In this document: piece after piece, positions 1-64,000 of the stretch
Layout of the letters: each line of letters starts with the position of its first letter
How positions within the stretch are numbered: position 1 is the first letter of the stretch
Source: Lysobacter oculi
GTDB taxonomy: Bacteria; Pseudomonadota; Gammaproteobacteria; Xanthomonadales; Xanthomonadaceae
Assembly: GCF_003293695.1 (NCBI RefSeq)
Contig: NZ_CP029556.1
Coordinates: forward strand, 2,428,001 to 2,492,000
DNA: 64,000 nucleotides
Direction: 5' to 3'
Notes under the pieces: generated by a model
Told to the model about the DNA's origin: nothing
Database searches by the model: none
Seen by the model: the letters and a program-made list of their open reading frames with translations, nothing else
Program-made: the position numbers and the translations under genes

Positions 1-1431
1 CGATTCGTGGATGGCGTTGATCGTTCCCAAGGGCTTCTGCTCCCTGATCGGCTGGAAGACTTCGTCCATGAGGACAACCCCGTTCGGGTGGTTGATGCCT
101 TTGTGGAAGCACTCGATCTGAGCGAACTTGGCTTCGAGGCCGCCAATCGCGTGGCCGGTGGCCGTCCTGCGTATCACCCCGCGGTGCTGCTCAAGATCTA
201 CATCTATGGCTACCTCAACCGCATCCAGTCCAGCCGTCGCCTGGAGCGGGAGGCGCAACGGAATCTGGAGCTGATCTGGCTGACCGGACGACTGGCACCG
301 GACTTCAAGACCATCGCCGACTTCCGCAAGGACAACGGCGCTGCAATCACGGCCGTGTGCAGCCGGTTCGTTGCGCTGTGCCGGAGCATGAAGGTCTTCT
401 CGCATGCCATCGTCGCGATCGATGGCAGCAAGCTCAAAGCGGTGAACAGCCGGGACCGCAACTTCACCGTTGGTAAGGTCAGAGGACGCCGGCAGCAGTT
501 GGAGGAGAGCGTTGCGCGATACCTCGCCGAACTGGACCGAGCGGACCGCGACCCTGCCTTGCTGCCGGAGGGGCGTGCACCACATCTGAAGGACAAGCTG
601 GCGAAGCTGCGCGCGCAGATGGAGAAGCTTGATGCCATCGAAAAGCAGCTTGAGGCCGCACCAGATCACCAGATCTCGCTGACGGACCCGGACGCAAGAT
701 CAATGACGTCAAGCGGTCGGGGCACAGGCACGGTTGGCTACAACGTCCAGGCGGTGGTCGACGCCAAGCATCATCTGATCGTCGCTCATGACGTGACGAA
801 CGACGGCCACGACCGCGCGCAGCTCTCGCGCATGGCAACGAAGGCCAGGGAAGCCCTTGGCACCGAACGTATGACGGCGCTGGCAGATCGTGGCTACTTC
901 AATGCACCGGAGATCCTGGCGTGCGAGGAGGCAGGCGTCATTCCGTTGGTGCCCAAGCCGCTCACGTCGAACAGCAAGGCCGAAGGCCGGTTCGACAAGC
1001 GGGACTTCATTTACGACGAAGCCGCGGATGAGTACGAATGTCCAGCAGGCGAAAGGGCGATCCATCGCTTCACGGCCGAAGAAAAGGGCCTGACCCTGCA
1101 CAAGTATTGGTCATCCGCCTGCCCCCGCTGCCCGATGCGGATGAAATGCACGACCGCGAGCTATAGACGAATCACCCGCTGGGAGCACGAACACGTGCTC
1201 GAGCGAATGCAGATGCTGCTGGATGCAAGGCCACAAGCTGCAGTGGTGCGAAGACAGACGGTGGAGCATGTCTTCGGCACGCTCAAATCATGGCTTGGCA
1301 CTACGCCATTGCTGACCAAGACCCTTCCAAAGGTAAGAAGCGAGGTCAGCTTGGCGGTGTTGGCCTACAACATGAAACGGATGATCAAGATCGTGGGTAC
1401 TCAAGGCATGGTGCGGGCCATCGCGGCCTGA
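1..1431 (+). CDS. IS1182-family transposase, 5' end cut by window edge
   Basis: A DDE transposase of the IS1182 family that catalyses movement of the surrounding element. The protein visible here is identical to the corresponding part of the 481-codon transposase of copy 2; only the first codons (MLCMK in copy 2) are missing. Features seen are an N-terminal region with DRSQGLLLPDRLEDFV, the DGSKLKAVNSRDRNF segment with a candidate catalytic Asp, the YNVQAVVDAKHHLIV and ADRGYFNAPEI segments, and a C-terminal Cys cluster (CPRCPMRMKC). The reading frame is open to the TGA at 1429-1431, so the protein is probably active if the left end of the element is intact. Confidence 0.95.
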   Translation, partial: RFVDGVDRSQGLLLPDRLEDFVHEDNPVRVVDAFVEALDLSELGFEAANRVAGGRPAYHPAVLLKIYIYGYLNRIQSSRRLEREAQRNLELIWLTGRLAPDFKTIADFRKDNGAAITAVCSRFVALCRSMKVFSHAIVAIDGSKLKAVNSRDRNFTVGKVRGRRQQLEESVARYLAELDRADRDPALLPEGRAPHLKDKLAKLRAQMEKLDAIEKQLEAAPDHQISLTDPDARSMTSSGRGTGTVGYNVQAVVDAKHHLIVAHDVTNDGHDRAQLSRMATKAREALGTERMTALADRGYFNAPEILACEEAGVIPLVPKPLTSNSKAEGRFDKRDFIYDEAADEYECPAGERAIHRFTAEEKGLTLHKYWSSACPRCPMRMKCTTASYRRITRWEHEHVLERMQMLLDARPQAAVVRRQTVEHVFGTLKSWLGTTPLLTKTLPKVRSEVSLAVLAYNMKRMIKIVGTQGMVRAIAA

Positions 1432-1519
1432 GCATCACGTTCTTTTGCTGCACGCTGGTTGCTCGAACTGGCCACGTCGGTGTCGTGAGTCCTGTTCCAA
1501 CGCGTTTTTACACAGCCTC
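1..1519 (+). mobile_element. IS1182-family element, copy 1 (left end outside window)
   Basis: This is the right-hand part of an insertion sequence; its left end and first few codons lie before base 1. From base 1 it matches the complete copy at 20833-22420. The right terminus is read as ...ACACAGCCTC at 1519, the complement of the GAGGCTGTGT that opens the other copies. It is followed by GGCC AGAAGCGGACA, the same kind of flank seen beside the other copies. Together with copy 2 in direct orientation it brackets the 19.3-kb zinc/cadmium block, so the two could act as a composite unit or recombine to delete it. Confidence 0.93.
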
Positions 1520-1546
1520 GGCCAGAAGCGGACATCGCACATTGCG

Positions 1547-1948
1547 TTACATACTGGATGTGTCGGCCTTCAAAGCACCAAGAATGCTGCAGCTTGCACG
1601 CTCCCGCCCGCTGCAGCTTTCGATCGTGCGCTGAAGCTCGCGTTCCATGCGCTGCAAATCGGCGAGACGCCGTTGGATATCCACGAGATGGATCCGTGCC
1701 AAGCGATCCACATCGCTGCATGAAAGCTGGGATTCCTCCGCTAGCCGCAGCAGGCTCTTCAACTCTTCGAGGCTGAAGCCGAGCGCACGGCCGCGCGTTA
1801 TGAAGCGGAGGCGATCAATGTCGGCGTCGCGATATTGCCGATACCCGCTCGCCGTTCGGTCGGGTGCGGTCATCAGGCCGATCCGCTCGTAGTAGCGGAT
1901 TGTTTCGATGTGGCAGCCGCTGGAGGCGGACACTTCCCCGATCTTCAT
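1547..1948 (-). CDS. MerR-family metal-responsive regulator
   Basis: A 133-residue transcription factor, about the usual length for metal-sensing MerR proteins (CadR/PbrR/ZntR group). It starts MKIGEVSASSG and has a winged-helix domain with ETIRYYERIGL and RQYRDADIDRLRFI, then a dimerisation helix. Candidate metal ligands are Cys12, a Cys in LSCSDVDR and a C-terminal pair (ESCSG...ASCSI), the general pattern of divalent-metal sensors. The frame is open for 40 codons further upstream, but the ATG at 1948 gives the canonical MerR N-terminus. It diverges from the CDF exporter at 2008 and a MerR-type promoter lies between them, so it probably activates that exporter. The exact metal cannot be read from sequence. 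Confidence 0.88.
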   Translation of the reverse strand: MKIGEVSASSGCHIETIRYYERIGLMTAPDRTASGYRQYRDADIDRLRFITRGRALGFSLEELKSLLRLAEESQLSCSDVDRLARIHLVDIQRRLADLQRMERELQRTIESCSGRERASCSILGALKADTSSM

Positions 1949-1950
1949 GG

Positions 1951-1981
1951 TTGACCCTGTAGTGGCTACGGACTTTAGTAT
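1951..1981 (+). promoter_or_regulatory. MerR-type promoter and operator for the CDF exporter
   Basis: A TTGACC -35 box (1951-1956) is followed after 19 bases by TAGTAT (1976-1981), the over-long spacer typical of MerR-activated promoters. The spacer carries an imperfect dyad, CTGTAG (1958-1963) against CTACGG (1965-1970). It points toward the CDF gene at 2008 and lies directly upstream of the divergent merR gene. The match is by eye only. Confidence 0.75.
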
Positions 1982-2007
1982 GTAGTCCGAGCCAACCCCG
2001 GACAACG

Positions 2008-2625
2008 ATGAGCGACTGCGGCTGCCACCACGAAGCGAAAAATGCTCAGGAGCGCAAGATCCTGACAATCGCGCTTGCCCTCAATGCGACGATGGCCGTC
2101 GTCGGCGGTATCGCAGGCTGGATCGGCCAGTCCACAGGCCTGCTCGCCGATGCGCTCGACATGCTGTCGGACGCCACGGCCTACGCCATCGGCCTGGTCG
2201 CCATCGGCCGCGCCGCGAGTTTCAAGGCCAATGCCGCCATGCTCAGCGGCGCTGCGCTGCTGCTCCTCGGTCTCGGCGTGCTGTTCGAGGTGGGGCGACG
2301 GGTGATCTACGGCGCCGAGCCCGCCAGTGGCTGGATGATCGGGACGGCGATCCTGTCGCTGATTGTCAACATGTCGGTGCTTCGGATGCTCGCTCCGCTC
2401 AAGTCGGGCGACGTCCATCTTCGTGCCACTTGGATCTTCACCCGAGCGGACGTCGTCGCGAACATCGGCGTCGTTCTGGCGGGGATCCTCGTGTTTTGGC
2501 TGCGTTCACCCCTTCCTGACTACGGCATCGGCACGCTGATCGGGCTCTATGTAGTCAAGGAGGCCGTCGAGATCCTTGTGGAAGCGCGCCGCGCGCGCGG
2601 CAGCGCCCCCAAGGCAGACGGTTGA
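2008..2625 (+). CDS. Cation diffusion facilitator (CDF) family metal exporter
   Basis: An inner-membrane proton-driven exporter of divalent metal (Zn, Cd, Co or similar) from cytoplasm to periplasm. The 205-residue protein opens with a Cys/His motif (MSDCGCHHEAK), then has about six hydrophobic segments. The LLADALDMLSDATAYAIGL segment in TM2 contains the Asp-x3-Asp metal site of CDF proteins, and a matching TRADVVANIGVV lies in TM5. It is shorter than CzcD-type proteins (about 300 residues) because the C-terminal cytoplasmic domain is almost absent, as in short CDF proteins paired with MerR regulators. It is expressed from the promoter at 1951 under the divergent MerR. Confidence 0.87.
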   Translation: MSDCGCHHEAKNAQERKILTIALALNATMAVVGGIAGWIGQSTGLLADALDMLSDATAYAIGLVAIGRAASFKANAAMLSGAALLLLGLGVLFEVGRRVIYGAEPASGWMIGTAILSLIVNMSVLRMLAPLKSGDVHLRATWIFTRADVVANIGVVLAGILVFWLRSPLPDYGIGTLIGLYVVKEAVEILVEARRARGSAPKADG

Positions 2626-2737
2626 GCCTCGCCGTAAAGCAAGCACCGCCGCCGCCGTACCCTTAAACCAGTATCAGATAGGGGCTGGCGGCCTTTTGGA
2701 ATAGTGTTCAGCTTGATAATCGTCTAATCTATTTGCC

Positions 2738-3115
2738 GTGTTGAAACTGAATCGCCTACGTAGGGGAAGTGCGCTGCGCATGCTCGCGTTGGCGCTGCTC
2801 GCGCTCAGCATGATGGCGCGGCCCGTGCTCGCGGCGATCGGCGAGGCGCACGAGCTTGCGCACGATCCCACTGGTCGGCACGCCTACGTCAGCGAAACAG
2901 GTGGGACAGCGGGGGACGATGAGTCCGACGAGCAGTCCGTGGGGCATGCCCTGCTTGAATTCGCACACTGTTGTGCCCAGCTGTCGGTGGCGACGGCGGA
3001 AGGGTTGTTCGTTCCGGCGGTAAAGCCGCGGAGTTCGCTCGCGGCGTGCCCCGAGGTGACGACGCACGGCGCGGGCGCCCGCGGATCGCCTTTTCGACCC
3101 CCCATCCGGGTTTGA
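2738..3115 (+). CDS. Small exported leader-like protein upstream of czcC (CzcI-like)
   Basis: A 125-residue protein with a basic N-terminus and hydrophobic signal segment (MLALALLALSMMARPVLA), then a His/Asp/Glu-rich region (GEAHELAHD, GDDESDEQS) and a CC pair in EFAHCCAQL. It ends SPFRPPIRV. It is clearly related to the protein at 23837-24217: both have A-[IL]-G-x2-HE-x2-H after the signal peptide and an FRPPI tail. It opens the czcCBA operon, the position held by CzcI in Cupriavidus. The start used is GTG at 2738; an internal ATG at 2780 is possible. The function is not established; a periplasmic metal-sensing or translation-arrest leader role is discussed in the findings. Confidence 0.7.
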   Translation: MLKLNRLRRGSALRMLALALLALSMMARPVLAAIGEAHELAHDPTGRHAYVSETGGTAGDDESDEQSVGHALLEFAHCCAQLSVATAEGLFVPAVKPRSSLAACPEVTTHGAGARGSPFRPPIRV

Positions 3116-3121
3116 CGAACC

Positions 3122-3138
3122 CGCCGGCAATGCCGGCG
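3122..3138 (+). promoter_or_regulatory. Hairpin between leader-like gene and czcC
   Basis: A perfect 7-bp stem (CGCCGGC, AAT loop, GCCGGCG) begins seven bases after the stop codon of the leader-like gene and is followed by a T/C-rich stretch (CTGTTTTCGTCTTTC). It could be a partial terminator/attenuator that sets czcCBA expression. Similar hairpins follow the related genes at 24217 and 59724. Confidence 0.5.
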
Positions 3139-3172
3139 CGCTGTTTTCGTCTTTCTTTCCCGGAGTATCCCC

Positions 3173-4446
3173 ATGCGTTTGCGACTCGCGGCCGTTGCCG
3201 CGTGCGTCGCAGCGATGCTGTTCGCATTTTCCGCATCCGCTGCCGACCGTTTGACCCTCGACGATGCGTTTGCGCGCGTTGAGCAAGCCCATCCTGACCT
3301 GCGCTTGGCCGGTGGCCAGCGCAATGTGCTCACCGCCGAACTCGACCGGGCCAGCTTCCGGCCTCCGCTGCGCATAGGCGCTTCGGCCGAAAATATCCTG
3401 GGCACCGGAGAGGCCAGCGGCCTGTCGGGCACTGAGCTCACGCTCACGCTCGCGTCGGTGCTCGAGCGTGGCGGCAAGCTCGACGCGCGCCGCGCCTTAG
3501 TGCAGTCGCGGATCGATTCGCTGGCCATCCAGCGCGAAGGCAAGCGCCTGGACCTACTGGCTGAGGTCGCCCGCCGGTACTTGGCAGTGGTGTCGGCGCA
3601 GAAGCAGCGCGAAATCGCCGACCTGGACATCGGCCAGCGTCGCCGTACCGTGGCGGGAGCGCGCGAGCGACTGGTGGCGGGTGCCTCGCCCGAGTCCGTC
3701 GTTCTGACCGCGGAAGCCATGCTTGCGCGCGCGGAGCTCGAGCGGGCACGGGCCGCCCAACGGGAGGCCGGTGCCCGCCAGCACTTGGCCGCGCTCTGGG
3801 GCGAGCGCGACCCCGACTTCCAGGTGGTCACCAGCAATCCGCTGGTTCTGCCGAAGATCGCAGCCTTCGAGGAGCTGTCGACCTGGCTGACGCGGACGCC
3901 GGAGATCGCACAGTTCGCGAGCGAGCAGCGCATCCGCGAGGCCCGCTTGCAGCTTGCCCGCACGCAAGCCACGCCCGACATCGACTGGCAGGTGGGCGTG
4001 CGTCGCCTGCAGGCGACCGATGATTTCGGTTTCGTCGCCAGCGCCTCGGTTCCGCTGGGCGCGCGTACGCGTGCCCAACCGGAGATCCGTGTAGCACAAG
4101 CGGAGCTCGAGCTGCTCGAAATCGAGCGCGAGAGCCGCAATATTTCCCTGTATTCCACCCTCGCCGACGCGCACGGACGGTTCCTGTCCGCGCAACTGGA
4201 GGTGCGGCGTCTGGCGAGCGACGTGATCCCCAAGCTTGGGCGCGCCGAAGCGGCCGCCGAGCGTGCGTACCGCGCCGGTGCCATCAGCTATCTGGAATGG
4301 GCTCAGTTGCAGTCCGAACGCACCAATGCCCGCAAGCAGCAACTTGAAGCCGCGCTGGAAGCCCAGCGCGCCCTGATCGAAATCCAGCGCCTGACAGGCC
4401 AGCCCTTCGTGGCAGGTCCTGGCGAGCGCTTGCCCGGAGAGACCCC

Positions 4447-4450
<4 letters not shown>
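3173..4450 (+). CDS. czcC: Outer-membrane factor of Czc-type RND efflux (CzcC)
   Basis: A TolC-family outer-membrane channel that completes the CzcCBA pump, carrying Zn/Cd/Co out of the periplasm. The 425-residue protein has a signal peptide (VAACVAAMLFAFSASA), then the two long helical repeats typical of OEP proteins with Leu/Ala/Arg-rich coiled coils (for example TLDDAFARVEQAHPDLR and the C-terminal RAYRAGAISYLEWAQL segment). Length fits CzcC. ATG at 3173 follows a CCGGAG ribosome site. It overlaps czcB by four bases (ATGA-like, 4447-4450), indicating translational coupling. Confidence 0.92.
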
Positions 4451-10370
<5,920 letters not shown>

Positions 10371-10483
10371 CGCCGGCACGAGGCATCCCCGTCCGGCGCG
10401 GGTCCAGCAACCAGCTCACGGTCTGCCCCGACGCCCGTCCCCGCCCTGTTCCCCAGGCTATTGATCCACCCGGAGCACACGCC

Positions 10484-13015
10484 ATGACCCAACCGTTACG
10501 TATCGACATCCCGCTCGTGCTGCCCGAGGTGACGGATGCGGCGGACCGCTGCGTTGCGCGGCTCCTGTCCGATGTTGGCGGGCGCGAGGGCGTCGAAAAG
10601 GCCCATATCGTCGCGGCGACGGAAGCGGCGCCGGCACAGCTGTGCATCCATTTCGACGCGGCGGTGCTCTCCCTCCAGCGCATCCGCCAACTGGTAACGG
10701 CGGCCGGCGCGGCGGTGGCCGAGCAGTACGGGCATGCCTCGTGGCCCGTGGAGGTTTCGCACGCACGGCGCGCGCGCACGCTGACCGAGCAGCTTCGGGC
10801 GATCCCGGGCGTGCTTGACGCGAACGTGGGCGCGGGCGGTACCGCGCACGTCGAGTTCGACCGTTCCATCACTTCGGAAGAAGCGATCAGACGCGAGTTC
10901 TTCCGGCGCGCCGCGGCGTCGCCGGGAAACGGCGCGCAAGCCAGCGCTGACGCGAGCGCAACCGTCGCCAGAGCCCCGGCAGCGACCACGCCAACGCCTG
11001 CAGCCGAAACGGGGCACGAAGGCCACGACCATGGCCCCGACCAGCATGCCGCCGACGGCCACGGCCACTCGCACGGCGACGGCGGCTTCTGGTCGAGCCG
11101 CGAGCTGCAGTTCGCGCTGGCCTGCGGCGGGGTGCTGCTGATCGGCTTCCTGATCGAGAAGTTCGTCGACGCGCCGAAGTGGGTGCCGATGGTGGCCTAC
11201 GTCGCGGCGTATGTACTCGGTGGCTGGTTCACGCTGCGCGAGGCCATCGACAACCTGCGCATGAAGCGCTTCGAGATCGACACGCTGATGCTCGTCGCTG
11301 CGGCTGGCGCCGCTGCGCTGGGTGCGTGGGCCGAGGGCGCTTTGCTTCTGTTCCTCTTCAGCTTTGGCCACGCGCTGGAGCATTACGCGATGGGCCGCGC
11401 CAAGAAAGCCATCGAGGCATTGGCCGAGCTCGCACCGCGCGTGGCGACGGTGCGTCGCGGCGGGGAAATGGTGGAGATCCCCGTCGAACAGCTTGCACTG
11501 GGCGACATCGTGGTCGTGAAGCCCAATTCGCGGCTCGCTGCGGACGGTTTCATTGTCACCGGGGACAGCAGCATCGACCAGTCGCCGATCACCGGCGAGA
11601 GCATGCCGGTGGACAAGCGTGCGGTGCCGGACGTGGCAGCCGCGCGCGCCAATCCCGGCGGCGTCGATGCCATGCACAAGGCATTCGCCGGCACCATCAA
11701 CGGCAATGGCCTCATTGAGATCGAGGTCACCCGCAAGTCCACCGACAGCGTGCTGTCGAAAGTCGTGCGCATGGTGAGCGAGGCGCAGACCGAAAAGTCC
11801 CCGACGCAGCGCTTCACCGATCGTTTCGAGCGGATCTTCGTGCCGGCTGTGCTCGTGCTCGCGGTGCTGCTGCTATTCGCGTGGGTGGTGATCGACGAGC
11901 CGTTCCGCGACAGCTTCTATCGCGCGATGGCGGTGCTCGTGGCCGCGAGCCCGTGCGCCCTGGCGATTGCGACACCGAGCGCGGTGCTGTCGGGTATCGC
12001 ACGCGCGGCACGCGGCGGCGTCCTCATCAAGGGTGGCGGGCCGCTGGAGAACCTCGGCTCGCTTTCGGCCATCGCGTTCGACAAGACCGGCACGCTGACC
12101 GAGGGTAAGCCGCGCATCACCGACGTGGTGCCGGGGGAGGGCATCGACGAGACCGAACTGCTGCGCGTGGCGGTGGCGGTGGAGAGCCTGAGCGACCATC
12201 CGCTCGCCAAAGCGATCACGGTCGACGCGCGCCAGCGGCTGGGCGACGCGGAGATTCCGCGCGCGAGCGATCTCGAGAACCTGATCGGCCGCGGCGTAAA
12301 GGCCACCCTCGATGGCCAGACGGTCTACATCGGCAAGGCGGAGATGTTTGGCGTGGACGGCATTGCGCCTCTTTCGCAGGGAATGGTTGCCGCGATCGCA
12401 TCGCTGCGCGACCAGGGTCGCACCAGCATGATCGTGCGCCGCGGCGAGCAGGATCTGGGCGCCATCGGGCTCATGGACACGCCGCGAGAGGCGGCAAAGG
12501 CGGCCTTGGCCAGCCTCAAGGCGCTCGGCATCCAGCGCATGATCATGATCTCGGGCGATCACCAGAAGGTCGCCGAGGCGATCGCCAAGGAGGTCGGGCT
12601 CGACGAGGCCTGGGGCGACCTGATGCCCGAGGACAAGGTCGAGGCGATCAAGAAGCTGCGCGGTGAGGAAAAGGTCGCGATGGTCGGCGACGGCGTCAAT
12701 GACGCGCCGGCGATGGCGAGCGCCACCGTGGGCATCGTGATGGGCGCGGCCGGGTCCGACGTCGCGATGGAAACCGCGGACGTCGCGTTGATGGCGGATG
12801 ACCTGTCCAACCTGCCGTTTGCGGTCGGACTCAGCCGTCGGGCCCGGTCGGTGATCAAGCAGAACGTGTACGTCAGCCTCGGCGTGGTAGCGCTGCTGGT
12901 GCCGGCGACGATCTTCGGGCTTGGCATCGGCCCGGCGGTGGCGGTGCACGAGGGCTCGACGCTACTGGTCGTATTCAACGCGCTGCGCCTGCTGGCCTAT
13001 CGTGAACGAACATGA
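10484..13015 (+). CDS. P1B-4-type metal-exporting ATPase (CzcP-like)
   Basis: A P-type ATPase pumping divalent metal from cytoplasm to periplasm, 843 residues. The N-terminus (residues 1-145) has two ferredoxin-like HMA-type units lacking the CxxC metal site, then a His-rich linker (EGHDHGPDQH, GHGHSHGDGG). The TM4 motif is Ser489-Pro490-Cys491 (AASPCALAIATP), not CPC, and the last helix carries HEGSTLLVVFNALRLL; both mark the P1B-4 group (CzcP, CtpD, CoaT). The phosphorylation site is Asp533 ([11 protein letters not shown]), with TGES and GDGVNDAP also present. The ATG at 10484 was chosen because upstream codons overlap eptA and do not look coding. Confidence 0.9.
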   Translation: MTQPLRIDIPLVLPEVTDAADRCVARLLSDVGGREGVEKAHIVAATEAAPAQLCIHFDAAVLSLQRIRQLVTAAGAAVAEQYGHASWPVEVSHARRARTLTEQLRAIPGVLDANVGAGGTAHVEFDRSITSEEAIRREFFRRAAASPGNGAQASADASATVARAPAATTPTPAAETGHEGHDHGPDQHAADGHGHSHGDGGFWSSRELQFALACGGVLLIGFLIEKFVDAPKWVPMVAYVAAYVLGGWFTLREAIDNLRMKRFEIDTLMLVAAAGAAALGAWAEGALLLFLFSFGHALEHYAMGRAKKAIEALAELAPRVATVRRGGEMVEIPVEQLALGDIVVVKPNSRLAADGFIVTGDSSIDQSPITGESMPVDKRAVPDVAAARANPGGVDAMHKAFAGTINGNGLIEIEVTRKSTDSVLSKVVRMVSEAQTEKSPTQRFTDRFERIFVPAVLVLAVLLLFAWVVIDEPFRDSFYRAMAVLVAASPCALAIATPSAVLSGIARAARGGVLIKGGGPLENLGSLSAIAFDKTGTLTEGKPRITDVVPGEGIDETELLRVAVAVESLSDHPLAKAITVDARQRLGDAEIPRASDLENLIGRGVKATLDGQTVYIGKAEMFGVDGIAPLSQGMVAAIASLRDQGRTSMIVRRGEQDLGAIGLMDTPREAAKAALASLKALGIQRMIMISGDHQKVAEAIAKEVGLDEAWGDLMPEDKVEAIKKLRGEEKVAMVGDGVNDAPAMASATVGIVMGAAGSDVAMETADVALMADDLSNLPFAVGLSRRARSVIKQNVYVSLGVVALLVPATIFGLGIGPAVAVHEGSTLLVVFNALRLLAYRERT

Positions 13016-13107
13016 GCGGCTGGCCGGCGAGGTATTGCGATAGCGTGTCGATCGATCAACTGGACGGCGCCAACCGGTGTGCTGACTACCGGACGGGGTT
13101 GTAGACC

Positions 13108-13584
13108 ATGAACGTTCCCACCGATGTGGCGACGGCGCTGGCGGCAGAATTCACGTTGCCTGCAGGAGGCGTGCCGGCGGTAGTACTGGTGCGCCTGATG
13201 CTCGCCGCGTTGCTCGGCGGCGTCATCGGGTACGAGCGGGAGAAGAAGGAGCGTACCGCCGGGCTGAAGACCCACATCCTGGTCTCGGTGGGCTCCACGC
13301 TGTTCGTGCTCGCACCGCTCTATGCGGGGGTGTCGCAGGCGGACAACACGCGGGTCGTGCAGGGGGTGGTCTCCGGCATCGGTTTCCTCGGCGCGGGCGC
13401 AATCCTGAAGCTGCAGAAGGATGTCCGCGTCGAAGGGCTCACCACCGCCGCGAGCATCTGGCTCACCTCGGCGATCGGCGTGGCCGTGGGACTCGGAAAC
13501 GGTCTGCTCGCAGTGGCCGCCACAGCGGTTGCGCTCTTTGTCACGGCGGTCATTCCGCACTTGATGGGAAAGCCGCACGACTGA
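13108..13584 (+). CDS. MgtC/SapB-family membrane protein
   Basis: A 158-residue protein with four hydrophobic segments and the MgtC-family signature: LLGGVIGYEREKKERTAGLKTHILVSVGS, then VVSGIGFLGAGAI and LTTAASIWLTSAIGVAVGLG. These are inner-membrane proteins; family members affect Mg2+ homeostasis and ATP synthase, but the biochemical role of short MgtC-like proteins is unsettled. It lies between the P1B-4 ATPase and an LspA-like gene, all in one direction, as in other zinc/lead islands. Only the N-terminal membrane domain of MgtC is present. Confidence 0.88.
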   Translation: MNVPTDVATALAAEFTLPAGGVPAVVLVRLMLAALLGGVIGYEREKKERTAGLKTHILVSVGSTLFVLAPLYAGVSQADNTRVVQGVVSGIGFLGAGAILKLQKDVRVEGLTTAASIWLTSAIGVAVGLGNGLLAVAATAVALFVTAVIPHLMGKPHD

Positions 13585-13706
13585 ACACGCGAGGCTTCGA
13601 CGAGGGAACCAAACTGCGGAGCAAGTGCCGCTGATCGGCTCGCAGATCAAGAACCTGGAGCGCGGCCGGCGTCCATCGCCGATCGAAGCCGCGCCGATAA
13701 AGGCCG

Positions 13707-14243
13707 ATGGGAGTCAACGAAATGATGGTGGCCTACAGGAAATCCGCACTCGCGTGGCTGCTGCTTTCAGCGGTCGTGATCGCGATGGACCAGGGCAGCA
13801 AACGGTGGGTAGTGACACGGCTCCCGGAGTACACCGCCGTGCCGGTGATCGACGGAATCTGGAGCTGGTACCGCTCGTACAACACGGGCGCGGCCTTCAG
13901 CCTGCTCAGCGACGCCGGCGGATGGCAGCAGGTGTTCTTCAGCGTGCTTGCGGTGGGTATTTCGGTGGCCCTAGGGATTGCCCTCGCTCGCCTGCCACGT
14001 GGCAATTGGCGTCAGGCGGTGCCATACGCGCTGATCATCGGGGGTGCGTTAAGCAACGCGATTGACCGCGCGATCCGCGGCCACGTGGTCGACTTCATCC
14101 AGTGGTACTGGAAGGACTACTACTGGCCGTCTTTCAACTTCAGCGACGTCGCGATCGTCACCGGCGCGGTTGCGTTGGTCGCGACCGAACTCGTGGCATC
14201 AGAGGTGACAGCACGCCGCGCGCGCGGCGACTCTGCGCGCTGA
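13707..14243 (+). CDS. lspA: Signal peptidase II, lipoprotein-processing (LspA/PbrC-like)
   Basis: An inner-membrane aspartic protease that cuts prolipoprotein signal peptides. The 178-residue protein has four hydrophobic helices and the LspA signatures: MDQGSKRWV near the N-terminus, [12 protein letters not shown], and the two catalytic Asp motifs [14 protein letters not shown] and [11 protein letters not shown]. Placement after a heavy-metal ATPase resembles pbrC, the dedicated signal peptidase of the Cupriavidus lead operon, so it is probably an accessory copy, not the housekeeping lspA (no ileS or fkpB neighbour). It may process the lipoproteins of the efflux systems in this window. Confidence 0.9.
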
Positions 14244-14566
14244 CGCGCCTTCAGCCGCGGCTGCCGGGCAGTGCGCACTGCTGACGAGCTGGGCGCGACT
14301 GTCCGGGCTGGGCCGAAGGAAGGTTGTTTTTGATGCTCCATCGCGGTTCCCCCGGCGGAAGCGGCAATCCGACTACGTTGCTGATCAAGAGCCGAAGGCC
14401 CGCGATGTTTGCGGCTTCGCGGGCTGATGGCAGTTGTTCAGACCTTCGCTAGTCGCAAACCTCACGCCATCGATCGCTGGCGCAGGCCTTTAGTCGCTAG
14501 TCGCTGGCCCATCGTCGATCGTTGTTAGCGCAGTGCCCGTCCCGCCGTCATCGACGGTGAAACGCA
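14244..14566. other. Intergenic region without a recognisable gene
   Basis: About 320 bases between convergent genes (lspA on plus, exchanger on minus). Short GC-rich inverted repeats are present (CAGCCGCGGCTG near 14253), but there is no good terminator with a T run, no convincing ORF and no RNA gene that I can see. Confidence 0.5.
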
Positions 14567-15871
14567 TCAGCCATTACTACTTGCCGCGGGCGGTCGAACC
14601 GCGCGGACTGGGCCCGGTGCGACCGGTTCTGCCTTCCGGGGCACCATCGCATCGCGCAGAAGCTCGGGCAGGCGCTTCGCATTCGCGACGAACACCACGG
14701 CCGCCATGGCGAGATAGACATAAGCCACCTTCGTCAGGACCGCGATCTCGCGCTCCAGGTCGGACCGGAAGAAGAACGCGAGGAACAGCTGCCCGAAGAA
14801 CATGACGGTCAGCATGATGGCGCTCCAGACCGATAGCCTGCGACGCATCAAAAGCGTCAGCGCGAACAGCGACTGCGCGGCCGTCAGCAGGAACTCCTCG
14901 TGCTGCTGCCGCGCGTCGAGCGGCAGCGCCATCACCTGGCCGGCGCCGACGCTCATCGCGATTGGCAGCATGCCCACCAGCAACGTCCACTGGTTGATCT
15001 TGTCGCTGATCATCGCGGCCAGGCCGGCGCGGGCGCGCCCGTCCAGCACGAACAGCACGGCGATCACCACGGCCGGCGCTTCGCTGGCCAACGGTGCGAG
15101 CCACTGGATGAGAAGGAACTCGTCAAGCCCGAGCACGCGCCCGGACGACACGAGTGATTCGGCAAACAGCTCCGCCGACAGCAGGATCACCACCGCCGCC
15201 ACCACGCTCATCAAACCCATGGCCGTCCAGCGGCTCCTGGGTGGCAGGTGCGCGATGATCGCGCCAGGTCCAGGCTCGTCGCCTTCCTCCACTTCTTCGT
15301 TTTTGCCCTTCGACGTGCGCCACAGGTACAGGCCGAAGATCGTCGCCAGCACCCCGAAGTCGATGATGCTTATCGTGTTCTTGAACACGATGACGAATGC
15401 ATAGGCGCTCGCCGCCGCGAGGAACACGAACTCCACCGAGTTCTCGCGATCCAGCGTGATGCCCTTTTCCTTCGAACGCCACCAGTGCAGCCACACCATG
15501 AGCGGCCACGCCAGGCCGATCAGCAGCCGATTTGCGCCGGTCATGTTTGCCGCCGCATAGGCGACGTAGCCTGAGGACGGATCCTGGCCGGCCCGGTAAG
15601 CGTAGTAGAAGTCGACCGCGTACTCCGGCAGAACGGTGATCATCGCCACAATCGCGATGATGAAGCCGGCGGCGATATATTTTTCCGCGGCCTCAGCGCC
15701 CCATGACAGCAGGAAGCCGGCCGCGAGGATCGCCATGCCGAAGAGTGCGGCGTTGAGAGGCGCGCTTTCGCTCTCTCCGACCACACGCAACACCATCGCC
15801 GGCGCGATCGCGAGGGCCGCGATGCTCACGGGAATCACGAACTCCCGCACCAAATTATGTGTTTTGCTCAC
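14567..15871 (-). CDS. Sodium/calcium exchanger-type membrane protein (CaCA family)
   Basis: A 434-residue inner-membrane protein with 10-11 hydrophobic segments forming two inverted halves. Alpha-repeat-like motifs are seen in the first half (SWGAEAAEKYIAAGF, ITVLPEYAVDFYYA) and the second (SAELFAESLVSSG, WLAPLASEAPAVVIAV), with acidic residues placed as in Ca2+/cation exchangers. A charged cytoplasmic loop (SKGKNEEVEEGDEPG) separates them. The start is taken as GTG 15871 (SKTHNLVREF); codons further upstream overlap the glycosidase gene. The substrate (Ca2+ or another divalent cation) is not determined. It follows the family 1 glycosidase by 82 bases on the same strand. Confidence 0.82.
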   Translation of the reverse strand: MSKTHNLVREFVIPVSIAALAIAPAMVLRVVGESESAPLNAALFGMAILAAGFLLSWGAEAAEKYIAAGFIIAIVAMITVLPEYAVDFYYAYRAGQDPSSGYVAYAAANMTGANRLLIGLAWPLMVWLHWWRSKEKGITLDRENSVEFVFLAAASAYAFVIVFKNTISIIDFGVLATIFGLYLWRTSKGKNEEVEEGDEPGPGAIIAHLPPRSRWTAMGLMSVVAAVVILLSAELFAESLVSSGRVLGLDEFLLIQWLAPLASEAPAVVIAVLFVLDGRARAGLAAMISDKINQWTLLVGMLPIAMSVGAGQVMALPLDARQQHEEFLLTAAQSLFALTLLMRRRLSVWSAIMLTVMFFGQLFLAFFFRSDLEREIAVLTKVAYVYLAMAAVVFVANAKRLPELLRDAMVPRKAEPVAPGPVRAVRPPAASSNG

Positions 15872-15953
15872 GAGGCTTCCTTGGACAGCAGGTTGAATGC
15901 GAATGCAGGTGGCATTGGCGCCCCGGCGAGCTGGAACGGTACGCGAAAGACCG

Positions 15954-17408
15954 TCAGCGGAGCGTGGGATCGGGGCGTTCGGTCTTGGATGTCGGCGAAG
16001 TATTGGTGCTGACGCACAGGCTCTCCGAGGGCAGGATGTCGCGCCAGGTGGCCACCAGCTCGCGATACGCCGTACCGACGGGGCGAATCTTGCGGTCAAG
16101 GTCGTAGAGGCCCAGTGGGTTGACGTTACCGTTCTCCTCCCGAAGCGCGGTGTCCCAGTCCACCTGGTCGAGCAGGCTGTACCAGGTGAAGCCGACGATC
16201 GGCACGCCGTCCTGCTTGAGGCGCAGCATGTTGAGCCACTCCTTCTCGAGCCAGGCGGGCGCGCGCTCGGCATCGGCAAGGTTGGTCTCGGTGTGCATGA
16301 CGGGCAGCCGGTACCGCTCGTAGTACTGCTTGGTGATCAGATAGTAACCGAAGATCTCACCCGACGGCGTGATCGGGCCGTCGTCGGGCGCGGTCATGTG
16401 CTCGTTGGTGATGTAGTAGTCATTCCCCATCACCGAATACGGCTTGTAGCGCGGGCCATGGGTCATGAACCACCCGTATTCGGCACGCGTCATGCCACAG
16501 TCGGTGAGGTACTGGTACATCCGCGCCGACACATCGCGGCCGTAGTTGAGGTCGAGCGACAGGAAGCGCTTTTCGTTGAAGAACTCGGCTCGGGATGCGG
16601 CCTGCGGCTTCGAGTGGTGGAAGTACTCAGTGGATTCGCTCTGGATGAAGAGCGTGTCGGCGGTGCCGCGCGCGGCGAGGATGGCTGTCTCGGCCAGCAG
16701 ATTGGCGCGAGTCAGGTGCTTGAGCGCGGTGACGAACGCGGTGTCGGTGGTCAGGCGTTCGTTCCACCAGCCAAGATGCGCCGAGAACGTGGCAGCGATG
16801 TAGATCTCGTTGACCGGCGTGTACAGCCGCACCCATGGGTAGCGCTGCGCGAAGGCGCTGGCGTAGCGCGCGAAGTGCTCGGGAAACTCAGAGTTCTGGA
16901 AGTTGCCGATCCAGTCGGGCACGCCGAAATGACAGAGGTCGATGATGGGAACGATGCCGAGCCGGTGTAGCTCGCCGAGTGTCTCGTCAGCGAAAGCCCA
17001 GTCGTACTTGTCGGGACCCAGATGCGTGAGGTGGTAGGGCGGCCCGTAGCGCAGCGTTTCCAGTCCGAGTTCGCGCACCAATGCGAAATCCTCGCGCCAG
17101 CGCTCGTAGTGCCCGGTGCGTGCCATCTCGTCAACGCGCACGGTCGTGCCATCGCGTCCGAGGATCGTGGGATAGCTGTTCTCGATCCCCGTGGCAAACA
17201 GGAAGTGATGGCGCGGTTGTTGCGGGGGCAGGTCCGGCGGGGCATTCCAGACGAGGGCGGGGGCGGCGGCGGGGAGAGGAGGGGCCACCGCCGCCGATGT
17301 CGAGAGCGGCACAACGTCCGCCGGACGCTCCGCCGCAGGAGCGGGTTGTGGACTGCTGCCATGCGAAGGCGTTGGCGCGCCGGTAAATTTGGGTGGCTGC
17401 GTGCTCAC
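15954..17408 (-). CDS. Family 1 glycoside hydrolase (beta-glucosidase-like)
   Basis: A 484-residue TIM-barrel retaining glycosidase. After a Pro/Ala-rich N-terminal segment (to about residue 75, possibly disordered) the catalytic domain starts around HHFLFATGIENSYPT. The acid/base is in TPVNEIYIAA and the nucleophile in PVMHTETNLA; GH1-like WRED, GPPYHLTHLG and GFTWYSLLDQVDW segments are visible. It starts with GTG at 17408, overlapping the stop of the SDR gene (GTGA), so the two are translationally coupled. Relatives sit in small operons with SDR and sugar-nucleotide genes in environmental bacteria; the natural substrate is unknown. Confidence 0.82.
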   Translation of the reverse strand: MSTQPPKFTGAPTPSHGSSPQPAPAAERPADVVPLSTSAAVAPPLPAAAPALVWNAPPDLPPQQPRHHFLFATGIENSYPTILGRDGTTVRVDEMARTGHYERWREDFALVRELGLETLRYGPPYHLTHLGPDKYDWAFADETLGELHRLGIVPIIDLCHFGVPDWIGNFQNSEFPEHFARYASAFAQRYPWVRLYTPVNEIYIAATFSAHLGWWNERLTTDTAFVTALKHLTRANLLAETAILAARGTADTLFIQSESTEYFHHSKPQAASRAEFFNEKRFLSLDLNYGRDVSARMYQYLTDCGMTRAEYGWFMTHGPRYKPYSVMGNDYYITNEHMTAPDDGPITPSGEIFGYYLITKQYYERYRLPVMHTETNLADAERAPAWLEKEWLNMLRLKQDGVPIVGFTWYSLLDQVDWDTALREENGNVNPLGLYDLDRKIRPVGTAYRELVATWRDILPSESLCVSTNTSPTSKTERPDPTLR

Positions 17409-18007
17409 AGGTCTGCAAGCCTCCCGCCGTCGACGTTGAGAATCGCGCCGGTGGTGAACGAGGATTCCGAACTCGCCAGGAAGAGGATGGCCTGTGCCAC
17501 CTGCAACGGTGTCCCGATGGACGCGCGGTCGATCTTTTCCTTGCCGGATCTCACGTTGGGATTGCTCCACAGAAGGGGCGTGTCGATCGCGCCGAGGCGC
17601 GCAGCGTTAACACGAATGCCGCGGGGGCGCAGCTCCACCGCCAGCCCGCGGGTGAAGGCTTCGAGCCCACCCTTCGACGCCGCGTACGGCACCACCCCGC
17701 CCATGGTTTCCTCGGCATGGACGGACGAAACGTTCACGATGGTGCTGCCCGCGCCCATGTGCGGCAGCGCGCGGCGCACGAGCGAGAACGGCGCGCGCAG
17801 GTTGACCGCGAACAGGCGGTCCCACTCGGCTTCGTCGAGGGATTCGATCGGGTCGAAGGTCATCATCGCGGCGTTGTTCACGAGGACATCGATTCGCCCC
17901 CAGCGCTCAAGCGCCGCGTCGACGAGCGTTTGGGTCGCAGCCGGTCCAGACAGATCGGCTTGCGCGAAAAGCGCATCACCAGCACCTTGACGTTTTGCCA
18001 GCTCCTG
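17405..18007 (-). pseudogene. Short-chain dehydrogenase, 5' end removed by IS21
   Basis: The remaining 200 codons encode the SDR core: VLVNNAAMM, the Ser of VNVSSVHAEE, the YAASKGG catalytic Tyr-Lys, and the C-terminal TTGAILNVDGG. The frame is open right up to the IS21 left end at 18008, where it reads QELAKRQGAGDALF. The first roughly 40 residues, including the TGxxxGxG nucleotide-binding loop, are missing. The other side of the IS (after 20474) does not contain the missing part, so a deletion or rearrangement accompanied the insertion. The fragment cannot encode a working enzyme. Confidence 0.9.
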
Positions 18008-18109
18008 TGTTGAGTTTCATCCAGAACTGAGCCACTAACCCAGCGGATTTCCGTCCAATCTTGAGCCACCTCCTAGCCTTCCGGTCTGCCCTGACCGGAG
18101 CCACCAGGA

Positions 18110-19637
18110 GTGATCAAGATGGACGTTCTGAGCCTCATCCGCCGCTGGCATTTCCGCGAGAAGATGCCGATCCGGGAGATATCCCGTCGCACCAAGCTCT
18201 CGCGCAACACCATCACCAAGTACCTCGCCAGCGGCGAGGTCGAGCCGAAGTATCCCCCGCGTCAGACCCCGAGCCAGCTAGACCCGTACGCCGAGCAACT
18301 GCGGGCGATGCTGTGGCGCAGCCAGTCGGCTCCGCGCAAGCAGAAGATGAGCGTGCGCGAGATGCACGTTCGGCTGGTGGCGGTGGGCTATCCGGGCTCC
18401 TACAACCGCGTGGCGGCCTTCGCCCGCGACTGGCACCGCGCCGAGCACGAACGCCTGCTCACTGCACCCCGCAAGGCCTTCGTACCGCTGGTCTTCGCGC
18501 CGGGCGAGGCGTTCCAGTTCGACTGGAGCGAGGACTGGGTGCGCATTGGCGGCGAGAAGGTGAAGCTGCAGGTCGCGCAGTTCAAGCTCAGCCACAGTCG
18601 GGCATTCCTGCTGCGCGCCTACTGGAAGCAGACCCACGAGATGCTGTTCGATGCCCACAACCACGCCTTTGCCGTGTTCGGTGGCGTGCCGCGGCGGGGC
18701 ATCTACGACAACATGAAGACGGCGGTGGACAAGGTCCATGCCGGCAAGCGGCGCAGCGTCAATGCCAGGTTCTCAGCCATGGTCAGCCACTTCCTGTTCG
18801 AGGCGGAGTTCTGCAACCCGGCCTCCGGCTGGGAGAAGGGACAGATCGAGAAGAACGTGCAGGACGCACGCCGGCGCGTCTGGCCCGCCGTGCCGCAGCA
18901 CTTCAAGCACCTGGACGAACTCAACGCCTGGCTGGAGGAGCGCTGCAAGGCGCTGTGGCAGGCACTGCCCCATCCGGAGCAGCGGCCCCCGCAGGATCGC
19001 CGAGGTCCTGCAGGACGAACTGCCGGCATTGATGCCGGTGCCGGTGCCGTTCGACGGCTTCGTCGAACAGACCAAGCGGGTCACGCCGACCTGCCTGGTC
19101 CACGTGGAGCGCAACCGCTACAGCGTGCCGGCCAGCTTCGCCGGGCGCACGGTCAGCGTGCGCCTGTATCCGGCGCGCGTGGTGTTCGTGGCCGAAGGCC
19201 AGAAGATTGCCGAGCATGTCCGCTGCATCCACCGCTCCCACGACGGTGGCCGCACGCTCTACGACTGGCGGCACTACCTGAGCGTGGCCCAGCGCAAGCC
19301 GGGTGCGTTGCGCAACGGCGCGCCCTTCCTGGAACTGCCGGACGGCTTCCGCACCCTGCAACAGCAGTTGCTGCAGCGCCCCGGCGGCGACAAGGAGATG
19401 GTCGAGATCCTTGCCCTGGTCCTGCGCCACGACGAGCAGGCCGTGCTCACCGCGGTGGAACTGGCGCTGGAGAGTGGCGCGGCCAACAAGCAGCACATCC
19501 TCAACGTGCTCAGCCGCCTGCTTGGGGAAGCGCCGCCGGCGCCGGTCAGTACGCCACCGACGCTGGCCTTGCAGGTCGAGCCGGTGGCCGACATGGCCCG
19601 CTACGACCACTTGCGGAGGGCACGCCATGCAGCCTGA
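18110..19637 (+). pseudogene. istA: IS21 transposase IstA with a one-base frameshift
   Basis: The DDE transposase of the IS21 element. The N-terminal helix-turn-helix (MPIREISRRTKLSRNTITKYL) and catalytic core (FQFDWSEDWVRIGG, GIYDNMKTAVDKV, ASGWEKGQIEKNVQDARRR) are in the frame starting at 18110. The rest (EVLQDELPALMPVPVPFDGFV to [10 protein letters not shown]) is in the frame ending at 19637. The break is at about 18988, where GGCCCCCGC would read correctly as GGCCCCGC, so a single extra C in a homopolymer explains it. Either an inactivating mutation or a sequencing error. The end overlaps istB by 11 bases. Confidence 0.87.
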
Positions 19638-20400
19638 TGGCCTGTTGTCCACGCTCAAGCACCTGCGCCTGCACGGCATGTCGCAGGCGTTGCAGGAACT
19701 GGTCGAGCAAGGCAGCCCGGCCTGCCGCGATGCCTTGCCGCTGATGGACGCCCTGCTCAAGGCCGAGGTTGCCGAACGGGAAGTGCGCTCCATCCAGTAC
19801 CAGCTCAAGGCGGCCCGCTTCCCGCACTACCGCGACCTGAGCACCTTCGACTTCGGCCAAAGTGCCGTCGATGAACCGCTGCTACGGCAACTGCATGGCG
19901 GGCACTTCATGGACGCACGCCAGAACCTGGTCTTCGTCGGTGGTCCCGGCACCGGAAAGACTCACCTGGCCACCGCCCTCGGCGTGCAGGCCGTGCAGCA
20001 CCAGCAGCGTCGCGTGCGCTTCTTCTCGACCATTGAGCTGGTCAACACACTGGAACTGGAGAAGGCCGCCGGCAAACAGGGCCAGCTGGCCGACCGCTTG
20101 ATCGGCGCCGATCTGGTCATCCTCGATGAACTGGGCTACCTGCCGTTCTCGCAAGCCGGTGGCGCCTTGTTGTTCCACCTGATCGGCAAGCTCTACGAAC
20201 ACACCAGTCTCGCCATCACCACCAACCTCAGCTTCGCCGAGTGGGCCAACGTCTTCGGCGACGCCAAGATGACCACGGCCTTGCTCGACCGCCTCACGCA
20301 CCGCTGCCACATCATCGAGACCGGCAACGACAGCTACCGCTTCCGGCACCACACCACCGCCGTCAACAAGGAGTCCGCCACCACTCAACCGCATCCCTGA
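19627..20400 (+). CDS. istB: IS21 helper ATPase IstB
   Basis: A 257-residue AAA+ ATPase (DnaC-like) that assists IstA in transposition. It has the N-terminal helical region ([19 protein letters not shown]), Walker [15 protein letters not shown], Walker [14 protein letters not shown], sensor region [13 protein letters not shown], and a C-terminal [19 protein letters not shown] at 19627 lies inside the istA 3' end, the usual overlap in IS21 elements. The gene is intact. Confidence 0.94.
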
Positions 20401-20474
20401 GCTAAGCTCACCCCGCAACCGGGTGGCTCAATTTTGGATGGAAATCCCGGCTCAGTTTTGCGTGGAAATCAACA

Positions 20475-20832
20475 GCTTGGGCTCGATCAGCCCGAGAACG
20501 CGACCCTGGTTTTTTCGTGCCCGGTGATCTAGGCACAAAAAAGCCCGCATCCAGTGGCGGGCTTTCTTCGTCCAAAGCGTTGTTTTTACTGGAAAATCTG
20601 GTGGCTATGGGTGCTCTCTAAAAGGAACGGTAACATATTGCCTAAGCAGAACAAACTGCCGACGCGTCACTGCCCGTGCCCCCAGTCATGCCCCCGCCGC
20701 GAAAGATGGCCGTTGTCCGCACTGAACAAGGCCAGTCTAGCAAGCTAAGCAAGGATTGGCAGCCATGAACGTGCAGCCCAAATCGGCCCATTACGCTGAG
20801 CTTCGCTCGAATTACTACGGCTGCTAGCGACC
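20475..20832. other. Intergenic segment between IS21 and IS1182
   Basis: About 360 bases between two insertion sequences. Apart from a terminator at 20538-20567 I see no gene; short ORFs here lack codon structure and ribosome sites. The segment ends with GCTAGCGACC, the left flank and 4-base duplication of IS1182 copy 2. It may be the 3' flank of a gene removed by the IS21-associated rearrangement. Confidence 0.5.
20538..20567. terminator. Rho-independent terminator, possibly bidirectional
   Basis: Stem GCCCGC (20543-20548) with GCGGGC (20557-20562), flanked by an A run on the left and TTTCTT on the right, so it can work in both directions. The gene it served is not present on either side, which supports a deletion at the IS21 boundary. 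Confidence 0.72.
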
Positions 20833-22420
20833 GAGGCTGTGTGAAAAGCCCGCCTCCACTGGCATGATCTGAGCACCGGCTGATGGGTGCTCTGCATGAA
20901 GCGATTCGTGGATGGCGTTGATCGTTCCCAAGGGCTTCTGCTCCCTGATCGGCTGGAAGACTTCGTCCATGAGGACAACCCCGTTCGGGTGGTTGATGCC
21001 TTTGTGGAAGCACTCGATCTGAGCGAACTTGGCTTCGAGGCCGCCAATCGCGTGGCCGGTGGCCGTCCTGCGTATCACCCCGCGGTGCTGCTCAAGATCT
21101 ACATCTATGGCTACCTCAACCGCATCCAGTCCAGCCGTCGCCTGGAGCGGGAGGCGCAACGGAATCTGGAGCTGATCTGGCTGACCGGACGACTGGCACC
21201 GGACTTCAAGACCATCGCCGACTTCCGCAAGGACAACGGCGCTGCAATCACGGCCGTGTGCAGCCGGTTCGTTGCGCTGTGCCGGAGCATGAAGGTCTTC
21301 TCGCATGCCATCGTCGCGATCGATGGCAGCAAGCTCAAAGCGGTGAACAGCCGGGACCGCAACTTCACCGTTGGTAAGGTCAGAGGACGCCGGCAGCAGT
21401 TGGAGGAGAGCGTTGCGCGATACCTCGCCGAACTGGACCGAGCGGACCGCGACCCTGCCTTGCTGCCGGAGGGGCGTGCACCACATCTGAAGGACAAGCT
21501 GGCGAAGCTGCGCGCGCAGATGGAGAAGCTTGATGCCATCGAAAAGCAGCTTGAGGCCGCACCAGATCACCAGATCTCGCTGACGGACCCGGACGCAAGA
21601 TCAATGACGTCAAGCGGTCGGGGCACAGGCACGGTTGGCTACAACGTCCAGGCGGTGGTCGACGCCAAGCATCATCTGATCGTCGCTCATGACGTGACGA
21701 ACGACGGCCACGACCGCGCGCAGCTCTCGCGCATGGCAACGAAGGCCAGGGAAGCCCTTGGCACCGAACGTATGACGGCGCTGGCAGATCGTGGCTACTT
21801 CAATGCACCGGAGATCCTGGCGTGCGAGGAGGCAGGCGTCATTCCGTTGGTGCCCAAGCCGCTCACGTCGAACAGCAAGGCCGAAGGCCGGTTCGACAAG
21901 CGGGACTTCATTTACGACGAAGCCGCGGATGAGTACGAATGTCCAGCAGGCGAAAGGGCGATCCATCGCTTCACGGCCGAAGAAAAGGGCCTGACCCTGC
22001 ACAAGTATTGGTCATCCGCCTGCCCCCGCTGCCCGATGCGGATGAAATGCACGACCGCGAGCTATAGACGAATCACCCGCTGGGAGCACGAACACGTGCT
22101 CGAGCGAATGCAGATGCTGCTGGATGCAAGGCCACAAGCTGCAGTGGTGCGAAGACAGACGGTGGAGCATGTCTTCGGCACGCTCAAATCATGGCTTGGC
22201 ACTACGCCATTGCTGACCAAGACCCTTCCAAAGGTAAGAAGCGAGGTCAGCTTGGCGGTGTTGGCCTACAACATGAAACGGATGATCAAGATCGTGGGTA
22301 CTCAAGGCATGGTGCGGGCCATCGCGGCCTGAGCATCACGTTCTTTTGCTGCACGCTGGTTGCTCGAACTGGCCACGTCGGTGTCGTGAGTCCTGTTCCA
22401 ACGCGTTTTTACACAGCCTC
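20833..22420 (+). mobile_element. IS1182-family element, copy 2 (complete, 1588 bp)
   Basis: A complete element bounded by inverted repeats GAGGCTGTGTGAAAA (left) and the complement of GAGGCTGTGTAAAAA (right). It is flanked by a 4-base direct repeat GACC (20829-20832 and 22421-22424), so it arrived by simple transposition. Joining the flanks gives GGCTGCTAGCGACC followed by CAAAGCGGCCAC, close to unoccupied copies of the same repeat at 44252 and 52372. The visible part of copy 1 is identical at the protein level. It lies inverted relative to copy 3. Confidence 0.96.
20887..22332 (+). CDS. IS1182-family transposase, complete
   Basis: Complete DDE transposase of IS1182 copy 2, up to 481 codons from GTG 20887; ATG at 20896 is the alternative start. 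It has the same domain order as copy 1: N-terminal DNA-binding part, DGSKLKAVNSRDRNF with the first candidate catalytic Asp, ADRGYFNAPEI, and the Cys cluster CPAGERAIHRF...CPRCPMRMKC, then TVEHVFGTLKSWLG near the C-terminus. No frameshift or stop, so it could mobilise all copies in the window. Confidence 0.96.
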   Translation: MLCMKRFVDGVDRSQGLLLPDRLEDFVHEDNPVRVVDAFVEALDLSELGFEAANRVAGGRPAYHPAVLLKIYIYGYLNRIQSSRRLEREAQRNLELIWLTGRLAPDFKTIADFRKDNGAAITAVCSRFVALCRSMKVFSHAIVAIDGSKLKAVNSRDRNFTVGKVRGRRQQLEESVARYLAELDRADRDPALLPEGRAPHLKDKLAKLRAQMEKLDAIEKQLEAAPDHQISLTDPDARSMTSSGRGTGTVGYNVQAVVDAKHHLIVAHDVTNDGHDRAQLSRMATKAREALGTERMTALADRGYFNAPEILACEEAGVIPLVPKPLTSNSKAEGRFDKRDFIYDEAADEYECPAGERAIHRFTAEEKGLTLHKYWSSACPRCPMRMKCTTASYRRITRWEHEHVLERMQMLLDARPQAAVVRRQTVEHVFGTLKSWLGTTPLLTKTLPKVRSEVSLAVLAYNMKRMIKIVGTQGMVRAIAA

Positions 22421-22550
22421 GACCCAAAGCGGCCACTCATCAATCCCGTACAAAGCGATAGAAAGCCGCTCGGTGGATGCGGAAGCGAAGTTGCCATTTG
22501 CGCAAAGGCCACGGACGTACAATCTGAACGAACGAACTTGAGGGGTCGAC

Positions 22551-23795
22551 ATGAATGCGCAAGTGCCAATTGAGCCCTCGCGTGAAGGCGCCATACCGAA
22601 CCTCTCGCTGTTCGGCGTATTCCTGCGCTTCCTGCGCTTCGGGGCCATGGCCTGGGGTGGGCCGGTCGCGCAGATCGGGATGATCCGGCAGGAGCTGGTC
22701 GACCAGGAAGGCTGGATCGATCGCGACAAATTCAATCGCGTGCTGGCGGTCTATCAGGTGTTGCCGGGGCCGGAGGCGCATGAGCTTTGCGTCTATTTCG
22801 GCACCTTGGCACGGGGGCGGCTGGGCGGAATCATGGCGGGCCTGGGTTTCATGTTGCCCGGCTTCCTGCTGATGCTGCTGCTGTCATGGCTGTACGTCCG
22901 GCATGACTTGCGACTGGAAGGCTGGAGCTCCGTCTTCGTTGCAGTGCAGGCAGCAGTGGCGGCCCTGATCGTGCGCGCCATCGTCCGCATTGGCGGCCAT
23001 GTACTCGAAGACCGCTGGCTATGGATGATCGCGCTAGTGGCGATGTTGGCGCAGCTGGCAAACGTGCATTTCGCCATCATCTTGGTCGTGGGCGGCGTGA
23101 TCTACCTGTGCGCACACGAGCGCCGCCATGCAACTGCCGGAGGGCTTCTTGGCCTAGCTTTCGTGCTGGTAGCAGTGAAGATCTGGAACGACGCTGGTTT
23201 GAGCGGATTGAGCGCTTTGGCGAACAGGGATGATGACGGCACCGCATTGGCGACTGGCAGCGTGGGTGTCTTGGCGCTGTTCTGGTCTGGATTGAAGGCG
23301 GGGCTGCTGACGTTTGGTGGTGCCTACACGGTGATCCCGTTCCTGCAGCGCGACGCCGTGACCCAGGGCGCGTGGATGAGCAATGGCCAGTTCCTTGACG
23401 GGTTGGCGCTCTCGGGGCTCTTGCCAGCGCCACTGGTGATCTTTGCCACGTTCGTTGGTTACATCGGCGGCGGGCCGTGGGGTGCGGTGGCGATGACTGC
23501 TGGCGTGTTCCTGCCGGCGTTTTCCTTCACTCTGCTGGGACACGATGCGATGGAGCGCTGGGTGCACCGGCCGCGTGTTTCCGAATTTCTGGCGGGCGTG
23601 ACGGCGGCCGTCGTCGGGCTGATCGCCGGCACAACACTGGCATTGATGATAGGTGGCATCAAGAACGCAAATGGCGTGCTGGTCTTCAGCGTGGTGCTGG
23701 CGCTGCTGTTCTGGTCCAAGTCGCGCTGGCTGGTGCCTGCCGTGATCCTCGGGGCGGGTCTGTATGGCTGGCTGCAAGGCCTCATTGCGGGCTGA
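22551..23795 (+). CDS. chrA: Chromate transporter ChrA
   Basis: A 414-residue inner-membrane protein of the CHR family that exports chromate. Two homologous halves are visible: the first has FGAMAWGGPVAQIGMIRQEL and YQVLPGPEAHELCVYFG, the second FGGAYTVIPFLQRDAV and LSGLLPAPLVIFATFVGY. About ten hydrophobic segments. ATG at 22551 follows GAGGGGTCG. It sits just inside IS1182 copy 2 and is followed by the second leader-like gene and the second RND system, so chromate and divalent-cation resistance travel together. Confidence 0.93.
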   Translation: MNAQVPIEPSREGAIPNLSLFGVFLRFLRFGAMAWGGPVAQIGMIRQELVDQEGWIDRDKFNRVLAVYQVLPGPEAHELCVYFGTLARGRLGGIMAGLGFMLPGFLLMLLLSWLYVRHDLRLEGWSSVFVAVQAAVAALIVRAIVRIGGHVLEDRWLWMIALVAMLAQLANVHFAIILVVGGVIYLCAHERRHATAGGLLGLAFVLVAVKIWNDAGLSGLSALANRDDDGTALATGSVGVLALFWSGLKAGLLTFGGAYTVIPFLQRDAVTQGAWMSNGQFLDGLALSGLLPAPLVIFATFVGYIGGGPWGAVAMTAGVFLPAFSFTLLGHDAMERWVHRPRVSEFLAGVTAAVVGLIAGTTLALMIGGIKNANGVLVFSVVLALLFWSKSRWLVPAVILGAGLYGWLQGLIAG

Positions 23796-23836
23796 TTGGC
23801 GCGCATCAGCGGTTGCATGTAACCTTTATTGCGACC

Positions 23837-24217
23837 ATGCAACGCATTCGCCGCCACCGCAGTTTCCTGCGTACCGCACTTCTGGTGCTGGTGGTGCTTG
23901 GCATGCTGATTCAGCCAGCCTTGGCTGCATTGGGTGACCTGCATGAGATCGAGCATGCAGCCGCCCTGCATTCCGACCACGGCCACGCGCACCATGATGG
24001 TCATGAGGTCCCTGCGGATGACAAGGATGCGCCGGGCGATCCGCTGGGTATCCACAGCTTGCTCCACCCCAGTGGTGCGGCAGCCTCGATGGCCTTGATT
24101 GAACCCGTAGTACTGCTGCCCAGTCTGATGGCTGAAGGCGAGTCGCCTGTGCGCGCCTATGCCTCGGGGCCTCCCATGTCACGACTGACCTTGCCGTTCC
24201 GTCCACCTATCGCCTGA
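23837..24217 (+). CDS. Small exported His-rich leader-like protein upstream of second czcC
   Basis: A 126-residue protein with a basic N-terminus and hydrophobic signal segment (TALLVLVVLGMLIQPALA), then a His-rich stretch (HSDHGHAHHDGH) and Asp-rich segment, ending LPFRPPIA. It is homologous to the protein at 2738-3115 (shared A-[IL]-G-x2-HE motif after the signal and FRPPI tail) but lacks its Cys pair. It is the first gene of the second RND operon. The ATG at 23837 was chosen because it starts the signal peptide; upstream codons overlap chrA in another frame. The role is unknown; see findings on RPPI-ended leaders. Confidence 0.75.
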   Translation: MQRIRRHRSFLRTALLVLVVLGMLIQPALAALGDLHEIEHAAALHSDHGHAHHDGHEVPADDKDAPGDPLGIHSLLHPSGAAASMALIEPVVLLPSLMAEGESPVRAYASGPPMSRLTLPFRPPIA

Positions 24218-24228
24218 TCCCGCAACCA

Positions 24229-24246
24229 AGCCGCATGTTCGCGGCT
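24229..24246 (+). promoter_or_regulatory. Hairpin between leader-like gene and second czcC
   Basis: Stem AGCCGC (24229-24234), loop ATGTTC, stem GCGGCT (24241-24246), starting 11 bases after the stop codon at 24217 and about 40 bases before the czcC GTG. There is no strong T run, so it may act on translation or as a weak attenuator. It matches the position of the hairpins at 3122 and 59701. Confidence 0.45.
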
Positions 24247-24286
24247 GTCCTTGCTGCTGATTTCGTGATCGGACGGAGGTGGTTCC

Positions 24287-25519
24287 GTGTTTTCTTTACA
24301 TCGTTGCCGGGTGCGGTGCCTGCTGGCGCTGACCCTGTTGTGCTGGGCGGCCGTTGGCCATGCTCAGCAACGTCTGACCGCGCAGGAAGCGGTCGAACTG
24401 GCATGGTCGCAAGGCCATCTTCAGGCTGAACTCGAAGCCGGCGTTGCCTCCGCAAGAGGCGAGTTGGTCTCGGCACGCACCTGGTCCAATCCCACGCTCA
24501 GCGTGGATCGCGAGGAGTTGCGCGACGGGCCATCGCAACCTGGCAGCGAGACCAGCGTGATGCTGTCGCAGCCGTTCGAGTTGGGCGGTCGTCGCGGCGC
24601 ACGCATTCGCGCAGCAGAAGCCGGTGTGACTGCCGCGCAAGCTGAGGCTGCGCATGAGCGCGTCCGACTGCGCGGCGATGTACTGCGTGACTACTACGCA
24701 GCCGCTGCCGCTGAGCGCAGGATGCAGGCGCAGGACAAGATATCCGCCGGACTGGCGTCATTGGCTGATGTCGCAGGCAAACGCCATCGTGCGGGCGATT
24801 TGTCCGGTTACGAAAGCCGCCGCATCGCACAGGCCAGCGCCCAGTCGCAGGCGCGCCGCACCCAGGCGGCGGCGGAAGGGCGTGCCGCGCGAATCCGGCT
24901 GGCAGGTTGGGTCGGCGACATCGCGTTAAGCGCCGAACTGGATGATGCGATCACACTTCCAGTTGTTAGCGCTGACACCGACATCCGTAGCGCCGAACTG
25001 GATGCGCTTGATGCACGCCGTGTTCATGCGGAAGCGCAAGCGGTGGCAGCTCGCCACCCAGCACTGCCGGTCACGATCGGAATTGGCAGCAAGCGCATAC
25101 GCGAGGGCGGCATCACTGACGATGCCCTGATGCTCGAGGTTGGCTTGCCCTTGCCGATCTTCGACCGCAACCAGGGCGAACGCGCCCGCACTTCAGCCGA
25201 AGCGCAACGTGCGGACGCAAAGTACCAACGCGCCCTGGTGCAGACACGTGCGCGGCGCACGGCTGCGCTCCAAGAGGCGCAGCAACTGAGTGAGTCAGCA
25301 CGCAGGATGCAGGCCGAGATGGTGCCGGAGGCCGCGCGGCTCACCACCATCGCACGCAGCAGCTTTGCCGAAGGGGAACTCGATCTGGTCGGTCTGCTGG
25401 ACGCCTACGACGCTGAAGCCGGCGTCATCGACCAGGCCTTGGAACAGCAAGCCCGTGCACTGGACGCGTTGCTCGAACTCGAACGCATGTCACCAACAAC
25501 CCACACAACCCACCCATGA
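24287..25519 (+). CDS. Outer-membrane factor of second RND system (CzcC-like)
   Basis: A 410-residue TolC-family channel. Signal peptide LLALTLLCWAAVGHA is followed by the two helical repeats; visible motifs include LTAQEAVELAWSQ, the conserved SNPTLS-like WSNPTLSVDREEL, and the second-half ARSSFAEGELDLVGLLDAYDA that marks Czc/Cus outer-membrane factors. The GTG start at 24287 is preceded by CGGAGG, a good ribosome site. The stop overlaps the first possible start of the next gene (25516), so the operon is tightly packed. Confidence 0.9.
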   Translation: MFSLHRCRVRCLLALTLLCWAAVGHAQQRLTAQEAVELAWSQGHLQAELEAGVASARGELVSARTWSNPTLSVDREELRDGPSQPGSETSVMLSQPFELGGRRGARIRAAEAGVTAAQAEAAHERVRLRGDVLRDYYAAAAAERRMQAQDKISAGLASLADVAGKRHRAGDLSGYESRRIAQASAQSQARRTQAAAEGRAARIRLAGWVGDIALSAELDDAITLPVVSADTDIRSAELDALDARRVHAEAQAVAARHPALPVTIGIGSKRIREGGITDDALMLEVGLPLPIFDRNQGERARTSAEAQRADAKYQRALVQTRARRTAALQEAQQLSESARRMQAEMVPEAARLTTIARSSFAEGELDLVGLLDAYDAEAGVIDQALEQQARALDALLELERMSPTTHTTHP

Positions 25520-25530
25520 AGGAGTGCCAC

Positions 25531-25830
25531 ATGAAGCTGTCCCGTCTTGCCCCAATTGCGCTGTGTGTTTTCGTCGCCGCCTGCAGCCAATCCGCACCCG
25601 AAGCACAACCCGCCGCCAACAACACTGCGCCCACGGATGCGGCCACCCAAACCGAAGCCGTCTACGGCGACGAAGCACCGGTGGCCATCGCAGCCGAGCA
25701 GCCCAAGGCCGAGGAAGGTCATGCCCACAACGAGGACGGCAGCCATCCCGAGGGGGTGGAGCATGCCGATGAGGCGAAAGCCGAGGGCGATCACGCCCAT
25801 GAAGCCGGTGAACCCGAAGACGACCACTGA
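25531..25830 (+). CDS. Small His/Glu-rich periplasmic lipoprotein
   Basis: About 99 residues from ATG 25531 (an earlier in-frame ATG at 25516 adds MKECH). It has a lipoprotein signal with lipobox VAAC, then an Ala/Thr/Pro linker and an acidic, His-rich tail (EEGHAHNEDGSHPEG, GDHAHEAGEPEDDH). It resembles the metal-binding stretch at the N-terminus of CzcB at 4447 but is encoded as a separate protein, between the outer-membrane factor and adaptor genes. A periplasmic metal buffer or chaperone feeding the pump is likely; this is inference. Confidence 0.8.
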   Translation: MKLSRLAPIALCVFVAACSQSAPEAQPAANNTAPTDAATQTEAVYGDEAPVAIAAEQPKAEEGHAHNEDGSHPEGVEHADEAKAEGDHAHEAGEPEDDH

Positions 25831-25884
25831 TGCCTGGCCGCGCGGCGCGCCTACGCCGCGCGGCCTCCTTTACGGACCCATGTC

Positions 25885-27438
25885 ATGCGCAACACGACCT
25901 TCTCGCGATCTCTTCCCATTCGCCATGCGCTTATCGCAACGCTGCTCGCGTTGACGTTGGCGGCCTGCAACCGAACTGACTCGTCATCGGCGGCATCGGA
26001 AGCCGAGGCCCAGGTATATACCCACTTCACCCCGCAAACCGAGCTGTTCGTCGAGTTTGCGCCGTTGGTGGCCGGGCAGAAATCCACGTTCGCGGCCCAT
26101 TTCACCCGCATGTCCGACTACAAACCAGTGACGGCAGGCACGGTGGACGTGGTGTTGTCTGGCGGCAATGGGCCGACCGAGCGTTTTCGGGTTTCGGCAC
26201 CGCGTGCACCCGGCATCTTCGCCCCGACGGTAGTGCCGCGTGCGACTGGGCAGCGCAACCTGAGCCTGGTGCTGAACGCCGATGGCATTCAATCCCGCCA
26301 CGATCTGGGTAACGTCACTGTCTATGCCGACGCAACCGCTGCACTGAAGGCAGGGCCTGCGCCCGGCATGCAAGAAGGCGAAATCGGCTATCTGAAGGAA
26401 CAACAATGGCCGAGCGGTTTCGGCATAGAACATGTCCAGCCGCGTGAGCTGCGCGACTCCGTACAGGCGCCGGCGACTATTCGTGCTTCCGGCGACGGTA
26501 GTGCGGAAGTGGTGGCGGCTACAGCAGGCATCGTCCGTTCGACCGGACGCTTTCCCGCACTTGGGGATGAAGTGGTTCGCGGACAGACATTGGCGATGCT
26601 GGCGCCGCGCCTTGCAACCGGAACCGATGTCGCATCGCTGCGCGCAGATCTGCAATCCGCACGCAGTCAGGCTTCGCTTGCCTCAAGCGAAGCTGCTCGC
26701 ATGCAGCGTCTGTTTTCGCAACAAGCCGTATCGCGTCGTCGCGTGGAAGAGGCGCGTAGCGCACAGCAGATTGCGCAAGCCCAGCTCAACGCCGCGCAGC
26801 AGCGACTGTCGCAGCTAGGGGGTGGTGGGGGTGGCATTCCGCTGAAGGCGGCGATCACCGGAAGAATTGAACTGGCCCCTATCGCCAATGGCGCCTCAGT
26901 CGAAGACGGTGACACGATCTTTCAGATTGTGGATCGCAAGGAATTGTGGATCGAAGCCCACGTCGCCGAAGCGGATGCCGCTCGCCTGCAAGAGCCGGAC
27001 GGGATCGCATTTGAGCTGCCCGGCATGGGGCAATCCGTTGAGGTCAGGCCAGGCGTGAACGGACGGTTGGTGGGCGCCGGTTCGATGATCGATCCGGAGA
27101 GCCGCAGTGTGCCGGTGATCTTCGCCTTGTCCCGTCCGGACAAGCACATTGCGCTGAACCAGAACGTGCAGGCGCGCGTGTTCACGGGCAGCAAGCGCTC
27201 GGTACTGAGCGTTCCTGCGAGCGCGGTCATCGACGATGGCGGCGAGCGTGTGGTGTATGTGATGCGCGGCGGCGAGTCGTTCTCGCGGGTGCCCGTGCGG
27301 CTGGGTGTGCGCGATGGCGACCGTTTCGAGGTGCTGGAGGGTCTGAAGAACGGCGATCGCGTCGTCAGCCGCGGCGCGATGTTGGTACGGCTAGCGGCGG
27401 CGACACCGGAGGCCATGGGCCACGGCCACGCGCACTGA
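25885..27438 (+). CDS. Periplasmic adaptor of second RND system (CzcB/CusB-like)
   Basis: A 517-residue HlyD-type adaptor, longer than CzcB. It is probably a lipoprotein (LALTLAAC). An extra N-terminal domain (about residues 45-150, with EFAPLVAGQKSTFAAHFTR) precedes the lipoyl half (TAGIVRSTGRF), a coiled-coil hairpin (SLRADLQSARSQASLASSE to AQLNAAQQRLSQL), a Gly-rich turn (GGGGGG), and beta-barrel and membrane-proximal domains. It ends in HGHAH. It lies 10 bases before the pump gene at 27449. Confidence 0.91.
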   Translation: MRNTTFSRSLPIRHALIATLLALTLAACNRTDSSSAASEAEAQVYTHFTPQTELFVEFAPLVAGQKSTFAAHFTRMSDYKPVTAGTVDVVLSGGNGPTERFRVSAPRAPGIFAPTVVPRATGQRNLSLVLNADGIQSRHDLGNVTVYADATAALKAGPAPGMQEGEIGYLKEQQWPSGFGIEHVQPRELRDSVQAPATIRASGDGSAEVVAATAGIVRSTGRFPALGDEVVRGQTLAMLAPRLATGTDVASLRADLQSARSQASLASSEAARMQRLFSQQAVSRRRVEEARSAQQIAQAQLNAAQQRLSQLGGGGGGIPLKAAITGRIELAPIANGASVEDGDTIFQIVDRKELWIEAHVAEADAARLQEPDGIAFELPGMGQSVEVRPGVNGRLVGAGSMIDPESRSVPVIFALSRPDKHIALNQNVQARVFTGSKRSVLSVPASAVIDDGGERVVYVMRGGESFSRVPVRLGVRDGDRFEVLEGLKNGDRVVSRGAMLVRLAAATPEAMGHGHAH

Positions 27439-27448
27439 GGAGAGCACG

Positions 27449-30400
27449 ATGATTGGCAAGTTGATCGATTGGTCGCTGCGCAACCGAATCTTCGTGTTGT
27501 TCGGTGGTCTGCTGCTGTTGCTCTGGGGCACGTTCGAGGCACGGCGGATGCCGGTCGACGTCTTCCCGGACTTGACCGCTCCTTCTGTCACGGTCGTGAC
27601 CGAAGCGCATGGCATGGCGCCTGAAGAAGTGGAGACGTTGGTAGCCTTTCCACTGGAGACCGCGCTCAACGGTGCACCGGGCGTGCGCCGGGTACGCTCC
27701 ACCAATAGCGTTGGTATTGGCGTGGTCACCGTGGAGTTTGACTGGGGAACCGACATCTATCAGGCACGCCAGATCGTGGCCGAGCGGATCGCCACGGTGC
27801 GAGGCCAGCTTCCCCCCGATATCCCGGAGCCGACGCTCGCGCCCATCACCTCGATCATGGGCGAGATCATGTTCATCGCCCTGCACTCGGATAAGCACAC
27901 GCCGATGGAGCTGAAGACCGCGGCGGACTTCGTGCTACGCAGGCGATTGTTGGCGGTACCGGGTGTGGCGGAGGTGATCCCCAATGGCGGAGACACCCGT
28001 CAGTTCCAGGTGGTGGCGGATCCGCTTCGCCTTTCATCCTTTGGGGTCACGCTGGATCAGTTGATGACCGCTGTGGCCGGCAGCAACGAGAACACCTCGG
28101 CGGGCTTCTATGTCGAGAACGGACAGGAATTCCTCATCCATGGCCGTGGACGGGTTCGTGAGTCCACCGATATCGGCGAGATCTTCGTGGCCCAGCGCGG
28201 CGATCGCCCGGTGCTGGTGCGTGATGTGGCCGATGTGCGCATTGGCGCCGCACCGACACGTGGTACCGCCAGCTTCAACGGCAATCCGGCAGTCGTCATC
28301 GGCATCCAGAAGCAACCCGGCGCGAATACGCTGGCATTGACGGAAAAGATCGATGAAGTGCTGGCTGACATCCAGACATCGCTGCCACAAGGAATGACGA
28401 TCAGCGCCAACCTGTTCCGACAGTCCGACTTCATCAGTGTCGGCATCGGCAACCTGGGAAAGGCGATCATCGAAGGCATGATTCTGGTGATCGCCATCGT
28501 GTTCGCTTTCCTGTTGAGCGGGCGTGCCACTGCGATCACCTTGCTGGCGATTCCACTCTCACTTGCCGCCGCTGTGCTGGCCATGAAGGCCGCGGGCATC
28601 GGCATAAACACCATGACATTGGGCGGCATGGCAATCGCTCTGGGCGCGCTAGTAGATGACGCAATCATCGTGGTCGAAAACATCGTGCGTCGGCTGCGCG
28701 AGAACGCGATGCTGTCCGATGCCGAGCGTCGCAGCACGTTGCAAGTGGTCTTTGCCGCGACCCGCGAAATCCAGGGGTCCGTGGTCTTCGCCACCATCAT
28801 CATCGTGCTGGTGTTCTTGCCGATCTTTGTCCTCAGCGGGGTGGAAGGCCGGTTGATGCAGCCATTGGGCTTCGCCTATGTAGTGTCGCTGCTGGCCTCA
28901 CTTGCGGTCGCCGTCACGATCACCCCGGTGTTGTGCAGCCTTTTCCTGCCGAAGTCGAAGATCGTGCGCGAAGGGCATGAGTCGCGCCTTTCGCAGTGGC
29001 TAAAGAGTCGTTATCGCCCGCTACTTGAGGCCAGCTTGCCGCGTTGGAAATCAATTGGTGTCGCATCCGTGGTTGGAACGGTGCTGACCTTGGCTGCTCT
29101 GCTGTTGGCGGGCCGGGCCTTTCTCCCGGACTTCAATGAGGGCAGTTTGACGGTCAACGTGACGACGCTACCGGGCACATCGCTACCGCAATCCGATGCT
29201 CTGGCAAGCCGGGTCGAGAAGATCCTGTTGGAGCAGCCGGAGGTGGTGGCCACAGGGCGACGCACCGGGCGTGCGGAACTCGACCCCCATGCGCAGGAAA
29301 TTTACGCCTCCGAAATCGAGGTGACGCTGGAGATGAAGGATCGCAGCAAGCAAGCGCTGCTTTCGCATCTTCGCAGCGAGTTCTCGGGAATTTCCGGTGC
29401 GCAGGTGGTGATTGGTCAACCGATCTCGCATCGCATCGACCATATGCTGTCGGGTACCCGCGCGAATATCGCGATCAAGCTGTTCGGCAACGACCTGTAC
29501 GAGCTTCGTCGCATTGGCAAGCAGATCGAGGATCAGGTGAAGGCCGTGCCGGGTGCGGTGGACGTGAATTTGGAGCAGCAGTCCGAGCTCCCGTTCGTTA
29601 CCGTCGATTTTGATCGCCAGGCCATTGCCCGTTACGGCATGACGATACGAGAGGCCAGCCACGCCATTGAAACGGCGTTCTTTGGCAGCACCGTCTCGCG
29701 CGTACTGGAAGGCAATGCCAACGTCAATTTGGTCGTGCGTTTGCCCGATGCAGCACGCGACAGCGTTGAAGCCATGCAATCCCTGCAGATCGCCACACCG
29801 GAAGGCGCACAAGTGCCGCTGTCAGCCATCGCCAAGGTGACGCGCAACCGGGGGCCAAACCAGATCGGACGGGAGAATGTGCAACGCCGGATCATCGTCA
29901 TGGCGAACGTGGCTGGGCGGGATCTCAATAGTGTGGTCAATGACGCCCGCCAGCGTATTGAGCAGAACATCGCGTTGCCGGCTGGTTACCACGTGGAGTA
30001 CGGCGGGCAGTTCGAGAGCGCCGCCGCCGCCTCGCGCACACTACTGATGCTTGGTAGTGTGGTGATTGTCGGCATCTTTCTGTTGCTCTATCTGGCGTTC
30101 TCAAGCACGCGCGATGCCTTGCTGGTCATGCTCAACTTGCCGCTGGCGTTGCTAGGCGGTGTCGCGGGTGTGTGGCTAGGCGGTGGCGTGATGACTGTCG
30201 CATCGATCATTGGCTTTATCACCTTGTTCGGCATTGCTACGCGCAATGGCGTGATGCTGATTGCCCACATTCACCATCTTTCGCAGGAAGAGGGCGTGGA
30301 TGACCCAGTTGAACGGGTGCGGCGCGGCGCGGAGGAACGCGTAGTGCCAATCACCATGACCGCGCTGGCCACAGCACTGGCACTCGTGCCGCTTGCGCTG

Positions 30401-30601
30401 TCGGCTGGTGAGCCGGGCAGCGAGATCCAGGCACCCATGGCGATCGTCATTCTGGCTGGACTGCTCAGTTCGACCGTACTCAACATGCTGGTACTGCCCG
30501 CTCTCTACTTGCGTTACGGGGAGTTCGGCGAGCGCACACGTAGCGGTGCCAGTGCGCAGGCGTCCGTCAGAAGCATGGACGCTGAGCCACAGCGCCGCTA
30601 A
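27449..30601 (+). CDS. Heavy-metal RND pump (CzcA/CusA family), second system
   Basis: An intact 1050-residue proton-driven inner-membrane pump with the HME-RND pattern: TM1 near LRNRIFVLFGGLLLLL, two large periplasmic loops, and TM4 GGMAIALGALVDDAIIVVEN, then KIV/FLP loop and a second membrane half. The TM4 motif differs from the DFG...D form of the first CzcA and lies between the CzcA and CusA types, so the metal range is probably different. It forms an operon with its channel and adaptor genes and is followed 17 bases later by an MFS gene. No frameshift is present. Confidence 0.93.
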   Translation: MIGKLIDWSLRNRIFVLFGGLLLLLWGTFEARRMPVDVFPDLTAPSVTVVTEAHGMAPEEVETLVAFPLETALNGAPGVRRVRSTNSVGIGVVTVEFDWGTDIYQARQIVAERIATVRGQLPPDIPEPTLAPITSIMGEIMFIALHSDKHTPMELKTAADFVLRRRLLAVPGVAEVIPNGGDTRQFQVVADPLRLSSFGVTLDQLMTAVAGSNENTSAGFYVENGQEFLIHGRGRVRESTDIGEIFVAQRGDRPVLVRDVADVRIGAAPTRGTASFNGNPAVVIGIQKQPGANTLALTEKIDEVLADIQTSLPQGMTISANLFRQSDFISVGIGNLGKAIIEGMILVIAIVFAFLLSGRATAITLLAIPLSLAAAVLAMKAAGIGINTMTLGGMAIALGALVDDAIIVVENIVRRLRENAMLSDAERRSTLQVVFAATREIQGSVVFATIIIVLVFLPIFVLSGVEGRLMQPLGFAYVVSLLASLAVAVTITPVLCSLFLPKSKIVREGHESRLSQWLKSRYRPLLEASLPRWKSIGVASVVGTVLTLAALLLAGRAFLPDFNEGSLTVNVTTLPGTSLPQSDALASRVEKILLEQPEVVATGRRTGRAELDPHAQEIYASEIEVTLEMKDRSKQALLSHLRSEFSGISGAQVVIGQPISHRIDHMLSGTRANIAIKLFGNDLYELRRIGKQIEDQVKAVPGAVDVNLEQQSELPFVTVDFDRQAIARYGMTIREASHAIETAFFGSTVSRVLEGNANVNLVVRLPDAARDSVEAMQSLQIATPEGAQVPLSAIAKVTRNRGPNQIGRENVQRRIIVMANVAGRDLNSVVNDARQRIEQNIALPAGYHVEYGGQFESAAAASRTLLMLGSVVIVGIFLLLYLAFSSTRDALLVMLNLPLALLGGVAGVWLGGGVMTVASIIGFITLFGIATRNGVMLIAHIHHLSQEEGVDDPVERVRRGAEERVVPITMTALATALALVPLALSAGEPGSEIQAPMAIVILAGLLSSTVLNMLVLPALYLRYGEFGERTRSGASAQASVRSMDAEPQRR

Positions 30602-30618
30602 CGGCACCGGAACACAGT

Positions 30619-31953
30619 ATGTTTGCCATCCTTCAGCACGCCACATTTCGCAAGCTATTCCTCGCCCAGGTCGTGGCGCTTGTTGGCACGGGCTTGGCGA
30701 CCGTGGCCTTGGCGCTGCTGGCATATGACATCGCCGGTGCGCAAGCCGGCGAAGTGCTTGGCACTGCGCTCGCCATCAAGATGGTGGTGTACGTACTGCT
30801 GGCTCCCATGTCCGGCGCACTGATGTCGCCGCGCCTGCGCAAGCCCGTCTTGGTCGCGCTGGACGTTATCCGCGCTGGTGTGGTGCTGGCCCTGCCGTTC
30901 GTGACCGAGATCTGGCAGGTCTATGTGCTGATTGCATTGCTGCAATCAGCGTCGGCCTGTTTCACGCCGCTGTTCCAGTCGCTCATACCGGAGATATTGC
31001 CGGCCGAAGGCGACTACACGCGTGCCTTGTCGTTGTCGCGGCTGGCCTACGATCTGGAAAGCTTGCTGAGCCCGATGCTGGCCGCAGCGTTGCTGACGGT
31101 CATCAACTTCCATGCGCTGTTTGTTGGCACATCGGCAGGGTTTGCACTTTCCGCGTTGTTGGTGCTGACCGCTGCGTTCCCGATGGCGGCAACCAGCGCA
31201 CGCGGTCGACCTTTTGATCGAGCGATTCGGGGCATCCGCATCTACCTGCATACGCCACGGCTGCGTGGTCTGCTGGCAATCAACCTGATCGCGGCAGCCG
31301 GTGGTGCGATGGTCTTCGTCAACACGGTGGTCATCGTGCGCAGCGTGCTGGGTGGTGGCGATCGGCAAGTGGCGTGGGCGCTGGCGGCGTTCGGCGCTGG
31401 TTCGATGCTGGTCGCCTTGACACTGCCGAAACTGCTTGATTGCTGGTCGGACCGCCGGGTCATGTTGACGGCTGCTGGTGCCACGCTGCTGTCATTGATA
31501 ATCGGCAGCGTGGTGTGGCAGGTGCAGGGTGGCAAGATCGCTTGGGCGCTACTGCTCCCATTGTGGGCCGTGATGGGCATGGCCTACGCTGGTCTTGTCA
31601 CGCCAGGTGGGCGGCTTTTGCGCCGATCGGCCAAGTCTGATGACCTGCCGTTCCTGTTCGCCGCCCAGTTCTCGCTCTCACACGTTTGTTGGCTGATCAG
31701 CTACCCGCTGGCAGGGTGGTTGGGATCGCAATTTGGGCTAGGCGTGGCGTTTGTTGCGCTCACCGCCCTTGCGGCGCTCGGTCTCACATTGGCACTAGTG
31801 ACATGGCCGACGCGCGAAATGGCCGAGATTGAACATCGACACGATGACCTACCGGAAGGGCACCCGCATTGGATTGAGCATGGCGGGTTCCCAGAAGGAG
31901 CGCACTCGCACGTGGTGCACATCGACGAATGGCATCAGAGGTGGCCGGGATAG
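30619..31953 (+). CDS. MFS exporter with His-rich C-terminus
   Basis: A 444-residue major-facilitator protein with about 12 hydrophobic segments, starting MFAILQHATFRKLFLAQVVALVG. The cytoplasmic tail after the last helix is His-rich (EHRHDDLPEGHPHW, HSHVVHIDEWHQ), as in NreB-type nickel exporters. It follows the RND pump by 17 bases and is probably co-transcribed, so export of Ni, Co or another divalent metal is likely. The exact subfamily is not certain from motifs alone. Confidence 0.85.
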   Translation: MFAILQHATFRKLFLAQVVALVGTGLATVALALLAYDIAGAQAGEVLGTALAIKMVVYVLLAPMSGALMSPRLRKPVLVALDVIRAGVVLALPFVTEIWQVYVLIALLQSASACFTPLFQSLIPEILPAEGDYTRALSLSRLAYDLESLLSPMLAAALLTVINFHALFVGTSAGFALSALLVLTAAFPMAATSARGRPFDRAIRGIRIYLHTPRLRGLLAINLIAAAGGAMVFVNTVVIVRSVLGGGDRQVAWALAAFGAGSMLVALTLPKLLDCWSDRRVMLTAAGATLLSLIIGSVVWQVQGGKIAWALLLPLWAVMGMAYAGLVTPGGRLLRRSAKSDDLPFLFAAQFSLSHVCWLISYPLAGWLGSQFGLGVAFVALTALAALGLTLALVTWPTREMAEIEHRHDDLPEGHPHWIEHGGFPEGAHSHVVHIDEWHQRWPG

Positions 31954-31995
31954 CCATACGCGGAAGATCCATGTCACGAATGACCGCTTCTGGCC

Positions 31996-33583
31996 GAGGC
32001 TGTGTAAAAACGCGTTGGAACAGGACTCACGACACCGACGTGGCCAGTTCGAGCAACCAGCGTGCAGCAAAAGAACGTGATGCTCAGGCCGCGATGGCCC
32101 GCACCATGCCTTGAGTACCCACGATCTTGATCATCCGTTTCATGTTGTAGGCCAACACCGCCAAGCTGACCTCGCTTCTTACCTTTGGAAGGGTCTTGGT
32201 CAGCAATGGCGTAGTGCCAAGCCATGATTTGAGCGTGCCGAAGACATGCTCCACCGTCTGTCTTCGCACCACTGCAGCTTGTGGCCTTGCATCCAGCAGC
32301 ATCTGCATTCGCTCGAGCACGTGTTCGTGCTCCCAGCGGGTGATTCGTCTATAGCTCGCGGTCGTGCATTTCATCCGCATCGGGCAGCGGGGGCAGGCGG
32401 ATGACCAATACTTGTGCAGGGTCAGGCCCTTTTCTTCGGCCGTGAAGCGATGGATCGCCCTTTCGCCTGCTGGACATTCGTACTCATCCGCGGCTTCGTC
32501 GTAAATGAAGTCCCGCTTGTCGAACCGGCCTTCGGCCTTGCTGTTCGACGTGAGCGGCTTGGGCACCAACGGAATGACGCCTGCCTCCTCGCACGCCAGG
32601 ATCTCCGGTGCATTGAAGTAGCCACGATCTGCCAGCGCCGTCATACGTTCGGTGCCAAGGGCTTCCCTGGCCTTCGTTGCCATGCGCGAGAGCTGCGCGC
32701 GGTCGTGGCCGTCGTTCGTCACGTCATGAGCGACGATCAGATGATGCTTGGCGTCGACCACCGCCTGGACGTTGTAGCCAACCGTGCCTGTGCCCCGACC
32801 GCTTGACGTCATTGATCTTGCGTCCGGGTCCGTCAGCGAGATCTGGTGATCTGGTGCGGCCTCAAGCTGCTTTTCGATGGCATCAAGCTTCTCCATCTGC
32901 GCGCGCAGCTTCGCCAGCTTGTCCTTCAGATGTGGTGCACGCCCCTCCGGCAGCAAGGCAGGGTCGCGGTCCGCTCGGTCCAGTTCGGCGAGGTATCGCG
33001 CAACGCTCTCCTCCAACTGCTGCCGGCGTCCTCTGACCTTACCAACGGTGAAGTTGCGGTCCCGGCTGTTCACCGCTTTGAGCTTGCTGCCATCGATCGC
33101 GACGATGGCATGCGAGAAGACCTTCATGCTCCGGCACAGTGCAACGAACCGGCTGCACACGGCCGTGATTGCAGCGCCGTTGTCCTTGCGGAAGTCGGCG
33201 ATGGTCTTGAAGTCCGGTGCCAGTCGTCCGGTCAGCCAGATCAGCTCCAGATTCCGTTGCGCCTCCCGCTCCAGGCGCCGGCTGGACTGGATGCGGTTGA
33301 GGTAGCCGTAGATGTAAATCTTGAGCAGCGTGGCCGGGTGATACGCAGGCCGACCACCTGCCGCGCGATTGGCGGCCTCGAAGCCCAGCGCGCTCAGGTC
33401 GAGGGCCTCGACGAATGCATCGACGACCCGCACCGGGTTGTCCTCGTGGACGTAGTCCTCCAGCCGATCAGGGAGCAGAAGCCCTTGGGATCGATCTATT
33501 CCATCGACGAATCGCTTCATGCAGAGCACCCATCAACCGGTACTCAGATCATGCCAGTGGAGGCGGGGTTTTCACACAGCCTC
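31996..33583 (-). mobile_element. IS1182-family element, copy 3 (complete, inverted, mosaic)
   Basis: A complete 1588-bp copy in reverse orientation to copies 1 and 2, with the same terminal repeats. It is flanked by a 4-base direct repeat GGCC (31992-31995 and 33584-33587). In element orientation the joined flanks read GGCAGCTATCGGCC then AGAAGCGGTCATTC, again the repeated target. It matches copy 2 almost base for base except in the first ~290 bases of the element (transposase codons 1-70), which carry many differences. Confidence 0.95.
32084..33529 (-). CDS. IS1182-family transposase, copy 3
   Basis: A complete 481-codon transposase (GTG 33529, or ATG 33520). The C-terminal 400 residues are identical to copies 1 and 2, but the N-terminus differs in a cluster: VDGIDRS for VDGVDRS, LEDYV for LEDFV, LSALGF for LSELGF, NRAAGG for NRVAGG, PATLL for PAVLL. 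This pattern suggests gene conversion or recombination with a related element, not gradual drift. Confidence 0.95.
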   Translation of the reverse strand: MLCMKRFVDGIDRSQGLLLPDRLEDYVHEDNPVRVVDAFVEALDLSALGFEAANRAAGGRPAYHPATLLKIYIYGYLNRIQSSRRLEREAQRNLELIWLTGRLAPDFKTIADFRKDNGAAITAVCSRFVALCRSMKVFSHAIVAIDGSKLKAVNSRDRNFTVGKVRGRRQQLEESVARYLAELDRADRDPALLPEGRAPHLKDKLAKLRAQMEKLDAIEKQLEAAPDHQISLTDPDARSMTSSGRGTGTVGYNVQAVVDAKHHLIVAHDVTNDGHDRAQLSRMATKAREALGTERMTALADRGYFNAPEILACEEAGVIPLVPKPLTSNSKAEGRFDKRDFIYDEAADEYECPAGERAIHRFTAEEKGLTLHKYWSSACPRCPMRMKCTTASYRRITRWEHEHVLERMQMLLDARPQAAVVRRQTVEHVFGTLKSWLGTTPLLTKTLPKVRSEVSLAVLAYNMKRMIKIVGTQGMVRAIAA

Positions 33584-33731
33584 GGCCGATAGCTGCCATG
33601 GGGTGGACTGACGGCTTCCGGCTAGAACCGGCCTTTGAAGAGTGGTTCATCTTGCCCGCACCCAAGTCTCGAGAAGTTGCTGTTGAAGGTGTGCTTCCTT
33701 GCAACTGAATCGCCCCGGGTTTCGTAGACAC

Positions 33732-34584
33732 CTACAAGCCTGAAAGTCCCGCCTGTCGTTCGAACTCTACCGGAGAGACGCCTCCGTTGGAGCCATGCCG
33801 GCGCTTCGGGTTGTAGACATCTCGATGTAGTGAAACACGTCGCTGCGCGCCGCATCCCGGGTCAGGTAAATCTCCGCTTGATCCGCTCCCGCTTGAGCAA
33901 CTGGAAGAAGCTCTCCACCACGGCGTTGTCGTGGCAGTTGCCGCGCCGGCTCATGCTGCAGACGATGCCGTGCGCTTTCAGGAACGTCTGCCATTCGGCG
34001 CCGGTGAACTGGCTGCCTTGATCCGAGTGCAGCATCAGGCCGGGCGCTGGCTTGCGTCGCCACACCGCTGCCAACAACGCCTGTAGCATCAGATCGGCAT
34101 GCATCTGGCTCTGCATTGCCCAGCCAACGACCTGGCGCGAGTACAGATCCAGCACCACCGCCAGGTACAGCCAGCCCTCGTGCGTGCGGATATAGGTGAT
34201 GTCGGTGACCCAGTGCGTGTTCGGCGCGGCCACGTCGAACTGCCGGTCCAGGCGATTGGGCGCCACCGTCGATACGCGGCCACCGCGAGGCCGCGGGCGA
34301 CGCCCGTAACCCACTTGTGCCCGCAAGCCTTCGCCCTTCATCAGCCGTGCCACGCGATGCTTGCCGCACTGCTCGCCCAGGTCGCGCAGGTCATCGGTGA
34401 CCTTGCGGTAACCATAGACCGTACCGCTCTCCAGCCATGCCTGCTTGATCATCCCGAGCAAAAGCTGATCCTCGTAATGGCGCTCGCTGTGCGGCCGGTT
34501 CTGCCACGCGTAGAAGTCGCTGCGTTGCACGCCGAGCACCCGGCACATGCTGGTCACGCGGAACTGATCGAGATGCGCCTGCAT
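33732..34584 (-). pseudogene. IS3-family transposase OrfB with frameshifts
   Basis: The DDE integrase part of the IS3 transposase. It begins MQAHLDQFRVTSMCRVLGV and holds the core motifs VTDITYIRTHEGWLYLAVVLD, LMLHSDQGSQFTG and the NCHDNAVVESFFQLLK Glu. The frame breaks near 33867 (one A missing before GATTTACC) and again near 33822 (one T missing in GAGATGTCTAC). The restored tail reads TRDAARSDVFHYIEM then YNPKRRHGSNGGVSPVEF and stops at 33732. The protein would lack its last 40 residues. Confidence 0.85.
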
Positions 34585-34624
34585 GAACGCGTACTTCGCC
34601 CTTACCCCCTGGCAAAGTACGCCG

Positions 34625-35845
34625 TGGTGAGTTCAACCCGTTGACGCAACGGCTTGGCTCAGCTTAGCGGCTGGCGTCTGGAAGCCCAAGGTCTTACGGG
34701 GCCTTTCGTTGAGTCGTCTGGCGATCTTGTTCAAGAATGCCTGCGAATGGCTGGATAGGTCCGTGCCGTCGGGGAAGTACTGCCGCAGCAGACCATTGGT
34801 GTTTTCGTTCGAACCGCGCTGCCAAGGGCTTTTCGGATCGCAGAAGTAGACCTGGGTGTCGGTCGCCACGGTGAAGTTCTTGTGGCTAGCCATCTCACCA
34901 CCTCGATCCCACGTCAAAGATTTTCGCAATGCAGTTGGTAGTGTTTTCACTTGCCGGCTCAGCGCCGAGACGACGCTATTGGTGTCCTTACCCTTGACCT
35001 TCACCAGCATCACGAAGCGCGAGTGCCGCTCCACCAGCGTCGCGATATGGGAATTGTTGCTTCCCGTGATCAGATCACCCTCCCAACCCCGGCACGGCGC
35101 GATCTTCGACCTCCGCCGGGCGCTCCCGAATCGATATCGCGTCGATGATCCCGCCGCGAGACATTGCGATGGCCAGCTTCGAGTGGCGCATACGGCGACG
35201 CGTGCGCAAGTGCGCCAAGAGTTCCTTCTTGAGCAGACCACGCGCCTGGATGAACAAGCTCCGGTAGATCGTTTCGTGCGACACCTGCAGTGCCTGGTTG
35301 AGCGGGAACCTGAGCTTAAGCCAGCCGGCGATCTGTTCCGGCGACCATTGCTGGCCCAGCTTACAAGCCACCAACCAGCGCAGCCGAGGGTTATCGGCTA
35401 ACCGACAAGACTGTGGCCTCCGGGCCGCCTCCCAAGCGGCCTCATCGGCATGTGCGGCCCGATATCGATCACGGCCGCCATGTCGTGCAACTTCCCGGCT
35501 AATCGTCGAGGTAGGCCGCCCTAGGCTGAGCGCAATCTGGCGAAACGACTGGCCAGAAGCCAAGCATCGAGATATCTCTTCGCGGTCCACTAAACTCAGC
35601 GATCGAGCGGATCGACGCCGCGCCCTCGGCGCGATCCCGCCATGCGCGGCCAGAACCCCGAAAATCGAACCTGGATTCTTGTCAAAGAAGCGGGCAATGC
35701 CGCTGAGTGACTGGCCACCCTTCCATCGTCGCCATAAATCTTGCTTCTGGGCCCGAGACATACCGGGCCGCCCCATCCTTGCCATATCGTTCGCTCCAAT
35801 CAGTGCAATTGTTGATCATGTTGCATTGACGGGTTGAATTCACCG
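34625..35845 (-). mobile_element. IS30-family element inserted in the IS3 element
   Basis: An approximately 1.2-kb element whose ends share GTGA-[AG]-TTCAACCCGT in inverted orientation (left at 34627, right at 35843). It lies between the 3' end of IS3 orfA and the start of orfB; removing it restores a near-continuous orfA (KKAA then AYFA). A 2-base CG duplication is likely but the exact boundaries could move by 2-3 bases because both flanks read GCCG/CGGC. Confidence 0.8.
34633..35785 (-). pseudogene. IS30-family transposase with a frameshift
   Basis: The N-terminal part (35785 down to about 35095) has the double helix-turn-helix of IS30 proteins (GQSLSGIARFFDKNPGSI; SGQSFRQIALSLGRPTSTIS) and REVARHGGRDRYRA. 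The C-terminal part, in another frame from about 35090 to 34633, has the catalytic core (WEGDLITGS, HSRFVMLVKV, TWDRGGEMASH, CDPKSPWQRGSNENTNGLLRQ). The break lies at CCGGGGTTGGGAGG, just before the conserved WEGDL; two bases appear to be missing. IS30 transposases are normally one ORF, so this is probably inactive. Confidence 0.86.
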
Positions 35846-36101
35846 CGGCCTTTTTTAGGATGTCGCGTTCCTCGGTCACCCGCTTGAGCTCGGCTTGCAA
35901 GCGCCGGTTCTCAGCCGCCAATGAAACATCGGCATGGCGTGCCTCAGGCACCTTGCGCTGCATACGCACCCACGCGTAAAGCGTATCGATGCTGACTCCC
36001 AGCCGACCCGCCACCTCACGCACCGGGCGCCCCTGGTCGATCACCTGTTTGGCCGCTTCGACCTTGAACTCATCCGTATACCGCTTGCTGCTCATATCCA
36101 C
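35846..36101 (-). pseudogene. IS3-family transposase OrfA, 3' end displaced by IS30
   Basis: Helix-turn-helix protein of the IS3 element: YTDEFKVEAAKQVIDQGRPVREVAGRLGVSIDTLYAWV, then a leucine-zipper-like ENRRLQAELKRVTEERDILKKAA. After KKAA the reading frame runs into IS30 DNA. The last ~10 residues are on the far side, at 34585-34624. Confidence 0.87.
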
Positions 36102-36302
36102 CTCCGTGATTGCCGTAATGTACGGCTCGGAGATGTCTAGAGAACCCGGGGCGATTCAAACCGTTTCAATGCGGGGTGCACCCGGCTACCAGAAATAGGG
36201 GTGGCGATATGCCCTTTCCCGCGGGCTACGGTAAATCTCAGCCTGCGCGACGGGCTCGACTATCATCCGGGTTTGCTCCAGCAACAGGGGAACCCGAGTC
36301 GC

Positions 36303-38150
36303 ATGAATCAGGTTGCTCTTTCGTCCTTCATCTGGTCCGTCGCCGACCTGCTGCGCGGCAACTACAAGCCGCACGAATACGGGCGCTTCATCCTGCCGTT
36401 TACCGTGCTGCGCCGGCTGGACTGCGTGCTGGCCCCGACCAAGGGCAAGGTGTTGGCCGAGCATGCCAAGAAGACCGAGGCGGGCGTCAATCCCGACCCC
36501 TTCCTCCGCCGGATCGTGGGCGAAGCGCGGTTCTACAACACCTCGCCCATGGATCTGCCCAAGCTGCTGGGCGATCAGGATCACATCCGCCAGAACCTCT
36601 ACAGCTACGTGCAGGGCTTCTCTCCCGAGGCCCGGGACATCTTCGAGCGGTTCGATTTCTATACCCAGATCGAGCGGTTGGCCAAAGACAAGCTGCTGTA
36701 CCTGATCACCGAGAAGTTCGCGAACATCGACCTGCACCCGGACCGGGTGGACAACGCCCAGATGGGCCTCGTGTTCGAGGAGCTGATCCGCAAGTTCGCC
36801 GAGCTCTCCAACGAGACGGCGGGTGAGCACTTCACCCCGCGTGAAGTCATCCGGCTGATGGTCAACCTGATCTTCATCGAGGACGACGATGTGCTGACCC
36901 CCGGCAATGCCGTGGTGCGCACCATCTACGACCCCACGGCTGGCACCGGTGGCATGCTCTCTGTCGCGGCCGAGCACCTGATCGAGCACAACCCGGCCGC
37001 TCGCCTGACCCTGTACGGCCAGGAGCTCAACGACGAGTCCTACGCCATCTGCAAGGCGGACATGCTGATCCGCGGGCAGGACGTGGGCAACATCGTGCCG
37101 GGCAATACGCTTAGCGAGGACGGCTTCACCCACCGTAAGTTTGACTACATGCTCGCCAATCCGCCCTTCGGTGTGGAATGGAAGAAGGTGCAGAAGGTGG
37201 TCACGGATGAGCACGAGCAGAAGGGCTTCGATGGCCGCTTCGGCCCGGGCCTGCCGCGCGTATCCGACGGTTCGATGCTGTTCCTGCTGCACCTGGTGTC
37301 GAAGATGACGCCAATGGGCAACGGTGAGGGTGGCAGCCGCTTCGGCATCGTGCTCAACGGCTCGCCCCTGTTTACCGGTGGTGCCGGCAGTGGCGAGAGC
37401 GAGATCCGCCGCTACCTGCTGGAAAACGATCTGGTCGAGGCCATCATTGGCCTGCCGACCGACATGTTCTACAACACCGGCATCGCCACCTATGTCTGGA
37501 TCGTCAGCAACAAGAAGCCGGCAGACCGCCGTGGCCAGGTGCAGCTGATTGACGCCAGTGGCTTCTGGCGCAAGATGCGCAAGAGCCTGGGCAGCAAGCG
37601 CAAGGAAATGGGCGAGGACGACATCGCCACCGTCACACGGCTGTTCGGTGACTTCACCGAGGCCGAGCGCGTCACCGTGCTGGATGCTGCAGGCAACACA
37701 GTCGAAAAGCGCATCGTCACAGGCACCGACAACCTGCCGGTACCGCCGGAAGGTGGCAAGCTCAAGCGCGTGCCGATCTCTCGCATCTTCGACAATGAGG
37801 CCTTCGGCTATACCACCATCACAGTGGAACGACCGCTGCGCGACGAAGCCGGCAACGTGGTTACGTTCGAAAAGGGCAAGCAGAAGGGCAAGCCGCAGCC
37901 CGACAGCAGCCTGCGCGACACTGAAAACGTGCCGCTGGGCGAGGACATCCAGGCCTACTTCCAGCGCGAGGTGCTGCCGCATGCACCGGATGCGTGGATC
38001 GACGACAGCAAGACCAAGGTCGGCTACGAGATTCCGTTCAACCGGCACTTCTACGTGTTCGAGCCGCCGCGTCCGCTGGAGGAGATCGACGCCGAGCTGA
38101 AGCAGGTGGCCGGCAACATCATGCGGATGCTGGGGGAGCTGGCGGAATGA
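36303..38150 (+). CDS. hsdM: Type I restriction-modification methyltransferase subunit HsdM
   Basis: A 615-residue N6-adenine methyltransferase subunit. The N-terminal helical domain (SSFIWSVADLLRGNYKPHEYG) is followed by the SAM-binding motif YDPTAGTGGML and the catalytic NPPFG motif (ANPPFGVEWKKV). The ATG at 36303 (MNQVALSSFIW) was chosen; the upstream extension is not conserved-looking. The stop overlaps the hsdS start (ATGA at 38147). It is the first gene of a five-gene operon ending with hsdR at 44216, directly next to the IS3 element. Confidence 0.95.
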   Translation: MNQVALSSFIWSVADLLRGNYKPHEYGRFILPFTVLRRLDCVLAPTKGKVLAEHAKKTEAGVNPDPFLRRIVGEARFYNTSPMDLPKLLGDQDHIRQNLYSYVQGFSPEARDIFERFDFYTQIERLAKDKLLYLITEKFANIDLHPDRVDNAQMGLVFEELIRKFAELSNETAGEHFTPREVIRLMVNLIFIEDDDVLTPGNAVVRTIYDPTAGTGGMLSVAAEHLIEHNPAARLTLYGQELNDESYAICKADMLIRGQDVGNIVPGNTLSEDGFTHRKFDYMLANPPFGVEWKKVQKVVTDEHEQKGFDGRFGPGLPRVSDGSMLFLLHLVSKMTPMGNGEGGSRFGIVLNGSPLFTGGAGSGESEIRRYLLENDLVEAIIGLPTDMFYNTGIATYVWIVSNKKPADRRGQVQLIDASGFWRKMRKSLGSKRKEMGEDDIATVTRLFGDFTEAERVTVLDAAGNTVEKRIVTGTDNLPVPPEGGKLKRVPISRIFDNEAFGYTTITVERPLRDEAGNVVTFEKGKQKGKPQPDSSLRDTENVPLGEDIQAYFQREVLPHAPDAWIDDSKTKVGYEIPFNRHFYVFEPPRPLEEIDAELKQVAGNIMRMLGELAE

Positions 38151-39415
38151 GTCTGCCGAGGTATCCGGAGTACCGGGACAGCAGAGTGCCTTGGCTGGGA
38201 GAGTTGCCCGCGCATTGGGGGGTGTCTCCAATGAAGCGACTCCTCGATATTCAGAACGGCGCGGACTACAAGCACATCGAAGCGGAGGACGGCTATCCCG
38301 TACTTGGATCAGGTGGACAGTTCACGTTCGCCACTGATTACATCTACGACGGCGAGTCGGTGCTGCTCGGGAGAAAGGGAACGATCGACCGGCCGCTGCA
38401 TGTCAAAGGCAGGTTTTGGACCGTCGACACTATGTACTGGAGCCGAATCCGACCGGATGTGTGCGGACGCTTCTGTTACTACGCAGCCACGACGATTCCC
38501 TTTGGCCTTTATTCGACCAACACCGCGCTGCCAAGCATGACAAAGGCCGCGCTAGATGCGCACTTCCTGGCCTCCCCGCCCTTGGAGGAACAACGTTCGA
38601 TTGCCAACTTACTCGACCGCGAAACCGCCAAGATCGATGCGCTGATCGCCGAGCAGGAGAAGCTGCTGGCGCTGCTGGCCGAAAAGCGCCAGGCCGCCAT
38701 CTCCCACGCCGTAACCCGCGGCCTCGACCCCAACGCCCCGATGAAGGACTCCGGCATTGCGTGGTTGGGGGAGGTGCCGGCGCATTGGGAAATAACAAGA
38801 CTCGGCGTCATTCTTGATGCAATCGGCGATGTTGACCATTTCATGCCGGCGTCAGTCGAGCAGGGTGTTCCTTACCTGATGACGGGTGACTTGAAGGAAT
38901 TTGTTAGCGAAGTGAGCCTCGAAGGCTGCAAGCAGGTTAGCGATGAAGACTACTTGGCGCTCTCTAGAAAGATTAAGAGTTCAAAGGGAGATGTAATCAT
39001 GGCGCGCTATGCGACCATCGGGACATCCATGTATGTCGACGTCGACACGGATTTTCTGGTGTCTTACTCGTGCGTCACGCTCAAGGCAAATCATTCCAAG
39101 GTATCAGGCTTGTATCTGTTTCAGTACATGAGGTCAGATGCGTTTCGTCAGGCTGTAGAAGGTCAAGTAAATACAAACACGCAGGGAAATGTCGGCATCA
39201 ATCATTTGAAGAACATAAGCGTTGTGCTGCCGCCCATTACCGAACAAGCAGGAATTGCCGCCTTCGTCGGCTCTGAAACGGCAACAATCGATGAAATGAA
39301 GGCCGAAGCCGAGCGTGCAATCACTCTCCTAAGAGAACGTCGCTCCGCCCTGATCGCCGCCGCCGTCACCGGCAAGATCGACGTGCGAGGCGCAGTGGAG
39401 AGGGAGGCGTCGTGA
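38147..39415 (+). CDS. hsdS: Type I restriction-modification specificity subunit HsdS
   Basis: A 422-residue DNA-recognition subunit with two target-recognition domains and two coiled-coil spacers. The first half begins RDSRVPWLGELPAHWG, the second DSGIAWLGEVPAHWE, the classic repeated motif. Spacer helices are DRETAKIDALIAEQEKLLAL and SETATIDEMKAEAERAITLL, each ending in a version of RxxxIxxAVTG. Codon use in the second recognition domain (38790-39290) is more AT-rich than its neighbours, suggesting exchange of that domain. It overlaps hsdM and the next gene by four bases each. Confidence 0.95.
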   Translation: MSLPRYPEYRDSRVPWLGELPAHWGVSPMKRLLDIQNGADYKHIEAEDGYPVLGSGGQFTFATDYIYDGESVLLGRKGTIDRPLHVKGRFWTVDTMYWSRIRPDVCGRFCYYAATTIPFGLYSTNTALPSMTKAALDAHFLASPPLEEQRSIANLLDRETAKIDALIAEQEKLLALLAEKRQAAISHAVTRGLDPNAPMKDSGIAWLGEVPAHWEITRLGVILDAIGDVDHFMPASVEQGVPYLMTGDLKEFVSEVSLEGCKQVSDEDYLALSRKIKSSKGDVIMARYATIGTSMYVDVDTDFLVSYSCVTLKANHSKVSGLYLFQYMRSDAFRQAVEGQVNTNTQGNVGINHLKNISVVLPPITEQAGIAAFVGSETATIDEMKAEAERAITLLRERRSALIAAAVTGKIDVRGAVEREAS

Positions 39416-40170
39416 CCGACCCCTGGCTCCGCGATGTCCCCGCGGTGTTCCACGCACTGGCCGATCCCCGGCTGGAAAGCGCGATCCCGCAGCCGACAAC
39501 CGGACCATTCGACCAGGCCTGCGCCCACTGGGGCGCACTGCACTACACGCTGTCCAGCCTGCTGGGTTGGGTCGATGTCGGTTGTGGACTGGCCTGGTGG
39601 TACGCCGCCGGCAAGCCGGTGGACGATTCGCCCCTACTGGCACTGGTGCAGCGGGTGTGGGGCGCCGATGACCTCATCGACTACTACGCAGCGTGGGCAT
39701 GGCTACCCGAGGGCGTTGGCTACGAGTTTCCGCAGAGCGTCAGTCCATTTGACGGGCCGTCTCCCATGTGGCTTGGCCGCCATTCCCGTTGGAAAAATGA
39801 GGAGTGGTGGCGCGGCTTCGCCCGGCGTGGCCAAGTCCACCACCACGATCCCTTCTACGGCGGCAGCGATCCGCTGCATCTGGCAGCACATGCCGGCCCA
39901 CCCACGGTCGAGCCGTCGGCGAACCCGCTGGTACACCTGGTCCCGCATCAACGTCGCGCCGTGCTGGTCACGGAGGGGCTGGACCACTGGCTGGCCGACC
40001 TGCATGCACTGGAAGCAAGCTTGCCACCGCAGGGCGAGCGATCGTGGCGGGTGGAGATCTTCGATCGTTGCGTGGGTTATCTGGGCGAGTATCGCCGCAG
40101 CCGCGTGACGGGGCACTGGTTCTTGGGCAAGCATTCCGTCCATATGGGGGGACATCCGGGACATGAGTGA
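39412..40170 (+). CDS. Unknown protein inside the type I RM operon
   Basis: A 252-residue, Trp/His-rich soluble protein that I do not recognise. It starts GTG at 39412, overlapping the hsdS stop (GTGA), and overlaps the next gene by eight bases, so it is surely translated with the operon. Visible features are WDV/WW-rich helices (GLAWWYAAGKPVDDSP), a HHHDPFYGGSDPLHLAAHAG His cluster near residue 145, and no signal peptide or membrane segment. It may modulate or add to the restriction system. Confidence 0.85.
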   Translation: MTDPWLRDVPAVFHALADPRLESAIPQPTTGPFDQACAHWGALHYTLSSLLGWVDVGCGLAWWYAAGKPVDDSPLLALVQRVWGADDLIDYYAAWAWLPEGVGYEFPQSVSPFDGPSPMWLGRHSRWKNEEWWRGFARRGQVHHHDPFYGGSDPLHLAAHAGPPTVEPSANPLVHLVPHQRRAVLVTEGLDHWLADLHALEASLPPQGERSWRVEIFDRCVGYLGEYRRSRVTGHWFLGKHSVHMGGHPGHE

Positions 40171-41089
40171 TATCCAGTTGTTCCGCCTGAGTGAAGGACT
40201 GGCAATTGAGCTGCCCGGCCGCGCAGTGGCCGTGGAGCGCCAGTTGCAGGCGCTGATTGAGTCACAGATGCCGGCATTCCTCGGGGTCCGCTTCCTGGCC
40301 ACCGAGCACGCGACAGGCAAGACCCACAAGGGGCGCATCGACTCGCTGGGGCTGGACGAGAACGGCTGCCCTGTCATCGTCGAGTACAAGCGCCACAGCA
40401 ACGAAAACGTCATCAACCAGGGCCTGTTCTATCTGGACTGGCTGCTGGACCATCAGGCCGAGTTCCGCTGGCTGGTCATGGAGCGTCTGGGCAAGGACGT
40501 AGCCGACGCCATCGACTGGACCGGTACGCGCCTGTTGTGCATCGCGGCCGATTTCACCCGCTACGACCAGCATGCCGTCCAGCAGATTCCCCGCAACATC
40601 GAGCTGATCCGCTACAAGCTGTTCGGCGATGACCTGTTGCTGCTGGAGCTGGTCAATGCGGTCAGCGTGAGCGACGCCACGGCCGGAAAGACCCAAGCGA
40701 CTGGAGCCACAACCGGAACGCCTAAGATCAGTGGTAAGGATAAGACGGCCGCGGAACAGCTTGCGCAGGCGCAGCCGGAGATCCGACAGCTCTACGAAAC
40801 CCTTGCCAGCTATCTCAATGCGCTGGGCGATGACGTGCAGGAAAAGCACTTGAAGCTTTACACGGCGTTTCGGCGGCTGAAGAACTTCGCCTGCGTCATT
40901 CCCTACCGGGACAAGCTCTTGGTGATGCTGAAGGTGGATCCAGACACGGTTACGCTGGAGGACGGGTTCAGCCGAGATACCCGCAACATCGGCACATGGG
41001 GGACGGGTGATCTGGAACTGACGCTCCGCACCCAAGCGGACATGGACAAGGCCAAACCGCTGCTGGATCGCAGCTACCAGGAAGGTTGA
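40163..41089 (+). CDS. DUF5655-domain protein with PD-(D/E)xK nuclease-like N-terminus
   Basis: A 308-residue protein. The N-terminal half has a nuclease-like core, GRIDSLGLDENGCPVIVEYKR, with the Asp...Glu-x-Lys pattern of DUF91/NucS-type endonuclease folds. A Thr/Ala/Gly linker (residues 170-190) leads to a C-terminal DUF5655-type domain (KTAAEQLAQAQPEIRQLYETL to DLELTLRTQADMDKAKPLLDRSYQ). It sits 22 bases upstream of hsdR in the type I operon. Such proteins are found with defence genes, but their substrate is not known. Confidence 0.83.
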   Translation: MSDIQLFRLSEGLAIELPGRAVAVERQLQALIESQMPAFLGVRFLATEHATGKTHKGRIDSLGLDENGCPVIVEYKRHSNENVINQGLFYLDWLLDHQAEFRWLVMERLGKDVADAIDWTGTRLLCIAADFTRYDQHAVQQIPRNIELIRYKLFGDDLLLLELVNAVSVSDATAGKTQATGATTGTPKISGKDKTAAEQLAQAQPEIRQLYETLASYLNALGDDVQEKHLKLYTAFRRLKNFACVIPYRDKLLVMLKVDPDTVTLEDGFSRDTRNIGTWGTGDLELTLRTQADMDKAKPLLDRSYQEG

Positions 41090-41111
41090 GCCTGGGCATC
41101 AGGGGGAAACA

Positions 41112-44100
41112 ATGAATTTGCATCAGGAGCATCACTTCGAACGCGAGATTTGCGAGCAGCTGGCGGCCCAGGGCTGGCTGTACGGCGAAGGCGATGCCGC
41201 CCACTACCACCGCCAATCCGGCTTGTTCCTGCCCGACCTTCTAGCGTGGATCGAGGCGACTCAGCCGGACAGCTGGCAGCGACTCCAGAAGACCCACGGC
41301 CCTCAGCTGGCCGAACGATTGGCAGAACGGATTCGCAAGAACCTCGACGAGCGCGGCACGCTGGATGTGCTGCGCCGAGGTGTCGAGATGCTCGGGCTGA
41401 AGCAGCCGCTTTCGCTGGTCCAGTTCAAGCCGGCGTTGGCCATGAACCCCGTGACCCAGCAGCACTACGCGGCCAATCGTCTCCGCGTGGTGCGGCAGGT
41501 CAAACACTCGCCCAATCGCCCCAACGATTGCCTGGATCTGGTGCTGTTCGTCAACGGCGTTGCAGTGGCAACGGCCGAGCTGAAGTCGGAGTTCACCCAG
41601 AGCGTGGGCGATGCTGTGGACCAGTACCGGTTCGACCGGCATCCGCACCCCAAGGGCGGGCTGAGCGAGCCGCTGCTGGCCTTCCCCGGTGGCGCACTGG
41701 TGCACTTTGCGGTCAGCCAGGCCGAGGTAATGATGACCACGCGGCTGGCCGGAGAGCAGACCCGGTTCCTGCCGTTCAACCGCGGCAACGAAGGTGGCGC
41801 GGGCAATGCCCCCGATCCGGAAGGGTTTGCCACTCGCTATCTGTGGGAGGAGGTCTGGGCACCTGACAGCTGGCTGGAGATCCTTGGCCGCTACCTGATC
41901 GGCAAACGTGACGAGAAGAAGCAACTGCAGTCGGTGATCTTTCCGCGCTACCACCAGTTGGACGCCACCCGGAAGCTGGTGGTCGACGTCCACGCGCAAG
42001 GTACTGGCCAGCCCTACCTGATCCAGCATTCAGCCGGTTCCGGCAAGACGAACTCGATTGCGTGGACGGCCCACTTCTTGGCCGATCTGCACCGCGACAA
42101 CGTGAAGGTGTTCGACAGCGTGCTGGTGGTTTCCGACCGCAATGTGCTGGACAGCCAGCTGCAGGAAGCCATCTTCGACTTCGAGCGCACCACTGGCGTG
42201 GTCGCCACGATCACCGGCGAGCAGGGCAGCAAGAGCGCCCAGCTGGGGCAGGCGCTGAAGGACGGCAAGAAGATCATCGTCTGCACCATCCAGACCTTCC
42301 CCTTTGCGCTGCAGGCCGTGCAGGAGCTGGCCGCGACCGAGGGTAAGCGGTTCGCCGTGATTGCTGACGAGGCGCACAGCTCGCAGACGGGACAAGCGGC
42401 AGCGAAGCTGAAGCAGCTGCTGAGTGCGCAGGAGTGGGCCGACCTGCAGGACGGTGGAGAGATCGACACGGAGGCTCTGCTGGCTGCCCAGATGGGTGCC
42501 CGCAGTGCGGAATCCGGGCTGACCTACGTCGCCTTCACCGCCACACCCAAGGGCAAGACGCTGGAGCTGTTCGGTCGCCCCGGCCCGGACGGGCTGCCTC
42601 AGCCGTTCCATGTGTACTCCATGCGACAGGCCATCGAGGAGGGCTTCATCCTCGATGTCCTGCGCAACTACACGCCTTACGACCTGGCCTTCCGCCTGGC
42701 GCATGACGGCAAGGAGATCGACCAGACGCAGGTCGAGCGCAGCACGGCAATGAAGGGGATCATGCAGTGGGTTCGCCTGCACCCTTACAACATCGCCGCC
42801 AAGGTACAAATCGTGGTGGAGCACTACCGCGAGAACGTGCAGTCGCTGCTGGACGGGCAGGCCAAGGCGATGGTGGTGGTGTCGTCCCGGCTGGAGGCGG
42901 TGCGCTGGCAGAAGGCCATCCGAGAATACATCGAGCGGCAGCACTATCCGCTGGGCGTCCTGGTGGCATTCTCGGGCGAGGTCAATGATCCGGAGTCCTA
43001 TCCCGAGCCGGTCACCGAATCCAGCAAGCAGCTCAATCCGGGGCTGAAGAACCGGGACATTCGCGAAGCCTTCGCGCAGCCTGAGTTCCATCTGTTGCTG
43101 GTAGCCAACAAGTTCCAGACGGGCTTCGACCAGCCACTGCTGTGCGGTATGTACGTGGATAAGAAGCTGGGTGGCGTCCAGGCGGTACAGACGTTATCGC
43201 GCCTGAATCGCGCCCATCCTGGCAAGACGACGACATACGTGCTGGACTTCGTCAATGATGCCGCGGACGTATTGCAGGCCTTCAAGACCTACTACGAGAC
43301 CGCCGAGCTCGAATCCACGACCGATCCGAACCTGATCTTCGACCTCCGCGCCAAGCTGGATGCTGCCGGCCATTACGACGACTTCGAGGTGGAGCGGCTG
43401 GTGAAGGTGGAGATAGATCCGAGAGCCACCCAGGCGCAGCTTGTGGCCGCCATCCATCCCGTCGCCGACAGGCTGCTGAAACGCTACCGGGCGGCGCAGC
43501 AGTCACACACAGTTGCCATTGCCGCAGAGGACGGCCAAGCGGAAAAGACCACCAAGGACGAGCTGGATGCGTTCGTCCTCTTCAAGGGGGACATGGCGTC
43601 GTTCAACCGGCTGTATGCCTTCCTGTCGCAGATGTTCGATTACGGCAACACCGAAATCGAGAAACGGTTCCTGTTCTACAAGCGCCTGCTGCCACTGCTG
43701 GAGTTCGGGCGCGAGCGCGAGACCGTGGACCTGTCCAAGGTGGTGCTAACACATCACACCCTGCGCAGCTGCGGCAAGCAGCCGCTGAACCTCAATGCGG
43801 ATGGCACCTACCAACTGCAACCGATGGAAGCGGTTGGCAGTGGTCACGTTCAAGACAAGCAGCAGGCCTACCTCAACGAGATCATCGAGAAGGTCAACGG
43901 GCTATTCGAGGGTCAGCTCTCCGACGGCGACCAGCTCGTGTATGTCAACGGCGTCATCAAGGGCAAGCTGTTGGAGAACGAAACGCTGATCCAGCAGGCG
44001 ACCGACAACAGCAAGGAACAATTCGCCAACTCCCCGGACCTGAAGCACGCTCTCCTGCACGCGATCATGGATGCGCTGGATGCACACACGACGATGAGCA

Positions 44101-44216
44101 GTCAGGCGCTGGAGTCTGAGCGGGTGCGGGATGGATTGAAGGACATCCTGCTGGGGCGCGCGCAGCTTTATGAGGCGCTGCGGGCGCGGGGTGGAGATGC
44201 GAGGCCTAGGGTGTAG
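41112..44216 (+). CDS. hsdR: Type I restriction endonuclease subunit HsdR
   Basis: The 1034-residue motor and nuclease subunit. The N-terminal nuclease domain has DLVLFVNGVAVATAELKSEF (PD-(D/E)xK). The helicase core has Walker A QHSAGSGKTNSIAW, motif II ADEAHSSQTG, motif III VAFTATPKGKT and the C-terminal half with NKFQTGFDQPLLC and LSRLNRAHPGK. AGGGGGAAACA precedes the ATG at 41112. It closes the operon hsdM-hsdS-orf-DUF5655-hsdR and appears intact. Confidence 0.95.
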   Translation: MNLHQEHHFEREICEQLAAQGWLYGEGDAAHYHRQSGLFLPDLLAWIEATQPDSWQRLQKTHGPQLAERLAERIRKNLDERGTLDVLRRGVEMLGLKQPLSLVQFKPALAMNPVTQQHYAANRLRVVRQVKHSPNRPNDCLDLVLFVNGVAVATAELKSEFTQSVGDAVDQYRFDRHPHPKGGLSEPLLAFPGGALVHFAVSQAEVMMTTRLAGEQTRFLPFNRGNEGGAGNAPDPEGFATRYLWEEVWAPDSWLEILGRYLIGKRDEKKQLQSVIFPRYHQLDATRKLVVDVHAQGTGQPYLIQHSAGSGKTNSIAWTAHFLADLHRDNVKVFDSVLVVSDRNVLDSQLQEAIFDFERTTGVVATITGEQGSKSAQLGQALKDGKKIIVCTIQTFPFALQAVQELAATEGKRFAVIADEAHSSQTGQAAAKLKQLLSAQEWADLQDGGEIDTEALLAAQMGARSAESGLTYVAFTATPKGKTLELFGRPGPDGLPQPFHVYSMRQAIEEGFILDVLRNYTPYDLAFRLAHDGKEIDQTQVERSTAMKGIMQWVRLHPYNIAAKVQIVVEHYRENVQSLLDGQAKAMVVVSSRLEAVRWQKAIREYIERQHYPLGVLVAFSGEVNDPESYPEPVTESSKQLNPGLKNRDIREAFAQPEFHLLLVANKFQTGFDQPLLCGMYVDKKLGGVQAVQTLSRLNRAHPGKTTTYVLDFVNDAADVLQAFKTYYETAELESTTDPNLIFDLRAKLDAAGHYDDFEVERLVKVEIDPRATQAQLVAAIHPVADRLLKRYRAAQQSHTVAIAAEDGQAEKTTKDELDAFVLFKGDMASFNRLYAFLSQMFDYGNTEIEKRFLFYKRLLPLLEFGRERETVDLSKVVLTHHTLRSCGKQPLNLNADGTYQLQPMEAVGSGHVQDKQQAYLNEIIEKVNGLFEGQLSDGDQLVYVNGVIKGKLLENETLIQQATDNSKEQFANSPDLKHALLHAIMDALDAHTTMSSQALESERVRDGLKDILLGRAQLYEALRARGGDARPRV

Positions 44217-44251
44217 TTTGTAGTTTGGATTCGGTGGTCAGGTCGAATGAG

Positions 44252-44275
44252 GCTGCTATCGACCCTAAGCGGACA
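44252..44275 (+). repeat. Unoccupied copy of the IS1182 target repeat
   Basis: GGCTGCTATCGACC followed by CTAAGCGGACA matches the rejoined flanks of IS1182 copies 2 and 3, but no element is inserted. The GACC here corresponds to the 4-base duplication made by copy 2. Confidence 0.75.
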
Positions 44276-44282
44276 AACTACT

Positions 44283-44309
44283 TGAAAAAGAAAGGGGCCT
44301 TGCGGCCCC
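44283..44309 (-). terminator. Rho-independent terminator of the 40-codon ORF
   Basis: On the minus strand, GGGGCC (44309-44304), loop GCAA, GGCCCC, then TTTCTTTTTC. It lies 21 bases after the stop of the short ORF at 44330-44452. On the plus strand it could also slow transcription after hsdR. Confidence 0.8.
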
Positions 44310-44329
44310 ATTCCCCTGGTCGCCAGCCC

Positions 44330-44452
44330 TCAGAACATGCTGATGGCTTTTAAGACCGTCAGCAGTCCGACAGGCAACCCCAGTCTCATATCGAATGAAC
44401 GAATGAAACCACGGCGGCTTTGCCAGCTGGCTGACACGCTTAGAAAGATCAT
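44330..44452 (-). CDS. 40-residue ORF with strong ribosome site and own terminator
   Basis: A short ORF starting ATG at 44452, preceded by AAAGGAGGTCTT (a near-perfect ribosome-binding site at correct spacing), and followed by a terminator at 44309-44283. The product starts MIFLSVSASW, continues with QSRRGFIRSF, and ends VLKAISMF; it is basic with a hydrophobic C-terminal half, so it may bind a membrane or protein partner. I do not recognise the family. The combination of strong initiation signal, stop and terminator makes it more credible than a random ORF of this size. Confidence 0.6.
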   Translation of the reverse strand: MIFLSVSASWQSRRGFIRSFDMRLGLPVGLLTVLKAISMF

Positions 44453-44997
44453 AAGACCTCCTTTGTCGTGTGCCCCCGGGCTCTAGATGGACAAGTCTTC
44501 GAGGGCGTCAGCCAGTTGATGATTTTTGACCGATGTACAGTTCCGGAGTCGGGAAATCATCAACCACTTGCCGGAATCTGTAGGTTGCCACAACTCTAGT
44601 TGCTCGAAAAGAATTGGCAACTTTCTGATGGGTATTCGAATGGCCGATTGTGGCCGAAACTGGACACACACGGTGCGACCCCACGCGTCTCAATTGGCAG
44701 AAGGCGGGAGTTCGAAGAGTGGTTCCGCACCAGCCAAACAATGAAGCAGCTGTCCTGCGCTAAGCAGTCTGGCGTCGGCAGCCGCGCTATCCCTGACGCG
44801 GCCCGCAGCGGCTGGATGACCTGGACTCCTGTCCGGTGCCGCACGTTGCCGACCCCTGCTGGCTATCCAGAGGGCAGTCCAAAAGCGATAAGGGTTCGCC
44901 CCGCCGAGAAGTAGGAAAAGTCTGAGTTCCCGCGATGAGTCTGCCAATCGCACGGAATGAGACCCGAGGCCAACATCCTCCCCGCCTCGGAGGATTC
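44453..44997. other. Intergenic region upstream of the mrfA-like gene
   Basis: About 545 bases. A stretch at 44636-44662 (GGCCGATTGTGGCCGAAACTGGACA) resembles a diverged IS1182 target repeat. A weak plus-strand ORF (44600-44914) contains REFEEWFRTSQTMKQL, possibly a relic of a transposase N-terminus; it has no ribosome site. Nothing else supportable. Confidence 0.4.
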
Positions 44998-47394
44998 ATG
45001 ACCCAACTCGCTCGCCTTGAACTTGAAACAGCTGGCACGGATGGCGAGCCCCTGCTCGCGCCTCGCCTGGCGCGTAAATACCCTGATCGCGTGACTGGGG
45101 CCTTCGTGGTTCCGGCACGGGAGGGTCGCTTTGTAGAGCTACCCGCTGACTTACCAACGGCGATCGCCACCGCCTTGCGCACGCGGGGGCGCGAACGCCT
45201 GTATTCCCACCAGGGCGCCTGCTGGGACGCTGTGCAGCGTGGCGAGGACGTCGTCGTGGTGACGCCCACAGCCTCGGGCAAGACGCTGTGCTACACGCTG
45301 CCGGTCGTGGCCGCCGCTATGACTCGCCGTAGCAAGGCGTTGTACCTGTTCCCGACCAAGGCGCTGGCGCAGGACCAGGTGGCCGAGCTGATCGAACTCT
45401 CCAAGGCCGGGGACCTTGGCGTGCGGGCGGCCACCTTCGATGGCGACACCCCAGGTGACCAGCGTCAGGCGATCCGTCTGTCGGGCGACATCGTGGTGAC
45501 CAACCCGGACATGCTGCACCAAGGCATCCTGCCGCACCACACGAAGTGGGCGCAGTTCTTTGAGAACCTGGCCTATGTGGTGATCGACGAGATCCACGCC
45601 TATCGCGGCGTGTTCGGCTCGCACCTGGCCAACGTGCTGCGGCGGTTGGAACGCATCTGCGCGTTCTACGGGGTGCGCCCGCAATTCATTTTGTGCTCGG
45701 CGACCATCGGGAATCCCAAGGAGCACGCCGAAGCCCTGATCGGCCGCCCGGTCACGGCGATTACCGAGTCCGGCGCTCCGGCAGGCGAGAAGCACGTCCT
45801 GCTGTGGAATCCGCCGGTCGTAAACCCGGACCTGGGTCTGCGTGCCTCGGCGCGCTCGCAGTCCAACCGCATCGCACGGATGGCAATCAAGGCGGGCCTG
45901 AAAACCCTGGTGTTCGCGCAGTCGCGGACGATGGTCGAGGTGTTGACCAAATATCTGAAAGACGTATTCGACCATGACCCGCGCAAGCCAGCGCGCATTC
46001 GCGCCTACCGCGGGGGTTATCTACCCACTGAGCGTCGCGAGGCCGAGCGAGCGATGCGCGACGGGCGTATCGACGGCATCGTGTCCACTTCCGCGTTGGA
46101 ACTGGGCGTGGACATCGGTGCGCTGGATGTCGTGGTGCTCAACGGCTACCCTGGCAGCGTCAGCGGGACGTGGCAGCGCTTCGGACGCGCAGGTCGGCGG
46201 CAGAAGCCAAGCCTGGGCGTGCTGGTGGCCTCGTCCGACCCATTGGACCAGTACATCGTCCGGCACCCGGAGTTCTTCTCCGACGCCAGCCCGGAACACG
46301 CACGCATTGCGCCCGACCAGCCGGTGATCCTGCTGGACCATATCCGCTGCGCTGCGTTTGAGTTGCCTTTCCTGGAGGGCGACACCTTTGGCCCAGTCGA
46401 TCCTGCCGTATACCTGCAGCTGTTGGCCGAGGATGGCGTGCTGCATCCGGAAGGTGGGCGTTGGGAGTGGATCGCGGACAGCTATCCCGCAGGCGCCGTC
46501 AGCTTGCGCTCGGTCGCGGATGGCAATTTCGTGGTGGTGGATCGCACCGACGGACGCCAGGTGATCATCGCGGAGGTCGATTTCAGTTCCGCACCGCTGA
46601 TGCTCTACGAAGGCGCGATTCACATGGTGCAATCCACCCCGTTTCAGGTCGAACGCCTGGACTGGGAAGGCCGCAAGGCCTATGTCACCCGCACCCACGT
46701 CGACTACTACACCGACGCGATCGACTACACCCGACTGAAGGTTCTGGAGTCCTTCGACAGCGCTGTGACCGGCGTGGGTCAGGTCCACCATGGCGAAGTT
46801 CATGTGGTGCGGCGCGTGTCTGGTTACAAGAAGATCCGCTACTACACGCACGAGAACATCGGCTACGGACCGGTCACGCTCCCCGATCAGGAAATGCACA
46901 CCACCGCGTGCTGGTGGCAGCTGCCGGAGCCAGTGCTGCATTCGTTGTTCGACAACCGCCAGCAGGCGCTGGACGGCTTCCTCGGGGCGGCACACGCGCT
47001 GCATGTCGTGGCTCGCATCGCTGTAATGGCCGACGGGGCCGACCTGCAAAAGGCGGTCGGCAGTGGTGATGGGGCGTGGTCAGCTAGCGGTGACGGACGG
47101 GGTCGGGGGCAACTGCGCGCCACCGATGGCGCGGCGGTTCAGGCCGACGCACTGGCCCGCTTCGAGCCTACCGTCTATCTCTACGACAATTATCCCGGAG
47201 GCGTTGGCCTCTCCGAGCCGCTATTCCAGCGCCAAGCCGAGCTCCTGCAGCGCGCGCAGTCGCTGGTCGAGGCGTGCGACTGCCGTGCGGGCTGCCCTGG
47301 GTGCGTGGGGCCGGTCCTCGACGAAACCGTTCCACTGACGGAAGGACCCCGCCAGCTCGCACTGCGCCTGCTGCGCGCGCTGCAGGCCGCATGA
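44998..47394 (+). CDS. DEAD/DEAH helicase with DUF1998 (MrfA/YprA-like)
   Basis: A 798-residue superfamily 2 DNA helicase. Motifs are HQGACWDAVQRGEDVVVVTPTASGKT (Q/I), PTKALAQDQ (Ia), VVIDEIHAYRGVFGSH (II), ILCSATIGNP (III), and the C-terminal STSALELGVDIGALD and QRFGRAGRR (V, VI). The last 150 residues are a DUF1998 zinc region with CDCRAGCPGC, the four-Cys set of B. subtilis MrfA. ATG 44998 has GGAGG eight bases before it; an earlier ATG at 44935 lacks one. The next gene, an MrfB-like nuclease, overlaps its stop. MrfA acts in excision repair of mitomycin-type lesions. Confidence 0.92.
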   Translation: MTQLARLELETAGTDGEPLLAPRLARKYPDRVTGAFVVPAREGRFVELPADLPTAIATALRTRGRERLYSHQGACWDAVQRGEDVVVVTPTASGKTLCYTLPVVAAAMTRRSKALYLFPTKALAQDQVAELIELSKAGDLGVRAATFDGDTPGDQRQAIRLSGDIVVTNPDMLHQGILPHHTKWAQFFENLAYVVIDEIHAYRGVFGSHLANVLRRLERICAFYGVRPQFILCSATIGNPKEHAEALIGRPVTAITESGAPAGEKHVLLWNPPVVNPDLGLRASARSQSNRIARMAIKAGLKTLVFAQSRTMVEVLTKYLKDVFDHDPRKPARIRAYRGGYLPTERREAERAMRDGRIDGIVSTSALELGVDIGALDVVVLNGYPGSVSGTWQRFGRAGRRQKPSLGVLVASSDPLDQYIVRHPEFFSDASPEHARIAPDQPVILLDHIRCAAFELPFLEGDTFGPVDPAVYLQLLAEDGVLHPEGGRWEWIADSYPAGAVSLRSVADGNFVVVDRTDGRQVIIAEVDFSSAPLMLYEGAIHMVQSTPFQVERLDWEGRKAYVTRTHVDYYTDAIDYTRLKVLESFDSAVTGVGQVHHGEVHVVRRVSGYKKIRYYTHENIGYGPVTLPDQEMHTTACWWQLPEPVLHSLFDNRQQALDGFLGAAHALHVVARIAVMADGADLQKAVGSGDGAWSASGDGRGRGQLRATDGAAVQADALARFEPTVYLYDNYPGGVGLSEPLFQRQAELLQRAQSLVEACDCRAGCPGCVGPVLDETVPLTEGPRQLALRLLRALQAA

Positions 47395-48227
47395 GCCTGA
47401 CCCTGACCCGGCTGCAGGCGCTACGGCGGCAAAGTGGCGCGCCTGCCGCGGCTGCAGTGGCGACACTGGCCCCTCCGGCGGCGAAGATCGACTCTGATCC
47501 GTTGGCCCGCCTGCGTGGCCTGCTACGGGTCAAGCGCCGCGACGCGCCGGCACCTGCATCAGCGGAAGACCGCTTGCTTCCAGGCCGGGAAATTGCCCCC
47601 GGCCTCTGGCTGCAGGAAGGTCGCCTGCCGTTCGATCTGCCGTGGCAGCCGCATCTCGACGCCGCCTTCGCCAGGCGCGACGTGCCGTTGCCCACCTCTG
47701 AACTCATGTTCTTCGACACTGAAACCACCGGTCTGGCCGGTGGGACAGGCACGCGCGCCTTCATGATCGGCGCAGCAACGCTCGACCCTGCCGGGCTGCA
47801 CATCCGTCAGCTCACCATCACGAAGACGAGCGCTGAACCGGCCATGCTCGACCTGTTCCGCGGCTGGCTCCGACCTAGCACCATTCTGGTCAGCTACAAC
47901 GGCAAGTCCTACGACGCCCCGCTGCTCAAGACGCGCTATCGCCTGATGCGACAGGCCGAGCCGCTGTCCGCGCTCGATCACGTTGATCTGCTGCATCCCA
48001 CGCGGCGACGCTACCGGGGAGTGTTCGAGAACTGCAGGCTCGGGACCATCGAGCGACGGGTGCTCGGCATCGTTCGGGAAGACGATCTGCCGGGTAGCGA
48101 GGCACCCGGGGCGTGGTTGGATTACCTGCGCGGCAGCTCAGCCAAGCAGTTGCGGCGCGTGATGGCACACAACCATCAGGACGTGGTGACACTGGCGCGA
48201 CTGGCCATTCATTTGAGTAGGTGCTAA
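47391..48227 (+). CDS. RNase H-like exonuclease (MrfB/YprB-like)
   Basis: A 278-residue DnaQ-fold nuclease. After a Pro/Ala-rich N-terminus the catalytic core has FFDTETTGLAGGTGTRAF (first Asp and Glu), SYNGKSYDAPLLKTRY (second Asp) and AHNHQDVVTLARL (last His/Asp), matching the exonuclease III motif set of YprB. ATG at 47391 overlaps the stop of the helicase gene (ATGA). The pair is the same as MrfA-MrfB of Bacillus subtilis, a UvrA-independent repair route; activity in this host is inferred. Confidence 0.88.
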   Translation: MSLTLTRLQALRRQSGAPAAAAVATLAPPAAKIDSDPLARLRGLLRVKRRDAPAPASAEDRLLPGREIAPGLWLQEGRLPFDLPWQPHLDAAFARRDVPLPTSELMFFDTETTGLAGGTGTRAFMIGAATLDPAGLHIRQLTITKTSAEPAMLDLFRGWLRPSTILVSYNGKSYDAPLLKTRYRLMRQAEPLSALDHVDLLHPTRRRYRGVFENCRLGTIERRVLGIVREDDLPGSEAPGAWLDYLRGSSAKQLRRVMAHNHQDVVTLARLAIHLSRC

Positions 48228-48298
48228 CGCGCATCCCTAGATGCTTTCTAACTGCGGCTAGACAGTCATCAGGGGTAAGAGGGCCCATAGCACAGGCT

Positions 48299-49549
48299 CT
48301 ATCTGACCTTGAGGATGTCGCTCCACTTCTGCGTGTACGCCGGTGACAAGCTGTCCTGGCGCATCGCCCATTTGGGAGTAGCCCCCCTACGAGAGGCTGC
48401 CGACGCCAACGTGACGCTGCCACGTCCGAACTTGCGGTTGGCCGCGTCCATCACTTCCATCAACTTGGCCGAGCGGGGATCGATGCCGGCGAACAGATCG
48501 GCCTGCTGCAGGTCCCCATGCGTGAGATCGAGCAGGCCAACGCCAGCCTTCTTGTAGCGGTACCCTTTCTTGAACATCGCACGCGTCAGCGCCTGGGCCA
48601 CGGACAGCACCTCCCGTGTATCGGATGAGGGTCCGATCAGATTGAAGGCCTTGGAGGGGTGGTACTGACGAGCCCCCGGCTTGAAGGGGTTGGTGTTGAT
48701 CCATACCCAGACGCCCGAACACATCAGGCCACGCTTGCGCAGCTTCTCGCACGCCCGGATTGCGAATGTTGCCACGGCTTGCTGGAGGTCTTCCAAAGAT
48801 TCCACGTCGTTCTTGAAGGATCGGGAGCAGACGATCTGCTGGCGGTCCGGTTCGTCCTGGACAAGCTCGGCGCAGACGACCCCTTGCAGCTCGCGTTGCG
48901 TGCGGGCAAGCACCACCCCGTAGCGCGCGCGCAGGGTCTCGGGATCTGCGCCCATGAGGTCGCGGGCCGTCAGGATGCCTTCGGCACCGAGCCGGGCTGC
49001 GAACTTGCGCCCAACCCCCCAGAGGTCCTCAACGGGATAGGCTGCAAGCTCAGGGATGCCTGCGTCCACGGCCATCACGCCGCCTGGCGTCTTCTTCGCC
49101 AGCTTGTTACCGAGCTTGGCCAGCGTCTTGGTGGGGCCGATGCCGACGCAGCAGGGAATGCCGGTCCACTGGAGGATCCGATCACGGGCGACGCGCGCGA
49201 CATGTACGTGATCCGCGACGGGAATGCCTTCCAGCGATATGAAACTCTCGTCGATGGAATACACCTCCACGCGCGGGAACAGGTCACGCAGGATGGTCAC
49301 GATCCGTCCGGACAAATCCCCGTACAGGCCGAAATTCGCCGAGCGGATGAGGAGCTGCTTACGAATGGTGGGGTCCACCTCATGAATGGGCTGGCCCATC
49401 CTGACGCCGAGCGCCTTGGCCTCATTGCTACGGGCAATGGCGCAGCCGTCGTTGTTGGACAAAATGACGACAGGCCGGCCAATGAGATCGGGCTGGAAGG
49501 CCCGCTCACAGCTGGCGTAAAAGTTGTTGCCGTCGACCAGCCCGAGCAT
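48299..49549 (-). CDS. umuC: Error-prone DNA polymerase V subunit UmuC
   Basis: A 416-residue Y-family polymerase. Visible motifs: MLGLVDGNNFYASCERAF (first catalytic Asp and steric residues), VYSIDESFISLEG (catalytic Asp-Glu), GIGPTKTLAKLGNKLAK, and VEDLWGVGRKFAARL (helix-hairpin-helix). The C-terminal little-finger domain and a beta-clamp type tail follow. The start overlaps the umuD stop as TGATG at 49549, so the genes are coupled. Complete and intact. Confidence 0.95.
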   Translation of the reverse strand: MLGLVDGNNFYASCERAFQPDLIGRPVVILSNNDGCAIARSNEAKALGVRMGQPIHEVDPTIRKQLLIRSANFGLYGDLSGRIVTILRDLFPRVEVYSIDESFISLEGIPVADHVHVARVARDRILQWTGIPCCVGIGPTKTLAKLGNKLAKKTPGGVMAVDAGIPELAAYPVEDLWGVGRKFAARLGAEGILTARDLMGADPETLRARYGVVLARTQRELQGVVCAELVQDEPDRQQIVCSRSFKNDVESLEDLQQAVATFAIRACEKLRKRGLMCSGVWVWINTNPFKPGARQYHPSKAFNLIGPSSDTREVLSVAQALTRAMFKKGYRYKKAGVGLLDLTHGDLQQADLFAGIDPRSAKLMEVMDAANRKFGRGSVTLASAASRRGATPKWAMRQDSLSPAYTQKWSDILKVR

Positions 49550-50004
49550 CAGCGCCCCAAGTGGTTGCGGAACGAATAGGTCACCACGCCCCACACCTGC
49601 AGCTCGACCTCATCGGCCACAGCGAGGGGCGGCGACCCGTCGCCCGATAGCAGTTCCACGCAGGAGCGACCGATACGCAGCTGTTTGACACACAAGCCGC
49701 CGTCCCATAGGAGCAGCGCGATGTGACCCGATTTGGCATTGATCGAGCGATCGACGACCAGCATGTCGCCGGCGTGGATCCCGAAGCCGCGCATGCTGTC
49801 GCCCTCGGCCTGGGCGAAGAAGGTGGCAGGCGGGTTGCGGATGCACAGCTCGTTGAGATCCAGGTCCTCCCCCATGAAGTCCTCAGCCGGGGAGGGAAAC
49901 CCGCAGCTGGCACGCATGCCCAAAAAGCGCAGCGGTAGGTGAGACAGGTCTAAACGACAGGCGGCCACGGGGCCGATGGCGGGGGGGGAGGCAATGGAGG
50001 TCAT
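49549..50004 (-). CDS. umuD: SOS mutagenesis protein UmuD
   Basis: A 151-residue S24-family self-cleaving protein. The cleavage site is SCGFPSPAEDF (Cys-Gly), and the catalytic Ser lies in EGDSMRGFGI and the Lys in GGLCVKQL. The start is ATG 50004 (MTSIASPPAIG); the frame stays open upstream, so a longer form is possible. No clear LexA box was seen in the 150 bases upstream, so the promoter is unresolved. Cleaved UmuD' binds UmuC to form Pol V. Confidence 0.92.
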   Translation of the reverse strand: MTSIASPPAIGPVAACRLDLSHLPLRFLGMRASCGFPSPAEDFMGEDLDLNELCIRNPPATFFAQAEGDSMRGFGIHAGDMLVVDRSINAKSGHIALLLWDGGLCVKQLRIGRSCVELLSGDGSPPLAVADEVELQVWGVVTYSFRNHLGR

Positions 50005-50160
50005 GGTGGCGGAAGCTTCGGGGGCCAGTGACGCACCCGATGAGACGAGGGGCGCGAAGCCTACGCCCCGACCCTTGGTGAGTGCCACCGAACCGCGCAA
50101 CGCCCCGCCCACCGCGGCCGCCACAGAGATGAATGCGGCCCGGATCCTGTTAGCTGCGAT

Positions 50161-50424
50161 GTGAAGAGGCCTGAACAGGCGGAGCGGGATACTTTCGGGA
50201 TGGACCAGAATGCCCACTGCGACCTGCTGGCGGCCCGGCTGGCCTACAAGAAGCCGCACCTGTTGGCGTTGGCCGAGGCAGGCCACCCGCAAGCGTTTGA
50301 TCAGGCGTGGAACCTCCTGGACCCGATCTTCGTCGACGCCGAACGCCATGGTCTCGGCAGTCGTTGTTACCACCTGATCGGGCTGCTCTTGGCTGAGACC
50401 AGATTGAACCGGAGGTTGCGATGA
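50161..50424 (+). CDS. Unknown small protein, first gene of SRAP operon
   Basis: An 87-residue protein from GTG 50161 (or 74 residues from ATG 50200, MDQNAHCDLL). It is helical, with KKPHLLALAEAGHPQAFDQAWNLLD. The stop overlaps the next start (ATGA at 50421). I do not recognise it. It diverges from umuD and could share a regulatory region with it. Confidence 0.65.
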   Translation: MKRPEQAERDTFGMDQNAHCDLLAARLAYKKPHLLALAEAGHPQAFDQAWNLLDPIFVDAERHGLGSRCYHLIGLLLAETRLNRRLR

Positions 50425-50651
50425 AATCGCGCGTTGAACTCGATGCCATGCTTGATGACCTCGAAGCGCGCCTGCCCGGCTTGCTGGCTAACTGCAAGCA
50501 AGAGGACATGCTGGACTGCTTCACGAGGGAAGCAGACGCCATCGATTCTCAGACCGAGGAAGAGGATCACGCACACGTGTGGGGCCGCCTGCAGCACCTC
50601 CAAGGCTGTGCCGGCCTTATTCCGAGCGACGAAGAATGTACCGATGAATGA
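50421..50651 (+). CDS. Unknown acidic small protein
   Basis: A 76-residue acidic protein (ELDAMLDDLEARLPGLL; EEDHAHVWGRL; ends SDEECTDE) with two Cys in the middle. It overlaps the preceding gene by four bases and the next by eight. It could be an antitoxin-like or adaptor protein, but nothing specific is seen. Confidence 0.7.
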   Translation: MKSRVELDAMLDDLEARLPGLLANCKQEDMLDCFTREADAIDSQTEEEDHAHVWGRLQHLQGCAGLIPSDEECTDE

Positions 50652-51087
50652 AGCGGACGTTTCGTACTGGATCGGCCAGTTGGAGGCGTACAACGTGTTC
50701 CTCCGCAACGTGCCGCTGTCCAAGGAATACCGAGACACCACGACATTCAGGCAGTTCGGCGAGGTGCGCAAAGCCAAGCGCGAGGAGCTGGGTCTGACCG
50801 ATGACGTCATGGCACAACTTCACGGTATCCGCGACCACCAGCCCCTCAATTGGGCCTTTGTCGAAATCGGCATGACCGTCGACAACCGCGAGCTGCTCTG
50901 CCCGAGCTATTTCGAAGACTTGCCGCTCGACTACTACTGGATGCCCGAATACAACGCCGTTCGCGAAGCAGTCGAGGCACAGCGGGAAGCTGACGATCAG
51001 ACGCTGCAAGAGTTGGTGTGGAAGCTTGCGCCCCCGATCCCCAATACCAAGCATGATGATGGAGTAAGCGGTGTGCTATTCGGCTGA
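50644..51087 (+). CDS. Unknown soluble protein
   Basis: A 147-residue protein starting MNEADVSYWIGQLEAYNVFLRN. It contains TVDNRELLCPSYFEDLPLDYYW and is acidic overall. The ATG at 50644 is inside the previous gene's last codons. Its end overlaps the SRAP gene by 17 bases. Not recognised; no signal peptide or membrane segment. Confidence 0.75.
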   Translation: MNEADVSYWIGQLEAYNVFLRNVPLSKEYRDTTTFRQFGEVRKAKREELGLTDDVMAQLHGIRDHQPLNWAFVEIGMTVDNRELLCPSYFEDLPLDYYWMPEYNAVREAVEAQREADDQTLQELVWKLAPPIPNTKHDDGVSGVLFG

Positions 51088-52045
51088 AGCCTGGTCGCTC
51101 TACGACAACTACACGCGTGAGTTCGGCGCGGATATCGATATCGAGGCGTTCTGGAAAATTTACCTGGAGCGTGATGAGAAATACCGCATCCGCAAGAAGC
51201 TCTCGGACGGCACGAAGATCCCCAAGGGAATCGATCGAAACTTCCTCCCCCCCAAATCAGAGCTAGAGCGGAAGATTCAAGAGCTGATCTCCGAATGGAA
51301 CGGCCGGAAGCTTGCCGAAAGCGAAGCTGAATTGGCAGCGCAAGAGGCGCGCCTGGCTGCCGCCGAGGCGAAGCTTGCGGTCAAGGAAACGAAGACGGCG
51401 CTCAACGAGCAGCGGATTGCCAGTAACAAGATCAAGCAGACGAAGCGCTGGATCGAGGATGCCAAGCGCACCAGGCACGAGCCGACCAAGGACGACCGAA
51501 TCTTCCCGGACTGGTACGCGCCCGTGCTTATCGTGGAGAACGGCAAGCGAATCGTGCGGCCCATGCGCTATCACTGTCGCCCGGCGGGAATGGACCCCTC
51601 TATTGACCGTACCAAGACGGGCCAAGTCTCAGGCACCTACAACGCGCGGCGCGACAACCTGACGCGATTCTGGCGCAACCAATTTGGCCATACGCACGGG
51701 CTGATGCTGGCTGAAACCTTTTACGAGAATGTCGATGACGGAAAGGGCGGGAGCAAGGAAATCCAGTTCCGCCCCAGAACAGGCGAGACCATGTATATCG
51801 CCTGCCTGTATTCCCACTGGGTCGATCGCAAGGGCATCGAGCCGGGCCTATGGTCCTTTGCTGCCATTACCGATGAGCCCGAACCAGAGGTCGCCGCGGC
51901 GGGACACGACAGAACCGTCATCAATATCAAGCCTGAGCACGTCGATGCGTGGCTCAACCCGGACCCGAAAAATCTGGACGCGCTGTTCGCGATCTTCGAT
52001 GACAAGCGTCACCCGTACTACGAGCTGATGAAGGAAGCGGCATGA
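51071..52045 (+). CDS. SRAP-family protein (HMCES/YedK-like) with internal coiled coil
   Basis: A 324-residue member of the SRAP family, which covalently shields abasic sites in single-stranded DNA. The GTG start places Cys at position 2 (MCYSAEAW), the residue that forms the crosslink. Other family residues are visible: Asn191 and Arg193 (YNARRDNL), Glu219 (ETFYENV) and His279 (GHDRTVINI). It is unusual: residues about 60-135 are a charged coiled coil (EAELAAQEARLAAAEAKLAV) inserted between Cys2 and the core, absent from standard YedK (about 220 residues). It lies opposite umuDC, consistent with a DNA-damage role. Confidence 0.87.
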   Translation: MCYSAEAWSLYDNYTREFGADIDIEAFWKIYLERDEKYRIRKKLSDGTKIPKGIDRNFLPPKSELERKIQELISEWNGRKLAESEAELAAQEARLAAAEAKLAVKETKTALNEQRIASNKIKQTKRWIEDAKRTRHEPTKDDRIFPDWYAPVLIVENGKRIVRPMRYHCRPAGMDPSIDRTKTGQVSGTYNARRDNLTRFWRNQFGHTHGLMLAETFYENVDDGKGGSKEIQFRPRTGETMYIACLYSHWVDRKGIEPGLWSFAAITDEPEPEVAAAGHDRTVINIKPEHVDAWLNPDPKNLDALFAIFDDKRHPYYELMKEAA

Positions 52046-52284
52046 TGACGCCCGACCAGGAATGCCGCCTCGTGAAGCTAGAAGCGTATGTCGTGGAGGC
52101 CGCAGGCAAATCCCCAGGGGAATTCTGGCGCGGATTCGATGACCTCGCTGGCGATTTGGGCGAGGAGGCCTATGCAGACGACGCGGATGGCGAGCTCATC
52201 GAGCGGTACACGAGCTTGTTAGCGAACGCCGATGAGGGCGGTTTTGCAGTGCCTCCCGAGGCGATGGGCGTCGCGAGACCCTAA
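52042..52284 (+). CDS. Unknown acidic small protein after the SRAP gene
   Basis: An 80-residue acidic protein (DDLAGDLGEEAYADDADGEL), starting ATGATGACG at 52042 and overlapping the SRAP stop (ATGA). Last gene of the operon that begins at 50161. Not recognised. Confidence 0.7.
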   Translation: MMTPDQECRLVKLEAYVVEAAGKSPGEFWRGFDDLAGDLGEEAYADDADGELIERYTSLLANADEGGFAVPPEAMGVARP

Positions 52285-52584
52285 GAGCTGCGACGTCCGT
52301 CAGGGCGGGACGAGCAAATGCTTGGGTTAGCCTAAGTCGTTTGTCACGGGACGTGCGGGCAGGTTGGTGGCCGGATCCGACCCAAAGCGGACATAGAGGC
52401 GCTTCGAAAGGGTAAGCCGCGGAGGGCGATCATCCTCGCCCAAACTAATGGCACCCTTAGCCGCTTATGAGGGCAAGTCTTCCACACCGTCCTAGGGGGC
52501 TTATGTCCCTTCGAGGTGTGGTATTCCATAGGCCCACTTTGCATGGGGCGGACGGTGTTTTGCACCGCCCGCTGAGTTCAGGCG
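52285..52584. other. Intergenic region with an empty IS1182 target repeat and a hairpin
   Basis: GATCCGACC followed by CAAAGCGGACATAG (52372-52394) is an unoccupied target repeat like that at 44252. A GC-rich inverted repeat (GCGGACGGTG...CACCGCCCGC, 52550-52573) may end the EF-hand transcript on the minus strand. No gene is seen. Confidence 0.55.
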
Positions 52585-53091
52585 TTACAGACCGTGGGCC
52601 GCCGCTTCCTTGGAGCTTAGATAGCCATTCTTGTCGGCATCGAGCATGGCGAAGTGCGCCGCCAGCGGATGCTTGGCCATCTCCGCCGTGGACAGCTTGC
52701 CGTCCTTGTTGCTATCCAGTTTCTGGTAGGTAGTGCTTGCTGCGGACGGCGCGTGCCCGGCGTGATCCATGGCGTGATGCTCTTTGCCATCGTGCTTCAT
52801 GGCGTTTTTGCCGTGATCCATGTGCATGCCGCCATGCTCCATCGACATTGTTCGGTGGTGCTCGACAAACTCGGCGCGGCTGAGGCTGCCGTTCTTGTTG
52901 GTGTCGATCTTGTCGAACATCGTGTTTGCCATCTTGGCCCGCGCCTCGGGCGTCGCCGGCATCTGCATGGACGCGTGGTCCATTTTCATCTTGCTGTGGT
53001 CCATCGGCTTAGACGCGGTTTGAGGACCGGCGTGGGCGTTGGATGCCAGCAGCAGGGTCGCGGCGAGGGCGATCGAAGTTTTAACGTTCAT
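52585..53091 (-). CDS. Periplasmic EF-hand protein, Met/His-rich
   Basis: A 168-residue exported protein (signal [16 protein letters not shown]). It has three EF-hand loops: [26 protein letters not shown] and [13 protein letters not shown]. Between loops one and two lies a Met/His-rich segment ([19 protein letters not shown]), like copper-binding proteins, and [12 protein letters not shown] precedes the first loop. ATG at 53091 overlaps the stop of the Cu+ ATPase gene (ATGA). A periplasmic Ca2+/Cu-binding or copper-buffer role fits; the exact role is not known. Confidence 0.87.
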
Positions 53092-55499
53092 GTTGGAACT
53101 CCTGTGGAGCGAGCGTGTGGGGGGTTGGCGCTGGGCCCGGGCTCTCGGGGGGAGGCGTCTTCTGGAAGGCGTGTCTTGGCCAGTCGCAGGGCATTGCCGA
53201 CGACTGATACCGAACTCAGGCTCATCGCCAGGGCGGCGATCATCGGGCTGAGCAGCAGGCCGAACACCGGGTATAGCAGGCCGGCTGCGATGGGGACGCC
53301 AATGGCGTTGTAGAGGAAGGCGAAGACGAGGTTCTGGCGCATGTTGCGCACAGTGGCCTCGGACAGTGCGCGGGCACGCAGGATGCCGCGCAGGTCGCCC
53401 TTCACCAGCGTTACCTGGGCGCTGGACATGGCCACGTCGGTGCCGGTTCCCATGGCGATACCGACATCGGCGCTCGCCAGCGCAGGCGCATCGTTGATGC
53501 CATCCCCGGCCATCGCGACCTTGTGGCCCTCCGACTGCAAGCGCTTGACCAGCGCGGCCTTGTCTTCCGGCTTCACCTCACCGTGGACTTCTTCGATGCC
53601 AAGCGCGCGCGCCACGGCTTGCGCGGTGGTCGCGCCGTCGCCGGTCGCCATCACCACGCGCAGTCCGCTGGCCTGCAGCGCGGCGATTGTGGGTTTTGCC
53701 GAAACCTTGATCGGATCGGCCACCGCCAGCAGCCCCAACAACTGGCCATCGCCGGCGAGGAACATCACGCTGGCGCCATCGGCGCGCAGGCCTTCGGCTT
53801 CTGCGGTGAGCGAGGCCACGTCGATGTTGTTGACGTCCATCAATGCACGGTTGCCGAGCAACAGCGCACGCCCGTCGACCGTGCCGCGGACGCCCGACCC
53901 GGTGACCGAATCGAAGTCCTGCACCGTCGACAGACCAATTGCGCGTTGGCGGGCTTCGGCGACGATGGTTTCGGCTAGCGGATGTTCGCTGCCCTGGTCC
54001 AGGCTCGCGCCCAAACGCAGGACTTCAGCGGGATCGTTTCCGGCCGCGCCGATCACCGTGCGGAAGCTCGGTTTGCCCTCGGTCAGGGTCCCGGTCTTGT
54101 CCACCACCAGCGTATCCAGCGTGCGGAAGCGTTCGATTGCTTCGGCATCGCGGAACAGCACGCCAGCCTGCGCGGCGCGACCAGTGGCGACCATGATCGA
54201 CATCGGCGTAGCCAGCCCCAGTGCGCACGGGCAGGCGATGATCAACACCGACACTGCATTGAGCACCGCCCAGGTCCAGGAGGGTTGCGGCCCCCACAGG
54301 CCCCAGGCGAAGAAGGTCGCGACCGCGGAGGCGAGCACTGCCAGCACGAACCAATAGGCGACCTTGTCGGCCATGCGCTGCATTGGCGCGCGCGAGCGCT
54401 GCGCTTGCGCCACCAGTTGCACGATGCGCGAGAGCACGGTGGACGAACCCACCTGGTCGGCACGGATCAGCAGGGCGCCGGTGCCGTTCTGGGTGGCGCC
54501 AATGACAGTATCGCCCACGCCCTTGCCGACCGGCATTGCTTCACCGGTCAGCATGGATTCGTCGACGCTCGAACGGCCCTCGACCACGCTGCCATCGACC
54601 GGCACTTTTTCGCCGGGCCGCACTCGCAGCAAGTGGCCCACGTGCACGTGGTCCAGTGGGATGTCCTCCTCCGTTCCGTCATCGTTGACCCGTCGCGCAG
54701 TCTTGGGTGCCAGTCCCAGCAGCGCCTTGATCGCGGCACTGGTCTTCGAGCGGGCACGCAATTCAAGCAACTGGCCGAGCAAGGTCAGCGAGACGATCAC
54801 CGCGGCGGCCTCGAAGTACACGCCCACGCGTCCGTGGTCACGGAAGGAATCGGGAAACAGACCTGGCGCCAAAGTGGCGACCACGCTATAGCCGAACGCC
54901 GCCGCCACGCCGATGCCGATCAGCGTCCACATGTTCGGGCTGCGGTTGCGGATGGATTGCAGGCAGCGAACGAAGAACGGCCAGCCCGCCCACAGCACCA
55001 CGGGCGTGGTCAGGGCTAACTCGATCCACGTGCGTGTGGCGGTGGGCAATGCGGGCAGGGAATGGCCGAACATTGCGAGAAGCAGGACCACCACGCTCAG
55101 CGGAAGGGTCCACCAGAAGCGACGACTGAAATCGCGCAGTTCCGGGTTCTCCTCCTCGTCCAGGCTGGGCATCTCCGGCTCAAGTGCCATTCCGCAGATC
55201 GGGCAGGTGCCCGGCCCCTGCTGGCGGATCTCGGGATGCATCGGGCAGGTGTAGGTGGCATCGATTGCTGGGGCAGCCACGTGCGCGACAGGAGCCGAGG
55301 CCTCGCCATTCGTCGCGGCTGTCCGGTCGAGGTAGTGCAGCGGGTTGGCGATGAATTTCTCGCGGCAGCCGGTGCTGCAGAAGTGGTATGAGTTGCCAGC
55401 ATGGATTGCGGAACCACCCTTTGCAGTCACCGGGTCTACGGTCATGCCGCAGACGGGATCGCGCGTCGGATTGCCAGCAGCGTGGTCATGAGTGCTCAT
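53088..55499 (-). CDS. copA: Copper-exporting P1B-1 ATPase (CopA/SilP-like)
   Basis: An 803-residue P-type ATPase exporting Cu+ (or Ag+). The N-terminus has a YHS-type metal-binding unit ([10 protein letters not shown]...[10 protein letters not shown]) and a heavy-metal-binding segment ([21 protein letters not shown]), in place of the CxxC HMA domains of E. coli CopA. The TM motif CPC is at residues 423-425, the phosphorylated Asp is 467 (DKTGTLTEG), and [16 protein letters not shown] is present. The gene overlaps the regulator (55496-55499) and the EF-hand gene, so the three are one operon. Confidence 0.94.
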
Positions 55500-55894
55500 G
55501 TGCGGTCCTCCGACAGGGCTGTAAGGATCGGGCAGCGGTCCAGTGCGCCGTGCCCGGGACAGGCAGTGACCAGGCTTTTCAGGGCCTCACGGATGCGGGT
55601 GAGTGAGTGGATTCTTTCCTCCACGTCTCGCAGCTTCGCCTGGGTCTGTGCATTCAGTGCGGCCATATCGTCCCCGGACATGGCAGTCAGGCTCAGCAGG
55701 TCGCGGATCTCGTGCAAGGTGAACCCGAGGCCCTTGGCGCGACGCATGAAACGCAGCCGATCCACGTCCGCGTCCACGTAGTCCCGGTAGCCGGAAGCCC
55801 GCCGGATCGGCGGTGGAATCAAGCCCTCGCGCTCGTAGTAGCGCACCGTGTCGATGGGGACATCGGCCCGCTTTGCCAGTTCGCCGATCTTCAT
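55496..55894 (-). CDS. cueR: MerR-family copper regulator (CueR-like)
   Basis: A 132-residue MerR-family activator starting [25 protein letters not shown] at 55894. The C-terminal metal-binding loop is [10 protein letters not shown], the two-Cys arrangement of Cu+/Ag+ sensors (CueR), not the extra-Cys set of Zn/Cd/Pb sensors. The open frame extends 17 codons upstream, but the canonical start is at 55894. Stop overlaps the ATPase start (ATGA). It should activate the promoter at 55928-55958, its own operon. Confidence 0.91.
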
Positions 55895-55927
55895 GGGTTC
55901 ACCTGTGAAATGTGCCGGTGAGTGGGA

Positions 55928-55958
55928 CTGTGCACCCTTCACCAAAGTCCAGAGTCAA
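55928..55958 (-). promoter_or_regulatory. Probable CueR-type promoter of the regulator-ATPase operon
   Basis: On the minus strand, TTGACT (55958-55953) is followed after 19 bases by a weak -10 (GCACAG, 55933-55928). CTTTGGTGAAG in the spacer has a small dyad. The over-long spacer is typical of MerR-family promoters. The -10 is poor, so the call is tentative. Confidence 0.5.
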
Positions 55959-55961
55959 GCG

Positions 55962-56552
55962 TCAGCGACCGTGCCGAGCAAATGGATGGCTTCGGCCGTC
56001 CGGTGCCACCAGCTCCACCGTGTAGGGCTGCACCGTGCCATCCGGAACCTCCATGCCAGGCGACCCGATCGGCATCCCTGGCAGCACCAAGCCCTTCCCC
56101 TTCGGACGTTCGACGAGCAGGCGCTTGATGTCGTCCGCAGGCACGTGGCCTTCCACCATGTAGCCCCCGACCTCCGCGGTATGGCACGAGCCCTTTCCAT
56201 CGGGCACGCCGAGCCGCTCCTTGATGGGGTTCAGGTCTTCGGTCTCGTTGACGCGAACGGTAAAGCCGGCCCCGCGCAGGTGATCGACCCAGGCGCCGCA
56301 GCAACCACAGCTCGCACTCTTGTGCACCAGCACGGGGGGGAGCACTTCGGCAGCGGCCAAGGCTGCCGTGGGCGTGGATGTCGCGGGCGTTGCGGACAAT
56401 TTCTTTGTCGTCGGCGCATGCGTGGAGATGGGCTTGTTCTGGTCGGGCGCCGAAGCGATGCCCCCAGGGTCGGCTTGGCAGGACGTCGCCATCAGTGTGC
56501 AGCCGACAGCCAACAGCACGTTGAACGGAATTGATCGGGACTCGAAGCGCAT
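55962..56552 (-). CDS. DUF411-family copper-binding lipoprotein
   Basis: A 196-residue exported protein. It has a lipobox-like N-terminus (LAVGCTLMATSC), a Thr/Ala/Pro-rich linker (residues 30-70), then the DUF411 domain: HKSASCGCCGAWVDHLRGAG, DLNPIKERLGVP, SCHTAEVGGYMVEGHVPADDIKRLL and LPGMPIGSPGM. DUF411 proteins (CopG type) bind Cu and are found in copper clusters. It is downstream of copB on the same strand and upstream of cueR. Confidence 0.88.
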   Translation of the reverse strand: MRFESRSIPFNVLLAVGCTLMATSCQADPGGIASAPDQNKPISTHAPTTKKLSATPATSTPTAALAAAEVLPPVLVHKSASCGCCGAWVDHLRGAGFTVRVNETEDLNPIKERLGVPDGKGSCHTAEVGGYMVEGHVPADDIKRLLVERPKGKGLVLPGMPIGSPGMEVPDGTVQPYTVELVAPDGRSHPFARHGR

Positions 56553-56608
56553 GTGACGTTCCTTGGGTTTGATGAAGTTGTGTGAGGCGCAGGCAGCGTG
56601 GGAGCGGG

Positions 56609-57748
56609 TCAGAACCACACGCGCACGCCGGCCACCACGCGTGTGTCCGCTGCGCCGTGCCCCGCGTTGCGACGAAAGTCGGCGGTGTCGCCAAAGGCGC
56701 GGTCGTGCTCGAGGCCGATGTAGGGCGCGAACTGACGTGTGACCTCGAACCGCAGTCGGGCACCAAACTCGACTGTCGAGAGACCGGCGCCAATACCCGC
56801 CAGTGGATCTGCCTTGCCATGAGCATTTGCCTCCGCCCGCCACTGCAGGATCAGGCGGTTGGTCAGCAAGGTGTCGTACTCGGCTTCCGCACGCAGCGCC
56901 GTGCGACCGCCCTGGCCGATGTAGGCGGTGGCCGCCACCTCGAACTTGTAAGGCGCCAGCCCCTGCACACCGAACGCTGCCCAGGTGCGCGAAGGGCCTT
57001 CGCCCACTTCCTGACGCACCCCGGCCAACACGTCCCACCACGCCCGCACGCTGCGGCCATACAGCACTTCAACATCGCCGTGTTCGATGCGGCCATCGAC
57101 GGAATCGCCCTCGCTGCGCAGCCAGACACGCTGGATGTCGCCACCGATCCAGCCCAATGCTTCCCATCCCAGCGCGGTGCCGTCATCGGCGTCGGAAACC
57201 TCCAGACGGTCCAGCAGCCAGTAGCTGTTGGTGCTGGTGCCGTGTTCGTGGTGCGTGTGCACCGCGGGGAAAGCGGCCTCGCGGTCGGCTTGGGTTACGA
57301 GCGGAATTGGCGTGACGGACGTGGAAGGCGCGTGATCTATCTTCGAATGGTCCATGCCTTCCATGTTCGAGTGCTCCATGCCCTCCATCTTCGAGTGATC
57401 CATGTCCTCCATCTTGGAATGGTCCATGCCCGTCATCACGGGGGACTCCATCTTCGAGTGACCCATTCCTTCCATTTTCGAATGGTCCATCGTGGAATGA
57501 TCCACTGCGGCAGGCGCTGCCTCCGGCGTCGCGGTCTTGCGAACGGGTTGCGTTGCTTTGGCAGGGGCCTTGGCCGCAGGTGGCCTCGGTGTTTCAGCAG
57601 GCTTCGCGGGAGGCGGCTTCTGTTCGGTGGTCATGGCAGCTGGCTTCGTGGGCGTCATCGCATGCCCCTCGTGCTGGGCGCGAGCCGGTGACGGCGCAGC
57701 GATCGCGAAGACAATCCCAATCGGAAGAATCAGGCGCATGGCGTTCAT
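56609..57748 (-). CDS. copB: Copper resistance outer-membrane protein CopB
   Basis: A 379-residue protein (376 from the second ATG at 57739, which has GGAGG at a better distance). Signal peptide ends PSPARA. A Pro/Ala/Lys region is followed by a run of about seven Met/His repeats of the type DHSKMEGM (residues 83-140), and a C-terminal beta-barrel domain (WLLDRLEV, LAGVRQEVG, ending VVAGVRVWF). CopB is thought to bind Cu and affect its export. The start overlaps the copA stop. Confidence 0.93.
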   Translation of the reverse strand: MNAMRLILPIGIVFAIAAPSPARAQHEGHAMTPTKPAAMTTEQKPPPAKPAETPRPPAAKAPAKATQPVRKTATPEAAPAAVDHSTMDHSKMEGMGHSKMESPVMTGMDHSKMEDMDHSKMEGMEHSNMEGMDHSKIDHAPSTSVTPIPLVTQADREAAFPAVHTHHEHGTSTNSYWLLDRLEVSDADDGTALGWEALGWIGGDIQRVWLRSEGDSVDGRIEHGDVEVLYGRSVRAWWDVLAGVRQEVGEGPSRTWAAFGVQGLAPYKFEVAATAYIGQGGRTALRAEAEYDTLLTNRLILQWRAEANAHGKADPLAGIGAGLSTVEFGARLRFEVTRQFAPYIGLEHDRAFGDTADFRRNAGHGAADTRVVAGVRVWF

Positions 57749-59622
57749 TCCTCCACCCGCACTTCCCGGAACATGCCGGATTCCATGTGGAAGAACAGAT
57801 GGCAGTGGTAGGCCCAGCGCCCCAGCGCATCGGCGCGCACGCGATAACTTCGCTTGCTTCCCGGCGGCATGTCCACGGTGTGCTTGCGCACCTGGAAATT
57901 GCCGTCGGCGTCTTCCACGTCGCTCCACATCCCGTGCAGGTGGATGGGGTGGCTCATCATGGTGTCGTTGACCAGCACGATGCGCAGGCGCTCGCCATAA
58001 GTCATGCGCAGTGGTTCTGCCTGGGCGAACTTGAGCCCGTCGAACGACCACGCGAACTTCTCCATGTGCCCGGTCAGGTGCAGCTCAACCGTGCGGCCCG
58101 GCTCGCGGCCGTCCGGGTCTGCGAAGGTGCTCCTGAGGTCTGCGTAGGTCAGCACGCGACGGCCGTTGTCGCGCAGGCCGATCCCGGGATCATCCAGCTT
58201 CGGCGTGGGCGACATGGTCTGCATGTCCACCAGCGGGTTGTTGGTCTCGCTTGCCGGGTGCGTTTGCATGCCACCGGCGCCATGGTCCATGCCGACCATC
58301 GCGCCTGCGCCTGTGGCCATGGCGTGGCCTGCGTGGGGATCTGCGGAGGGGGATGACGGCGGCGGAGTGCCCGGCATCGCGTGACCCGCATGCGGAGCCG
58401 CGGCGGCAGCGGGTTGCGAGGACGCCATCGCATCCATGTCGTGGCCCGCATGCATGTCGCCATGGCCCATGTCGGCCATGCTCATGATCGGGCGGGGATC
58501 CAGAGGGGGGATCGGTGCGCGCAGACCCTCGCGCACAGCGAGGGTGCCGCTGACATATCCCGTGCGCGCGCTGTCCTGGGCGAAGACGGTGTAGGCGTCC
58601 TGTCCGCCGGGCTGCACGATGACGTCGTACGTTTCTGCGGCACCAATCCGAAGCTCATCCACCGTGACCGGATGCACCGGCTGGCCGTCGGCGGCGACCA
58701 CGGTCAGTTTCAGTCCGGGGATGCGCACATCGAAATAGGTCATCGCCGAGCCATTGATCAAGCGCAGGCGCACCTTGTCACCGGGGACGAACACGCCGGT
58801 CCAATTGCCTAGCGATGTGGTCCCGTTGAGCAGGTATGTGTAGGTCTGCCCGTTGACGTCGGACAGGTCCGTGGGGGTCATACGCATCTGCCCCCACATC
58901 TTGCGGTCGGCCACGGTGGCAGGAAGGCCCTTGCGCTCGGCATCGCGCATGAAATCGCCGACGGTGCGCTGGTAGACGTTGTCGTGGCTGGCCATCTTCT
59001 TGAGCCGCGCGAACAACTTCGCCGGATCCATGTCGGTCCAGTCGGACAGCATCACCACGAAATCTCGGTCGCTGGCGATGGGGTCCGGCCCGGCCGGGTC
59101 GATCACGAGCGGCCCGTACATGCCGCCCTGTTCCTGGAAACCGGAGTGGCTGTGGTACCAGTAGGTGCCGGCCTGTTTGACGTCAAAGCGGTAGAGGTAG
59201 CTCTCGCCCGGGCGGATGCCATCGAAGCTCATCCCCGGCACGCCGTCCATGTTCGCGGGCAGCACGAGGCCATGCCAGTGGATCGACGTGTCCGGGCCAT
59301 GGATGGATCCGCGCGGCAGGTCGTTGCGCACGCGCAAGGTAACCGTGGTGCCTTCCTTCCAGCGCAGCAGCGGACCGGGCAGCGTGCCGTTGATGGTCAC
59401 GGCAGGGCGGGTTTGCCCGGTGTAGTTGACCAGGGTCTCGCCGACGCTGAGGTCGAGCTCGGTTCCTCGCAGCACCGGCATCTTCCGCGACTGCTGTGCC
59501 CAGCCCGTCTGTGGCCATAGGCCCAAGCCGGCGACAGCACCTCCCGCGGCCAAGCCCTGGACGAAGCGCCGCCGCGACGGCATGGCGATGCCCGGCGACA
59601 CGCCGGGATATTTGAATGACAT
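57745..59622 (-). CDS. copA: Periplasmic multicopper oxidase CopA
   Basis: A 625-residue copper oxidase exported by the Tat pathway (PSRRRFVQGLAAGGAVAG). The copper-site motifs are HWHG (TSIHWHGLVLP), YWYHSHSGFQ, HPIHLHGMW and YHCHLFFHMESGMF, containing the T1, T2 and T3 ligands. A Met/His-rich insert (residues about 400-490, with GHGDMHAGHDMDAM) matches CopA-type proteins of copper-resistant Pseudomonas/Xanthomonas. It oxidises Cu+ to the less toxic Cu2+ in the periplasm. ATG at 59622 was preferred to keep the full Tat signal. It overlaps copB and follows copL on the same strand. Confidence 0.95.
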   Translation of the reverse strand: MSFKYPGVSPGIAMPSRRRFVQGLAAGGAVAGLGLWPQTGWAQQSRKMPVLRGTELDLSVGETLVNYTGQTRPAVTINGTLPGPLLRWKEGTTVTLRVRNDLPRGSIHGPDTSIHWHGLVLPANMDGVPGMSFDGIRPGESYLYRFDVKQAGTYWYHSHSGFQEQGGMYGPLVIDPAGPDPIASDRDFVVMLSDWTDMDPAKLFARLKKMASHDNVYQRTVGDFMRDAERKGLPATVADRKMWGQMRMTPTDLSDVNGQTYTYLLNGTTSLGNWTGVFVPGDKVRLRLINGSAMTYFDVRIPGLKLTVVAADGQPVHPVTVDELRIGAAETYDVIVQPGGQDAYTVFAQDSARTGYVSGTLAVREGLRAPIPPLDPRPIMSMADMGHGDMHAGHDMDAMASSQPAAAAAPHAGHAMPGTPPPSSPSADPHAGHAMATGAGAMVGMDHGAGGMQTHPASETNNPLVDMQTMSPTPKLDDPGIGLRDNGRRVLTYADLRSTFADPDGREPGRTVELHLTGHMEKFAWSFDGLKFAQAEPLRMTYGERLRIVLVNDTMMSHPIHLHGMWSDVEDADGNFQVRKHTVDMPPGSKRSYRVRADALGRWAYHCHLFFHMESGMFREVRVEE

Positions 59623-59700
59623 GACTACTCCACATGGTTCAGTGACGGCCTTGAGTACAAGGCAGCTCCGGCATGGCAAAAAGGCTCATGCAAGGCAAAC

Positions 59701-59714
59701 GGCGCCGCAGCGCC
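59701..59714 (-). promoter_or_regulatory. Hairpin between copL and copA
   Basis: GGCGC, loop TGCG, GCGCC on the minus strand, starting 9 bases after the copL stop and 80 bases before copA. A short T run (GCCTTTTTGCC) follows further on. It occupies the same place as the hairpins after the two RPPI-ended leader-like genes. Confidence 0.45.
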
Positions 59715-59723
59715 TGAGGTCAC

Positions 59724-60162
59724 TTAGCCGATGGGAGGTCGAATGAAGTTGAGCAGCGCAGGTGTGGCATGGCCGACGGGCAAGGTAGTAGCCATTGCGG
59801 CGCTGCCCGGCACTGCGGTTAACACTGACAAGTCGAGAAGAGCCGCTTGCCCTATCTGCATGCACGGGCAAGTGCATGAGCCTTGCGCGCAGCAGTCTCT
59901 GTCACAGTCGGCAGGGTGCTGGGTTGCCGATGGGGGGAGCTCTACCGGTGCCGAGCGACTTGCTCCGTTTGTCTGTGGCGTGGTCGCACGCGCTGGCGAG
60001 CTGCGGAGAAGCTTCAGCCATCGACATGGCAACATGCGCGGGCGCATCCAGCATGGCTGGCATTGCCACTGCGGCCATGGCGTTGCCGATCCCATTGAGG
60101 ATCAGACAAAAGGCCAAAAGCAGGCGTAGGGCAGTGCGCGGCATGGTGACAGGGTACGACAC
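59724..60162 (-). pseudogene. copL: CopL-type copper-operon leader protein, frameshifted
   Basis: The N-terminal half (60162 or 60144 down to about 59935) reads MPRTALRLLLAFCLILNGIGNAMA..., a signal-peptide-bearing CopL-like sequence. The C-terminal half is in the other frame: a Cys cluster CDRDCCAQGSCTCPC and a conserved end GHATPALLNFIRPPIG, stop at 59724. The break is at the run of six G at 59932-59937 (six C on the coding strand), so an indel in a homopolymer explains it. In Xanthomonas copL lies upstream of copAB and is needed for copper induction. Whether this copy is truly broken needs read data. Confidence 0.8.
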
Positions 60163-60294
60163 GGCGCTGTCCTGCTTGGTGAATGAAGCGTTAGAGTGGG
60201 ACAGGCTCGAAAGGTCTTGCCGGCGCGCCCGCCGCCGCTAACATTTCTAGCACCCAGGGCCTCGGCTCGCCCTTGAATGCAACGGGGGACTCCA

Positions 60295-61578
60295 ATGGTG
60301 GAAGGAGCGGACTCCTGTGATGTCATCTGCAATACCAAGGATCCCGAGGAACTGAACCGGCTTTGCGCGTGTGCCTTGGTGGACGTTGGCCACGTCCGTG
60401 AATCATTAGGCATCAGTGCTCCCGGGGCCACGACCCAGGACCCGGGGTTGCATGCGCACCTGTTCTCGCCCTATGCGCTGTTTGTGCATCGGACTTCACT
60501 GGACCTCATGGGTGCAGTTGCGCAAGCCGTGTTCGAGATCGCGCGCAATCGGAAGTACGCCGAACACGTACTGCGCTGGGCACCCAGCATTGCCCTGCAT
60601 GACCCCGGCTCAAGTGGTGGGGTGCTGGGGCTGGACTTCCATCTCACCGTTGCCGGCCCGCGGCTGATCGAAATCAACACCAATCCGGGCGGGCTCTTGC
60701 TCAATACGCTCTTGGTTGATGCCGTTCAGTCCTGCGCGCCGACGGCCTGGGCGCCTTGGACAAGCGGAGCACGGGCGCGTGACGCCTCGGTGGCGGCGTG
60801 GCTGGACGATGCCCGTACGCAGTTGGGGCGGATGCCGACACGCGTGGCTATCGTGGATATCGCCCCCAAGGAACAATTCCTGTATCCGGAGTTCGAGCTC
60901 TATGCCGCGGCATTCAAGGATCGGGGCGTCGACAGCGTTATTCGCGCACCCAACGCCCTCATGTTCGGGCCGAATGGACTGGAAGACGCGGATGGACGGA
61001 TCGACGCCGTCTACAACCGACTGACCGACTTTGCGCTCGCCGAGCCAGTGGTTGAGCCCCTGCGTCACGCTTATCTGGCACGCGCGATCGCGCTCACTCC
61101 GCACCCAAGGGCGCACGCCCTACTCGCAGACAAGCGCAACCTGATCCTGCTTGGCGACGCTCATATGCTGGGTAGTTGGGGAGTTGACCCCGCGTTGGCG
61201 CAGCGGCTCGCACAAGTGATTCCGACCACTGTCGAGGTCACCTCCGAAAACCGGGACGTGCTGTGGGATGACCGGGATGGATACTTCTTTAAACCGGCGA
61301 CCGGGTTTGGCAGCCGCGGAAGCTACCGTGGCTCCAAGTTGACCAGAAGGGTCTGGGACACGATGGCTTCTACGCCCTACGTGGCTCAGGCCTTCGCACC
61401 TCCAAGTGTGCGAATCGTGCATGGCGGTGCCTCACTCAAGGCAGACGTACGCTGCTTCGCAGCAGCATCGGGGACGCTGTTGTTCGCTGCCAGGCTTTAT
61501 CAGGGCCAGACAACCAACATGCGTACGCAATACGGCGGATTCGCGGCTGTGCTGACTACACCAGCCTTGGAAGAATGA
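60295..61578 (+). CDS. ATP-grasp-like protein of unknown function
   Basis: A 427-residue soluble protein. The C-terminal half resembles an ATP-grasp ligase: YFFKPATGFGSRGSYRGSKLT (Lys and Gly loop), YVAQAFAPPSVRIV and LKADVRCFAAASG, and a basic end. The N-terminal half has SGGVLGLDFHLTVAGPRLIEINTNPGG. ATG 60295 was preferred over 60277 because GGGGGA precedes it. It diverges from the copper cluster. Substrate unknown; peptide- or amide-bond formation is the general ATP-grasp reaction. Confidence 0.7.
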   Translation: MVEGADSCDVICNTKDPEELNRLCACALVDVGHVRESLGISAPGATTQDPGLHAHLFSPYALFVHRTSLDLMGAVAQAVFEIARNRKYAEHVLRWAPSIALHDPGSSGGVLGLDFHLTVAGPRLIEINTNPGGLLLNTLLVDAVQSCAPTAWAPWTSGARARDASVAAWLDDARTQLGRMPTRVAIVDIAPKEQFLYPEFELYAAAFKDRGVDSVIRAPNALMFGPNGLEDADGRIDAVYNRLTDFALAEPVVEPLRHAYLARAIALTPHPRAHALLADKRNLILLGDAHMLGSWGVDPALAQRLAQVIPTTVEVTSENRDVLWDDRDGYFFKPATGFGSRGSYRGSKLTRRVWDTMASTPYVAQAFAPPSVRIVHGGASLKADVRCFAAASGTLLFAARLYQGQTTNMRTQYGGFAAVLTTPALEE

Positions 61579-61693
61579 ATTAATCGGCGTTGCTCATCTT
61601 GTGCGCAGTTAATCAGAGCCAGGCCAGGTCCCATTGGACCAGTCAAGTCTCTCTCCGCTGGCTTTGAACAGCGCTTTCGTTGAGTCCGCTATT

Positions 61694-61729
61694 GGCCGCT
61701 CCTTGACCATCTAAGGTCGAGGAGCGGCC
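61694..61729. repeat. Long perfect hairpin between convergent genes
   Basis: GGCCGCTCCTTGACC (61694-61708) pairs with GGTCGAGGAGCGGCC (61715-61729) over 15 positions (one T-G), loop ATCTAA. It lies between the ATP-grasp gene and the integrase fragment, pointing to a bidirectional terminator, although no T run follows. GTCCGCTATTGGCC to its left (61685-61698) resembles the complement of the IS1182 target repeat. Confidence 0.6.
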
Positions 61730-61737
61730 ATATTGGT

Positions 61738-62367
61738 TCAGACATCCGTCTGCTCCGCGATCTCTAGGGCGTCATCGACCTCGATGCCAAGGTAACGCAC
61801 GGTGCTCTCTAGCTTCGTGTGCCCAAGCAATAGCTGGACCGCCCTGAGGTTTCCTGTCCGGCGGTAGATCAACGAAGCTTTGGTCCTGCGCATCGTGTGT
61901 GTTCCGTAAGATCCCGATTCGAGGCCTGCTTCTTCAACCCAGCGATGGACAATCCGGGCGTACTGCCTCGTCGAAAGGTGAGGTGAGTCCGAGACTCGGC
62001 TGGTGAACAGGAAATCCGAGGACTTGAGTTCAGCATGGGTAATCCAAGCCTGCACGGCCTCGCGAGTCGATTGGGTAATCTCGAACTGGACGGGTCGCCC
62101 CGTCTTTTGTTGCATCACCATGGCGCGCGCCGCCATCTACCCGCCATGGGAGACATCGGATACCCGGAGCTTCACCAAGTCGCAGGCACGGAGCTTGGAG
62201 TCGATTGCGAGGTTGAAGAGGGCGAGGTCACGGACCTTGTGGCCGAGCTGAAGGCGAATGCGAATAGCCCAGATGTCTTTCAGCTTGAGCGGTGCCTTCT
62301 GCCCGATCAGCTTGCCCTTATTCCAGGGCTCGTGGTGCTGAGATGTGTGAAGAATTGCCATGACCAA
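61738..62367 (-). pseudogene. Tyrosine recombinase/integrase split by an in-frame stop
   Basis: Two adjacent pieces in the same frame: 62367-62140 (LKDIWAIRIRLQLGHKVRDL...LRACDLVKLRVSDVSHGG) and 62136-61738 (MAARAMVMQQKTGRPVQF...). They are divided only by TAG at 62139-62137. Together they have all catalytic residues of a tyrosine recombinase: Arg in KLRACDL, Lys in QQKTGRP, HTMRR (His-x2-Arg), GHTKLES (His) and TVRYLG (Tyr). The whole is about 209 residues, a short integrase type found in accessory regions. A point mutation (for example CAG or CGG to TAG) broke it, or it needs readthrough. Confidence 0.85.
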
Positions 62368-62483
62368 CTCCTGATGAAGGGTTGGTCAGGCTTCTCCTAC
62401 GCGCAGAAGCATGGCGTGATGCGACCCGCAGCGGTCGTCCGTAGCGAGCAGGTAGCTCCTGAAAGGTGCCGTCGAGGTCCTGT

Positions 62484-63347
62484 TTAACAGGCGCTCGCGT
62501 GGGGCCGTTCCCGATACCACGCTCCGAATTGCCCGTTGTGCGTGAAGCGACGCAATTCGAACTGTCCGGACTCGTGAATGACGTGACGCCAGCGGGAACA
62601 ACCGTACTTTTGTGGCGTTTGCTGAGGATGGTGTTCGGAAACCCATCGCGCGGCAGCATCCAGATTCACCCAGCCGTCGATGGACAGTTCCTGGAAAGCT
62701 TCCCTCAATGCTCCGACAATGCCCGCCACGGGCCAATGGATCTCGCCGTCGGGGCCTATTCCATTGACGATCATGTCCCGGAACTGCGGCGATTGCATCA
62801 AGTCCGCAGTGGCTTTCCTTGCTTCATCCATGTAGCCAGCGAACGTGACCAATTGTTCAAAGTGTCGGTCGATCTCTGCGTACGATTGGTTCAATGCGTC
62901 TTGCGCTTGAAGACAGCCATCTAAAGTCCAGAGATCATGCAGGTCGACAAAATGGTGCACCAGTGAATTTCGTAGTGTCACCAGCTCGCGCAGTTCCGCC
63001 TTGAGTGCCTCGTGACGTTCGGCTGGCAGGTTGAGCTGCATCCGGAAGCCGAAATGGATTGATTCGCTAGTTTGCTCGGGTGTGTCGTCGGGCAGTTCGA
63101 AGCCTTCTTTCAGGATGTAGTCGCCCATCAGTCGACCAATCAAAACACCTAATGTCTTGTCGCTAGTCTCGGCCTTCCTGGCGTCCAGGGCATGCGGGAG
63201 TGACTCGGAGGTTCCAGAAAACTGTTGTACTGCGATCATTGACTTGAGCAACCGCTCGTATTGTTGCAAACGCAAGAGGCATCGACCCAGAAGGCGTTGC
63301 ACTTCGCGTTGCTGAACTGCGAAGTCTGATTGTTCGATATCTGCCAT
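62484..63347 (-). CDS. HEPN-like/OST-HTH (LOTUS) domain protein
   Basis: A 287-residue protein starting MADIEQSDFAVQQREVQRLL. The N-terminal helical domain contains LVTLRNSLVHHF, an Arg-Asn-x3-His motif of HEPN domains. A C-terminal domain (DGWVNLDAAARWVSEHHPQQ to GQFELRR) matches the OST-HTH/LOTUS fold, an RNA-binding module. It lies next to an integrase fragment and IS1182 copy 4 in an accessory region. The combination points to an RNA-acting defence or regulatory protein, but activity is not shown. The start used is ATG 63347. Confidence 0.75.
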   Translation of the reverse strand: MADIEQSDFAVQQREVQRLLGRCLLRLQQYERLLKSMIAVQQFSGTSESLPHALDARKAETSDKTLGVLIGRLMGDYILKEGFELPDDTPEQTSESIHFGFRMQLNLPAERHEALKAELRELVTLRNSLVHHFVDLHDLWTLDGCLQAQDALNQSYAEIDRHFEQLVTFAGYMDEARKATADLMQSPQFRDMIVNGIGPDGEIHWPVAGIVGALREAFQELSIDGWVNLDAAARWVSEHHPQQTPQKYGCSRWRHVIHESGQFELRRFTHNGQFGAWYRERPHASAC

Positions 63348-63446
63348 AAGGAACGCGAACCAAAGTGCAAATGTTGGACAGTGAACAATAGCGCTTGAGA
63401 GAAAGGAGAGGTGCTGGTCAGGCATTCTGCTACGCAAATACCGACC

Positions 63447-64000
63447 GAGGCTGTGTAAAAACTCCACCTCCACTGGCATGATCTGAGCACCGGTCGATGG
63501 GTGTTCTGCATGAAGCGATTCGTGGAAAGTGTTGATCGTTCCCAAGGGCTTCTGCTCCCTGATCGGCTGGAAGACTTCGTCCACGATGACAACCCAGTGC
63601 GGGTGGTTGATGCCTTCGTGGAAGCACTCGATCTGAGCGGACTGGGCTTCGAGGCGGCCAATCGCGTGGCCGGTGGCAGGCCTGCTTATCTCCCCGCCGC
63701 GCTGCTCAAGATCTACATCTACGGATACCTCAACCGCATCCAGTCCAGCCGTCGCCTGGAGCGGGCGGCACAACGGAACCTGGAACTGATGGTTGACTGG
63801 CCGGTTGGCACCCGACTTCAAGACCATCGCCGGCTTCCGCAAGGACAACGGCAGCGCGATCACCTCGGTGTGCGGCCGGTTCGTCAGCCTCTGCGGGAAC
63901 ATGAAGGTCTTCTCGCACGCGATCGTCGCGATCGATGGCAGCAAGCTCAAGGCCGTGAACAGCCGGGACCGCAACTTCACTGTTGGCAAGATCAAGGGAG
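63447..64000 (+). mobile_element. IS1182-family element, copy 4 (degraded, cut by window end)
   Basis: A more diverged copy starting GAGGCTGTGTAAAAA at 63447 and preceded by GACC, the duplication also seen at copy 2. It carries many base differences from copies 1-3 and a frameshift, so it is an older insertion. It continues beyond base 64000. Its left flank CAAATACCGACC again matches the ends of the target repeat. Confidence 0.9.
63501..64000 (+). pseudogene. IS1182-family transposase, frameshifted and partial
   Basis: The N-terminal part (MKRFVESVDRSQGLLLPDR..., ATG at 63510, GTG at 63501) is 80-90% identical to copy 2. The frame is lost near 63790, where CTGATCTGGCTGACC of copy 2 is CTGATGGTTGACTGGCC here. 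The second half (FKTIAGFRKDNGSAIT...DGSKLKAVNSRDRNF) is in another frame to the window end. Inactive. Confidence 0.88.

Follow-up and report, generated by a model that had tools for sequence, protein, structure and literature searches.

Why should operons for metal efflux begin with small exported proteins that end in the same few residues? In the window analysed here, a 64,000-nucleotide stretch of the Lysobacter oculi genome, an initial annotation had described three such proteins, each with a signal peptide and each at the head of a metal operon, and had supposed that they act as leaders that stall the ribosome. Two of them, leader 1 and leader 2, are as described; the third, copL, is not one open frame but is split between ORFs. 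The tails read as claimed, with [F/I]RPPI one or two residues from the stop (SPFRPPIRV in leader 1, LPFRPPIA in leader 2, NFIRPPIG in copL). What had been proposed as a leader family at metal efflux genes has indeed turned out to be one: its members are exported, bear His/Cys residues, end in a near-invariant RPPI and are followed by a conserved RNA structure. Probably, these are cis-acting, metal-sensing, CutF-like leader peptides that control downstream efflux by translation arrest.

Leader 1 (positions 2738-3115, plus strand) is an exported 125-aa protein with a GTG start and a HALLEFAHCC stretch; its R-P-P-I codons, a putative arrest motif judged from the sequence and from conservation in homologues, occupy 3095-3106. 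Leader 2 (23837-24217, plus strand; exported, 126 aa) has 11 His and zero Cys, and its tail codons F-R-P-P-I-A lie at 24197-24214. Both signal peptides were recognised by eye, and a simple hydropathy rule (basic N-region plus hydrophobic core) finds one in 119/129 tail-bearing leaders. At 125 and 126 aa, both pass the length filter of CutF-like proteins (<150 aa) and carry its Pro-Pro in the last 15 residues; they score below the cut-off of 40 against the NCBIfam profile CopL_fam (NF033807), at 21.9 and 14.0 bits, respectively, and neither has a Pfam match to DUF2946 (PF11162), a family that 12 of 23 aligned leader-family members match at E<=1 (best E 0.0096). By eye, the genes directly upstream of leader 1 (~1550-2625) resemble those of a MerR-type regulator, on the minus strand, and of a cation diffusion facilitator, which suggests an additional transcriptional layer; upstream of leader 2 is a chromate transporter-like gene (also by eye).

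What do the leaders precede? Behind leader 1, domain scans place a CzcC-like outer membrane efflux protein (3173-4450), a CzcB/IhpB-like adaptor (4447-5478) and a CzcA-like RND pump with the 10-residue pump motif (5468-8278), all on the plus strand. This czcA (5468-8698) looks split by eye, with 936 aa in one frame and an apparent RND C-terminus that seems to run on in another (8420-8698). Behind leader 2, also on the plus strand, are an outer membrane efflux protein with a GTG start (24287-25519; domain scan) and a CusA/CzcA-family RND pump with a ALGALVDDAIIVVEN motif (27449-30601; domain scan and motif). The gaps between leader and next gene are 57 and 69 nt in the window; the family median is 56 nt, with 51-61 nt in 64/87 loci. 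Of these 87 loci, 59 had their downstream proteins scanned: 52/59 match the outer membrane efflux protein (OEP) domain, and single proteins match the E1-E2 ATPase and adaptor domains.

The leaders are also alike in how their potential metal ligands are spaced: in 65 of the 67 loci with a Cys motif, the last such motif has its first Cys 40-45 aa before the Arg. Counting Cys after residue 25 in the 87 loci, four leaders have none, five a single one and 78 at least two. RND pumps can be classed by their TMH4 motif, the DFG type being associated with Zn/Co/Cd and the Cus type with Cu/Ag; leader 1 is paired with a DFG-type pump and leader 2 with an ALGALVDDA pump. Among Cys leaders, the 10-residue pump motif was found in 11/13 stretches (other type 1, unmatched 1); among leaders with no or one Cys, it was found in 2/7, with the ALG type in 1/7 and 4/7 unmatched in the stretch read. 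The notion that the ligand class of a leader tracks the pump type gave no clean link and was dropped. In two genomes, leaders of unlike type stand back to back and are divergently transcribed (L049/L050 on G385:C82 and L047/L067 on G302:C9).

CopL, on the minus strand, is disrupted by a frame break that separates its signal-peptide half (59902-60162, in its own frame; CopL_fam profile positions 2-56) from its Cys-rich half with the IRPPIG tail (59724-60095, in a different frame; profile positions 43-129). The latter half, at 55.5 bits against the cut-off of 40, is a CopL_fam member; its R-P-P-I codons are at 59741-59730 and its stop at 59726-59724. The gene behind it is the multicopper oxidase copA (57745-59622, minus strand; TIGR01480, 1010.8 bits). 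An intact second copL, ending in NLIRPPIG, lies at genome positions 2417328-2417732, ~10 kb before the window starts. Together with the apparent break in the first operon's czcA, the split of copL may point to errors in the assembly or to operons in decay. Among 30 CopL loci fetched, 29 end in RPPI plus one residue, and the tail was not seen in the remaining one (L199).

Is the shared tail more than a chance resemblance? A genome-wide pattern scan for RPPI codons with a stop 0-9 nt on, in any frame, gave 25 matches, vs 9 for a reversed-pattern control; when 24 of the 25 were read by eye (two entries, L186 and L187, being the same site), the only recognisable leaders were leaders 1 and 2, the window copL tail and the second copL. 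A scan that required YHC before the Arg missed leader 1 (TTT) and copL (ATT) and was repeated without that constraint. Protein searches from the leaders returned 9 and 27 proteins, the 27 including the query; RPPI plus one or two residues ends 34 of these 36 homologues, and the other two, P0007 on a 545-base and P0009 on a 666-base contig, match the leader front and do not end in RPPI. PFRPPI is invariant in a 23-row alignment that comprises 21 of the 36 homologues plus leaders 1 and 2 and leaves out P0007 and P0009; used as a profile against the genome contigs, this alignment found 2 loci only.

To avoid circularity, a tail-less model was built from 32 diverse members with their last residues cut off and was run against 398 genomes of the order, of which 116 had a match at E<=0.001. 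The tail returned: [RK]PP stands 1-3 residues before the stop in 115 of 120 strong hits (E<=2e-9), RPPI with a longer extension in four and neither in one, so the expectation that RPPI is conserved beyond chance in homologues is borne out; weak hits have the tail in 13/21. All 32 seeds are within the 120 strong hits, and the tail is present in 83/88 non-seeds, the five exceptions all being non-seeds. As controls, five internal 8-residue windows contain [RK]PP in 0/115 of the tail-bearing hits, and only 7/120 strong hits, among them two with extended tails, have it anywhere but in the last 12 residues. Among the 115, Pro-Pro is preceded by Arg in 113 and by Lys in 2, and it is followed by Ile in 114, the one exception having Arg. 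The likeness to Arg-x-Pro-Pro arrest sequences that had been drawn at the outset therefore fails: because the basic residue is directly next to Pro-Pro, RPPI is not an RxPP motif of the RAPP/RGPP kind.

In 87 non-redundant loci, which were chosen by the presence of [RK]PP, the R, P, P and I columns carry 4.1, 4.3, 4.3 and 3.8 bits of information, and most of the preceding 35 columns carry <1.6. The codons are less uniform: all four Pro codons occur at the first Pro (P1), and all six Arg codons occur at R, plus Lys in 3 loci, so the peptide itself looks selected, and a peptide-level role of the tail can be held with high confidence. Rare variants (L016, L017, L145, L152 and L158), with Lys for Arg (FKPPI, IKPPR) or Arg for Ile (RPPR), are natural tests of which positions matter; four other loci (L057, L075, L093 and L140) have 6-16 extra residues behind RPPI, possibly through shifted stops or frame changes. 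A class-wide search with the tail-less model matched 17/369 genomes, 5 of them in this order and the other 12 weakly (best E 2.6e-5).

If the peptide is selected, what is the role of the RNA behind it? The small GC hairpins of the initial annotation are where it had placed them: GCCGGC-AAT-GCCGGC within 3122-3138 (plus strand), AGCCGC..GCGGCT at 24229-24246 (plus strand) and GGCGC..GCGCC at 59714-59701 (minus strand), all by eye. The relevant element is larger, however: across the family, each small hairpin caps a longer structure that joins tail codons to the Shine-Dalgarno (SD) sequence of the next gene in three tiers, namely (i) the tail codons and the SD at the base; (ii) the stop-codon region and a 3' arm; and (iii) the inner GC stem. 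Folding z-scores are -2.08 for leader 1, -2.30 for leader 2 and -3.48 for copL, and in the predicted folds of all three the next gene's SD pairs with the last leader codons. In the minimum free energy fold of leader 1, an anti-SD arm UCCGGG (3105-3110), set in the Ile-Arg-Val codons right behind Pro-Pro, would sequester the SD CCCGGAG of the outer-membrane efflux gene (3159-3165); the middle helix (3113-3151), supported by the fold and by family covariation, begins within the stop codon and pairs 3114-3120 with 3140 and 3146-3151. In leader 2, the predicted anti-SD arm is 24197-24204 and the sequestered SD of the second efflux operon is GGACGGAGG (24271-24279). In copL, the copA SD GGAG (59628-59631, minus strand) pairs with the RPPI codons with P 0.99.

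Conservation of the hairpin in homologues, too, had been put forward as a check, and it is found. In an alignment of 53 of the 64 non-redundant loci, a chosen subset whose own columns supplied the structure, the covariation score is 0.204 vs 0.126 in shuffles that ignore relatedness (0/500 reach it) and 0.035-0.096 in slid versions; the eleven loci left out had odd spacing or tails (L010, L025, L036, L058, L066, L071, L141, L142, L147, L158 and L159). Nine pairs show two-sided change, a count equalled in 18/500 shuffles: 5/5 in the inner helix, 2/4 in the stop-codon helix, the single pair of column 23 and 1/5 (one cell) in the tail-SD helix, the two upper pairs of which fail in 25 and 30 of the 53 loci. 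Covariation thus backs the upper tiers, and the support for the tail-SD tier comes from the comparisons of codons and recodings described below. Over all 64 loci, the stop-codon helix has a mean of 4.89 pairs vs 4.20 (sd 0.12) when partners are exchanged (0/300).

No Rfam family was found in the window. An RNA model built from the 53 rows matches leader 1 (3101-3175, 49.5 bits), itself one of those rows, and leaves leader 2 and copL unmatched. Over 200 genomes the model gave 33 matches, 30 of which were read as loci: 25 are at RPPI leaders already found (many being model rows), one is at a copL with the tail RPPIA and four have no recognisable leader. Because most of these are known leaders, no new RPPI family emerges from the 200 genomes. 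A role of the hairpin as an intrinsic terminator was set aside because a T run behind the stem, looked for by eye, is not a family feature.

The tail codons themselves carry the signal expected of an RNA partner. P1 is CCT in 49/87 loci (56%) vs 87/852 (10%) of other Pro codons in the same leaders, and the second Pro is CCG in 70/87 (80%) vs 471/852 (55%) elsewhere; CCTCCGAT is complementary to ATCGGAGG. Loci entered the folding comparisons by stated filters (64 for the stop-codon helix, 82 for duplexes and 81, also needing a recognisable SD, for full folding). Across 82 loci, the tail-SD duplex averages -12.7 kcal/mol vs -8.8 (sd 0.26) for synonymous recodings (0/200 as strong), -10.3 (sd 0.23) with partners permuted (0/200) and -7.8 for a control segment 45 nt upstream; 40/82 loci beat 95% of their own recodings on duplex energy (median p 0.06). 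In full folding of 81 loci, the probability that the SD is paired to the tail is 0.772 vs 0.335 after recoding (20 sets, 0.27-0.38) and exceeds 0.5 in 67/81 loci vs 27.3 recoded, leaving 14/81 that do not exceed 0.5. Leader 1 has a pairing probability of 0.75 vs 0.31 recoded, and leader 2 has 0.79 vs 0.46; on duplex energy alone neither window leader beats 95% of its own recodings (p 0.12 for leader 1; p 0.705, no better than recoded, for leader 2). The CopL set shows the same tendency: P1 is CCT in 17/21 non-redundant loci vs 41/247 Pro codons elsewhere, while pairing, at 0.50 native vs 0.26 recoded (0.15-0.31; 21 loci), is weaker than in those 81 loci and exceeds 0.5 in only 10/21. One stretch thus serves as putative arrest motif and anti-SD at once, and an RNA switch that works through an SD-hiding hairpin is, on these predicted folds, very likely.

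Could the RNA pairing alone account for the tail? In plain translational coupling, with no regulated arrest, every ribosome that reaches the end of the leader would open the hairpin and let the next gene start, and the tail would be maintained for its RNA pairing (CCTCCGAT being the anti-SD) and not for its peptide. The strong codon bias and the SD pairing are what such coupling predicts, and a ribosome that terminates there would shield the same arm. Yet RPPI is kept despite differing codons, with six for Arg at R and four for Pro at P1; the 14/81 loci that do not pair still have RPPI, in a set chosen for the tail; and the metal ligands at fixed spacing are left unexplained. Coupling without a role for the peptide is therefore unlikely, although it is the strongest of the alternatives.

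If the ribosome does arrest at RPPI, which we consider likely, how would metal come into play? The leader would be co-exported by Sec, so that, just when FRPPI arrives in the peptidyl-transferase centre, the His/Cys site ~40-50 residues before the tail would be positioned on the periplasmic face of the translocon. On the mRNA, a single long hairpin would run from the last codons of the leader through the stop region to the inner GC stem, its base hiding the SD of the efflux or oxidase gene. By analogy with CutF, metal that binds the growing leader may slow its passage and make the ribosome dwell on RPPI; the paused ribosome would cover the anti-SD arm and free the start site, and the pump would be translated. 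Without metal, the leader would be completed fast and the hairpin would re-form. A ribosome at RPPI must, given its footprint, hold the anti-SD arm open whether it is the RP-P or the RPP-I bond that fails. That metal prolongs the arrest is slightly more likely than not. Two observations weigh against easy acceptance of arrest itself: RPPI is at odds with the RAP|P chemistry that has been solved for RAPP peptides, and the proline tail of CutF alone is reported not to have stalled a LepB reporter (PMC9973294).

The direction of the metal effect separates this arrest model from a CruR-like one, in which the stall at RPPI occurs as long as metal is absent and is released by metal, with Rho-dependent transcription termination downstream. 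The two share a layout, with a signal peptide and a metal site ~45 aa before a C-terminal Arg-Pro motif, and a DUF2946 protein with an RGPP tail is encoded in the same genome. But efflux should rise with metal, while copper shuts the CruR-controlled operon; the gap is ~56 nt here vs 162 nt in cruR-bfrG (PMC9426467); and here the Arg is adjacent to Pro-Pro and the SD is sequestered. A CruR-like scheme is accordingly quite improbable, and, for an efflux pump, the anatomy speaks for an arrest that metal prolongs, which is the proposal made for CutF, and against one that metal relieves, which is the case of CruR.

Nor do the leaders look like proteins that simply work in the periplasm, as metal chaperones or trans regulators like CzcI, with the tail as a signal for secretion or for protein-protein contact. 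Such a role would fit the signal peptides and the His/Cys motifs, and CzcI, which lacks a proline tail, has been suggested to be a metal-sensing regulator (PMC9973294); the codon constraint and the SD pairing of the tail, on the other hand, are cis features of mRNA, and CutF and CopL are reported in the same paper not to act in trans, which makes a purely periplasmic role a shade less credible still than the CruR-like scheme. Least probable of all is that the tail is common merely by recent descent or ascertainment: almost all clear hits in the genomes searched come from one order and the loci are related, but the tail is near-invariant though the neighbouring 35 residues have diverged, a model without it recovers it in distant hits, and the recoding test sets each locus against itself.

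A regulatory leader that acts by translation arrest is thus the best explanation, and it would matter in several ways. Bacterial efflux of Zn, Cd and Co is usually explained by transcriptional sensors; to these, the leaders would add translational sensing of metal beyond the cytoplasm, built into the pump's own mRNA, and the model offers a concrete cis mechanism for CopL. In a dual-coded tail, peptide and RNA can be told apart through synonymous vs non-synonymous codons, and the chemistry of arrest motifs would be broadened because Arg-Pro-Pro-Ile misfits the Arg-x-Pro-Pro geometry. More tentatively, and with somewhat less than an even chance of being right, F/L-R-P-P-I may be a new class of bacterial arrest motif, dual-coded in ~12-18 nt so that arrest and the opening of the next gene are a single element, with the leaders of CzcA-type pumps, the Cys-free ones included, sensing non-copper metals such as Zn, Cd, Co or Ni in the nascent chain.

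How do these leaders compare with systems already described? To our knowledge, no metal site is known in the RAPP arrest peptides ApdA/ApdP or in SecM. These peptides also have a C-terminal Arg/Pro arrest motif, which is putative here; SecM, moreover, is an exported protein whose arrest opens a stem-loop that hides an SD (PMC10951233 and PMC7897499). The RAPP peptides differ in the position of the Arg, and ApcA, ApdA and ApdP are reported to have no predicted SD-hiding hairpin (PMC7897499). CruR/DUF2946 of Bordetella pertussis is likewise an exported leader with a metal motif ~45 aa before a C-terminal Arg-Pro motif that heads a metal operon; it differs in having RAPP instead of RPPI, a 162-nt gap, Rho termination and control of import (PMC9426467), and arrest of CruR at RAPP has been demonstrated in vitro (PMC12992588). 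The genome at hand contains both tail types: a DUF2946/CruR-type leader (L221, genome positions 2062120-2062518) with an RGPPARA tail lies upstream of a TonB-dependent receptor-like gene (by eye), and the RPPI hairpin model weakly matches the gap behind it (E 0.0067). A DUF2946 search hit 2/114 genomes, too few for a comparison of tails.

The general idea is already in print: the CutF-like proteins, 5,334 of which are listed with OEP as the most frequent neighbour and with CopL, SilD, CusD and CzcI mentioned, cover CopL and leaders with OEP neighbours (PMC9973294). There, CopL is described as required for copper-regulated copA expression in Xanthomonas, and not in trans. With respect to the CopL family NF033807, the two czc leaders are below the cut-off, and their gap is about half of CopL's length. 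CzcI of Cupriavidus metallidurans, CutF-like and encoded ahead of czcCBA, is reported to have no C-terminal proline motif (PMC9973294). In titles and abstracts, with little of the subscription journals covered, a literature search turned up, among the matches listed, neither a C-terminal RPPI arrest motif in metal leaders nor arrest codons that double as an anti-SD in such leaders.

The nearest relative, then, is the Rhodobacter capsulatus cutFOG system, which shares with the leaders a length <150 aa, a Sec signal, a metal motif, a C-terminal proline motif, a short gap and an SD-hiding stem-loop, the last in silico here (PMC9973294). The spacing of 45 aa reported for both CruR and CutF is like the 40-45 aa between Cys and Arg in our loci. 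Three differences stand out against what PMC9973294 describes: (i) the tail here is a near-invariant F/L-R-P-P-I; (ii) its own codons are the anti-SD, whereas the paper puts the stem-loop between cutF and cutO; and (iii) a Cys-free leader here heads an RND operon, whereas the paper's His-only clusters, 14 and 17, adjoin HupE/UreJ. The leaders belong to the CutF-like kind and are set apart within it by their tail motif and by a dual-coded anti-Shine-Dalgarno.
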